This document shows positions 1 through 33,983 of a stretch of DNA of 33,983 nt, piece by piece (within the stretch, counting starts at the first letter, position 1; each line of letters opens with the position of its first letter). A program made the position numbers and the translations under genes. Source of the stretch: a virus. Below the pieces are notes generated by a model, which was given only the letters and a program-made list of their open reading frames with translations, was not told the DNA's origin and ran no database searches. The DNA is taken from positions 1-33,983 of the IMG/VR virus record IMGVR_UViG_3300008451_000009; one strand, written 5' to 3'.

Positions 1-25
1 GATTTTACCTTAACAGGAGTAAGCC

Positions 26-547
26 ATGCAAGAAATCACGCACGAGTACGTCAAAAAGATGTTTTCCTACCAAAATGGTCACTTATTTTGGACTAAAGAA
101 AAAAAGAGCGTAGACCATAATTCACCCGCTGGATATGTAGACCCAGAAGGATACGGGCAAATATCCTTAGATTTTCACAGGCTAAAAACGCACCGTTTAA
201 TTTGGTTTTGGCATTACGGGCAGTGGCCTAAAGAAGAAATTGACCACATTGATGGCGACCCTCACAACAATAAAATAGAAAACTTGCGTGACGTTACAAA
301 ACAGCAAAATATGCGTAACCGTGGCTCTAACAAGAACAACAAACTAGGTATAAAAAATATTTGCTGGAGCGAGCAAAGACAATCCTATGTTGTCCAGTTT
401 GATGGCACTTTTAGAAAGCGGTTTAAGACTTTAGAAGAAGCCATTGCGGTTGCTAACGAAATGAGAGCGAAGCGTCACGGAGAGTTTGCTAGAGAAACAA
501 TCACCCCAAGACAAAAGTTCCTGCGTTCTCTTACAAGCAAAGCCTAA
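26..547 (+). CDS. HNH homing endonuclease with AP2-like DNA-binding domain
   Basis: Predicted free-standing homing endonuclease of 173 residues. Residues about 56-105 carry the HNH-type core (HRLIWFWHYGQWP, then EIDHIDGDPHNNKIENLR), typical of phage HNH_3 nucleases. Residues about 108-155 (NICWSEQRQSYVV ... RFKTLEEAIAVANEMR) look like the AP2-type DNA-binding domain often fused to them. The ATG at 26 has a good Shine-Dalgarno (AGGAG at 15-19). It is transcribed against the late virion genes and sits at the seam between the 99-residue gene and, across the window ends, the gp10-like gene. This suggests a selfish insertion rather than a phage function. Family assignment is by motif and its target site is unknown. 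Confidence 0.88.
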   Translation: MQEITHEYVKKMFSYQNGHLFWTKEKKSVDHNSPAGYVDPEGYGQISLDFHRLKTHRLIWFWHYGQWPKEEIDHIDGDPHNNKIENLRDVTKQQNMRNRGSNKNNKLGIKNICWSEQRQSYVVQFDGTFRKRFKTLEEAIAVANEMRAKRHGEFARETITPRQKFLRSLTSKA

Positions 548-649
548 AAGATTAAAGTTGCGATAAAACCTTTAAAAGCGTAATCAATGAGATGCACACT
601 AACCAAAAGACCGTAGTCGGATGTTTTTTAAAAAATTCAAGCCAATGTT

Positions 650-949
650 TCATTTCATTGCTCTTTGAATCAAGCCTTTTAAATGGCTTGGCATAAACGC
701 CGCAGTACCCACCGCTTGACCCAAACCCGAACCAATCGCACTAGGTAAACCCTCATCAACTGGCGGCGTAAAACCACCATTTTTGAGCCATTCAGTGCCG
801 CCCATAGGCCGATCACCAACTGGCACACCAACATAGCGAAGGCCGGAGGCAAGAATATCAACAGGGTCACCCACAGCAGCATTTGCCACGCCGTTTGATG
901 TTGCTTGTACTCCATCGCGTAGAGCTTTGATGATTGAACTTTTGTCCAT
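650..949 (-). CDS. small late (virion-associated?) protein
   Basis: Protein of 99 residues, rich in Gly, Ala and Val. It has an N-terminal helix (SSIIKALRDGVQATSNG), a short motif GDRPMGGTEWLKNGG that I recall from small proteins near podovirus tail genes, and a Gly/Ala-rich C-terminal half that could be amphipathic or membrane-active. It follows the adaptor gene by 11 nt and is the last leftward gene before the window end, so it is a late gene. A small internal or ejected virion protein is plausible, but no function is assigned. Confidence 0.7.
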   Translation of the reverse strand: MDKSSIIKALRDGVQATSNGVANAAVGDPVDILASGLRYVGVPVGDRPMGGTEWLKNGGFTPPVDEGLPSAIGSGLGQAVGTAAFMPSHLKGLIQRAMK

Positions 950-960
950 TTTTTTACCCT

Positions 961-1866
961 TTAATACCCTGGAAAGTTTCCGTCAATTATTGAATTTGTT
1001 GACAAAAGAACACTGCCATACTGAGGCGATAGCGACAACACGGGCGCACTTTTATCGGTAGCCTTTTCGCCTTCTAACAAGCCTCTAAACTCAGCAATAT
1101 CAAAGGACATATCCAGCCCTTTCGCTTGTTTCCATTGCGCCTTCAATCCCACAGTCAACAGCGAATTAGTGAAAACAAAGGTGTCGGTATCAAGCGTGAC
1201 CTTTTCTTTTCGTGTGCCATCTACGCCGATTACCCAACCTTTAGAAATGTACTCAAAGGCCAAAGTTTCGCCGTTAGGCGGGCTTGGGTTTAGCGTTAGT
1301 TTGTTTTGCAGGATTCGATAGCGTTGACGTGGGCCAGCAGAGACAATGCCGCCTTTGTAGGTCTGCCATTCTTGCGATGAGCGCGGCCCAAGCAACGGCC
1401 ATCGAGTAGTGCGATTCCACTCAGTTGATGCGATTTGCCAGTTCCAATCCGAAGGCATATCAAACTTATTCTGCGAGAAAGTTAGCGTTACAGTGCCGCT
1501 TTCATTGGCGTTCATGTCCATTGTCACGGTTGTTGCGTTGTTGACCGTCACCACTTGGGCAAATGGTTCAATGCCCACGCCCAAAATTGTAAAGTCGGTT
1601 GTTACTTGCGCCGTGCTAGAAATACCAGTAATCGTAGGGCTTCCCGCAGTAATAGTGCCCGTCAACTGAAACGACTTAGTGACAATGATGTACTCATTAT
1701 TCATTAACTGCCATTCGGATTGACGGGTAATGTCAGCGCCTAGACGATTCAACAAAGCACTTAGCTGACGAATGTTAGGGTCAGTGCTGCCAATAACGAG
1801 CGTAGGCCGTTGCAAGGCCAACTCATCCGCAACTTGTTGAATCAATTCTAAGGCGCTGTAACTCAT
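961..1866 (-). CDS. head-tail adaptor (P22 gp4-like) with an inserted beta domain
   Basis: Protein of 301 residues placed where podoviruses encode the ring that joins portal to tail. The N-terminus (SALELIQQVADELALQRPT) and the middle (FDMPSDWNWQIASTEWNR, then SQEWQTYKGG) resemble phage adaptor proteins of the P22 gp4 or T7 gp11 functional class. Residues about 67-131 form a Thr/Val/Gly-rich beta segment (ITAGSPTITGISS ... TTVTMDMNANESG) that looks like a module inserted into the adaptor; a similar segment opens the 950-residue tail fibre. The ATG overlaps the stop of the upstream gene by 4 nt, indicating translational coupling. The adaptor role rests on position and general resemblance. Confidence 0.72.
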   Translation of the reverse strand: MSYSALELIQQVADELALQRPTLVIGSTDPNIRQLSALLNRLGADITRQSEWQLMNNEYIIVTKSFQLTGTITAGSPTITGISSTAQVTTDFTILGVGIEPFAQVVTVNNATTVTMDMNANESGTVTLTFSQNKFDMPSDWNWQIASTEWNRTTRWPLLGPRSSQEWQTYKGGIVSAGPRQRYRILQNKLTLNPSPPNGETLAFEYISKGWVIGVDGTRKEKVTLDTDTFVFTNSLLTVGLKAQWKQAKGLDMSFDIAEFRGLLEGEKATDKSAPVLSLSPQYGSVLLSTNSIIDGNFPGY

Positions 1867-2417
1867 GTTGTTTCTACCTCTTTAACGGGGCGACCACGCT
1901 TCTTTTCAGAAACGTCATTCATTTGTCGTTGCAAGTCTGCAATCATGTCTTTTAGGCGTTGATTCTCAGCAGCTTGGGCAGTCTCTCCCGCCGTACCCGC
2001 CGCCGCTACTAGATAGGCTTTTGCTTTGTTTCGCAAGTCCATGTAACCCATGCCCATGCGCGATACGTTAATGTCGCTTAAAGTAGCCAATTGCTCGACC
2101 GTGTGAATCTCGAAATACTTGCACTCTTTGACCATCGAGCGTGTCATCTGAGGCCATTGCTCTAAAGGTGTACCCACATGGCCTTCGGCTTCGGAAGCCT
2201 CAAATCGTTTCCACGCTAAAGGGAATTGCGCTTTATCAGCGTCACTCGCTTTGCGTTCGATGATGTTATGCACATCGCCTGGGACTACAATTTTAATGAA
2301 TGGCACGTCACGATAAACGGGGCGACCTAGCTTTTCGCTTTCGGCCTTCATTTCTACGGCTTCAATAAAAAAAGTGACAAAGAGATTAGATTCTTGGGAT
2401 AGTTGAGGATGGCTCAC
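1863..2417 (-). CDS. conserved phage protein with helical tail and AT-hook-like end
   Basis: Hypothetical protein of 184 residues from the head-gene region. The N-terminal part is a compact alpha/beta segment (LFVTFFIEAVEMKAESEKLG, then FIKIVVPGDVHNIIERKA). The middle (EIHTVEQLATLSDINVSRMG) reads like a helix-hairpin-helix or SAM-like element. A coiled coil covers about 152-172 (ENQRLKDMIADLQRQMND) and the end KKRGRPVKEVE contains the RGRP core of an AT-hook. It is the first gene after a strong terminator, so it may be expressed by read-through or from its own weak promoter. A minor head protein that contacts DNA is possible but unproven. Confidence 0.72.
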   Translation of the reverse strand: MSHPQLSQESNLFVTFFIEAVEMKAESEKLGRPVYRDVPFIKIVVPGDVHNIIERKASDADKAQFPLAWKRFEASEAEGHVGTPLEQWPQMTRSMVKECKYFEIHTVEQLATLSDINVSRMGMGYMDLRNKAKAYLVAAAGTAGETAQAAENQRLKDMIADLQRQMNDVSEKKRGRPVKEVETT

Positions 2418-2437
2418 ATTATTCCTTTGGTTGATTG

Positions 2438-2468
2438 AAAAAAAGCCACAAAGCGTTAACCTTGTGGC
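2438..2468 (-). terminator. rho-independent terminator after the small head protein gene
   Basis: On the minus strand the stem GGCCACAAGG / CTTTGTGGC gives about nine pairs around a 6-nt loop and is followed by seven T residues (2444-2438). One pair is G-U in the leftward transcript and would be A-C in the rightward one, so the structure belongs to the leftward RNA. It separates the capsid and small head protein genes from the 184-residue gene and may set the high capsid-to-adaptor ratio. Confidence 0.85.
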
Positions 2469-2491
2469 CTTTATTTTACATCAGCGAGATG

Positions 2492-2788
2492 TTATACGCT
2501 AGCCTTAACAAACCACCCGTAATCGTTAACAGCCATTGCATAAGCAGGGCTTGTGTAAGAACCGCCGGAAGATGTAGCAGCAAAGGTTGTGGCGTTGACC
2601 GTGCAAACAGCAGTGGAGGCAGGAATTGCGCCGCCAGCTTTTGCATACACGGCAAACTTGCCGCCTGTGGTGTGTTGAATAGTACCCAAACGAGCGTCAA
2701 GAACTTTACCAGCAGCAGCGTCAGCCGCAGTGGTAATGGTGTTCAAATCGGCGCCAGCCGTGGGGATTGTTACGAAAGGTGAGGCCAT
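2492..2788 (-). CDS. small head protein (possible decoration protein)
   Basis: Protein of 98 residues, rich in Ala, Thr, Ser and Gly and predicted to be mostly beta strand (GGKFAVYAKAGGAIPASTAV ... YAMAVNDYGWFVKASV). It lies directly downstream of the major capsid gene and is flanked by a hairpin on each side (2821-2840 and 2438-2468), so it forms a high-expression unit with the capsid gene. The size, composition and position fit a capsid decoration or cement protein. I recognise no family-defining motif. Confidence 0.72.
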   Translation of the reverse strand: MASPFVTIPTAGADLNTITTAADAAAGKVLDARLGTIQHTTGGKFAVYAKAGGAIPASTAVCTVNATTFAATSSGGSYTSPAYAMAVNDYGWFVKASV

Positions 2789-2820
2789 GATAAAAATCCT
2801 TTAAAAAAAATGAGGCAAAA

Positions 2821-2840
2821 GAAAGGGCCGAAGCCCCTTC
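2821..2840 (-). terminator. UUCG-loop hairpin after the major capsid gene
   Basis: The minus strand reads GAAGGGGC-TTCG-GCCCTTTC: an 8-bp stem closed by a C(UUCG)G tetraloop, starting 1 nt after the capsid stop codon and followed by TTTT. One pair is G-U in the leftward RNA (A-C in the other strand), so it was selected in the leftward transcript. It may be a partial terminator or an mRNA 3'-end stabiliser for the capsid message. Confidence 0.75.
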
Positions 2841-2841
2841 A

Positions 2842-3834
2842 TTAATCCGACAAAACGCCACTGAACTGTGGGCCTGAACTAGTGAAAGCGCCAGCCCACC
2901 CGTAAAGTTTCACAACAGCGTCCTGATTTACCGATTGGCGGTCGCCACCGATAGCAGTGAAGTTGCGGTCTTTGTGGGGGCGCAAGAACATAAACTTCGA
3001 GTTAATGAAGTACATGGTGTTAGTGGGGATAGAACCACCGATACCACCGTCCAAGAACACATCGCAGTTCAAGCCAGCACCCATGTACTTGATCGAAGTG
3101 AAACCAGCAGCCGCGCTATCTTCGGAGGTCACGCGCTGAATAGCTTGCAACGATTCCAAGAAAAAGCGGTAGTAGTTGTTATCAGCAACAATCATGTCGG
3201 GGCGGTCAGTACCGCGCACCAATTGAACGGCCACGCTGTTCATGTACGACTGCATATTGGTTTTATCCGCAGCAGCGCCACCAGTGGTAGTCGCATCAAA
3301 AGCCACATTGCGCCAGAATGTCCAGTTCGCACGGTTGATGCCGCCGTAGGTTCCCGATGTAGGTGTTTTGCTGATAGCAGCAGCCAAGCCAACCAAGGCT
3401 TTGCCACCGTTACCAGTACCGTCACCGTACAAATCAGAACTGACTTGGTTGAGCAATTGACCTTCAGCCACTTGGATGCGGCCTTCCAGCAAGTCAATGA
3501 TCTGTTCTTTGCCGCTGTTTTGCAACATTTCAAAGCCGCTGATTGATACCGCCGCAGCGTACTGCTTGAGGTCAAACTGAGCCGAAGAAATGGGGCTGTT
3601 AGGCGTAATGTCGATGGTATCGTAACCGGAGTACGAACCAGCGTTTTGTGTTGAAGCATCGTTGTAAACGATTTCTTGACGGATGGTAGAACCACCGCTA
3701 ACGGGCTTGACGTTGCCGCGTTGCTTCATTTTCATAAGCAATGCGTTATTTTTTGTCAAATTGTCAGCCAGTGAGCCGGAACGACTTTCGATTGTGGTCG
3801 TCAGAATGTCTGAGATATTGGCGAATGTAGCCAT
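2842..3834 (-). CDS. major capsid protein (HK97 fold expected)
   Basis: Main shell protein of 330 residues. It begins MATFANISDILTTTIESR, then has a Lys-rich helical arm (DNLTKNNALLMKMKQRGNVK) and a conserved segment (GGSTIRQEIVYNDAS) usual for phage coat proteins of this size. The central GRIQVAEGQLLNQVSSDLYG and the C-terminal PHKDRNFTAIGGDRQSVNQD are typical of phage capsid proteins. It follows the scaffold gene by 20 nt, the usual order. No protease gene was found nearby, so maturation probably relies on scaffold exit rather than cleavage, as in P22. The fold is inferred from family and context. Confidence 0.9.
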   Translation of the reverse strand: MATFANISDILTTTIESRSGSLADNLTKNNALLMKMKQRGNVKPVSGGSTIRQEIVYNDASTQNAGSYSGYDTIDITPNSPISSAQFDLKQYAAAVSISGFEMLQNSGKEQIIDLLEGRIQVAEGQLLNQVSSDLYGDGTGNGGKALVGLAAAISKTPTSGTYGGINRANWTFWRNVAFDATTTGGAAADKTNMQSYMNSVAVQLVRGTDRPDMIVADNNYYRFFLESLQAIQRVTSEDSAAAGFTSIKYMGAGLNCDVFLDGGIGGSIPTNTMYFINSKFMFLRPHKDRNFTAIGGDRQSVNQDAVVKLYGWAGAFTSSGPQFSGVLSD

Positions 3835-3854
3835 GATTTAGATTCCTTAAAAAT

Positions 3855-4832
3855 TTACTGAGCAAATTGTGATTCGAGAAGGGCTCTCAAATCACCACCA
3901 TTGGGCTGTGACCCGCTAGAACTTGGCGAACTGCCTTTAACACTCACACTGGCAGTTTTTGCCCGTTGTGTACGTTGGTGCTGTTCATAATTCCGTTGTG
4001 CCTCAATCCGTTGCTGTTCGATTAGGGTTTGCCTAACATCAGGACGCATCCAGATAGCCATTTCGTAGGCTTGTTCTAGCGATTTAGCTTTGCCGGTTTC
4101 CAGCAAATCAGCCATATCGCCACGCACGGCCTCGAAGTGCGTTTTATCAGAGCCAGCAAACTGAGTTAACTCATGGTTAGCTTTCGCTTGCTCTTGCTCT
4201 TGAATACTATTTTGCCACATTTGTTGGGTTTGGCGCAACTCATTTAATTGTTGCATCAAATACTGGGTTTGTGGGTCTTGTTGGGGGATATTCTGCACCT
4301 GGCCAATATCAATGCCGTATTGTTGGGCAAGGCTTTGAAAATACTGCGCTTTTGCCATCGGGTCTGCATAGCGCAAAGTGTGGTCAGCCTGTAACAGCTT
4401 ACTAATAGCCGTAGGTGCGTCAACGCCCAATTGTTGAAGGGTTTGGGCATAAGGGGCAACTGCTTGCTCAAAAGACCGTGCTTTTTGGGCATGGCTTTTG
4501 TATTCTTCTAGCCCACGATGGTAGTCTGACTCTCTCCGATTTGCCTCGGCGGTCAGAATCTTAATTTCTTGAGGCGTTAACGCTTCGCCACGTTCAGCCT
4601 TAATATAAGCGTCTTTGGCTTCGGGCTTCCAGCTTGACGGGGCTTTAATCTCGACGGGAGGCGGTTCGATAGGCACATCCACAGGGGTTTCTTTAGCCGC
4701 GTACTTGCCTTGTTCGTCACGGTTAACAGGGCTTTCAGACTCCACAACGGGGTTTGACGCTGGTGCGGACTCCACAACGGGCGTATCTGCCCCTGCAAAA
4801 GCATCTTCTAACGCGCTTCTAAGATCGGACAT
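3855..4832 (-). CDS. capsid scaffolding protein
   Basis: Protein of 325 residues, highly charged and Gln-rich, with the layout of a scaffold: a disordered acidic/Pro-rich N-terminus (about 1-65), a long helical and coiled-coil middle (ILTAEANRRESDYHRGLEEY, then QYLMQQLNELRQTQQMWQNS), and a basic then Ser/Gly-rich C-terminus ending GGDLRALLESQFAQ. The N-terminal SDLRSALEDAFAGAD and the C-terminal LRALLESQFAQ echo each other as short amphipathic helices. It lies immediately upstream of the major capsid gene. Scaffolds of this type guide shell assembly and leave the procapsid. Confidence 0.85.
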   Translation of the reverse strand: MSDLRSALEDAFAGADTPVVESAPASNPVVESESPVNRDEQGKYAAKETPVDVPIEPPPVEIKAPSSWKPEAKDAYIKAERGEALTPQEIKILTAEANRRESDYHRGLEEYKSHAQKARSFEQAVAPYAQTLQQLGVDAPTAISKLLQADHTLRYADPMAKAQYFQSLAQQYGIDIGQVQNIPQQDPQTQYLMQQLNELRQTQQMWQNSIQEQEQAKANHELTQFAGSDKTHFEAVRGDMADLLETGKAKSLEQAYEMAIWMRPDVRQTLIEQQRIEAQRNYEQHQRTQRAKTASVSVKGSSPSSSGSQPNGGDLRALLESQFAQ

Positions 4833-4862
4833 AAGAGGTTTTCTCTTTCTATGGTTAAAAAA

Positions 4863-5249
4863 TCAGTAGCCTAGCTTCTGCATGGAAGTATGAATATCCC
4901 TTCGCAGGGCTTCACGGTCAACTTTTGGCGCTTGTTTGGTCAGGTGGGCTTTGGTTTCGTTGCCAATTTCCACCAGTCGGTGAGTTTTTAGGTGTTCCCG
5001 ATGCGTAGAGCGTGAGCCTATCCATTCGCCTGTTTGCATCGATTTATAGCCTTGGATGTCAGGCATTACATAAACCTTGGCAGAGGGTGAATAATCCTGC
5101 TTTGGGACTAATTCGCCTGTTTCCTTGTCAAAAACATAAGAGCCACGTTCTGCGCGTTTATTGCCGAAAATAGCGTCAAAGCCTTTGTCGAAAGCGTCTT
5201 TGTCTGTTGGTCGGGTTGCATCACCCTTGCCAGCCTCTGAATATTGCAT
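4863..5249 (-). CDS. conserved phage protein of the head module
   Basis: Protein of 128 residues, unusually polar. Residues about 58-97 (KVYVMPDIQGYKSMQTGEW, then GSRSTHREHLKTHRLVEIGN) form a block I recall from short proteins next to scaffold genes in many phages: a YVMPDIxxYxSMxTGE strand pair followed by a basic SRSxHREHLKxH helix and a terminal VEIGNE. The rest is charged (KQAPKVDREALRRDIHTSMQ). No enzymatic motif is visible. It lies between a 123-residue gene and the scaffold and is probably cotranscribed with them. Confidence 0.8.
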   Translation of the reverse strand: MQYSEAGKGDATRPTDKDAFDKGFDAIFGNKRAERGSYVFDKETGELVPKQDYSPSAKVYVMPDIQGYKSMQTGEWIGSRSTHREHLKTHRLVEIGNETKAHLTKQAPKVDREALRRDIHTSMQKLGY

Positions 5250-5260
5250 AAGGGTTTACC

Positions 5261-5632
5261 TCACATTAATAACAGCATCACTGCATCTGATTCGTCTTCT
5301 TCGTCTCTAATGCGGCGAAGTTCTAGCGTAATTATAAGCTGTTTTGCTATAAATTGCGCCATCTCATAACTTTGCGTTATTTGGCCGTAATCTATGCCTT
5401 GGAATTGCTTACGAGCTTCGGGGACTGCTTTTAACGCCTCTATGGGGTTTTCTTGGACAATCTCAACTACTTCGGCAAGTGTTGGCTTTTTCTTTTCGTG
5501 CAGCTTACGCCAGTATTTTTCCCAGTAACCAAAACCGTCATGTGTATCAGGTTGAGGCGTGACCGCAACACCGCGAAACTGATTCGCTGAAAAATGTTGG
5601 GCCGCAAAGTGTTGACCGCGAAAATGATTCAT
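5261..5632 (-). CDS. hypothetical late protein with His/Phe-rich N-terminus
   Basis: Protein of 123 residues. The N-terminus is a curious short repeat of aromatic/His units (HFRGQHFAAQHFSANQFRG), roughly x-F-x-G/A-x-H/Q. Next comes FGYWEKYWRKLHEKKKP and a helical C-terminal half (LAEVVEIVQENPIEALKAVP ... YEMAQFIAKQLIITLELR). Its start codon overlaps the stop of the tail fibre gene by 1 nt. I recall comparable small proteins downstream of phage fibre genes but know no function; a fibre assembly helper is a guess from position. Confidence 0.72.
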   Translation of the reverse strand: MNHFRGQHFAAQHFSANQFRGVAVTPQPDTHDGFGYWEKYWRKLHEKKKPTLAEVVEIVQENPIEALKAVPEARKQFQGIDYGQITQSYEMAQFIAKQLIITLELRRIRDEEDESDAVMLLLM

Positions 5633-8484
5633 TACGTCAGATCGTAAACTTCAGCCGTGCGATCACCCGTTGCCGTGTTCGTGCTAACCAGTCGGTCTTT
5701 AGTGTTCGCCAAGTCGCGGAATGTCTCCACGCCCGTGCCGCCACCGCTAACAACGCCGCCAAGCACTGAGTTATGCAAGCGCAATGATTCGACAACCGTA
5801 GCGCCTGTTTCCACCGTAGAAGCCAAGATAGCCGCGGGTACAGCCGCCACGTTGTTGGTCAAAATGTCCACCTTGGTGTTGATCTGCGTTACTTCGGCGC
5901 TCTGAGCCAATTGCACTTGGTCACCGAAGAACAAGCCGCGAATGTAGATGCCTTTGTCCATTGGGCAGTTAATCCGATACGCCGTGGTGTTGTCACGAAT
6001 AATAATCTTGTAACCTGGTGCGCTTAAGAAACGATAGGTTACGTTGCCCACGTTGCCCAAGTTTGTACCAGTGGCGTAATCATCATCAGGCGTAGCGTTT
6101 GCCAGCTTCCAAAGGGTAAAGTCGCCGCTACCGCCTTGGATGGTCACAGAACTGTCGCCAGCACCGTCCTCGATGGCCGCTGTAATCACTTCAGTCGTTG
6201 CCGCTGTTACCAAACGGGGAGGCGTTGCAATAATTGTGCTGTACTTAGTACCCGCCGCCAATACGCCAGATTTGATTGTGATGGTCAGGCTAGTGATTGA
6301 CTCCATTACCGAAGCCGCTGCGTTCACGGTCAGGTTGCGGTTGCCAATCTCCACCGATGTACCCGAACGAGTAGCAATTTGGCCTAGTTTGATGAAGTCT
6401 TCGGACAATCGGCGGTATGCCGTGAAGTCGTAAAACTTGTCCAAGTTATCGATTGCAGTGTATGCCGCTACCGTTGCCTTCACGGTCTGCGAGATGCCCA
6501 CATCTTCGACATAGATTGGCTCATAGAACAGCAAACCACCAGTGTTAGCCGCAAAGCTACCCGATTGACGTTGTTTGCCGTATAGCTCGATAGCCCATGA
6601 ATATGTGCCAGCAGTGCCAGGTGGGATGTAATAGGAATAGTCACCCGCCGTAGTTACTTCCTGTTGGAAATACTTTGTTACGCCTGAACCGTCATAAATG
6701 ATGATTGACGAACCGACTGTAATGTTTTGAAATTCAAAGGTTGTTGATGTACCAGCGGTAGAAGCGTAAACCGCCGTAATGCGGCCTGTACCATTTAACG
6801 TAACCGTTGGCACATACAAGTAAGTAATCGCTGTTCCTGCGCTGATTGTGCGCCCTGTGTTGACAATCAAAGACCAACCACTTGCCAAGGTCAGGTTTGA
6901 GCCCGTAATAGAGCGAGGTTCAACTTGTGCGCTATTGGTTGTCTGAGCCAATTCATAAGCGATACGTGCGTTAATCTGGTCATAAGACAAATCAGACGTA
7001 GGTGTGATAGTCTTTGTAGACCAGTTAATACCTGCTGTGGTAATCGCTGCTGCTGTTGCTTCGTTAATGCTAGACAAGTAAGTGTCTGTCAGCATAAAGA
7101 ATGGTTGAGAATAAGCCGCTAAGTTCAATGAGTAACTAGTCGATTGTTGAATATAGCCATACTTGCGAACCTGTGCCACTTGGCTGATTGTGTCCACAAA
7201 ACTGTCGCATACTCGATAGGACGCTACGTTGGTAGTCCATATCAGATTTAGTGCTTGAGTAGCTGCGCTGTAGTCACCAGCTTGCACCGCATTGACAACC
7301 GTGGTGCTGTTGCTCTTGATGTATAGCGTTACACCTGCTAAGTTCGCTGCTGTTGAGTCGTTGAATTCAAAGGAAACAGTGCGAGGGAACTGTAGAGTAA
7401 TCGGGCCAAAGTAACGCAAATACTTTGTTTTTAAGTCATTCAAGCCCCATCCTGCCGTTGACAGGTTGATGTTTGAATAGATTTCCAGTGTTGCGCTGTT
7501 AAAACCACCCAAAAACTGAGTAGACAAGACTTGAGGCGAATATCCGTCAAGCACATAACCTTGTGAGGTGCTGAATTTGTGCTGAGGGCTTGATTGATAG
7601 TTTCCTGTATAAATCAGACCATCCCAAGTTGCAAAGTTTGTGCCGTTTGTTGCGCCAATGCCCCCGTTAACTTTGACAAGGTAAGTATTTTTCAAAGTGC
7701 CAAAAGCTGCACCAACACCCGCATTTGCACCAGCACCATCACCCTGATAGTCAAGAATCATATTCTCGACATTCATTGTCATCCGTGACGATGTAAATCC
7801 TGGTGCAGAGTTAGAACCAGCAACTTCAACTATGCGTGGATTGTGCATTCGGAAAAGACCTTGGTTTGTCGTTCCGGATACGTTTTCGAATATGCTTGTG
7901 CCACCTGCTTGGTTGCCGTTGAAGTTATTCACGTAAAACGTGGGGCCTACAGTCTTGATAAACTGAGTGCCGTTTACCAGATAGCCACCACGCAATTCGC
8001 CAACAATAGAGCTTTCTTGGAACGTGAAACGACCACTAACGCCAAATTCAAGCGTCCAATTTAAAAAGTCAAATATTGCACCACTGACTATATTTGACCA
8101 TCTGACAAATAAACCACCAGGGAAGAAGATTTCCCGCTTGGCTATATCACGTTGCATAACGCCAAAACCAGCGTTATAGATGTTCTGAGGCGTTGCGTAG
8201 TCGCCAGAAGCTGACAAAGAAACAGTCAGCACAGAGCCAAACACGCTTGAAAAGATCAAGTTTTGTGCGCCTGAAGCTGTGGCGTTTGAAACAGCGCCAG
8301 TTGCCGTAACCATTGTGACAGTCGTGCCGCTGATCGTGCCAATGCGTGAGCCTGTTGGAACACCTGTGCCTTGAATCGTTGCACCAACCACCAAGCCTGT
8401 AGCACTTGATACAACAATCGAATTAGAGCCGCTTGTTAATGTGCAGCTTTGCGCCGTGCCTGTTAGTACCGCTGAAAAAGCCAT
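5632..8484 (-). CDS. large tail fibre / receptor-binding protein
   Basis: Largest gene in the window (950 residues). Composition is Thr/Ser/Gly/Asn-rich with strongly alternating beta pattern and few charges, as in fibres and tailspikes. Residues about 9-75 are a Gly/Val/Thr module (LVVGATIQGTGVPTGSRIG) similar to the one inserted in the adaptor. Residues about 100-470 contain many short Asn/Gly turns typical of a beta-helix (VNNFNGNQAGGTSIFENVSG). A possible coiled-coil trimerisation segment near the C-terminus (QLAQSAEVTQINTKVDILTN) is followed by a short end domain. It lies between membrane-protein genes and the head genes, an unusual place for a fibre. Enzymatic activity cannot be judged. 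Confidence 0.82.
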   Translation of the reverse strand: MAFSAVLTGTAQSCTLTSGSNSIVVSSATGLVVGATIQGTGVPTGSRIGTISGTTVTMVTATGAVSNATASGAQNLIFSSVFGSVLTVSLSASGDYATPQNIYNAGFGVMQRDIAKREIFFPGGLFVRWSNIVSGAIFDFLNWTLEFGVSGRFTFQESSIVGELRGGYLVNGTQFIKTVGPTFYVNNFNGNQAGGTSIFENVSGTTNQGLFRMHNPRIVEVAGSNSAPGFTSSRMTMNVENMILDYQGDGAGANAGVGAAFGTLKNTYLVKVNGGIGATNGTNFATWDGLIYTGNYQSSPQHKFSTSQGYVLDGYSPQVLSTQFLGGFNSATLEIYSNINLSTAGWGLNDLKTKYLRYFGPITLQFPRTVSFEFNDSTAANLAGVTLYIKSNSTTVVNAVQAGDYSAATQALNLIWTTNVASYRVCDSFVDTISQVAQVRKYGYIQQSTSYSLNLAAYSQPFFMLTDTYLSSINEATAAAITTAGINWSTKTITPTSDLSYDQINARIAYELAQTTNSAQVEPRSITGSNLTLASGWSLIVNTGRTISAGTAITYLYVPTVTLNGTGRITAVYASTAGTSTTFEFQNITVGSSIIIYDGSGVTKYFQQEVTTAGDYSYYIPPGTAGTYSWAIELYGKQRQSGSFAANTGGLLFYEPIYVEDVGISQTVKATVAAYTAIDNLDKFYDFTAYRRLSEDFIKLGQIATRSGTSVEIGNRNLTVNAAASVMESITSLTITIKSGVLAAGTKYSTIIATPPRLVTAATTEVITAAIEDGAGDSSVTIQGGSGDFTLWKLANATPDDDYATGTNLGNVGNVTYRFLSAPGYKIIIRDNTTAYRINCPMDKGIYIRGLFFGDQVQLAQSAEVTQINTKVDILTNNVAAVPAAILASTVETGATVVESLRLHNSVLGGVVSGGGTGVETFRDLANTKDRLVSTNTATGDRTAEVYDLT

Positions 8485-8624
8485 TATTTATCCTTTGGTG
8501 TAGTGTCGTCAGGCTTTGGAGGCTTCTTTCGCCCGTAATACCGACCCTGCAATACTTTTAGCGCCCCTAGTCCAATGACTAATGGAACGCCGTACAGAAC
8601 AATATCGGCAATTACTGCGCTCAT
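8484..8624 (-). CDS. 46-residue membrane peptide
   Basis: Small ORF encoding a protein that starts MSAVIADIVLYGVPLVIGLG, with one membrane segment at about 5-22 followed by a basic, Pro/Lys-rich tail (QGRYYGRKKPPKPDDTTPKD). Its ATG overlaps the stop of the 97-residue gene (ATGA) and its TAA overlaps the ATG of the tail fibre (TAATG), so it is locked into the operon by coupling on both sides. This strongly supports it being real. The topology (N-out helix, basic cytosolic tail) resembles small holin-like or antiholin-like phage peptides, but the role is unknown. Confidence 0.72.
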   Translation of the reverse strand: MSAVIADIVLYGVPLVIGLGALKVLQGRYYGRKKPPKPDDTTPKDK

Positions 8625-8914
8625 ACTTCAAATTCAAAGAGTTTTGGACCGTCTAACAAAATCTGTAAGCCGATAGCGTCTGCAACAATTTTATGAGCGC
8701 CTGTTGCTGTAGCGTCCCACGTTACATAGGCTTCACGGCCTTCTAGTGAGACGGTCGATTCGCCTGACCACACCATGTTCGCATCGTAAAGCGTGTACTT
8801 GAATGTGACCGCATCGTAAAGATTGTCACTAATAGAAACCACGTTGAATTGCGTGGCTTGCATTTTCTTGCCGTTTGCAAAGGCAAGTTGGGGCTGAATT
8901 TGTACGGTTAACAT
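8621..8914 (-). CDS. small beta-rich late protein
   Basis: Protein of 97 residues with alternating strands (FNVVSISDNLYDAVTFKYTL, then VSLEGREAYVTWDATATGAH) and an acidic end (GPKLFEFEV). I recall this type of short beta protein in gene clusters near phage tail or lysis genes, where the function is unknown. It overlaps the following 46-residue ORF by 4 nt and follows a membrane-protein gene cluster. It may be a virion accessory protein. Confidence 0.7.
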   Translation of the reverse strand: MLTVQIQPQLAFANGKKMQATQFNVVSISDNLYDAVTFKYTLYDANMVWSGESTVSLEGREAYVTWDATATGAHKIVADAIGLQILLDGPKLFEFEV

Positions 8915-8935
8915 TTCATTTCCTTTTCTGATATT

Positions 8936-9127
8936 TTACTCACATACGCTTGCAAGTGAGAAGTTATTGGCCTCTGCCTCTGCAAGCTGTTTTTCCTTCT
9001 TTTCTACCTCAATCTTTAGCCCGTGGTTGTCGTAACTGATTTTTCCAGTTATGCCGGACATAAGCAGGGCGATAATCACTGCCCAGTCTTTGACCTTATC
9101 GAGTAGGCTTTTTTGTTCTTTCGGCAT
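8936..9127 (-). CDS. small membrane/coiled-coil protein (possible spanin-like)
   Basis: Protein of 63 residues. I chose the ATG at 9127 because it has GGGAG 8 nt upstream and begins a typical N-terminus (MPKEQKSLLDKVKDW); the longer reading upstream would overlap the preceding gene far more. A membrane helix (AVIIALLMSGITGKISY, about 16-32) is followed by a charged coiled coil (KIEVEKKEKQLAEAEANNF). This layout recalls inner-membrane spanins, but it is shorter than known Rz proteins and no Rz1-like lipoprotein is seen. It overlaps the 104-residue gene by 32 nt. Confidence 0.6.
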   Translation of the reverse strand: MPKEQKSLLDKVKDWAVIIALLMSGITGKISYDNHGLKIEVEKKEKQLAEAEANNFSLASVCE

Positions 9128-9410
9128 TTCTGCGCTCCCACATAATCTGAAAGACGAACGCAATAAATAAGCATATAGAAATATCTTTGGTTGCCCACAT
9201 AGGCCATCCAACATCTATTGGATATATGCCATGCTCAAAAAAATACAACGACCTAAATGTTTGAACGGATAAACCAAAAGCACCAAAGGTCAAAGCTAGT
9301 TCACGCAATATGCGCTTTTCCTCACGCTTGCCAAACACAAACCACCAAAAGACAAAGCAAATAGCGGGTATGGATAGAACAATAATGACTTTAAGCCATA
9401 CCGCAATCAT
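9096..9410 (-). CDS. multi-pass membrane protein
   Basis: Protein of 104 residues with two or three predicted membrane helices: about 6-27 (LKVIIVLSIPAICFVFWWFV), a weaker one near 40-60, and about 76-92 (ISICLFIAFVFQIMW). A basic loop (GKREEKRILRE) and a basic tail (ERRNAERTKKPTR) flank them. The start overlaps the previous gene by 4 nt (ATGA). It sits in a run of four small membrane-protein genes downstream of the portal; holin-like or superinfection functions are possible, and neither is shown. Confidence 0.7.
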   Translation of the reverse strand: MIAVWLKVIIVLSIPAICFVFWWFVFGKREEKRILRELALTFGAFGLSVQTFRSLYFFEHGIYPIDVGWPMWATKDISICLFIAFVFQIMWERRNAERTKKPTR

Positions 9411-9832
9411 TTTTTAGCCACACCAGCGCGAACACGGCGAACTGCCTTCTTTGCTGGTTCTGCCTTGCCTCGCACAACCTTGGCTAATTCCACAACGTCT
9501 TTGTTTTCGTTCTTTTCCACGAAATTGATAAAGGCGTTAATCAGAACGGTAGAACACGCACCCGAAATAACGCCTATACCCATAGCCACATCAAGGCTTT
9601 CACGGTCTAAGCCTAGCCAATAAATAGCTAAACCACCCAAACCAACTGAAGCCAATACGCCAAATCCACACGTTAAACCGCCAGCAATCAATGGGTGTCG
9701 TTCTTTTAAACGTTTAGGCAACCACATTGAAGCGATTGCCAATGCCCCCAAAATACCGCTAAAACCTAGCACACCCTTAGATAAGGCATAACCACCGATT
9801 GTCGTTTCTGCTACTGGCATTGCGTTGTCCAT
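9407..9832 (-). CDS. three-helix membrane protein (holin candidate)
   Basis: Protein of 141 residues with three hydrophobic segments at about 19-37 (KGVLGFSGILGALAIASMWL), 48-72 and 82-106, then a strongly basic C-terminus (GKAEPAKKAVRRVRAGVAKK). Three helices plus a positively charged cytosolic tail is a class I holin layout. However, a better holin candidate is encoded next to the endolysin at 24049-24543, so this could instead be an antiholin or another membrane protein of the late operon. It is separated from the portal gene by 46 nt. Confidence 0.7.
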   Translation of the reverse strand: MDNAMPVAETTIGGYALSKGVLGFSGILGALAIASMWLPKRLKERHPLIAGGLTCGFGVLASVGLGGLAIYWLGLDRESLDVAMGIGVISGACSTVLINAFINFVEKNENKDVVELAKVVRGKAEPAKKAVRRVRAGVAKK

Positions 9833-9878
9833 TTGGTTAATCTCCGCATGATTTTACGTCATTTTGAGAATTTTAGCG

Positions 9879-12185
9879 TTACTCACTGACTTCAATAGCG
9901 CCTACTGCTTTTCCTGTGATCGGGTCACGTTCAAGCACCCTACGCTTTGGGCGTTTCATTTCGTCCACTGCGCCGACCAAGGCCGCTGACACTTGGGCCA
10001 AGGTGTTAACCGCATCGGCTATCCCCGCCCCTTGCTGGCTTGCTGATTCTGTTAGTGTGGTTGCGATTTCGTCAAACTTGCCGCCGCTGTCCACCGTGAA
10101 TTGGTTGACGGGCTTGCTTGAAGCATCAGCTTGGATTTGGGCAATCTCAATCTTAGTTTGCGCTTCTAGCTGCGCTTTGTAGGTAGCCCGTTCAGTCTCA
10201 GCCGCTTGCCGCATTTGCTCTAGCTGCATGGCTTGGTCAGCCTTAAATTGCTCTAATTCTGCGCTTGCTTGCATCTTTGCTTGCTCAAGCTGTTGCGCCG
10301 CTTGCATCTTGACCTGCTCACCTTGCATTTTCATCTGCTCAGATTGCATGGTTTGTTGCATCTTTTGCTGTTCCATTTGCTGCTGCGCCTGGGCTTGCAT
10401 CTGTTCAGGGCTTGGACCTTGCTCGGGCTTGGGCTGCTTCATTTGGTCAATAGCCGATTCCAAAGTATTCTCAAGCGCACGGCCTGACTTGAACGACCTG
10501 ACCACGAACATTAACGCCTCACCCAATAGCGGCCCCATCTCGGGGCTTTGTTGAATAATGGGCAGTGAATCACGCATTGCGCTACCAAAGGCCATCAAGA
10601 ACTCGGTACGGCTGGCCTTTTCTGCCATTTCGTCCATTTCTGCCAAACTATCAGCCGCGACTTCAATTCTAAAATTGCGTGTGGGTTCACTCTTTAATAG
10701 CTGAATGGCTTGCTCGGCGTACTGAGCATCCTTTGTCCCCATAATCCCTGACATATTCATTAAGGTCTGAGGGCTATAAAGGTCTGCCATTAACTGCGCT
10801 TTGATTCGCAAAGTGTCGCTCACGAACATAGCAACGGCGTGTTGCATATTCTTTAGGCGCATCGAGGCGTATTGCCCTTTAATTTGCTGCGCTGTGGCGG
10901 TTTCGCTTGCTACGCTAGATCCTCGAATAATGTCACTCAGGCCAGTTACGTCATAAACTACCTGCTTGGCCTGTTCCCGTGCCGAATAGCACTGGTTTAA
11001 CGCTTGTATGACCATATCCAACGGCATGAAATCAACCGTGCCTTTAATACCGCCTTTTTCGCTAAACGCGGCCCATGAATCGACGGGTAATAGGGTGTTG
11101 TCCACGCCTTCGGTGAGCATCCGTTGGATGGATGGCTGCGAGGCATCGTAAACACCCACCACCTTGACCGCCTTGACCAACAAGCCGATGCGTTTGGTTA
11201 GTTCGTCAATCTCCTCAGCCTGATCTTGATAGAGGCAATAATCAGGGATTGGGATAAGCGTGTCTGTGGTTTGCGTAGCCCACAATGGCTTCGGGCAAGG
11301 CCAAAAGTTATCCAAGCCGTAGGGGTCTTGTTTGTGGTCTAGCAGCTTGTCATAGCCCTCAGCCACCCAATAGACGCACTTGGAATTTTTACACCATATT
11401 TCCCAAACTTGGGCTTTCTTGAGTGCATCCATATCGGCTTGGCTTGCACCGTTGGTTTTCATCTCATCTAAACCAATGGGTTCATGGGTCATCGGGCAAC
11501 CCTTGGCAGCGTCCTCACCGAATCGGGCTTTCAATTCCTCTTTGCTCATGTAAACGCGGCGACCGCACCACCATACTTCGTCCCATGTACGGGCGGGTGA
11601 ACAGCGGAAATCTTCCCAATAAACGTAATCAACGGGCGTGGTTTCTAGCTGTTCATAGCCTTCGCCTTGTTCAATTCCCGTGGGCAGTGACGTTTCAGCA
11701 ATTGCGCCTTCAACGTCATCGTGGCCGTAATCTTCTTTTTCTTTGCCTTCCTCAGAATAGCCTTCGCTTTCAACCGTCTCGACTTCTTTGGCCTCAAAGC
11801 GCACCCATACCGTGCCGCGTCCAGGCAATAGGCGGTCTAGTGTGGCATGGCGTGTGGCGTTCTCATAATCCCCGTAATGGTCAATCTCGTATTGCAACGC
11901 ACGTTCCATGATTACCGCAGCGGTACGGCCTACTGGGTCTTGGTCTTTGTATCGGCGTTCTACCTGCGCCCTTGGTGTCTTGCCATATAGGGCCGGCATG
12001 AGGGTCTGCACGTTTGACCAAAGGATGTTGTAGCGTTTGTTGCTATCGTAGTTGCTTGCACGGTCATCGCGGTAACGCTTGACAATCTTTTTGGAGCGTT
12101 TAATCCAAGCCAAATCTTCTTTTTTGGCGTTCTTTAGTTCGTTAGCCCACTTTCGAGCCTCTGCAACGGAATTGATTTCTTTCAT
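9879..12185 (-). CDS. portal protein (P22-like, long barrel)
   Basis: Dodecameric DNA gate of the head, 768 residues, close to the size of the P22 portal. The N-terminal part (YNILWSNVQTLMPALYGKTP, then RTAAVIMERALQYEIDHYG) and middle (PVDYVYWEDFRCSPARTWDE; QDQAEEIDELTKRIGLLVKA) are typical of P22-type portals. Residues about 575-690 are an exceptional Gln/Met/Ala coiled coil (EQMQAQAQQQMEQQKMQQ) that would form a long helical barrel inside the head, as in P22. The start overlaps the TerL stop by 4 nt. The order TerL-portal is standard. The long barrel in P22 acts in DNA spooling and ejection. Confidence 0.92.
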   Translation of the reverse strand: MKEINSVAEARKWANELKNAKKEDLAWIKRSKKIVKRYRDDRASNYDSNKRYNILWSNVQTLMPALYGKTPRAQVERRYKDQDPVGRTAAVIMERALQYEIDHYGDYENATRHATLDRLLPGRGTVWVRFEAKEVETVESEGYSEEGKEKEDYGHDDVEGAIAETSLPTGIEQGEGYEQLETTPVDYVYWEDFRCSPARTWDEVWWCGRRVYMSKEELKARFGEDAAKGCPMTHEPIGLDEMKTNGASQADMDALKKAQVWEIWCKNSKCVYWVAEGYDKLLDHKQDPYGLDNFWPCPKPLWATQTTDTLIPIPDYCLYQDQAEEIDELTKRIGLLVKAVKVVGVYDASQPSIQRMLTEGVDNTLLPVDSWAAFSEKGGIKGTVDFMPLDMVIQALNQCYSAREQAKQVVYDVTGLSDIIRGSSVASETATAQQIKGQYASMRLKNMQHAVAMFVSDTLRIKAQLMADLYSPQTLMNMSGIMGTKDAQYAEQAIQLLKSEPTRNFRIEVAADSLAEMDEMAEKASRTEFLMAFGSAMRDSLPIIQQSPEMGPLLGEALMFVVRSFKSGRALENTLESAIDQMKQPKPEQGPSPEQMQAQAQQQMEQQKMQQTMQSEQMKMQGEQVKMQAAQQLEQAKMQASAELEQFKADQAMQLEQMRQAAETERATYKAQLEAQTKIEIAQIQADASSKPVNQFTVDSGGKFDEIATTLTESASQQGAGIADAVNTLAQVSAALVGAVDEMKRPKRRVLERDPITGKAVGAIEVSE

Positions 12186-13534
12186 ATACGGTCAGTCTTT
12201 CGATTAGTTTCTGCCCACAGTGATTCAAGGCTTTCTGTCCTAATTATGCCATTTTTCTCGCCTTTTATGCTAAAAACATCGGATTTATCCTCTTTTTTGG
12301 GCTTATGGTCTTGCATTACCTGACAACCGTAAGCAAACGCATCTGCCGGATGTGAAGCCCAATTGTGATTAGGTTCACGGCTAAACACCCCATTGTCCTC
12401 AGAATACAGAAACTCCCATGCCCTTAGCCCGTCTAATCCTGCCTCGCATAAATCAGCATGAAAGGCGCAACGGTCTATCACCTCACGGGCTGCGCTAATT
12501 TGGTCTGACTTCTTAGATTGAGGCACTAACCCAACATAACCAGCCCCAAACGCCGTTATAAACCGTTCCATCGTTGTATGCCGCGACTGGAAGGTCTTAG
12601 CCCGTGAATCGTGTGGTAGCCATATCTTGCCCACCGTCTTAGCGCCTAACTCCCTGATATGGTCTTGGATGCGGGGTATCCATTCATCAGCGTCTAGGCC
12701 GTTGTCGCCATCGTATTTAAGTACATTAACACCGCCCGGCACTCGTTGCCAGTACCAAAACGAGGCGGTATCCCTAAAGCCTAAGTCAGCCGATACCTCG
12801 ATTGGCATTCCTTCGGGGTCATAGATTACGCCGTTATGGATACGTTTATCCCTTTCGGCTTGGCCTACCCACTTGGCAAGAATAGCGCCTTGGCTTGAGC
12901 CGTAAGCACCGTTCCAAACGTGTTCAGCCTTGTCAGGGTCATTGTCAAAGTCTTTTAACATATCCTGATAAAGCGGGGTTTTCTTGAAATACGGGTTATC
13001 TTGCCACCCAGTTGCTATGCAAATAGCGTCCTCACGTTTGGCAGAACGAAAGAATTTATCAACGGCATCCGTTTTATACCTTGGATTCCAACTAAACCAA
13101 AGTTCTGAGGCTTGTTTGCGAATTGTGGGGCGTAGCAAATCAAGCGAGTGTTGACTGAGCGTTTGTGCCTCCTCAACCCAAGCAATGTCAAAACCTTCTA
13201 AAGACTTAATGTTTGCAGCGTTAAAGGATTGAAGCCCTTTAAAAATGATTAAACCGCCGCTTAATGCCCTAACCTCTTGCTCTAAAATAGTAAATTGGCT
13301 TGTAAGGCCAAAATCCATTATTTTGTCTGTGATTAACTGCTTTACAGATTCTTTAATTGAGTTCTGCACCTCACGCAGACAAACAACACGCTTACCTTGC
13401 AAAGCATTTATGACAACCTGTTCAGCAAAGAAATGTGACTTTCCAGCCCCGCGCCCCGAGTGCAAGCCTTTGTACCTTTTCGGATAAAGCAAAGGCTCAT
13501 ACGTTGATATGACCTCTAATCTAAGCGTTGACAT
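12182..13534 (-). CDS. terL: terminase large subunit
   Basis: DNA-packaging motor and nuclease, 450 residues. The ATPase has a Walker A at residues 27-33 (GRGAGKS), a Walker B at about 117-122 (IAWVEE, the last E catalytic) and a C-motif-like segment further on (FSWNPR). The RNase H-like nuclease half starts near SADLGFRDTASFWYW and contains LPHDSRAKTFQSRH. The ATG overlaps the end of the GIY-YIG gene by 14 nt and has no Shine-Dalgarno in front, so translation may depend on coupling to the upstream ORF. The gene overlaps the portal gene by 4 nt. Headful packaging is expected from the P22-like partners. Confidence 0.95.
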   Translation of the reverse strand: MSTLRLEVISTYEPLLYPKRYKGLHSGRGAGKSHFFAEQVVINALQGKRVVCLREVQNSIKESVKQLITDKIMDFGLTSQFTILEQEVRALSGGLIIFKGLQSFNAANIKSLEGFDIAWVEEAQTLSQHSLDLLRPTIRKQASELWFSWNPRYKTDAVDKFFRSAKREDAICIATGWQDNPYFKKTPLYQDMLKDFDNDPDKAEHVWNGAYGSSQGAILAKWVGQAERDKRIHNGVIYDPEGMPIEVSADLGFRDTASFWYWQRVPGGVNVLKYDGDNGLDADEWIPRIQDHIRELGAKTVGKIWLPHDSRAKTFQSRHTTMERFITAFGAGYVGLVPQSKKSDQISAAREVIDRCAFHADLCEAGLDGLRAWEFLYSEDNGVFSREPNHNWASHPADAFAYGCQVMQDHKPKKEDKSDVFSIKGEKNGIIRTESLESLWAETNRKTDRI

Positions 13535-14099
13535 AAGAAAAAACGTAACCTTTTGCCTTTTTTATTTTTCCTTTACAACAATTTACAAGGTTTGATGAGG
13601 TGCAACCCGCAAATTTTGCCGCATCTTTCACAGATTCAAACACTTGGTTCGTTGTATTGCAAAGAACTTTCCGTTGAAGCGATTGGGATATATGGCGTTT
13701 ATGCTCTACGGTCAATTTATGCCCTGTTTTTTGCTTTTTAACCCTATTTGCATGGTCTTGCCTATTTGCATCGGTCATGTTGTCCCATATGCTTTTACGG
13801 AAAGTTGACATTTTTTGCAACGATTCAGGCGTATGTTTAAACCCCGAAGCGCCTTCACCGCCTTTAGTAAGGTTTACCAAACTACCCTCAAAGCACATGA
13901 TTAACAGCTTTTCATGCTCAAAAGCCTCTTTTTCTGTTTTCCACATGGCAAGTATTTCGTCTTTAAACCCGCCATGTTTGTTTACTTTGTTTCTCCAAAA
14001 TTCGCTTCTTGACTGGGTTCTTTTGCTTCGCCCACCTTGACCTTTGCCAATGTAAAAAAGCTCACCTGATGGCGTGTAATGGGCGTAGGTGTAAAACAT
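13521..14099 (-). CDS. GIY-YIG homing endonuclease with NUMOD motifs
   Basis: Free-standing endonuclease inserted between terminase small and large subunit genes. The start is the ATG at 14099, 1 nt after the TerS stop; a TTG start at 14120 is possible but would overlap TerS. The catalytic domain begins MFYTYAHYTPSGELFYIGKG, with the two motif tyrosines, the Arg in GGRSKRTQS and a Glu in EAFEHEKLLI. Then come NUMOD3-like helices (GFKHTPESLQKMSTFRKS; GHKLTVEHKRHISQSLQRK) and a NUMOD1-like end (VFESVKDAAKFAGCTSSNLV). Such genes spread by cutting alleles that lack them. The 3' end overlaps the TerL start codon. Confidence 0.9.
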   Translation of the reverse strand: MFYTYAHYTPSGELFYIGKGQGGRSKRTQSRSEFWRNKVNKHGGFKDEILAMWKTEKEAFEHEKLLIMCFEGSLVNLTKGGEGASGFKHTPESLQKMSTFRKSIWDNMTDANRQDHANRVKKQKTGHKLTVEHKRHISQSLQRKVLCNTTNQVFESVKDAAKFAGCTSSNLVNCCKGKIKKAKGYVFSYVNA

Positions 14100-14100
14100 A

Positions 14101-14496
14101 TCAGCTTCTTGGCCTAACAATAACGTACTCTACTCGATTCACGTTGTTTAAGCCGCCTGTAATGTCTAGCTTTGATGGTTCGTTAAACCCGTGCATGGCG
14201 TTAAGCTCTTTAACAGCGCCTGTCATGCCGCTTGAGTTGTTTGCACCCTGCGCCACCTTGTAAGCCGAAACAAGGGCTTTAACGCTCATTTCGCGCGTCC
14301 AAAGGGCTTTTGTGACCAGCTTCTCTTTTAATTCAGCAACCCTACCCGCAACCTCCCCGTTTGTCATCAATTCACTTGCGCGTTTATGGATTGTCTCAGG
14401 CTTCATGTTTTCAGCATCAAAAGCAGTGCGATAAGCGTCTGCCTGTGTCATTCCGTCAGCAATACATTGGGCGAAATGTTCTTGCTTTGGACTCAT
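14101..14496 (-). CDS. terS: terminase small subunit
   Basis: DNA-recognition partner of TerL, 131 residues. The N-terminus (KQEHFAQCIADGMTQADAYR ... KPETIHKRASELMTN) matches the helix-turn-helix pattern of Terminase_2-type small subunits, in which CxxxAxGxxQxxAYR and the Ser-rich second helix bind the packaging site. A central helical oligomerisation segment (VAGRVAELKEKLVTKALWTR) and a short beta-like end (VNRVEYVIVRPRS) follow. Start and upstream stop overlap by 4 nt with the methyltransferase gene. The partner TerL lies downstream but is now separated by a homing endonuclease. Confidence 0.9.
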   Translation of the reverse strand: MSPKQEHFAQCIADGMTQADAYRTAFDAENMKPETIHKRASELMTNGEVAGRVAELKEKLVTKALWTREMSVKALVSAYKVAQGANNSSGMTGAVKELNAMHGFNEPSKLDITGGLNNVNRVEYVIVRPRS

Positions 14497-15617
14497 GGCT
14501 GCACCTCAATCACGGCTTTCTTGCCTGTAAAGTCTTCCCAGCGCTTAACGATCACATCACAGAACCTTGGGTCAAACTCCATAATGAACGCTTGGATGCC
14601 GTTCTTTTCGGCGGCAATCAACGTGCTTCCAGATCCGCCAAAGAAGTCAGCGATGGTATTTGCCGACAGTTTGAATCGTTTGATAATCCACTCCATAAGC
14701 GAGACTGGCTTTTGTGTTGGATGAACCCGATTGGTCTTTTCGGATGCCTGTGTAAATTGACGAACCACACTGCGGAAGTTTGCCCACGCCAGTTCACAGT
14801 CCGTTTGATCGCTTTGCCCGTTGTTCTTATCCCAAACCAGCCAACATTCGCTATCTGGCAAAACAGAACTGTAATAGTTCGCGCCCCACCAAATATGTTT
14901 TGATTCGGGGTATAAGCCAAAAATCAGATTAAATGCGTCTTTTGCCACATCAGGCGTGTCATCGCCCAAAATGTCGATTTTGTAATTCTTTTTAAGGACG
15001 GATGATTTACTGACTGCGTTCATCCCATAAGGGGGGTCTGTATGGATTAGGTCAGGATAGACGCCCACCATAAGTTTATCAACGTCATTAAGACTTGTTG
15101 AATCCCCACACATTAGCCGATGCCGCCCAAGGATGTAAACATCTCCCGCCTTGGTCTTTGGATCCTCTGGCAGATCAGGCGTTGCATCCTCATCGGTCAA
15201 ACCTTCTTGCACCTGTTGCGGCGTCAAAGCGTCAATCTCGTCACCATTAAAGCCCGTCAGGTCTAAGTCAAAATCCAAGTCTTTTAACTCGGCAAACTCA
15301 ACCAGCAGCATTTCATTGTCCCACCCTGCATTTAAGGCGAGTTTGTTGTCAGCAATGACGTAAGCCCGTTTTTGAGCCTCGGTTAAATGCCCAAGCCTGA
15401 TGCATGGCACATCAGCCAAGCCAAGTTTCCGTGCAGCCATGATGCGGCCATGCCCTGCAATGATGCCACCGTCTGCGTCTATCAATACTGGGTTAGTGAA
15501 CCCAAACTCTCGGATGCTTGCCGCTATTTGGGCAACTTGTTCGTCTGAGTGTGTCCTGCTATTCCTTGCGTAAGGAATGAGGTCTGCAATGTTTACGGAT
15601 TCAATTTGTGGAGTCAT
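14493..15617 (-). CDS. ParB-domain / DNA adenine-type methyltransferase fusion
   Basis: Fusion of 374 residues. Residues about 5-100 are a ParB/Srx-like nuclease domain (LIPYARNSRTHSDEQVAQIA; GGIIAGHGRIMAARKLG at 50-66, the GHGR box). Residues about 155-370 are a beta-class DNA methyltransferase: motif IV DPPY at 194-197 precedes motif I FFGGSGS at 325-331, which binds S-adenosylmethionine. HPTQKPVSLMEW (299-310) is the usual segment before motif I. DPPY favours N6-adenine, although N4-cytosine is possible. No restriction gene is nearby, so it is an orphan modifier, perhaps protecting phage DNA or marking packaging or transcription sites. SD AGGA precedes the ATG. Confidence 0.93.
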   Translation of the reverse strand: MTPQIESVNIADLIPYARNSRTHSDEQVAQIAASIREFGFTNPVLIDADGGIIAGHGRIMAARKLGLADVPCIRLGHLTEAQKRAYVIADNKLALNAGWDNEMLLVEFAELKDLDFDLDLTGFNGDEIDALTPQQVQEGLTDEDATPDLPEDPKTKAGDVYILGRHRLMCGDSTSLNDVDKLMVGVYPDLIHTDPPYGMNAVSKSSVLKKNYKIDILGDDTPDVAKDAFNLIFGLYPESKHIWWGANYYSSVLPDSECWLVWDKNNGQSDQTDCELAWANFRSVVRQFTQASEKTNRVHPTQKPVSLMEWIIKRFKLSANTIADFFGGSGSTLIAAEKNGIQAFIMEFDPRFCDVIVKRWEDFTGKKAVIEVQP

Positions 15618-15653
15618 ATTCCTTTATCCTCGGGTTAGCCTAAGATACTTAAA

Positions 15654-16019
15654 TTATATAACTAATTCGCTATAACGACTTTCCCAACATTCCTTGCCCA
15701 TCCAGTCATCAGGGTGAAACGTTAATTCCCTGCTTTCCTTACAACTGCCTAACAATTGACCGTCTTTGCGCTTTTGGTGCTTGGTGCGCTCTAGGTGCTT
15801 GCAGGTGTTGCAGTTAGCATCCATCTCGTCAAAATTGCGCTTACTTAGCTTTCTATCTTCTATCCCGTCTTGGTGGCATACGAATGTCCCCGATACGCTT
15901 GCCATCAAAGGGCCAAGGTTGATAGATTTATCGGCGCTTACTAGCTTTTTGCTGTATTGGCATTGATAGACCTGGTTGCCTTGGTCATCGGTGAATAGCG
16001 GTTTATTGAGGTATTTCAT
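15654..16019 (-). CDS. Cys-cluster protein, first gene of the late transcript
   Basis: Protein of 121 residues, basic and cysteine-containing. Residues 70-110 hold CNTCKHLERTKH, then GSCKESREL and GKECWES, a likely four-Cys zinc site. An earlier pair sits at QCQYSKK and TFVCHQD. The N-terminus (PLFTDDQGNQVYQCQY) is beta-like. I recall similar Cys proteins near phage nin-type genes but no assigned function. It is the first gene after the structured 250-nt leader and has no clear Shine-Dalgarno at its ATG (TAATG). A GGAG about 30 nt upstream could pair with CTCC closer in. A regulatory zinc protein is possible. Confidence 0.75.
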   Translation of the reverse strand: MKYLNKPLFTDDQGNQVYQCQYSKKLVSADKSINLGPLMASVSGTFVCHQDGIEDRKLSKRNFDEMDANCNTCKHLERTKHQKRKDGQLLGSCKESRELTFHPDDWMGKECWESRYSELVI

Positions 16020-16266
16020 TAGTTTAGTTGATGGCGGGAGTTTTCACCACAGTTCTATCCTCCGGCTTCGCCACGTTATGCGGTGGGCATACGTGATCTA
16101 CTCTAATTCAATGCCTTTGCACCATCACGGCTGGGGACTGGTGGGTATTCCTGTGTGGGCGAGCCATTTGTATGTACCCGCTTGAGCATCCCTGACTAGC
16201 CAATCCCCATGCGTAATAGTTCTCGGGGCCTTTCACCGAGATGGCTTTTAGGCAACTGCTTACCTA
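16020..16266 (-). ncRNA. structured late leader (candidate regulatory RNA)
   Basis: Gene-free stretch that folds well in the leftward transcript. In order from the predicted start: hairpin 16266-16249 (TAGGTAA-GCAG-TTGCCTA); hairpin 16241-16221 (TCTCGG/CCGAGA); long-range 9-bp stem 16208-16200 with 16141-16133 (GGGGATTGG/CCAGTCCCC) that encloses a stem TACCC/GGGTA; then stem 16123-16082 (GGTG-CAAA-GGCAT/ATGCC-CACC). Two helices contain G-U pairs in this strand that would be C-A mismatches in the other, so the leftward RNA is the likely structured molecule. It lies between nin-like and late genes, where lambdoid phages place their antitermination control. Confidence 0.55.
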
Positions 16267-16271
16267 AATTT

Positions 16272-16277
16272 ATTATA
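16272..16277 (-). promoter_or_regulatory. candidate late promoter (-10 box)
   Basis: Perfect TATAAT on the minus strand, overlapping the stop codon of the HNH gene. The predicted start (about 16265) coincides with the 5' edge of the first leader hairpin. No recognisable -35 box lies 16-18 nt upstream (GAGCGT at 17 nt spacing), so an activator or early-gene dependence is likely. Confidence 0.5.
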
Positions 16278-16599
16278 CCTTAATCGGCACGTTTACGCTC
16301 TCAGGCCATACACCTAAGTGAATTAAATGCTTCACCGTTTTGACGTGAGCCGCGTCCCAAAGGTCAATCCGTTCCTGCTTTGTTAGGTCTGTTCCTTGGT
16401 CAATCCGTGCGTGGCATGGGTAACAAAGGGCGGCTGTGTACTCATCGCTAGACTTCTTGGCCTTGCATTTACCATGTTTTGACTGATTCGAGTGAGCCGC
16501 CTGGATTTGGCTACCTGAACCGCATATCTGACAATCTAGGCTTGCCACGTTTTGCAAGTGCTTTTTGCTGCGGAAATATGTTGTTTTGGCGTAATTCAT
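16273..16599 (-). CDS. YbcO-like (DUF1364-type) HNH nuclease of the nin region
   Basis: Protein of 108 residues. It has C23-x2-C26 (LDCQICGSG), H36 (IQAAHSNQSKHGKCKAK), then C59-x2-C62-H63 and D67 (ALCYPCHARIDQG), the pattern of the YbcO/DUF1364 metal-dependent nucleases encoded in lambdoid nin regions next to ninB. It probably acts in processing of recombination or replication intermediates. The ATG overlaps the stop of ninB by 4 nt. The last codons overlap the late -10 box. Family assignment rests on motif spacing and location. Confidence 0.85.
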   Translation of the reverse strand: MNYAKTTYFRSKKHLQNVASLDCQICGSGSQIQAAHSNQSKHGKCKAKKSSDEYTAALCYPCHARIDQGTDLTKQERIDLWDAAHVKTVKHLIHLGVWPESVNVPIKV

Positions 16600-17009
16600 G
16601 CCGAAAACCTCACGCCCTTCTCAGCCGCCCAAGCCTGTATAAACTCGATTAACTCAGCACATTCGGCCACGGTTAGCTTACTGGTTCGCCGGAAAACGAT
16701 GTCAAAGCCGTGTCCGTCAATGGCGGGGAGTAATTCCACCTGCTCGCCGATAGCCCTGCACCATGCAGCCGTTAAAAGCCGTTTCCAAGTTTCTACATCT
16801 CGCTTTTCCCCTGCCCATTCGACTTGTTTGCTAATGTCGGTCAATAGGGCGTGAAGTAAGGCGTTTTCCGCTAGGCTTCGAGTGGCTGGCTTTAACTCTA
16901 AAACCATCTTATGCCCTGCCATCAATGCGGCTTTTAACTGAGGCCACAGTGTTTTATTCATGGCGTTATGCGCTTGGACGGGTTCAAAGCATTGAATGGA
17001 TAGTTTCAT
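16596..17009 (-). CDS. ninB: NinB recombination mediator
   Basis: Protein of 137 residues with the NinB (lambda Orf) signature: KPATRSLAENALLHALLTDI then KQVEWAGEKRDVETWKRLLT, and LPAIDGHGFDIVFRRTSKLT. NinB binds single-stranded DNA and helps load recombinases in phage recombination. The length is close to that of the lambda protein (146). It overlaps the upstream nuclease gene and the downstream YbcO-like gene by 4 nt each, and cooperates logically with the Erf annealing protein and YqaJ nuclease encoded on the right arm. Confidence 0.92.
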   Translation of the reverse strand: MKLSIQCFEPVQAHNAMNKTLWPQLKAALMAGHKMVLELKPATRSLAENALLHALLTDISKQVEWAGEKRDVETWKRLLTAAWCRAIGEQVELLPAIDGHGFDIVFRRTSKLTVAECAELIEFIQAWAAEKGVRFSA

Positions 17010-17287
17010 AGCCCCAACGCCTTTAAAGCGGCCTCAGGCCCATCTACAACGCATACCTGCCCCTGCCATGCCTCATGCCATTTAACTTGGTCAGGCGTTA
17101 GCTTTTGAGCTGATTTGGGCTTGTCTCCGTCTTTCACTTCAAGGAGATAGTTAACCCCAGCTAGGCCGCAAAGCAAATCCGGCACTCCTTGACCAACTGG
17201 GGCTAGGGACGCAACCGATACACCTGCTTTGCGAAGGGCGGTCACCACGGATTTTTGGTTAGCGTCGATTTTGGCGGCTAGTCTCAT
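17006..17287 (-). CDS. VRR-NUC type nuclease
   Basis: Small PD-(D/E)xK nuclease of 93 residues counted from the ATG at 17287. A GTG at 17299 would add four residues and overlap the upstream ORF. The catalytic set is D37 (GQGVPDLLCG) and E50-V-K52 (NYLLEVKDG), then SAQKLTPDQVKWHEAWQG, which is the VRR-NUC C-terminal helix. Stand-alone VRR-NUC proteins are common in phages and cut branched or junction DNA. It begins 1 nt after the stop of a 56-residue ORF and overlaps ninB by 4 nt. Confidence 0.88.
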   Translation of the reverse strand: MRLAAKIDANQKSVVTALRKAGVSVASLAPVGQGVPDLLCGLAGVNYLLEVKDGDKPKSAQKLTPDQVKWHEAWQGQVCVVDGPEAALKALGL

Positions 17288-17288
17288 T

Positions 17289-17459
17289 TTATTTGCCACT
17301 CTCTTGCTGTTTTTTCAATAATTCGAGCTGCTCTGCAACCGCCTTGCCCAATCCCTTCCAATACGGGTTTTTCTCGTATTCCATCACCATGTGGCGGCAG
17401 TGGTCTATCCATCCTGCATTCATGGCTAGGTTGGCGTAGTGTTTTGCTAGGGTGTCCAT
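17289..17459 (-). CDS. 56-residue acidic/basic helical protein
   Basis: Small ORF chosen over a longer reading in another frame (17284-17589), which overlaps the helicase gene by over 100 nt and has non-protein-like composition. This one starts MDTLAKHYANLAMNAGWIDH and ends with a Lys/Glu/Leu helix (AEQLELLKKQQESGK). It fits between the helicase stop (17477) and the nuclease ATG (17287) with 1-nt spacing. Helical content with HCRHMVMEYEKNP suggests a small interaction protein. No family recognised. The upstream Shine-Dalgarno is weak. Confidence 0.62.
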   Translation of the reverse strand: MDTLAKHYANLAMNAGWIDHCRHMVMEYEKNPYWKGLGKAVAEQLELLKKQQESGK

Positions 17460-17476
17460 TGTTCATTCTTACTTTC

Positions 17477-18454
17477 TCATGTGCGGCGGTGAGGCCAAAC
17501 ACAATAAAACTCTTGCAGTGGATAGCCTTTTTCGGGCATATATTGCTGAGATTCAATGTTGTACCAAAGGCGAAAAGACTGCTCACCATCTACATTTCCA
17601 TCGTAATGACGTTGTTTTCTGCATAAAAGCATTGCGTCAGGCTCATCTTGCATTTTCGATGTAAAACCCTTGGCTTTAATGTCATCCTCTTTGATTTTGT
17701 TACGCCAAACGATAAAAACGTTATCCACAATGTCGGTAATTGACCCTGCGCCCTTAATGTCTGATTTATCAGGCAAATCCGTCTCTTTTGATGGCTTTCT
17801 GACATGGTGGACTAAGTGAACATGGCACTGGGTATCCTGCGCCGCAGCAAACAAATCAGCGACAAAATCCTTTTCAGCGCTGTAATCATCAGTCCCACGA
17901 ATGCACTTTTGCAGATTGTCAATGAAAATATGCTGCATTTTTAACTCTTTGGCGCAATAGCGAACCATTCCCAAAATAGTCTTTTCGCTGACATTCCCAA
18001 ATTTATTAAAAAAATACAAACCCTTTGCCCATTCAAGCATTTCGTCTGCAACTTTGTCAAACTCTAATGCAGCCTCATCGCCTTCCAAATCCCTAGAATT
18101 AGGGTTCATGTGGCCGTACATCCGAAGCATCCGCTTGAGGGTGTCTTGAGGCTTCATTTCAAGACTTGCCACGCAAACCCTCTGAGATTGACCAAGCAAA
18201 GATAAAAAAACCTGCGTTGTTATCAATGATTTGCCGTGACCGTTCTGACCTGCCCACAGAGTAACTTCGCCTGGACGGAAGTCAAAATTGTCCATTGTTT
18301 TTTCCCAAGGTAGGAAAACTCGATTACTCCCAGGCTTTCGGCGGTAAGACTTTTTCAAATCCTCATCAAAATCGGAAGCCTTACGAACTAGCGTCTTATG
18401 CTCAGTCTCAGCCAAATACGCCTCAAAATCAATTTCGTCAGGTACAAAATTCAT
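17477..18454 (-). CDS. SF4 replicative helicase (DnaB C-terminal type)
   Basis: ATP-driven replication helicase of 325 residues that lacks the DnaB N-terminal or primase domain. Residues 69-76 are Walker A (GQNGHGKS), followed by ASLEMKPQDTLKRML (the DnaB-type SLEM segment), Walker B at 177-180 (FIDN in HIFIDNLQKC) and the sensor HLVHHVRKPSKE. DIKGAGSITDIVDNVFIVWR is the usual loop region near the subunit interface. Ring formation is expected from the family. It starts after GAGGTG and overlaps the 112-residue gene by 4 nt. It follows the O-like initiator gene, so the pair resembles a lambda O plus helicase replication module. Confidence 0.92.
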   Translation of the reverse strand: MNFVPDEIDFEAYLAETEHKTLVRKASDFDEDLKKSYRRKPGSNRVFLPWEKTMDNFDFRPGEVTLWAGQNGHGKSLITTQVFLSLLGQSQRVCVASLEMKPQDTLKRMLRMYGHMNPNSRDLEGDEAALEFDKVADEMLEWAKGLYFFNKFGNVSEKTILGMVRYCAKELKMQHIFIDNLQKCIRGTDDYSAEKDFVADLFAAAQDTQCHVHLVHHVRKPSKETDLPDKSDIKGAGSITDIVDNVFIVWRNKIKEDDIKAKGFTSKMQDEPDAMLLCRKQRHYDGNVDGEQSFRLWYNIESQQYMPEKGYPLQEFYCVWPHRRT

Positions 18455-18789
18455 TGCGCCACCTCGCTATGCCAAACTTCTGCCCATCCTGTCGGGTTTC
18501 TGCTTGTTTCGCCTTTGGGCGTATGGCAAGCTGCCACCGTCTTACATCCCGCCGCCTTGCAAGTGTTAAAAAGGGCTTTTGCGCGTATTTCTGATTCACT
18601 TGATATCGACACCTTCAAACCTACCAAAAACCGTAAATCAAGCATTTTGATGCTGTCACCATGTACGCAAACCGTTGCAGCGTCTCCAGTTTCATACCAA
18701 TCGGTATCGCATAGCCAGTCGTTCAAAAAAACAATCTTGGGCGTTGCGCCGTGCTTTCTCATGTTGACAATGTGTTCTTGGCCTTGCAT
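18451..18789 (-). CDS. unknown protein between initiator and helicase
   Basis: Protein of 112 residues. The ATG at 18789 is chosen because GGAGG lies 6 nt upstream; a GTG one codon earlier is possible. The sequence is alpha/beta with strands KIVFLNDWLC, VCVHGDSI and FLVGLKVSIS and helices SEIRAKALFNTCKAAG and WAEVWHSEV, plus several Cys and His (CKAAGCKTVAACHTP) that could bind a metal. It overlaps neighbours on both sides and lies where helicase loaders are usually encoded, but shows no AAA+ P-loop. I do not recognise it. Confidence 0.72.
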   Translation of the reverse strand: MQGQEHIVNMRKHGATPKIVFLNDWLCDTDWYETGDAATVCVHGDSIKMLDLRFLVGLKVSISSESEIRAKALFNTCKAAGCKTVAACHTPKGETSRNPTGWAEVWHSEVAQ

Positions 18790-19406
18790 CACACACCTCC
18801 CAAAAATGATTTTTCTGTAATTTGCTGGTCATCGTTCCAACGCTCTTGATTTAACCAAGTTGCGGGATTTGGAATAAATTGACCATCGTTCTTTTGCCAT
18901 TGTTCGCCCTGCGCTTGTTTTTCAATGGCTTCCAACATTGTTGCCAATAGACTGTTATCAGGTTTAAATTTAACAAAAGCTTTCAATGCTGCTGGCCTTC
19001 CTACCTTCTTTGGATAGCTTTGATAAAACCTGTCAAACAAGGAATCGTAAGATTCCGATTGCTTTGTCTCTTCTCTACTCTTCTCTGTCTCTGGTGTATC
19101 ATCTTGATATCGCATTGATATCGCATTGATATCATCTTGTAACAGCCAGTGTGATAGCTTGTTTAAGCACTCATTTACCTGCTTTTCCGACATACGCATA
19201 CGCCACGATAACGTCTTGATATCAGGCAGTTTTCCATCTTTATCATTATCCTCGCTTGCCAAAAGCCACAGCGTTACAAGAACCTTGCTAGACAATGGGT
19301 CTAGTTCATGCCATTGCATATCGTCAAGCAAATCACGATACAGCTTTACCCAAGGTGGGCGGCGGTTTTTGAAATGCTGGAATTTTTCCCAGTTTTTAAT
19401 TTTCAC
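18789..19406 (-). CDS. O-like replication initiator / DnaD-type replication protein
   Basis: Protein of 205 residues counted from the GTG at 19406, which has GGAG 6 nt upstream. A longer reading to 19511 would translate through a terminator hairpin. The N-terminal part (KIKNWEKFQHFKNRRPPWVK, LYRDLLDDMQWHEL) and a winged-helix segment (LWLLASEDNDKDGKLPDIKT, LSWRMRMSEKQVNECLNK) match phage replication proteins. The C-terminal FDRFYQSYPKKVGRPAALKA and IPNPATWLNQERW are the usual primosome-type domain. A linker near residue 102 encodes the 11-bp repeats of the candidate origin. It probably melts the origin and recruits the helicase downstream. Confidence 0.87.
   Translation of the reverse strand: MKIKNWEKFQHFKNRRPPWVKLYRDLLDDMQWHELDPLSSKVLVTLWLLASEDNDKDGKLPDIKTLSWRMRMSEKQVNECLNKLSHWLLQDDINAISMRYQDDTPETEKSREETKQSESYDSLFDRFYQSYPKKVGRPAALKAFVKFKPDNSLLATMLEAIEKQAQGEQWQKNDGQFIPNPATWLNQERWNDDQQITEKSFLGGV
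19098..19136. repeat. 11-bp tandem repeats inside the initiator gene (candidate replication origin)
   Basis: Direct repeats TTGATATCGCA (19104-19114), TTGATATCGCA (19115-19125) and TTGATATCATC (19126-19136), with a partial GTATCATC before them. Eleven is not a multiple of three, so the repeat exists in the DNA and not in the protein (DDINAISMRYQDD), which argues for selection on DNA. Further TTGATATC copies lie at 19216 and 18600. A polypyrimidine tract lies at about 19060-19096. Lambda-type origins are iterons within the initiator gene. The unit includes the palindrome GATATC. Confidence 0.65.
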
Positions 19407-19416
19407 AATAAGCTCC

Positions 19417-19465
19417 AAAAGAAAACCCCTGAGAGCTGGTGGGTCAAGCACCAAACTTTCAGGGG
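19417..19465 (-). terminator. terminator/attenuator between regulator and replication genes
   Basis: Minus-strand hairpin with perfect outer stem CCCCTGA / TCAGGGG (19465-19459 with 19432-19426), an inner TGGTG / CACCA stem, and the tail TTTTCTTTT. It stands between the Cro-like gene (ends 19531) and the initiator start (19406), the place of tR1 in lambda, so expression of replication and late genes would depend on read-through. Confidence 0.75.
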
Positions 19466-19530
19466 TCAGCCATGAAGGCTTAGATGTATCTGCGTCTTGA
19501 CCACGCAACATCTAAACCCTCTAAAACGGA

Positions 19531-19713
19531 TTATACCACTGCTTTTTTAGCCTCCGCGATGGCCTTCTTAAACTTGAGCTGCATGACTTTTTCCCAGGAC
19601 TTAGGAACGCCACGCGCTCGCCAATTGCTGACAACATTCTGTTTTACGTCTAGCAGGTAAGCCAATCGGCCTGTGCCGCCCACGGATTTGATGCAAATTT
19701 CTAAAGTGTTCAT
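19531..19713 (-). CDS. Cro/YdaS-like transcription regulator, leaderless mRNA
   Basis: DNA-binding protein of 60 residues. Residues about 12-40 (GGTGRLAYLLDVKQNVVSNW, RARGVPKSW) form a helix-turn-helix of the YdaS/Cro type, followed by a basic helix (EKVMQLKFKKAIAEAKKAVV). It is the first leftward gene from the divergent control region. TATAAT (19725-19720) lies six nt before the ATG, so transcription is predicted to start on the A of the ATG and no Shine-Dalgarno is present. CACAATTGTG just upstream is a likely self-operator. It is the only repressor-like protein found, so it may act as the main switch protein. Confidence 0.85.
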   Translation of the reverse strand: MNTLEICIKSVGGTGRLAYLLDVKQNVVSNWRARGVPKSWEKVMQLKFKKAIAEAKKAVV

Positions 19714-19719
19714 TTCGCC

Positions 19720-19725
19720 ATTATA
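19720..19725 (-). promoter_or_regulatory. -10 box of the leftward early promoter
   Basis: Perfect TATAAT on the minus strand. Spacing to the ATG (GGCGAA between) puts +1 at the A of the start codon. The -35 box is weak (CACAAA at 17-nt spacing), and the palindrome CACAATTGTG lies in the spacer. Confidence 0.7.
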
Positions 19726-19727
19726 GA

Positions 19728-19737
19728 CACAATTGTG
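19728..19737. promoter_or_regulatory. operator palindrome CACAATTGTG
   Basis: Perfect 10-bp palindrome located in the spacer of the leftward early promoter. A degenerate half-match TGTAATTGTA lies at 19747-19756. Related CACA..TGTG palindromes overlap both rightward promoters, so this is probably the binding site of the Cro/YdaS-like regulator. Confidence 0.6.
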
Positions 19738-19814
19738 ATTGCTTTGTGTAATTGTAAAAAACTATCACGAAGCCCGACTTGATAGATTTATATTTTTAGG
19801 TAAGGTGATATATC

Positions 19815-19834
19815 TACACAAAAGTGTATAGAAT
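19815..19834 (+). promoter_or_regulatory. rightward early promoter 1 with operator TACACAAAAGTGTA
   Basis: Operator-like palindrome TACAC-AAAA-GTGTA (19815-19828) runs into TATAGAAT (19827-19834), a probable -10 box, with no good -35 box. Immediately after it lies the hairpin leader of the first rightward gene. The same arrangement recurs at 22005-22060. Confidence 0.55.
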
Positions 19835-19844
19835 TCATGCCATG

Positions 19845-19874
19845 CCCCGAACGTCTTGGGGTCTTTTAAGAAAG
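19845..19874 (+). promoter_or_regulatory. leader hairpin 1 (CCCCGA-loop-TTGGGG then TCTTTT)
   Basis: Stem CCCCGA/TTGGGG with a 5-nt loop, followed by TCTTTTAAGAAAG, which holds a U-rich run and a possible AAGAAAG ribosome site. The 17-nt box GGGGTCTTTTAAGAAAG (19858-19874) recurs exactly at 22044-22060. It is terminator-like and sits within the first 40 nt of the transcript. Confidence 0.55.
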
Positions 19875-19879
19875 TAAAT

Positions 19880-20050
19880 ATGCTACAAGCAGCCATCAAC
19901 GAAATCCGCAACATTGACACTATTGATTGCGATGACATCCAAGCCCTTCTCAACGTGATCGCATCCAAGATGGCAGAGGCAGGTTTTTGCGACCTTGACC
20001 TTAACGCCATCGATGAAATTAACGGGCTTATCACTGGGGAACAAAAATGA
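19880..20050 (+). CDS. 56-residue first rightward early protein
   Basis: Small acidic protein of 56 residues from the ATG at 19880; a TTG at 19856 would translate the leader hairpin and is unlikely. It begins MLQAAINEIRNIDTIDCDDI and continues with helices (QALLNVIASKMAEAGFCDLD), with an acidic end (LNAIDEINGLITGEQK). It is the first gene of the rightward early operon and overlaps the next by 4 nt. The position is that of lambda N-type or anti-repressor-type genes, but it is acidic rather than Arg-rich, so it does not look like an N-type RNA binder. Function unknown. Confidence 0.7.
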   Translation: MLQAAINEIRNIDTIDCDDIQALLNVIASKMAEAGFCDLDLNAIDEINGLITGEQK

Positions 20051-20217
20051 CTGACCAAGAAATTAAAGAAATGACTGAAGAACAATTCAGCGGCCAAACG
20101 TGGAATACCGAATACGAAGCCCTTCAAGCAGGAATTGAATTTTACGGATTGATTGAGTTAGAAGTGGGCCTTAACTCAGCGTCCGAGTTTTATGTTTACC
20201 CAAAGGATGAGAAATGA
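20047..20217 (+). CDS. 56-residue acidic early protein
   Basis: Small acidic protein of 56 residues. It begins MTDQEIKEMTEEQFSGQTWN and continues TEYEALQAGIEFYGLIELEV, then SASEFYVYPKDEK. It overlaps the preceding ORF (ATGA) and the Erf gene (ATGA), so it is translationally coupled on both sides and very likely real. High Glu content and amphipathic strands suggest a small protein-binding or DNA-mimic protein. Nothing more can be assigned. Confidence 0.7.
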   Translation: MTDQEIKEMTEEQFSGQTWNTEYEALQAGIEFYGLIELEVGLNSASEFYVYPKDEK

Positions 20218-20750
20218 AAAATATCGCAACCGCCTTGGTTAAGGCACAAAAGGCTTTTGGACCAGCCCTTAAATCGTCCACCAACCCGCATTTTAAAAGT
20301 CGGTACGCTGACCTTGCTGCGTGTGTCGAGGCTGTGATTGAAGGCTTAAACGGCGCAGGGATAGCCTTAATTCAGCGAACCAGCGAAGATTTGACAGGCG
20401 TGACGGTGGAAACCGTGTTTATTCATGAATCAGGCGAGATGCTGGAATGTGGCAAGCTGCACGTCCCTGCGTCTAAACAAGACCCACAGGGATACGGTTC
20501 TGCCTTGACCTACGCCCGTCGATATAGCCTTATGGCGGCGTGTGGCATTGCGCCGGAAGATGACGATGGCCAGGCAGCTAGTCAGCCGCGCAAAGTAGAG
20601 GCTAAAAAGCAAACTTTGGACGCTGAACGGCTAAAAACCGCCATTGCTCGCATCAAAGACGGTACATACACCACTCAAAAGTTGCGTGATGCGTTTGCTT
20701 TGACAGCCGAACAAGACGCTCAAGTGGTGGAGGCGCTATCCAATGCTTAA
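20214..20750 (+). CDS. erf: Erf-family single-strand annealing protein
   Basis: Recombinase of 178 residues. The segment NIATALVKAQKAFGPALKSS then NPHFKSRYADLAACVEAVIE is the Erf N-terminal core; GYGSALTYARRYSLMAACGI is the most conserved Erf block (G-x-A-x-TYA-R-RY). The C-terminal third is a charged tail (KVEAKKQTLDAERLKTAIAR). Erf anneals complementary strands during phage circularisation and recombination, and works with the exonuclease encoded next (8-nt overlap). The size is near that of P22 Erf (204) and it is complete. Confidence 0.94.
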   Translation: MKNIATALVKAQKAFGPALKSSTNPHFKSRYADLAACVEAVIEGLNGAGIALIQRTSEDLTGVTVETVFIHESGEMLECGKLHVPASKQDPQGYGSALTYARRYSLMAACGIAPEDDDGQAASQPRKVEAKKQTLDAERLKTAIARIKDGTYTTQKLRDAFALTAEQDAQVVEALSNA

Positions 20751-21378
20751 GCCGCTAATTTTTAGGGCTTCAAGCCTTGCCGAAATTATGACGGAGCCAA
20801 AGACCAAAGGGGAAACCCTTTCGGTCGGGGCAAAGACCGCTGTTATCAAGATGGCGCGGGAATTCGTTTATGGCTACGACAGCAAGGTATCAAGCAAGTA
20901 CATGACCAAGGGAATTGAGTGCGAGGATAGGTCAATCGACCTTTTGAATTCGGTTCTGTTTACCGATTACAAGAAAAACGCCGAACGCCGCAAAAATGAC
21001 TGGATTACAGGCGAAGCTGACCTAGTTTGCGATGACTGTATCCGTGACATTAAAACCAGTTGGAGCCTTGAAACCTTCCCCGTCTTGGCTGAATTAGGCG
21101 AGGATAAAACCTACTACTGGCAGCTTCAAGCGTATATGTGGCTATGGGACAAGCCAAAGGCCGAAATCTGCTATTGCCTAGTTGACACGCCTGAACACCT
21201 AATTGGGTACGAAAACCCCGATATTCACCGTGTAGAGCATATTGCGCCTGAGTTGCGTGTGACCCGTGTTTACTATGACCGAGAGGAGGGATCCGCAGAG
21301 AAAATCACGGCAAAAGTTGAGGCAGCGAGAGAGTTTTATTATCAAATCATTGAGAAAATTGCAAAGGAACATAAGTAA
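20743..21378 (+). CDS. YqaJ-like (lambda Exo type) recombination exonuclease
   Basis: Protein of 211 residues with the PD-(D/E)xK set of YqaJ nucleases: E59 in MTKGIECEDRSIDLLNS, D93 in GEADLV and D102-I-K104 in IRDIKTSWSL. The motif TYYWQLQAYMWLW (about 125-137) is the Q-x-x-x-Y helix usual in the family. The enzyme resects double-stranded ends 5' to 3' to supply single strands to the annealing protein Erf, whose gene overlaps its start. The stop overlaps the SSB-like gene ATG by 1 nt. Confidence 0.92.
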   Translation: MLKPLIFRASSLAEIMTEPKTKGETLSVGAKTAVIKMAREFVYGYDSKVSSKYMTKGIECEDRSIDLLNSVLFTDYKKNAERRKNDWITGEADLVCDDCIRDIKTSWSLETFPVLAELGEDKTYYWQLQAYMWLWDKPKAEICYCLVDTPEHLIGYENPDIHRVEHIAPELRVTRVYYDREEGSAEKITAKVEAAREFYYQIIEKIAKEHK

Positions 21379-21653
21379 TGGCAACCAAAATTAAAAACCT
21401 AGTAGCTAGTAATGGCACTTACCGCAACGCAGCCGGAGAGGAAAAATCTCGATGGCTGACAGTGGGCAGTATGTTTCAAGACGGAAACAAAATGACCATC
21501 AAGATTGACAGCATTCCGGCGGGTAATTTGTGGAATGGTTGGCTAAGTATTGTTGACCTTCCCGTGCCGGACGAACGGCCACAACCAAGCCGCCAAGCAC
21601 CACGCCGCCAAGACAGCGGTTTTGATGACATGGGCGACCAGCCACCGTTTTAA
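21378..21653 (+). CDS. SSB-like protein
   Basis: Protein of 91 residues. The first part (KIKNLVASNGTYRNAAGEEK, then SRWLTVGSMFQDGNKMTIKI) reads like an OB-fold edge of a phage single-stranded DNA-binding protein. The tail is Pro/Arg/Gln-rich and ends with DDMGDQPPF, the acidic-aromatic tip that bacterial and phage SSBs use to recruit partners. It follows Erf and exonuclease genes, where phages put their SSB. The protein is shorter than normal SSBs (about 110 for OB alone), so it may be a minimal version. Confidence 0.8.
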   Translation: MATKIKNLVASNGTYRNAAGEEKSRWLTVGSMFQDGNKMTIKIDSIPAGNLWNGWLSIVDLPVPDERPQPSRQAPRRQDSGFDDMGDQPPF

Positions 21654-21698
21654 TTTAAGAGGGGGAAAGCGCAGCAAGTACCCCATTTAGGAGCAATC

Positions 21699-21983
21699 AT
21701 GTTTAGAGCAAGAAATACTGACCCTGTGACTAGCTTTATGGCCGCCGATGCCGCCGATAACTTGGCTTTTGTTCATTCGTTGGCTATTGTTGACTGCCTA
21801 GAAAAGCACGGCAAACTAGGCAAAGATGGCATTGCCAACCACACTGGTTTAAGTTCAGTGCAAGTAGCGCGGCGCGTCAAAGAGATTGAAAAGGCTGGAT
21901 TGATTGAGTTGACAGGAGACAAAGTGCGAAGCAATACTGGACGTTTTGAGCAGGAATGGAAAGTTGCGCCTTGGAAAATTTAA
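21699..21983 (+). CDS. winged-helix regulator of the early operon
   Basis: Protein of 94 residues. Residues about 30-75 (AIVDCLEKHGKLGKDGIANH, GLSSVQVARRVKEIEKAGLI) form a winged-helix fold of the MarR or replication-terminator type, followed by a wing (ELTGDKVRSNTGRFEQEWKV). The N-terminal RARNTDPVTSFMAADAA is a motif I recall from phage proteins of this kind. AGGAG lies 6 nt before the ATG (gene starts 46 nt after the SSB gene). It could regulate the second rightward promoter, which begins just downstream. Confidence 0.8.
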   Translation: MFRARNTDPVTSFMAADAADNLAFVHSLAIVDCLEKHGKLGKDGIANHTGLSSVQVARRVKEIEKAGLIELTGDKVRSNTGRFEQEWKVAPWKI

Positions 21984-22004
21984 TTTTGAAATGCTTGTAA
22001 ACTT

Positions 22005-22060
22005 ACACATTTGTGATATAGAATCACACCACGCCCCTACTTCGGGGTCTTTTAAGAAAG
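22005..22060 (+). promoter_or_regulatory. rightward promoter 2 with operator and leader hairpin, near-duplicate of promoter 1
   Basis: Contains operator ACACATTTGTGA (22005-22016), then TATAGAAT (22017-22024) and hairpin CCCC-TACTTC-GGGG (22034-22047), then the identical box GGGGTCTTTTAAGAAAG (22044-22060). The loop and flanks differ from copy 1 (19815-19874) while the operator, -10 box, stem and 3' box are kept, as expected for a functional duplication. Confidence 0.6.
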
Positions 22061-22066
22061 CAAGTT

Positions 22067-22231
22067 ATGACACACAAACAAACACTAGGCGAGTACCTTG
22101 AATCCGTCAATGAGACGCAGATAAAGCGCCGCCAGCGTGACGATCGCACGGACGAAATCGTTGACCAAATTCTCAAAGCCCTGCTTTTCATTGTCTTGGC
22201 GGGATTGGTTGTTAGCACTTTTTGGAGTTGA
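22067..22231 (+). CDS. 54-residue tail-anchored membrane peptide
   Basis: Small ORF with a charged helix at its N-terminus (KQTLGEYLESVNETQIKRRQ, then DDRTDEIVDQI) and a C-terminal membrane segment (LLFIVLAGLVVSTFW, about 38-53). Its AAGAAAG leader sits 7-13 nt upstream of the ATG, it is the first gene after promoter 2, and the next gene starts 2 nt after its stop. Tail-anchored small phage peptides of this form may modulate host membrane proteins. No family recognised. Confidence 0.65.
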   Translation: MTHKQTLGEYLESVNETQIKRRQRDDRTDEIVDQILKALLFIVLAGLVVSTFWS

Positions 22232-22232
22232 T

Positions 22233-22442
22233 ATGAAAGACAAATTTGAAGTCGAAATTACTGAGTATGAAACTCCCGACTGGTGGGAGGTTGTTTGGGA
22301 CTACACGATGCTTTTACTAAAGTGCGTGGGTGCAGCCGCCGCCGTGCTTGGTGCAATTGGATATTATTTTTATTCGACACCGCCAACAACAAAGCAGTGC
22401 GAGCCTACTAAAACAGTTCTAACAAAGGGGTTTTTTAAATGA
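22233..22442 (+). CDS. 69-residue membrane protein
   Basis: ATG at 22233, 2 nt after the preceding stop. The protein has an acidic N-terminal part (KDKFEVEITEYETPDWWEVV) followed by a hydrophobic segment (MLLLKCVGAAAAVLGAIGYY, about 26-46) and a polar tail with a Lys/Thr stretch (TPPTTKQCEPTKTVLTKG). One-pass membrane protein from the small-protein early operon. The stop overlaps the next ATG (ATGA). Unknown role. Confidence 0.68.
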   Translation: MKDKFEVEITEYETPDWWEVVWDYTMLLLKCVGAAAAVLGAIGYYFYSTPPTTKQCEPTKTVLTKGFFK

Positions 22443-22672
22443 TTGATAAACCAGCGTTCCCAGTAAAAAATTTTTCTTTTGCCGAACAAGGTATGTCTTT
22501 GCGTGACTACTTTGCAGCCAAGGCTATGCAGGGTTTAATTGCAAGTCCAAGAGGTACGCCTGATGGTAAAGATGCCACAGCTACTTATTACGCAAAGTGC
22601 GCCTATCTTGTGGCAGACGCAATGTTAAAAGCAAAAATAAACGCAGCGATGAAACGAGATGGGATTACATGA
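22439..22672 (+). CDS. small phage protein with RDYFAAKAMQG motif
   Basis: Protein of 77 residues starting MIDKPAFPVKNFSFAEQGMS. The segment MSLRDYFAAKAMQGLIAS and the C-terminal YYAKCAYLVADAMLKAKINA match a very widespread uncharacterised phage protein (about 60-110 residues, often near early genes). It is probably helical and oligomeric. Function is unknown in the family as far as I know. It is coupled to both neighbours by ATGA overlaps. Confidence 0.8.
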   Translation: MIDKPAFPVKNFSFAEQGMSLRDYFAAKAMQGLIASPRGTPDGKDATATYYAKCAYLVADAMLKAKINAAMKRDGIT

Positions 22673-22875
22673 AACACTTACGAGACACTTGGCAATGGAT
22701 TAAAGACCTGTTAACCCTTCCAAGCCCAACGGAAATGATGCGTGTGGAATTGTTAGAAGCACAGAGGCAAAAGCTGCGGGAGGAATCATTGCGGGACTAC
22801 TCGGCTGCGCTTGTTGGCTATAACGACAGTCGCATAAAAAGACTTGAATCACGATTAAAGGAGGCAACAGAATGA
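22669..22875 (+). CDS. 68-residue helical protein
   Basis: I chose the ATG at 22669, which overlaps the previous stop, over an earlier start. The protein starts MKHLRDTWQWIKDLLTLPSP and continues with a helix TEMMRVELLEAQRQKLREES and a C-terminal coil (NDSRIKRLESRLKEATE). Coiled-coil or amphipathic content is high. It overlaps the 87-residue gene by 4 nt. Small phage early protein, no recognised family. Confidence 0.7.
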   Translation: MKHLRDTWQWIKDLLTLPSPTEMMRVELLEAQRQKLREESLRDYSAALVGYNDSRIKRLESRLKEATE

Positions 22876-23135
22876 AACTAGCAGCAGGAAACCCCAATCT
22901 CATGCGTGAAAACCGCACCGCCACACTAGGCGCATTTGCACGGCCTGAGAAAACAACTTACAAATATGGGCAAAGCGGCGGCTATGTGCCGATGGTAAGA
23001 ACGCCTGACATGGCAGAGCCTCGCACGTTTAATCACATGATTGATGGGCAGCTATACAAACCCGACAATTCGCCGCCAGCCCGACTAGGTGCGACAGATG
23101 CGTTACAGATTAAGAGTAAAGGTTATCCAACGTGA
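22872..23135 (+). CDS. 87-residue early protein
   Basis: Basic protein rich in Pro, Arg, Thr and Gly (NPNLMRENRTATLGAFARPE, then KTTYKYGQSGGYVPMVRTPD), probably little folded. No motifs for enzyme activity. It overlaps the previous stop and the next gene by 4 nt each. ATG preceded by GGAGG at 22860-22864. Unknown function. Confidence 0.68.
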   Translation: MKLAAGNPNLMRENRTATLGAFARPEKTTYKYGQSGGYVPMVRTPDMAEPRTFNHMIDGQLYKPDNSPPARLGATDALQIKSKGYPT

Positions 23136-23482
23136 GCAATTCCAACCATCCTAAAATCCGTGCTTTATTGCGTGAGCATGAGGACGGGCTTTCTATCAAT
23201 AGCATTGCGGCGGCGCTTAACTTAGAAGCCGATTCGGTGCAAGGTGCGCTAGATAAAATGCCTGACGTTTACATTGATAGATGGCAGACTTCCCGCACTT
23301 CTCGCATTCCCTTTGCCGTGTGGATTGCCGTCGTCCCACCGCCTAACTGCCCTAAACCTAAACCTGAGTACAAAAGAACAAATGCAAGACTTGCCAAACT
23401 TTCAAGCGTGGAATCAAGAGAATCTAGCCAAATTTGCAACCGAGGCTTATCTGAAAATGCAGGAGCAGCAGCAATCTATTGA
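23132..23482 (+). CDS. helix-turn-helix early protein (C-terminal part uncertain)
   Basis: Protein of 116 residues with a GTG start. Residues about 7-52 (HPKIRALLREHEDGLSINSI, AAALNLEADSVQGALDKM) are a winged-helix or HTH domain, then DVYIDRWQTS and IPFAVWIAVVPPPNCPKPK, as in phage DNA-binding proteins I recall. The last 30 or so residues overlap another ORF (from 23382) and have a frame-shadow look (SSVESRESSQICNRGLSENA). The true stop is annotated as read, but a natural frameshift or recent mutation near 23390 would be consistent. Confidence 0.65.
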   Translation: MSNSNHPKIRALLREHEDGLSINSIAAALNLEADSVQGALDKMPDVYIDRWQTSRTSRIPFAVWIAVVPPPNCPKPKPEYKRTNARLAKLSSVESRESSQICNRGLSENAGAAAIY

Positions 23483-23546
23483 GGGTTTACAGCGTGACTT
23501 TAAGGACGCCATGAACGAATTACGCAAATTGGTAAGCGTTGACTAA
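23382..23546 (+). CDS. 54-residue coiled-coil protein
   Basis: Small ORF from the ATG at 23382: MQDLPNFQAWNQENLAKFAT then a coiled coil QQQSIEGLQRDFKDAMNELR. It overlaps the HTH gene by about 100 nt in another frame and ends 4 nt into the oppositely oriented endolysin gene. The composition (strong heptad pattern, N-terminal QNE) is protein-like, so I consider it real. It is the last rightward early gene. Confidence 0.62.
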   Translation: MQDLPNFQAWNQENLAKFATEAYLKMQEQQQSIEGLQRDFKDAMNELRKLVSVD

Positions 23547-24052
23547 GCTAATGCGGATGCCGCTGACTGGACTTCTGACACTCGGCGGCTCCATCCTTTT
23601 CCAAAAGTGGCAAAGGTAGGCAGTGATTCAAGAAATTGAAGGCGGCGGTCGTTGTATTGGCTAATCAGCTTTTGCGTGTCCACAGCCTCCACAGCCGCCA
23701 AAGTAGCTTTACCGATAGAACCGTCAGCCGTGACACCTACGGCCTCTTGTAGCCACTTTGCAGCCCTTCCTGGGCCGCTATTGATGGCAGCGTCAAACAC
23801 TGCGTAATCTAGGCCGCTAGGTAGCAGGTCGCCGTTTACTTTGTCCCAGTATTTGCGCTTGTACAAAGGATAGACCAATTCAGGCGTTAAGGCTCGCATA
23901 TCGGCTTCGGATACTGGGTGTCCAACGTAATCCTCCCAAGTGGCTTTTGTGCAACCGAGGTTGGTCATGCCGCCTGGGTCAAGTTTGTGGTGAACAAACC
24001 CACCCTCTGATTTAAGAACGTGGGCCAATGCTGATTTGAAGTTGTCTTTCAC
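23543..24052 (-). CDS. endolysin, GH108-like lysozyme (EGG type)
   Basis: Cell-wall hydrolase of 169 residues. The active Glu is E16 in LKSEGGFVHH, followed by DPGGMTNLGCTKATWEDYVG, the catalytic-domain signature of glycosyl hydrolase family 108. Residues about 80-169 (SGLDYAVFDAAINSGPGRAA, KWLQEAVGVTADGSIGKATL) form the C-terminal peptidoglycan-binding-3 helical part. There is no signal peptide, so a holin is needed to release it. The start codon overlaps the holin gene by 4 nt. Confidence 0.94.
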   Translation of the reverse strand: MKDNFKSALAHVLKSEGGFVHHKLDPGGMTNLGCTKATWEDYVGHPVSEADMRALTPELVYPLYKRKYWDKVNGDLLPSGLDYAVFDAAINSGPGRAAKWLQEAVGVTADGSIGKATLAAVEAVDTQKLISQYNDRRLQFLESLPTFATFGKGWSRRVSEVQSAASALA

Positions 24053-24543
24053 TTCGCAGCCTTAGACAATATTTCGGTCTTAGCTTGAGAACCCGCAGAG
24101 CTTCCAAAATAAAAAGATAACACTAAAATGAGCGCCCCGTCTAAAGTTCCGAGCATTCGGATAATTAGTTCACGCATTGAAGTGTCGATTACGTTGGTGA
24201 GTAAAAACCCTTGTATTGCCGCCCAAGCCAAAACGATAAGAATCGCTAGCGTGGGGGGGATGCGGCTTTGTGTAGCGACTTGCATATCCCGTGCGCTATC
24301 ACGGTCAGCCGCCGCCACCTTTTCAAAATCAAGCCCTAATTCTTGGGCACGGGCTTTTAATGCAATTTCGGCTTGTTGAATGGCTGCAATTTGGTCGCCA
24401 GTTAGCTTGCCGTTGTCGAGTGTCTTTTGCACTTCCCCTGCGTCAATGCCTAGCTGTTTTGCAATCATTTCGTAAGCCATGCCACCAAATGGCCCACCTA
24501 AGGCCGTGGCGATTGTTGGTGCTATTGTTTTTAGCCAGTCCAT
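24049..24543 (-). CDS. holin (GTA_holin_3TM-like)
   Basis: Membrane protein of 164 residues, next to the endolysin. The N-terminal part (LKTIAPTIATALGGPFGGMA, YEMIAKQLGIDAGEVQKTL) is a weak membrane or amphipathic helix. Residues about 82-165 (AADRDSARDMQVATQSRIPP, LAILIVLAWAAIQGFLL, GALILVLSFYFGSSAGSQAK) are the diagnostic two-helix end of the phage 3TM holin family. It permeabilises the inner membrane at a set time to release the endolysin. Start overlaps the 67-residue gene (TAATG). Confidence 0.88.
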   Translation of the reverse strand: MDWLKTIAPTIATALGGPFGGMAYEMIAKQLGIDAGEVQKTLDNGKLTGDQIAAIQQAEIALKARAQELGLDFEKVAAADRDSARDMQVATQSRIPPTLAILIVLAWAAIQGFLLTNVIDTSMRELIIRMLGTLDGALILVLSFYFGSSAGSQAKTEILSKAAK

Positions 24544-24746
24544 TAAATGTGCCCCTCAAAAAAGAAATTACAGTATTTCTGCGTACACCACCCAACAAAT
24601 CCCGCCCATCCATCTTGCTTGATAAGCCTCAAACATCGGTCGCTGAATGTGTATTCTTTGCCCCTTGGAAAGTCCCAAGTAAGCAAAGCCAATTCGGTGT
24701 AATTTGCGATTACGTCAACGACCCAAGCAAAAATAGTCAGGGGCAA
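24543..24746 (-). CDS. small membrane-anchored phage protein in lysis cassette
   Basis: Protein of about 67 residues. A hydrophobic start (MPLTIFAWVVDVIANYTELA) is followed by TWDFPRGKEYTFSDRCLRLI and DGWAGFVGWCTQKYC, a pattern I recall from small phage proteins near tail or lysis genes. The TTG start at 24746 is the only visible one with a compact N-terminus and is uncertain. It overlaps the holin ATG by TAATG. The role is unknown; inner-membrane lysis accessory is possible. Confidence 0.65.
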   Translation of the reverse strand: MPLTIFAWVVDVIANYTELALLTWDFPRGKEYTFSDRCLRLIKQDGWAGFVGWCTQKYCNFFFEGHI

Positions 24747-24747
24747 T

Positions 24748-24807
24748 AGTTACCAAGCCATCAGAGGTTTAACGGTCAAGTTGTGCGATTGTCCAAGTAG
24801 TAGTCAT
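24748..24807 (-). pseudogene. remnant of a tail-fibre accessory gene (TTTWTIAQLDR family)
   Basis: Downstream of the S74 tail fibre the minus strand starts MTTTWTIAQLDR, an N-terminus typical of a conserved phage protein encoded after fibre genes. After 12 codons there is a TAA (24771-24769), but the reading then continues TSDGLVT in frame, as expected for the rest of that family (a CAA-to-TAA change), before it degenerates. The following gene starts right where it breaks. A nonsense-plus-deletion remnant is the simplest reading. AAGGAAAC-type Shine-Dalgarno precedes the ATG. Confidence 0.5.
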
Positions 24808-24818
24808 GGTGGTTTCCT

Positions 24819-26183
24819 TTAGGTTGATTCAAGTGCCGTGATTCGGTCGGTCAGAGACGTGATTAATACTTGTTGTTCTTGTATTGCTTTAACTAAAATT
24901 GCTGTCAAATTTGAATAATTGATTGATTCAACTTGAGTGCCTTTTGACGGGTCGTTAAAATCAACCATTGATTTATTTACAAGCCGTGGTTCTGGGAAAT
25001 CTTCGGCAATAAAACCAATTTGAGAACTTCCGCCATTTTTAAGTTCATAGCTTACAGGGGTCATTTGCATGACAATCGCTAAACCAACATCAAGCGGTTG
25101 AACATTTATCTTATATCGAATTGAAGAAACATTAGCTACAAAAAAACCACTAGCATCGATAACAAGGGGTGTTCCCACACCACTGCCAATTGAAGGCGCT
25201 CTAACTGTGCTAGATAAATATGTGGTTCCTACAACTTCAAGTTTGTGCGTTGGACTTACAGACCCAATTCCAAAATTGCCACCAGAAGTTAAACGCATTT
25301 GTTCTGTTGTTGTAACTGTGTTAGCTGTATAAAATTCTATACCGCCATTATTTGTACCATTTGTAGCACCACGAGCTACAATTGCAGCCCCACTACCACC
25401 ACCTAATGCAGTACCAGCCAATAATTGAAGTGCGCTTACAGCGCCTGTATTAGTTGCTCTGATAATCCCGCTGCGAACAGTTGCTATACCGTTTACATCT
25501 AAAGGTGAAGATGGGCTAGACGTACCCACTCCAACATTCCCGCTTGCGTCTTTGTAAAACTGCCCAGAGCCTAAGTTGACAACACCTGCGCCGCCTGTCA
25601 GTGATCCTGTGTAGTTCGGGTTTGTTGATGGTAAAAACCCATTTACTGGTTGATAAGCAACCACTTGCCAGCCATCAGCCGTTCCAGCCGTGGCTTTGGG
25701 GATAGCAATTAAAGTATCACCTGCGGCGGTAGTAAGGTTTTGACCGCCTGGAAGAATCAAAGTCGCTGAGTTTGTCAGGGTTAACGCACCCGCAAACCGC
25801 AAAAACCGTGGCCCGTTGTAGTTTGTGCCGAATGAGGTAATTGTGGTTGTGCCTGTTACCCTCAAGAAATTGGTGTTTTGTAGGCCAATGTCGGTAGTGG
25901 CTGCGCTTGCTAAATCTGTTTCTACGCCTTGGCTAAATAACTGTTCAAAGCGTAGAGATTGACCTGCGCCTACACCCGCTGCAAGGTTAGTAAGGGCGTT
26001 CCCGCCCATGTTTAGATTGCCAGTAATGGTAGTCTGACCGTCTTTAGAGACTGACTGGGTTAAGGCTGCGCTAATGTCAGCTAGAAGGGCTTGCCAGTCA
26101 GCGACAGTCGCTAGAGCGCCGTTAACCGCACCACTGCTCCATGACCCACTCGGAGCCGTGTAATTTCCACTATTGCGAGGCAT
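24819..26183 (-). CDS. tail fibre with S74 intramolecular chaperone domain
   Basis: Fibre protein of 454 residues from the ATG at 26183 (AAAGGG 6 nt upstream; a TTG at 26198 is less likely). The N-terminus (MPRNSGNYTAPSGSWSSGAV) is a phage fibre anchor pattern. The middle is Thr/Gly/Asn-rich beta (NLNMGGNALTNLAAGVG). Residues about 350-454 are the endosialidase-chaperone/peptidase S74 domain (SIRYKINVQPLDVGLAIVMQ, QIGFIAEDFPEPRLV) with a C-terminal coiled coil (TAILVKAIQEQQVLITSLTD). In this family the chaperone trimerises the fibre and cuts itself off after a conserved Ser, here probably in SSIRYK. Confidence 0.92.
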   Translation of the reverse strand: MPRNSGNYTAPSGSWSSGAVNGALATVADWQALLADISAALTQSVSKDGQTTITGNLNMGGNALTNLAAGVGAGQSLRFEQLFSQGVETDLASAATTDIGLQNTNFLRVTGTTTITSFGTNYNGPRFLRFAGALTLTNSATLILPGGQNLTTAAGDTLIAIPKATAGTADGWQVVAYQPVNGFLPSTNPNYTGSLTGGAGVVNLGSGQFYKDASGNVGVGTSSPSSPLDVNGIATVRSGIIRATNTGAVSALQLLAGTALGGGSGAAIVARGATNGTNNGGIEFYTANTVTTTEQMRLTSGGNFGIGSVSPTHKLEVVGTTYLSSTVRAPSIGSGVGTPLVIDASGFFVANVSSIRYKINVQPLDVGLAIVMQMTPVSYELKNGGSSQIGFIAEDFPEPRLVNKSMVDFNDPSKGTQVESINYSNLTAILVKAIQEQQVLITSLTDRITALEST

Positions 26184-26210
26184 CTTGCACCCTTTCAAAG
26201 TTATGGGGTT

Positions 26211-26239
26211 ATTTTACATGGATTTTCGGTGTGATACAA
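26211..26239 (-). promoter_or_regulatory. candidate promoter for the tail fibre and lysis genes
   Basis: Minus strand TTGTAT (26239-26234), 17-nt spacer, TAAAAT (26216-26211), close to the sigma70 consensus. The predicted start at about 26204 lies some 20 nt before the fibre ATG. The -35 box overlaps the -10 box of the oppositely directed promoter (26232-26240), so the two are probably mutually exclusive. Confidence 0.6.
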
Positions 26240-26240
26240 T
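26232..26240 (+). promoter_or_regulatory. candidate extended -10 promoter of the antirepressor cassette
   Basis: TG-A-TACAAT (26232-26240), an extended -10 box, with TTTTAC 17 nt upstream as a weak -35. The motif TGTGATACAAT resembles the TGTGATATAGAAT at rightward promoter 2. The leader that follows is 110 nt long and contains a terminator. Confidence 0.5.
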
Positions 26241-26301
26241 CCGCCCCGTGGCTTCGATTTTGGGTATAAGAGACCTATACAAATCAAAGCCTCAAGGCCT
26301 A

Positions 26302-26351
26302 CCCCTAGTGTTTCGTGCTCTTATCACGAAACACTAGGGGTTTTCTTTTTT
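26302..26351 (+). terminator. 16-bp perfect-stem terminator in the leader of the antirepressor gene
   Basis: Stem CCCCTAGTGTTTCGTG (26302-26317), loop CTCTTAT, and its exact complement (26325-26340), followed by TTTTCTTTTTT (26341-26351) on the plus strand only. It ends only 11 nt before the ATG at 26362, so it may be an attenuator for this gene, or may stop rightward transcripts coming through the lysis genes. Confidence 0.9.
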
Positions 26352-26361
26352 GGGGTATCAA

Positions 26362-27054
26362 ATGCAATTAGCAACAATCGACAACACAGTCACAATGACC
26401 AGCCTTGAGTTGGTTCAGTTTATTAACAATCAGCGGGACGTTGGCGCGCCAGAGTTGGCGCACTCCGACTTTTTAAAAAAGGTTCTTTTAGTGTTGGGAA
26501 ATGACGCGGGAAATTTTTCCTCCGTCTATCTTGGAGGCAATGGGCAAGAGCGCCCATGCTACAAGTTTCCAAAGCGTGAGGCTTGTTTGATGGCTATGTC
26601 ATACAGCTATGACCTTCAAGCCAAAGTTTTTGACCGTATGACAGAACTTGAGAACGGCGTAAAACCAAAAACAGCCCTTGAATTAGCCCGTGAGCAGGTT
26701 TTATTGCTCGAAGCCTTGGAAAACACCCAAAAGCAGCTTGCACACGCAATTGAGACAAAAGCAGAGATTGGTAGCCGCCGCGAGGCAACCAGCATGGCAA
26801 CAGCATCAGTGGCAGTGCGTGAGCGCAATAAAGTGCTTGAAGAACTGGGACGCGCCCAAAGTACAGCAACAATCCGAGCCGTAAACAAGGCCACGGGCGA
26901 ACATTTCCAATTTAAGCCGTTAAAAGACTATTGCAAAGCCAAAGAATTAGACATTGGTTATGCCACAGACCCTCTTTATGGCGAGGTACGTTCATATCCT
27001 GCACAGGCTTGGCTTGAGGTTTATGGCGTTTCTTTGCAAAAGTTGTTTAATTAA
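26362..27054 (+). CDS. Rha-like phage antirepressor
   Basis: Protein of 230 residues from the ATG at 26362, with GGGG 6 nt upstream. Residues about 10-95 are a Rha-type N-terminal domain (MTSLELVQFINNQR ... AHSDFLKKVLLVLG ... PCYKFPKREACLMAMSYSYD, LQAKVFDRMTELENG). A helical linker (LELAREQVLLLEALENTQKQ) leads to a C-terminal antirepressor-like domain (NKATGEHFQFKPLKDYCKAK ... SYPAQAWLEVYGVSL). Rha/Ant proteins block phage repressors or host factors. It is the first gene of a rightward cassette opposite to the late genes, preceded by a strong terminator. Confidence 0.87.
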   Translation: MQLATIDNTVTMTSLELVQFINNQRDVGAPELAHSDFLKKVLLVLGNDAGNFSSVYLGGNGQERPCYKFPKREACLMAMSYSYDLQAKVFDRMTELENGVKPKTALELAREQVLLLEALENTQKQLAHAIETKAEIGSRREATSMATASVAVRERNKVLEELGRAQSTATIRAVNKATGEHFQFKPLKDYCKAKELDIGYATDPLYGEVRSYPAQAWLEVYGVSLQKLFN

Positions 27055-27066
27055 GGGGTTTGAATA

Positions 27067-27153
27067 ATGGACACTTACACAATTGGAATTTTCTTTGCTG
27101 GCTTTATTTCTGGCATTGCTTACGTCACAATCTATTTAAACTCGCCTTATTGA
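27067..27153 (+). CDS. 28-residue membrane peptide
   Basis: Starts MDTYTIGIFFAGFISGIAYV and ends TIYLNSPY: one membrane helix with almost no soluble part. It lies 12 nt after the antirepressor stop and 16 nt before the next ATG, in phase with the cassette. Too short to assign. Shine-Dalgarno AAGGGG upstream. Confidence 0.5.
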   Translation: MDTYTIGIFFAGFISGIAYVTIYLNSPY

Positions 27154-27169
27154 CCAAAACGGAAAAAAC

Positions 27170-27442
27170 ATGAAACTCTTACTCTTAGCTTTTTTACTCT
27201 CAGCCCAAGGCGCTTACGCCCAATGCGTTTTTGTACCCAATTCAATGCACTGCGTTGACAAAAATCAAGCGTACAACGACCAACAAGACCGACAGCGCCA
27301 GCAGCAGCAAATTGATTCCATGCAAAAGCAGATGGGACAACAGCGCCGTTTAAACGAGATTAACTCTCACAATTCCCAACAACCTAGCCAATTCCGTCAA
27401 CAATGCTACCAAAACGTCTTTGGTGTAATCGAGTGCAAATAA
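27170..27442 (+). CDS. exported Gln-rich small protein
   Basis: Protein of 90 residues. MKLLLLAFLLSAQGAYAQ is a signal peptide with an AYA cleavage site. The mature part has four Cys (QCVFVPNSMHCVD and FRQQCYQNVFGVIEC), likely two disulfides, around a Gln-rich coil (DRQRQQQQIDSMQKQMGQQR). It overlaps the next gene by TAATG. Exported Cys-paired proteins in phage cassettes can act in the periplasm or outer membrane, for example in superinfection exclusion, but no family is recognised. Confidence 0.78.
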   Translation: MKLLLLAFLLSAQGAYAQCVFVPNSMHCVDKNQAYNDQQDRQRQQQQIDSMQKQMGQQRRLNEINSHNSQQPSQFRQQCYQNVFGVIECK

Positions 27443-27801
27443 TGAAATACTTACTTTTAACCCTAGCCTTTTTGTCGTTTAATGCGTTTGCTCAAGAAAC
27501 TTGGTACAAATATGCCGAATCCGATAACTTTTTTTATTTTGCAAAAATTGAAAGTTACAAATCAACAAAAGATGGCGGTCAATTTATTCAAAAAATTGAA
27601 CAAAAAACAAAAACTACACCTGAGTTTTATTTAATTGAAATGAAAACAAAAGACTGCAATAAAGGCTACGGTTTTGTTTACATAAACTCACTTGACGAAA
27701 AACCTGTTTCCAAGTTGGATTACGTTGAAGGCGGCGAAACAATTGCACAAAAGGCGGGAGACGCACTTTGCGAATTAATTAAAAGCACTAAAAGCATTTA
27801 A
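27442..27801 (+). CDS. exported adhesin-E-like small protein
   Basis: Protein of 119 residues from the ATG at 27442 (TAATG overlap). MKYLLLTLAFLSFNAFAQE is a signal peptide. The mature domain (TWYKYAESDNFFYFAKIESY, KSTKDGGQFIQKIEQKTK, LIEMKTKDCNKGYGFVYINS) resembles the surface-adhesin-E type small beta domain, with two Cys (DC, ALCEL) that may pair. It is the main protein of a moron-like cassette and might modify the cell surface or block later phages. Weak resemblance only. Confidence 0.75.
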   Translation: MKYLLLTLAFLSFNAFAQETWYKYAESDNFFYFAKIESYKSTKDGGQFIQKIEQKTKTTPEFYLIEMKTKDCNKGYGFVYINSLDEKPVSKLDYVEGGETIAQKAGDALCELIKSTKSI

Positions 27802-27887
27802 TGGAATTCACTGACTACCTACTGATAAAGCTAGTTGTTGTAGCCGTACTTGCGTTTATTTACGGTTACCTCATTACTCGGCAGTAA
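27801..27887 (+). CDS. 28-residue membrane peptide, end of the cassette
   Basis: Starts MEFTDYLLIKLVVVAVLAFI and ends YGYLITRQ: one hydrophobic helix. Its ATG overlaps the previous stop (TAATG) and its end overlaps the opposite late gene by 14 nt. Probably the fifth gene of the cassette and perhaps a partner of the exported proteins. Confidence 0.5.
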   Translation: MEFTDYLLIKLVVVAVLAFIYGYLITRQ

Positions 27888-29469
27888 GTCCAACGGGCGC
27901 TGTTCTTGTTAAAAGTTGCTGCAATTCTGGGTCACGCAACAAAGCGGCTAAACGTGCATTATTAGCAATAGGGGCTTGTTGGTTAGTAAGTGCTTTTTGA
28001 GCGCCTTGACGGAACATTAAGCCACGCGAACCAGCACCAGCCGCATAAGGCAATGCAGCCGCCGCCAAACCCAACGGCCCCATAGATAAAGCACCAAGAC
28101 CGCCAGCGCCGCCGCTTATCATTGCTCGCAGGTTGTGAGCGCCTGGGCTTCCCATTTGTTGAGATGCTTGGTTTACGGATGGAAATCCACTTGCAAAGCG
28201 ACCAACTGTTTCTAAACCGTCCGACAATGGCTTTCCTTTGTCGTAAAGGCGACCTATTACTTTAGCGTTTACAGTGCCAGTTGCATCATTTAGAGCGCGT
28301 TCAACGGTGTAAGTTTTGGCAATCTGTTTTCTAGCATCGCGCAATGCAGGAATTAAATCGGCTTTACCAGCGTTTTTTGCATGGCTTTCTAAATTTAACT
28401 CTAAAACTTCGGCTGTATCCCTAAAATTTTTAGCTTTTGCTAAATCGTCAGGACTTGCCGAACGGTTATAAGCGTTAAACCAACCTTGCGCTTCGTTACG
28501 GGCTTTTTTCAATGCTTCTAAATCAATCTCAGCCTGTGGAGATAAATTAGAAACCTCTTTGTATGCGCCGCCTTCAACTTTGCGAATTTGCTCAAGTGCC
28601 GATTTGGTCAATGGTGCATCATCGGCAATTCCTAAAGATTGACGGACTAACTTTTCTGTCACATCTTGGTTTTTTACGGATGCAAGCTGACCTGTGGCTT
28701 GTTTTCCAGAAAAAGATTCAATAACTTGATTTTTGAGGGATGGATTAACCATGTTTGGCGGCACGACATAACCCGCATCAATAGATTGTTTTAATGTGTC
28801 ACGCATGGGTGCGCCACGATTAAATTTTGTCAGTGCATCGGCATATTGCTGATTTGCACGGTTGCCCAAAGCTGCGCCAGCTTCCCCAGCCACTTTAACA
28901 ACGCCAGGCATAGCTGCACCAATCAATGCGCCTGTGCCAGTGTCATCAGGATTGACCATTCCAGCCGATACAGCGCCAGTAGCAGCGCCACCTGCCGCGC
29001 GGGTAGTCATACCCATTGCCCCTGTTGCGCCGCCTGCGCTCATACCAGAAGTACGTAATGCTTCAATCAACGGCGCAGCTTTTGCGCTTACTTTTGGAAT
29101 CATTGTTGCACCACGGGCCAAAATACCACCAGCCCCAGCAGTTCCCGCAATTTCAGCGCCTAGTTTGCCGCCTTGGTACGCCATTGACTTAGGGTCTGCC
29201 CCCATGTCTTGTAAAGCGTAATCCATTGCTTCCCTGCGGTCTGTGCGCCCAATGTAATCATTCTCAATGCCCATTGCCCTAGCCGCCGCGTCAATTGGGG
29301 TTAGGATTGTTGCGCCAATTGAACCAGCGCCACGAATAGCACCTGCGCCGATATTGCCTAAAGTGTCGCCTACGCTTGACAGAAAAGATTGGGGTTTTGC
29401 GGATGGAGAGGATTTACCCTTCTCCATCTCATAACGGCGACGAAACTCAAATTCTTCTATTTCGCTCAT
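27874..29469 (-). CDS. large internal or ejection protein
   Basis: Protein of 531 residues, Ala/Gly-rich. An N-terminal charged helix (MSEIEEFEFRRRYEMEKG) precedes a Gly/Ala membrane-like stretch (GNIGAGAIRGAGSIGATILT) and several more (AGGATGAMGMTTRAAGGAAT). The middle is helical (AEIDLEALKKARNEAQGWFN, AKTYTVERALNDATGTVNAK) and the end is again Gly/Ala/Leu (GGLGALSMGPLGLAAAALPY). Alternating helical and membrane-active Gly/Ala parts fit internal virion proteins that form a DNA-translocation channel in podoviruses. Starts 4 nt inside the previous gene. Confidence 0.75.
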   Translation of the reverse strand: MSEIEEFEFRRRYEMEKGKSSPSAKPQSFLSSVGDTLGNIGAGAIRGAGSIGATILTPIDAAARAMGIENDYIGRTDRREAMDYALQDMGADPKSMAYQGGKLGAEIAGTAGAGGILARGATMIPKVSAKAAPLIEALRTSGMSAGGATGAMGMTTRAAGGAATGAVSAGMVNPDDTGTGALIGAAMPGVVKVAGEAGAALGNRANQQYADALTKFNRGAPMRDTLKQSIDAGYVVPPNMVNPSLKNQVIESFSGKQATGQLASVKNQDVTEKLVRQSLGIADDAPLTKSALEQIRKVEGGAYKEVSNLSPQAEIDLEALKKARNEAQGWFNAYNRSASPDDLAKAKNFRDTAEVLELNLESHAKNAGKADLIPALRDARKQIAKTYTVERALNDATGTVNAKVIGRLYDKGKPLSDGLETVGRFASGFPSVNQASQQMGSPGAHNLRAMISGGAGGLGALSMGPLGLAAAALPYAAGAGSRGLMFRQGAQKALTNQQAPIANNARLAALLRDPELQQLLTRTAPVGLTAE

Positions 29470-30722
29470 GGTTTACCGCCTTGCTGTTTTTTTAGATATT
29501 CTTGGTAACGAGCTTCTTTAGCTTGGTCAAATTGTCCAGCTTTAGGTTCATTAGGTCGTTTAGCCAATCCCAAACCAAACATTTTGTCCAAGTTAGCCAA
29601 TGCAGAACGGTTGGCTTCAAGCGTCAAAGTTGGGTCAGTTGCAGCCTTAAGATACAAATTCATTTCAGCATTACTGTTCATTTGCTGTGAACTCATGCCT
29701 GTGGCTTCTTTGATAAGGTTTAGCAACAATGGGCGCGTTTGTTCAATTTCTTGACGGTGACGCTGATTTTCTGTGCCTAATTTCCCGCCTATGTATTGAC
29801 CTACTCCACTAGAACCAATACCAGCTCCCAAATTACTCAAAACACGGTTTGACGTGCTTGCAATGCCGCCACCTGTATCAAGCGCGTCATAGCTGTTATT
29901 CAATTGCTGAACAACACCTGACAATTGGTCTTTAGCCTCTCCCTTTGTTTTATTCTTTTGTAATTCTTTGGCTGCACTTGGGTTATACAAAGGCATTCCA
30001 CCAGCTTGCGATTGAGGCATAGTTAACGCTTCGCCGTTTGGCCCTAAAACTGTTACGTTTTTCTCAGGTCGGTTGGCTTGAATCATTTGCTGCATTTGAC
30101 GTTGATTGTCAATTTGCATTTGACGCAATTCTTTTTGAGCCGCCAATCGTTCAGCTTGGCTTGCTCGTTGATCTTCCATGCGTGTTTGTAATTCCTGCGC
30201 CCGTGCTTGTCGAGCCAATTCGGATTCTTGCGCCCTAAATGCACGGTTATCAATGCGTTCTTGTTTTTGCGCTTCCAATTCGGGCATTTTTGCAAGACCT
30301 TGCATTCCCATTGAACGAACCGTGGGCGATTGACTTGCAGCCGCTAACGAGTAAGCGCCGAATTGGTCGCCTGGGGTCGCCGCTTGAGCATTCATTACCG
30401 GACCAGCTTGGTCATCAGGTAACGTTACCGCATCCCTAGCGGGTTTAGGCCGCAAAAGGTCTACGAAGGCGCTCATGTCTCTGGTTTGAGCCTCTTGCCT
30501 CTGCGTATTTAAGTCTTTTAACCCTTGCTCTGCATCACGTTTTTCTTTTCCTGCGTTGTAATTTCGCAAACCTTCTGCAAGATATTCAAAAGGGCTGGCT
30601 TTAACGTAAATATTGCCAACCATGTTGCCCGTAGGCATTTGGCGACCTGATTGTTTTTGCGCTTCTAATGCTCTTTGATAGCGTTGCGTTGCTAGTTGGT
30701 TTTCAATGTCAAAATCTTGCAT
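29466..30722 (-). CDS. coiled-coil virion (ejection) protein
   Basis: Protein of 418 residues with long helical Gln/Arg-rich stretches (QKQERIDNRAFRAQESELAR, LQTRMEDQRASQAERLAAQK, ELRQMQIDNQRQMQQMIQAN). The N-terminus has SPFEYLAEGLRNYNAGKEKR, which I recall from internal virion proteins in this genome position. The C-terminal half (RQEIEQTRPLLLNLIKEATG, KAATDPTLTLEANRSALAN) is helical too. Lies between the DUF7694-like gene and the 531-residue protein; a part of the ejection complex is inferred. Confidence 0.74.
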   Translation of the reverse strand: MQDFDIENQLATQRYQRALEAQKQSGRQMPTGNMVGNIYVKASPFEYLAEGLRNYNAGKEKRDAEQGLKDLNTQRQEAQTRDMSAFVDLLRPKPARDAVTLPDDQAGPVMNAQAATPGDQFGAYSLAAASQSPTVRSMGMQGLAKMPELEAQKQERIDNRAFRAQESELARQARAQELQTRMEDQRASQAERLAAQKELRQMQIDNQRQMQQMIQANRPEKNVTVLGPNGEALTMPQSQAGGMPLYNPSAAKELQKNKTKGEAKDQLSGVVQQLNNSYDALDTGGGIASTSNRVLSNLGAGIGSSGVGQYIGGKLGTENQRHRQEIEQTRPLLLNLIKEATGMSSQQMNSNAEMNLYLKAATDPTLTLEANRSALANLDKMFGLGLAKRPNEPKAGQFDQAKEARYQEYLKKQQGGKP

Positions 30723-30723
30723 T

Positions 30724-31047
30724 TCAAGCCTCTTTTTTCCAAGTGTAACCCCTGCGAATCTGTGGCAATAGGGTGCTAAACAAATATAAATGTCGAATGT
30801 TGCCAGTGTTTAAAACATCTTTATCACGGGGATAAAACTCTACCGCATCAAACTCACCAAATCCGCATTTGGTTTTAATGTTTTGCAGTTCGTCCCAACC
30901 TAAACCGTCTGCCATGTCTTTGCGGTTAATGTCAAGTCGAATGGTGTTTTGGTCTAAAAAAGCACACACGCAAAACGTATCATCTTCCCATACGCCAATT
31001 GACGGCTCTTGAAAGCAAGATGTAACGTGCTTGTCAGTACGAGTCAT
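30724..31047 (-). CDS. DUF7694-like phage protein
   Basis: Protein of 107 residues with two blocks I recall from a widespread small phage protein family: GLGWDELQNIKTKCGFGEFD and AVEFYPRDKDVLNTGNIRHL. The structure is alpha/beta with an N-terminal VCAFLDQNTIRLDINR. No enzyme motif. Its ATG overlaps the previous gene by 1 nt. It accompanies podovirus-type internal or tail genes; the function is unknown. Confidence 0.85.
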   Translation of the reverse strand: MTRTDKHVTSCFQEPSIGVWEDDTFCVCAFLDQNTIRLDINRKDMADGLGWDELQNIKTKCGFGEFDAVEFYPRDKDVLNTGNIRHLYLFSTLLPQIRRGYTWKKEA

Positions 31048-31991
31048 TAAAACAATCCAGCGGTAATGGCAGAAGAACCCAGATTCATTAAACCGCCCAT
31101 CATTTTGTCTTGACCAGCTTGTTGGGCGTTATAGGCGTTCATTTGTTGACCGTATTGTTGGTTAGTCGCACCCAAGAAGTCAGCTCCTGGAACTGTTTGT
31201 TGCTGCGCGTAAGGCTGAAATGTTGGGTTCTGTACTTGTGCGCCTGTTCGCAAAGAATTTACTAGGTCTAGGGGTCGAGACTGTTTTGTGTAAGCCTCGT
31301 TTAACATGGCTTGGCGTTGGCTTGCGTTTAAGCCTGCCATTGACATTTGCTCGTTAAATCCTTGTTGCCGCGCCGCTTGGTCTATTCCAATGCCTTGTGC
31401 AGCCGCTTGTAAACGTAAATCATTGCCGCGCTGACCTTGCAATCCTAATTCTCGACCATAGGCGTTTGAACCTAAAGAAATACCTTGGTTTGCCAATCGG
31501 GTACGCAAAGCCTCATCTTCACCTTGTAGCGAAGGATTTAAGCGAGACATAATTGCCTCTTGCGCGGTCATCCCTGCGTTAACGGGAGCGGCAGCAAGTT
31601 TAGATTGATCTATGCCTGTGTACTGAGGCATTCCGCTTGTGTCAATGTTAGGGTTTTCCATTAACCCCTTGATGTTGCCAAAACCAGCAGAAGCCGCGTC
31701 AGCATATTGGTCTGACAGCTTTATTTGTTTATCAAGCGTTGCTTGCGCTTGAGGCGTGAGGTTCATTGTCTGCGACCATTTGCCAGTAGGGTCTTGGTTG
31801 TAGGTCAAAGAACCATACGGATTGAACTGGTCAATACGATTGGCTTTAGTCGCGTACTCAGCCATTTCTTTATTACCAGCGGCGGTTTCTACAGCAGCAG
31901 CACGGTAGTCCGGCGCTGGCGGCGGCGAAGATTTACCAGGGTAAAGGCGAACCCCTGCCTGATAGCCTGAGTGTTTAGATGGAATAAGCAT
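31047..31991 (-). CDS. virion-associated Gln/Ala-rich protein
   Basis: Protein of 314 residues, Gln, Ala and Gly-rich. N-terminal: PPPAPDYRAAAVETAAGNKE, then NPYGSLTYNQDPTGKWSQTM with LTPQAQATLDKQIKLSDQYA, a combination common in phage tail-associated proteins. The rest is helical with small repeats (TRLANQGISLGSNAYGREL; AAQGIGIDQAARQQGFNEQM) and a Gly-rich C-terminal (MMGGLMNLGSSAITAGLF). A membrane-penetrating or DNA-ejection role is likely. The start has a good GAGG Shine-Dalgarno and overlaps the GNAT gene by 17 nt. Confidence 0.76.
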   Translation of the reverse strand: MLIPSKHSGYQAGVRLYPGKSSPPPAPDYRAAAVETAAGNKEMAEYATKANRIDQFNPYGSLTYNQDPTGKWSQTMNLTPQAQATLDKQIKLSDQYADAASAGFGNIKGLMENPNIDTSGMPQYTGIDQSKLAAAPVNAGMTAQEAIMSRLNPSLQGEDEALRTRLANQGISLGSNAYGRELGLQGQRGNDLRLQAAAQGIGIDQAARQQGFNEQMSMAGLNASQRQAMLNEAYTKQSRPLDLVNSLRTGAQVQNPTFQPYAQQQTVPGADFLGATNQQYGQQMNAYNAQQAGQDKMMGGLMNLGSSAITAGLF

Positions 31992-32394
31992 AGTTACCTC
32001 TCAAATATTTACATTCGTCTTTAAAAAGACGGTACAACAAAATATCAGAATCAAGGGTAGCTTGCTCTAGCCTAGATTCTAATTTAAAACCCATGTGTTC
32101 GACAAGCCTAATGCTTTTATCGTTATCACCGTTCACTGGCACGGTAATGCGTCTGACTTTTAGCTGATTAAAGGGATAGTCAAAGATTATCCCCAAGAAC
32201 CGCCTATCTGCCCATCCACCTTCACCCGCAATATGGCAAACCACGTTTGCGCCGTTGAAATCCTCATAAAGCACACCTGCGACTAGATTACCGTTTTTTA
32301 GCTTGCCAATCGCTTGACCTCGACCTTCGCACCATGAGCCGCCTGTCTTTTCTGCTACCCACGGCCCAATGATTGACGCATCAAAAAACACCAT
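31975..32394 (-). CDS. GNAT-type acetyltransferase in tail module
   Basis: Protein of 139 residues. The layout (GQAIGKLKNGNLVAGVLYED, FLGIIFDYPFNQLKVRRITV, NDKSIRLVEHMGFKLESRLE) matches GNAT-fold N-acetyltransferases that phages encode next to tail genes: strand 4/5 with the acetyl-CoA loop region, then the NxKSxRLxEHxGF signature. A canonical Q/RxxGxG/A loop is not obvious, so activity is uncertain. It could acetylate a virion or host protein. TGATG overlap with the gp10-like gene. Confidence 0.82.
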   Translation of the reverse strand: MVFFDASIIGPWVAEKTGGSWCEGRGQAIGKLKNGNLVAGVLYEDFNGANVVCHIAGEGGWADRRFLGIIFDYPFNQLKVRRITVPVNGDNDKSIRLVEHMGFKLESRLEQATLDSDILLYRLFKDECKYLRGNYAYSI

Positions 32395-33899
32395 CAGTAA
32401 TTCAAAATCCCGCCGTGATTGTGGACGTGGCTGACATTCATAAACCTTACCTCTGCGCCGTTATTCTGTACTTTTAAGCGAAGTGCAGCAGCGTTAGCCA
32501 CTACCCCGACCGTGTGCCAGCCGCTTGTAATCGAGTTCATGCTGCCGCCCCAAACCATCGTTCCCCAGTACATCGTTCCCCAAACCATACCTGTTGGCGC
32601 TTCGTAATTGAATACACCCTCTGGCTCAGTTTCTTTAAAATCACCGCATAAGCCGTAAAGGATAGAAGGCGTGCCGTTGGACAATAGGAATGGCTTGACC
32701 ATTGTGAAATACTTGTTTGTCGCTATATCGCCAAAATACTGGTAAGACATGATGACATCGGACTGAATTTGCGCGCCGTTGTCGGTGTTGCCTTGCCAAG
32801 CCTTTTGCACGCTTGTCGAATCGCCGTAAAACAGCCCATCTCGGCTATATAACCAGCACTCTGCATCCCAACCCTCGAATCGTGTCCAAGCCCCTGTAAT
32901 CGTGTTTTGAGCGTATTGATAGTTTGAACCGTTACCCTTTGGCACGTTCAAAATCAGCATATTGGCTTCCTCAAATAAGCACATCTGCCAGCCGAAGTTT
33001 TGGTTGTAGAAAGTCATTTCCTCCGCAACCGTGTTTTGTATCTTGTCGGTCAGGGCGTTTCGTTTGTCAATCGTTGCGGATAACAAAGCCTTTGACAGTG
33101 GAAAAATACCACCGAAGCAGTTAATGATTAGGTCGCCAGCGTATTTAATGCCGCATCGCCGCCCAATAGGTGCGCCAACGTAGTAAACGCCAACTAGATT
33201 CCAGCTATTCGCATTGCTTGGGTCTGTACCCGAATAAACGGCAATTTCGCCCTTACTTGAGATAACGACTAAATGGTCATCGGAACCCGCACCTGCGTCT
33301 AGTGTCCAAGAATAGCAAGCCATGATGTAGCCGCCACGCCTAAAGATAGAGCCTAACGGCAATAAAGCCGCCGCCCCACTAACGCTAAGAACGGGCAAAT
33401 AGGCTAACTCAAGTGAGTTTTGTTGCGTAAAAAATAGGCGGTTTTTGAATAGATTGACGTGAACTAGGTTACTCGCGCCCGTGATTGAGGCGGTTGACCA
33501 AGCCGTGCCGTTATACAAACGAGGGGTATCGACACCGTTGACACAGATCAGAAACGAGCCGCCTGGGGTCGTAATCATTGATTCTTGCCACCGTGCGCTA
33601 TTTAATCCTGAGACAGCCGCAGCACCCACTACTCCGGCGGTCGTTACGTCATAGATTCCCGAACCGGATGCGGCAAAGATTTTGTTTGTACCGTCTTGCG
33701 CCGCGTACTCCATGATGGTTTCAACGGGAAAAGTGAACCCTGTCACATGGGGCACATGGCCTTTGCGGGTGGAAATGTAGGCGGGTTGCACCCACCAGTT
33801 AACCAGCTTAACAGCGTCCTCTTTTGGCATGGCGACCACAGAGTTTCTGTCGTTCAAACCGCCTACCGGACTTGGCAGGCTTGAATGCTTTGCAGCCAT
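32394..33899 (-). CDS. gp10-like tail stabilisation protein
   Basis: Protein of 501 residues from the ATG at 33899 (AGGG upstream; a TTG at 33917 is possible but adds a poor N-terminus). It begins MAAKHSSLPSPVGGLNDRNS and continues AVKLVNWWVQPAYISTRKGH, the start of P22 gp10-type tail proteins. The middle is beta-rich (AYLPVLSVSGAAALLPLGSI; GDLIINCFGGIFPLSKALLS) and it ends in MNVSHVHNHGGILNY. In P22 gp10 forms the hub that closes the DNA-filled head. It is the first leftward gene after the seam, continuous with the adaptor module at the other end. Confidence 0.87.
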   Translation of the reverse strand: MAAKHSSLPSPVGGLNDRNSVVAMPKEDAVKLVNWWVQPAYISTRKGHVPHVTGFTFPVETIMEYAAQDGTNKIFAASGSGIYDVTTAGVVGAAAVSGLNSARWQESMITTPGGSFLICVNGVDTPRLYNGTAWSTASITGASNLVHVNLFKNRLFFTQQNSLELAYLPVLSVSGAAALLPLGSIFRRGGYIMACYSWTLDAGAGSDDHLVVISSKGEIAVYSGTDPSNANSWNLVGVYYVGAPIGRRCGIKYAGDLIINCFGGIFPLSKALLSATIDKRNALTDKIQNTVAEEMTFYNQNFGWQMCLFEEANMLILNVPKGNGSNYQYAQNTITGAWTRFEGWDAECWLYSRDGLFYGDSTSVQKAWQGNTDNGAQIQSDVIMSYQYFGDIATNKYFTMVKPFLLSNGTPSILYGLCGDFKETEPEGVFNYEAPTGMVWGTMYWGTMVWGGSMNSITSGWHTVGVVANAAALRLKVQNNGAEVRFMNVSHVHNHGGILNY

Positions 33900-33920
33900 A
33901 TTTGCCCTTATAATCAAGTT

Positions 33921-33970
33921 GCAAGGATAGGGTAGCTCCCGAAAATCTGAACCTGTACAGACTTCCTTGC
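33921..33970. other. three-way-junction inverted repeat at the seam
   Basis: A 7-bp stem GCAAGGA (33921-33927) / TCCTTGC (33964-33970) encloses a GGG/CCC hairpin (33930-33940) and a TCTG/CAGA hairpin (33946-33961). It lies upstream of the gp10-like gene (leftward) and just before the HNH gene (rightward across the seam). It could be a leader structure or a recognition site for the endonuclease or packaging; neither strand is favoured. Confidence 0.45.
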
Positions 33971-33983
33971 GCTATTAATACAG

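Follow-up and report, generated by a model that had tools for sequence, protein, structure and literature searches.

Judged by comparison of sequences across phages, the 253-nt gap between the last early gene and the late genes of a freshwater phage (minus strand, 16272 to 16020, in the 33,983-nt stretch of DNA analysed, hereafter the window) is a folded RNA, read leftward and built of interchangeable modules, three of its four modules recurring with compensatory re-pairing in many unrelated phages. The best explanation, put forward tentatively since we give it slightly less than an even chance of being correct as a whole, is that the gap is the leader of the late operon, its transcription being predicted, and that the first hairpin of this leader, hp1, would signal terminator read-through in related phages.

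The gene upstream of the gap (16273..16599, minus strand), the last early gene, encodes a small HNH protein that is DUF968-like (phrog_131; Pfam score under the curated cut-off). The first ORF after the leader (15654..16019, minus strand) encodes a Cys-cluster protein with no Pfam or PHROG match, for which six relatives were found in IMG/VR and none in cultured phages. An initial annotation, made from the letters of the window, had described the gap as lacking an ORF, as holding at least four helices and as a structured leader RNA, read leftward, that opens the late operon. This description stands: no ORF was found, stops interrupting the reading frames of the minus strand, the pieces named were all located, and both covariation and strand-specific G-U pairs point to the leftward RNA. 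The fold of the minus strand consists of four modules in a row. Its folding energy is lower than that of shuffled sequences (z -2.29, with 3 of 200 shuffles equally good), whereas the plus strand folds no better than its shuffles (z +0.62). The folding-energy signal of the gap alone is modest, and it is the cross-phage comparison that decides. The window leader gave no blastn match in 50,697 phages and the window no match in Rfam at strict or loose thresholds; the literature covered was open-access papers, and an earlier description elsewhere is possible.

Module 1, the hp1 hairpin (16247..16268, minus strand), has the form UUUAGGUAA-GCAG-UUGCCUAAA with the core GCAGUUGCC at 16251-16259 on the same strand. 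It had been drawn as UUAGGUAA-GCAG-UUGCCUAA (16248-16267) with one U-G pair valid only in the leftward RNA, and this pair is seen. hp1 is the best match in the window to model R1 (E 2.6e-7, the window being among the 25 training sequences). When relatives were fetched by the HNH protein alone, 26 of the 28 with sequence behind HNH had GCAGTTGCC right behind it, usually as GCTGACA(n)GCAGTTGCCAGC. Across IMG/VR the core is carried on wholly different stems (CGU/ACG, UGA/UCA, AAU/AUU, GAU/AUC and others). In 22 distinct elements, picked only by the 14-mer GGTAAGCAGTTGCC plus a terminator, the three outer pairs are paired in 83% of cells against 47% after shuffling, and the outer stem has 27 compensated cells against 10.5 in shuffles, tests that related sequences inflate; the pairing collapses when the register is slid. 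As the GCAGUUGCC core was part of most queries, its invariance is no evidence. A related late leader with a terminator (L618:35010-35200, plus strand) has GTGTTTGCC in place of exact GCAGUUGCC, so the core may be broader than the search pattern. Two HNH relatives, L019 and L023, have no hairpin and the next gene is immediately adjacent, making them natural deletions.

A TATAAT box was found on the minus strand at 16272..16277, as had been annotated; a leader RNA transcribed from it would begin at the foot of hp1. Among 28 distinct elements not selected for a -10 box, 21 have a -10 hexamer 5-6 nt ahead of the hairpin, and elsewhere the frequency is near zero. In the HNH group the -10 is exactly 6 nt ahead of the hairpin in 38 of 44 cases, with a perfect TTGACA at 18 bp in 22. 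This fixed distance in the relatives predicts a transcript start at the hairpin foot and so lends weight to the start at the first hairpin that had been proposed. The relatives' promoter is strong; in the window the -10 lies about 4 nt from hp1, compared with the typical 5-6 nt, and no good -35 box was found in spite of the perfect -10. The idea that the -10 is a mere by-product of stop codons was discarded, as L219 has TATACT with no stop-codon overlap. With its -10 box, 5' hairpin bearing the core and compensated stem, window hp1 fits the GCAGUUGCC hairpin family.

What follows the hairpin in the relatives is usually a terminator. A T-run lies 9-48 nt past the core in 57 of 59 distinct HNH-group leaders (in four leaders of this group the nearest T-run, at 9-12 nt, sits ahead of the terminator stem), the two exceptions, with no T-run or terminator after the hairpin, being the window and L002, its nearest relative. 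At loci fetched by the 14-mer, with no selection for terminators, an intrinsic terminator was found within 60 nt at 33 of 119, related contigs included, the rate at random positions of these loci being 1.45%. The late start codon is 8-12 nt beyond the T-run in 40 of the 59 leaders. This leaves no space for a second promoter, suggesting that these late genes need terminator read-through. The terminator sequences vary between phages and the hairpin core is constant, which speaks against attenuation by mutual pairing; an attenuator in which the hairpin pairs with the terminator was accordingly rejected, the terminators being too different. The promoter and hairpin of L169 and L210 are separated by about 700 nt of other structured RNA, and yet the hairpin still adjoins the terminator, indicating that the coupling is of hairpin to terminator. 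The same promoter-hairpin-terminator unit also opens the late operon in a second phage group, which lacks HNH and has a terminase-like protein of 583-592 aa. A separate, second RNA unit with its own promoter, whose terminator is formed by the GCAGUU(G)-like stem itself (for example GCCGUUUGCA..GCAGUUGCAAGCGGC-UUUUUU), was noted on the plus strand of three contigs (L162:1820-1945, L205:9735-9875 and L168:2950-3105).

The initial annotation had proposed RNA-based antitermination. The setting fits the family, in which the hairpin is flanked by a promoter and by a terminator adjoining the first late ribosome site, but the window and L002 have no terminator and antitermination as described cannot act there. 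A third phage group has the unit between convergent genes, and no late gene follows there. This placement is explained if the unit is a stand-alone small RNA gene, whose hairpin may have a protein or RNA of the host as its binding partner, with the late operon merely located behind the unit and read-through secondary; it is not explained if the unit is only a leader. The -10 at fixed spacing that the unit carries, the UCCU-type stretches in some linkers and the precedent of StxS (PMC7873438) are all compatible with such a gene. On the other hand, a late start codon right behind the T-run in most HNH-group relatives means that read-through must be regulated, and in the window a small RNA would have no terminator at which to end. 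We regard the small RNA gene as possible, though less probable than the late leader with a read-through signal.

The late-leader explanation rests on the covariation in hp1, module 3 and module X, the strand-specific G-U pairs, the fixed -10 distance and the terminator coupling in relatives, including the second group without HNH; against it are the unit between convergent genes in the third group and the missing terminator in the window and L002. According to the mechanism proposed, transcription would start at hp1. In the relatives the default product of the unit would be a small RNA about 50 nt long, and late genes would be expressed only after RNA polymerase had passed the terminator, the GCAGUUGCC hairpin in the nascent RNA acting as the signal through which a factor might change read-through. 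In the window phage and L002, where the terminator is gone, transcription of the leader probably continues without a break into the late genes. The cassette formed by modules 3 and 4, tRNA-like in shape, may be a passenger or act as a stabiliser. Control of read-through by hp1, its loss in this phage and the role of modules 3 and 4 as passengers are inferred.

The factor would probably be neither the HNH nor the Cys-cluster protein. In line with the initial annotation, no Q-like gene was found by PHROG and Pfam searches of the window ORFs tested (early and other ORFs, some small ORFs lying outside the scan). Its suggestion that the Cys-cluster protein next door could be the antiterminator partner did not hold up: the protein was found in no more than six contigs, of which one (L002) has the hairpin adjacent to it, and it was rejected as a general partner. 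HNH was rejected likewise, as DUF968 gave no match in two 33-34 kb hairpin-carrying contigs of the other phage group. A comparison of complete genomes from two groups, using as class C the genomes L618 and L619, both without the exact core, found only structural or unassigned proteins to be shared.

Module 2 (hp2; 16222..16240, minus strand) is a short hairpin, CUCGG-UGAAAGGCC-CCGAG, that is kept in L002. Having no U-tract, it is not an intrinsic terminator. An hp2-like hairpin, CGGGGUGAAAGGCCCCCCGAG, is present ahead of module 3 in L621.

Module 3, the A-type module (16121..16220, minus strand), comprises an outer helix, an asymmetric loop, an inner helix and a variable insert. The inner helix is formed by UGGGGAUUGG (16200-16209) with CCAGUCCCCA (16132-16141) and has one U-G pair; the outer helix, ACUAUUACG (16212-16220) with CGUGAUGGU (16121-16129), has two more. 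The long helix with one leftward-only U-G that had been annotated at 16200-16208 and 16133-16141 is thus present and longer than it was drawn, the two helices totalling 19 pairs, of which the three U-G pairs would be C-A in the other strand. The pattern CGCATGGGGATT-N(24-54)-AGTCCCCAGCCG was found at at least 120 loci in IMG/VR, where the chance expectation is near zero (counts from the IMG/VR scans are samples, to be read as lower bounds, and the class of many matches was assigned from short motifs). Among the matches listed there are 110 distinct copies of module 3 and 104 distinct flanks, 14 of which have compensatory double changes in the outer helix. Covariation in homologues, the lack of which would by the initial annotation have spoken against the leader, was found for this module as well as for hp1 and module X. 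The same 104 flanks have 87 G-U against 5 A-C combinations, identifying the RNA as the leftward strand.

The ORF upstream of module 3 loci is often HNH, RusA or terminase, and downstream of module 3 arrays it is the terminase small subunit in 12 of 45 cases and the large subunit in several. The frequent position of arrays ahead of terminase genes would suit a site acting at the DNA level, for packaging or as an operator. The ratio of G-U to A-C combinations and the variable loop length favour single-stranded RNA instead, making a DNA site very improbable. Among the matches listed, a GCAGUUGCC hairpin lies within 1.5 kb downstream of module 3 in only 8 of 110, so that modules 1 and 3 are separate families; they co-occur in the window and in a few relatives (L628, L690, L731 and L491).

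Module 4 (module X, B-type; 16029..16127, minus strand) is a structure beyond those delimited in the initial annotation. It is branched and closed by UGAUGGUG/CGCCAUCA (16120-16127 with 16029-16036), an acceptor-like stem of 8 bp. It recurs in four phages (L695, L639, L657 and L703; E 5e-11 to 4e-14), and the consensus fold has 31 pairs, nine of them with compensated double changes, some supplied by the window. In L703, module 3 is followed by module X in the window order, immediately ahead of a gene. As 16120-16127 is common to the 5' arm of module X and the 3' arm of the module 3 outer helix, the two closings compete, in the window and in the arrays.

Comparison with L002 divides the leader in two. 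Both neighbouring proteins are 89-93% identical between the two phages, and the L002 gap, only 65 nt long, keeps hp1 and hp2 (93.5% identity over the first 62 nt) and then passes directly into the next ORF. A segment of about 190 nt in the window (16020..16216, minus strand), containing modules 3 and 4, is not in L002 and was either gained here or lost there. The leader is thus a shared part plus a cassette. This presence and absence, the sharing of module 3 inserts between unrelated contigs and the adjoining of modules to tRNA genes in cultured phages would all be expected if modules 3 and 4 were selfish or recombinational, mobile tRNA-linked cassettes with no role in late genes. Pairing that has been kept for long through compensatory changes implies selection on the RNA, and we consider a purely selfish origin unlikely. 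Equally unlikely, in our estimation, is that the leader is a 5' UTR element whose stems protect the late mRNA or set translation of the first gene. The window leader does enter an ORF with no terminator, and both modules in L703 and one single module 3 in L689 lie directly ahead of a gene, but such an element explains neither the sharing of the core nor the coupling to a terminator seen in relatives nor the multi-module arrays.

Two of these arrays (L169:1580-2300 and L210, reverse strand 3960-4590) are ORF-less stretches of 700 nt in which A and B beads alternate; they have tRNA-like T-arms and lie between the late promoter and the hairpin with its terminator. No Rfam family was found for the modules in 30 array loci, where the only matches were tRNAs and the unrelated Betaproteobacteria-1 RNA. 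The latter (RF02932), in a phage contig at L155:6217-6333 (minus strand), hints at a betaproteobacterial link. A search of 399 Burkholderiales genomes for host copies gave only chance-like matches inside genes, and in a pattern scan of 84,980 species all among the matches listed were chance-like.

Relatives of the modules were also found in cultured phages. In Erwinia phage phiEt88 they follow the Q-like gene and have tRNA-Phe beside them; those of Klebsiella KP591P1 and Aeromonas ST4 adjoin tRNA genes, and in Pseudomonas Itty13 the gene for the terminase small subunit lies downstream of them. These matches are short (28-87 nt), and the link is weaker than those within IMG/VR. Phages of different hosts, phiEt88 (L738, 2170-2620), ST4 (L744, 1840-2450) and KP591P1 (L743, 2240-2630), have in common a module AATGCGCAGGCTGATGCGC...GCCGGAGATCAGCACCGGC with a TTGTGGTG/CACCACAA-type closing stem, beside tRNA genes.

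Ideas on how environmental phages control their late genes come mostly by inference from lambda. In one phage group described here, a compact conserved hairpin coupled to a terminator occupies the place expected of a Q gene, and the pair recurs in others, which makes a second RNA-based route to antitermination directly testable. The module family is a large class of structured phage RNAs unlisted so far, and it is open to experiment through the related modules that cultured Erwinia, Klebsiella, Pseudomonas, Aeromonas and Iodobacter phages carry. A broader view, which is speculative and rather doubtful as a whole, is that phages of Beta- and Gammaproteobacteria may share a modular RNA system: chains of beads at the starts of late or packaging operons, A-type (UGGGG/CCCCA) and tRNA-like B-type beads alternating with mutually exclusive closings, and, at the end of the chain in some phages, a GCAGUUGCC hairpin controlling a terminator with no Q protein involved.

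The lambda-type late leader is the pR'-tR' region, with a constitutive sigma-70 promoter and antitermination by Q. The relatives are like it in having a promoter behind the last early gene, a short leader, an intrinsic terminator and then the late genes. They differ in that a Q gene was not found, an RNA hairpin is conserved and the late operon begins with packaging genes, and the window, unlike lambda, has no intrinsic terminator between the late promoter and the late genes.

The put RNA of HK022 is about 70 nt long, has two stem-loops, is made from early promoters and binds the zinc-binding domain of RNA polymerase (PMC9378689). Its antitermination goes through that domain and needs no phage protein. 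By analogy, hp1 would likewise be an element of the nascent RNA, near its own promoter, with a possible cis action on terminators. As a single hairpin of about 20 nt at a late promoter it has another anatomy, and its identification as a put RNA was rejected on comparison with the two stem-loops and length of put (PMC9378689). StxS is a short RNA produced by default termination between pR' and tR' in the late leader of Stx phages (PMC7873438). The short RNA proposed here would similarly arise by default termination in a late leader, but StxS uses Hfq-dependent base pairing, and the window has no terminator.

Rfam gave no match to group I or group II introns, and an integron attC site was discarded since the likeness of the closing arms to R boxes is confined to GTT/AAC. 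No tRNA was found in the window by ARAGORN or Rfam, and GOLLD and ROOL gave no Rfam match in the window or in 30 related loci. The B-type modules resemble phage tRNA arrays in their acceptor-like closing stem, and some of the module arrays have true tRNAs within them or next to them. GOLLD and ROOL, ornate RNAs of phages that are large and structured, are often encoded close to tRNA genes (PMC12286853); where each of these has a single fixed fold, the RNA described here is a chain of small interchangeable modules.
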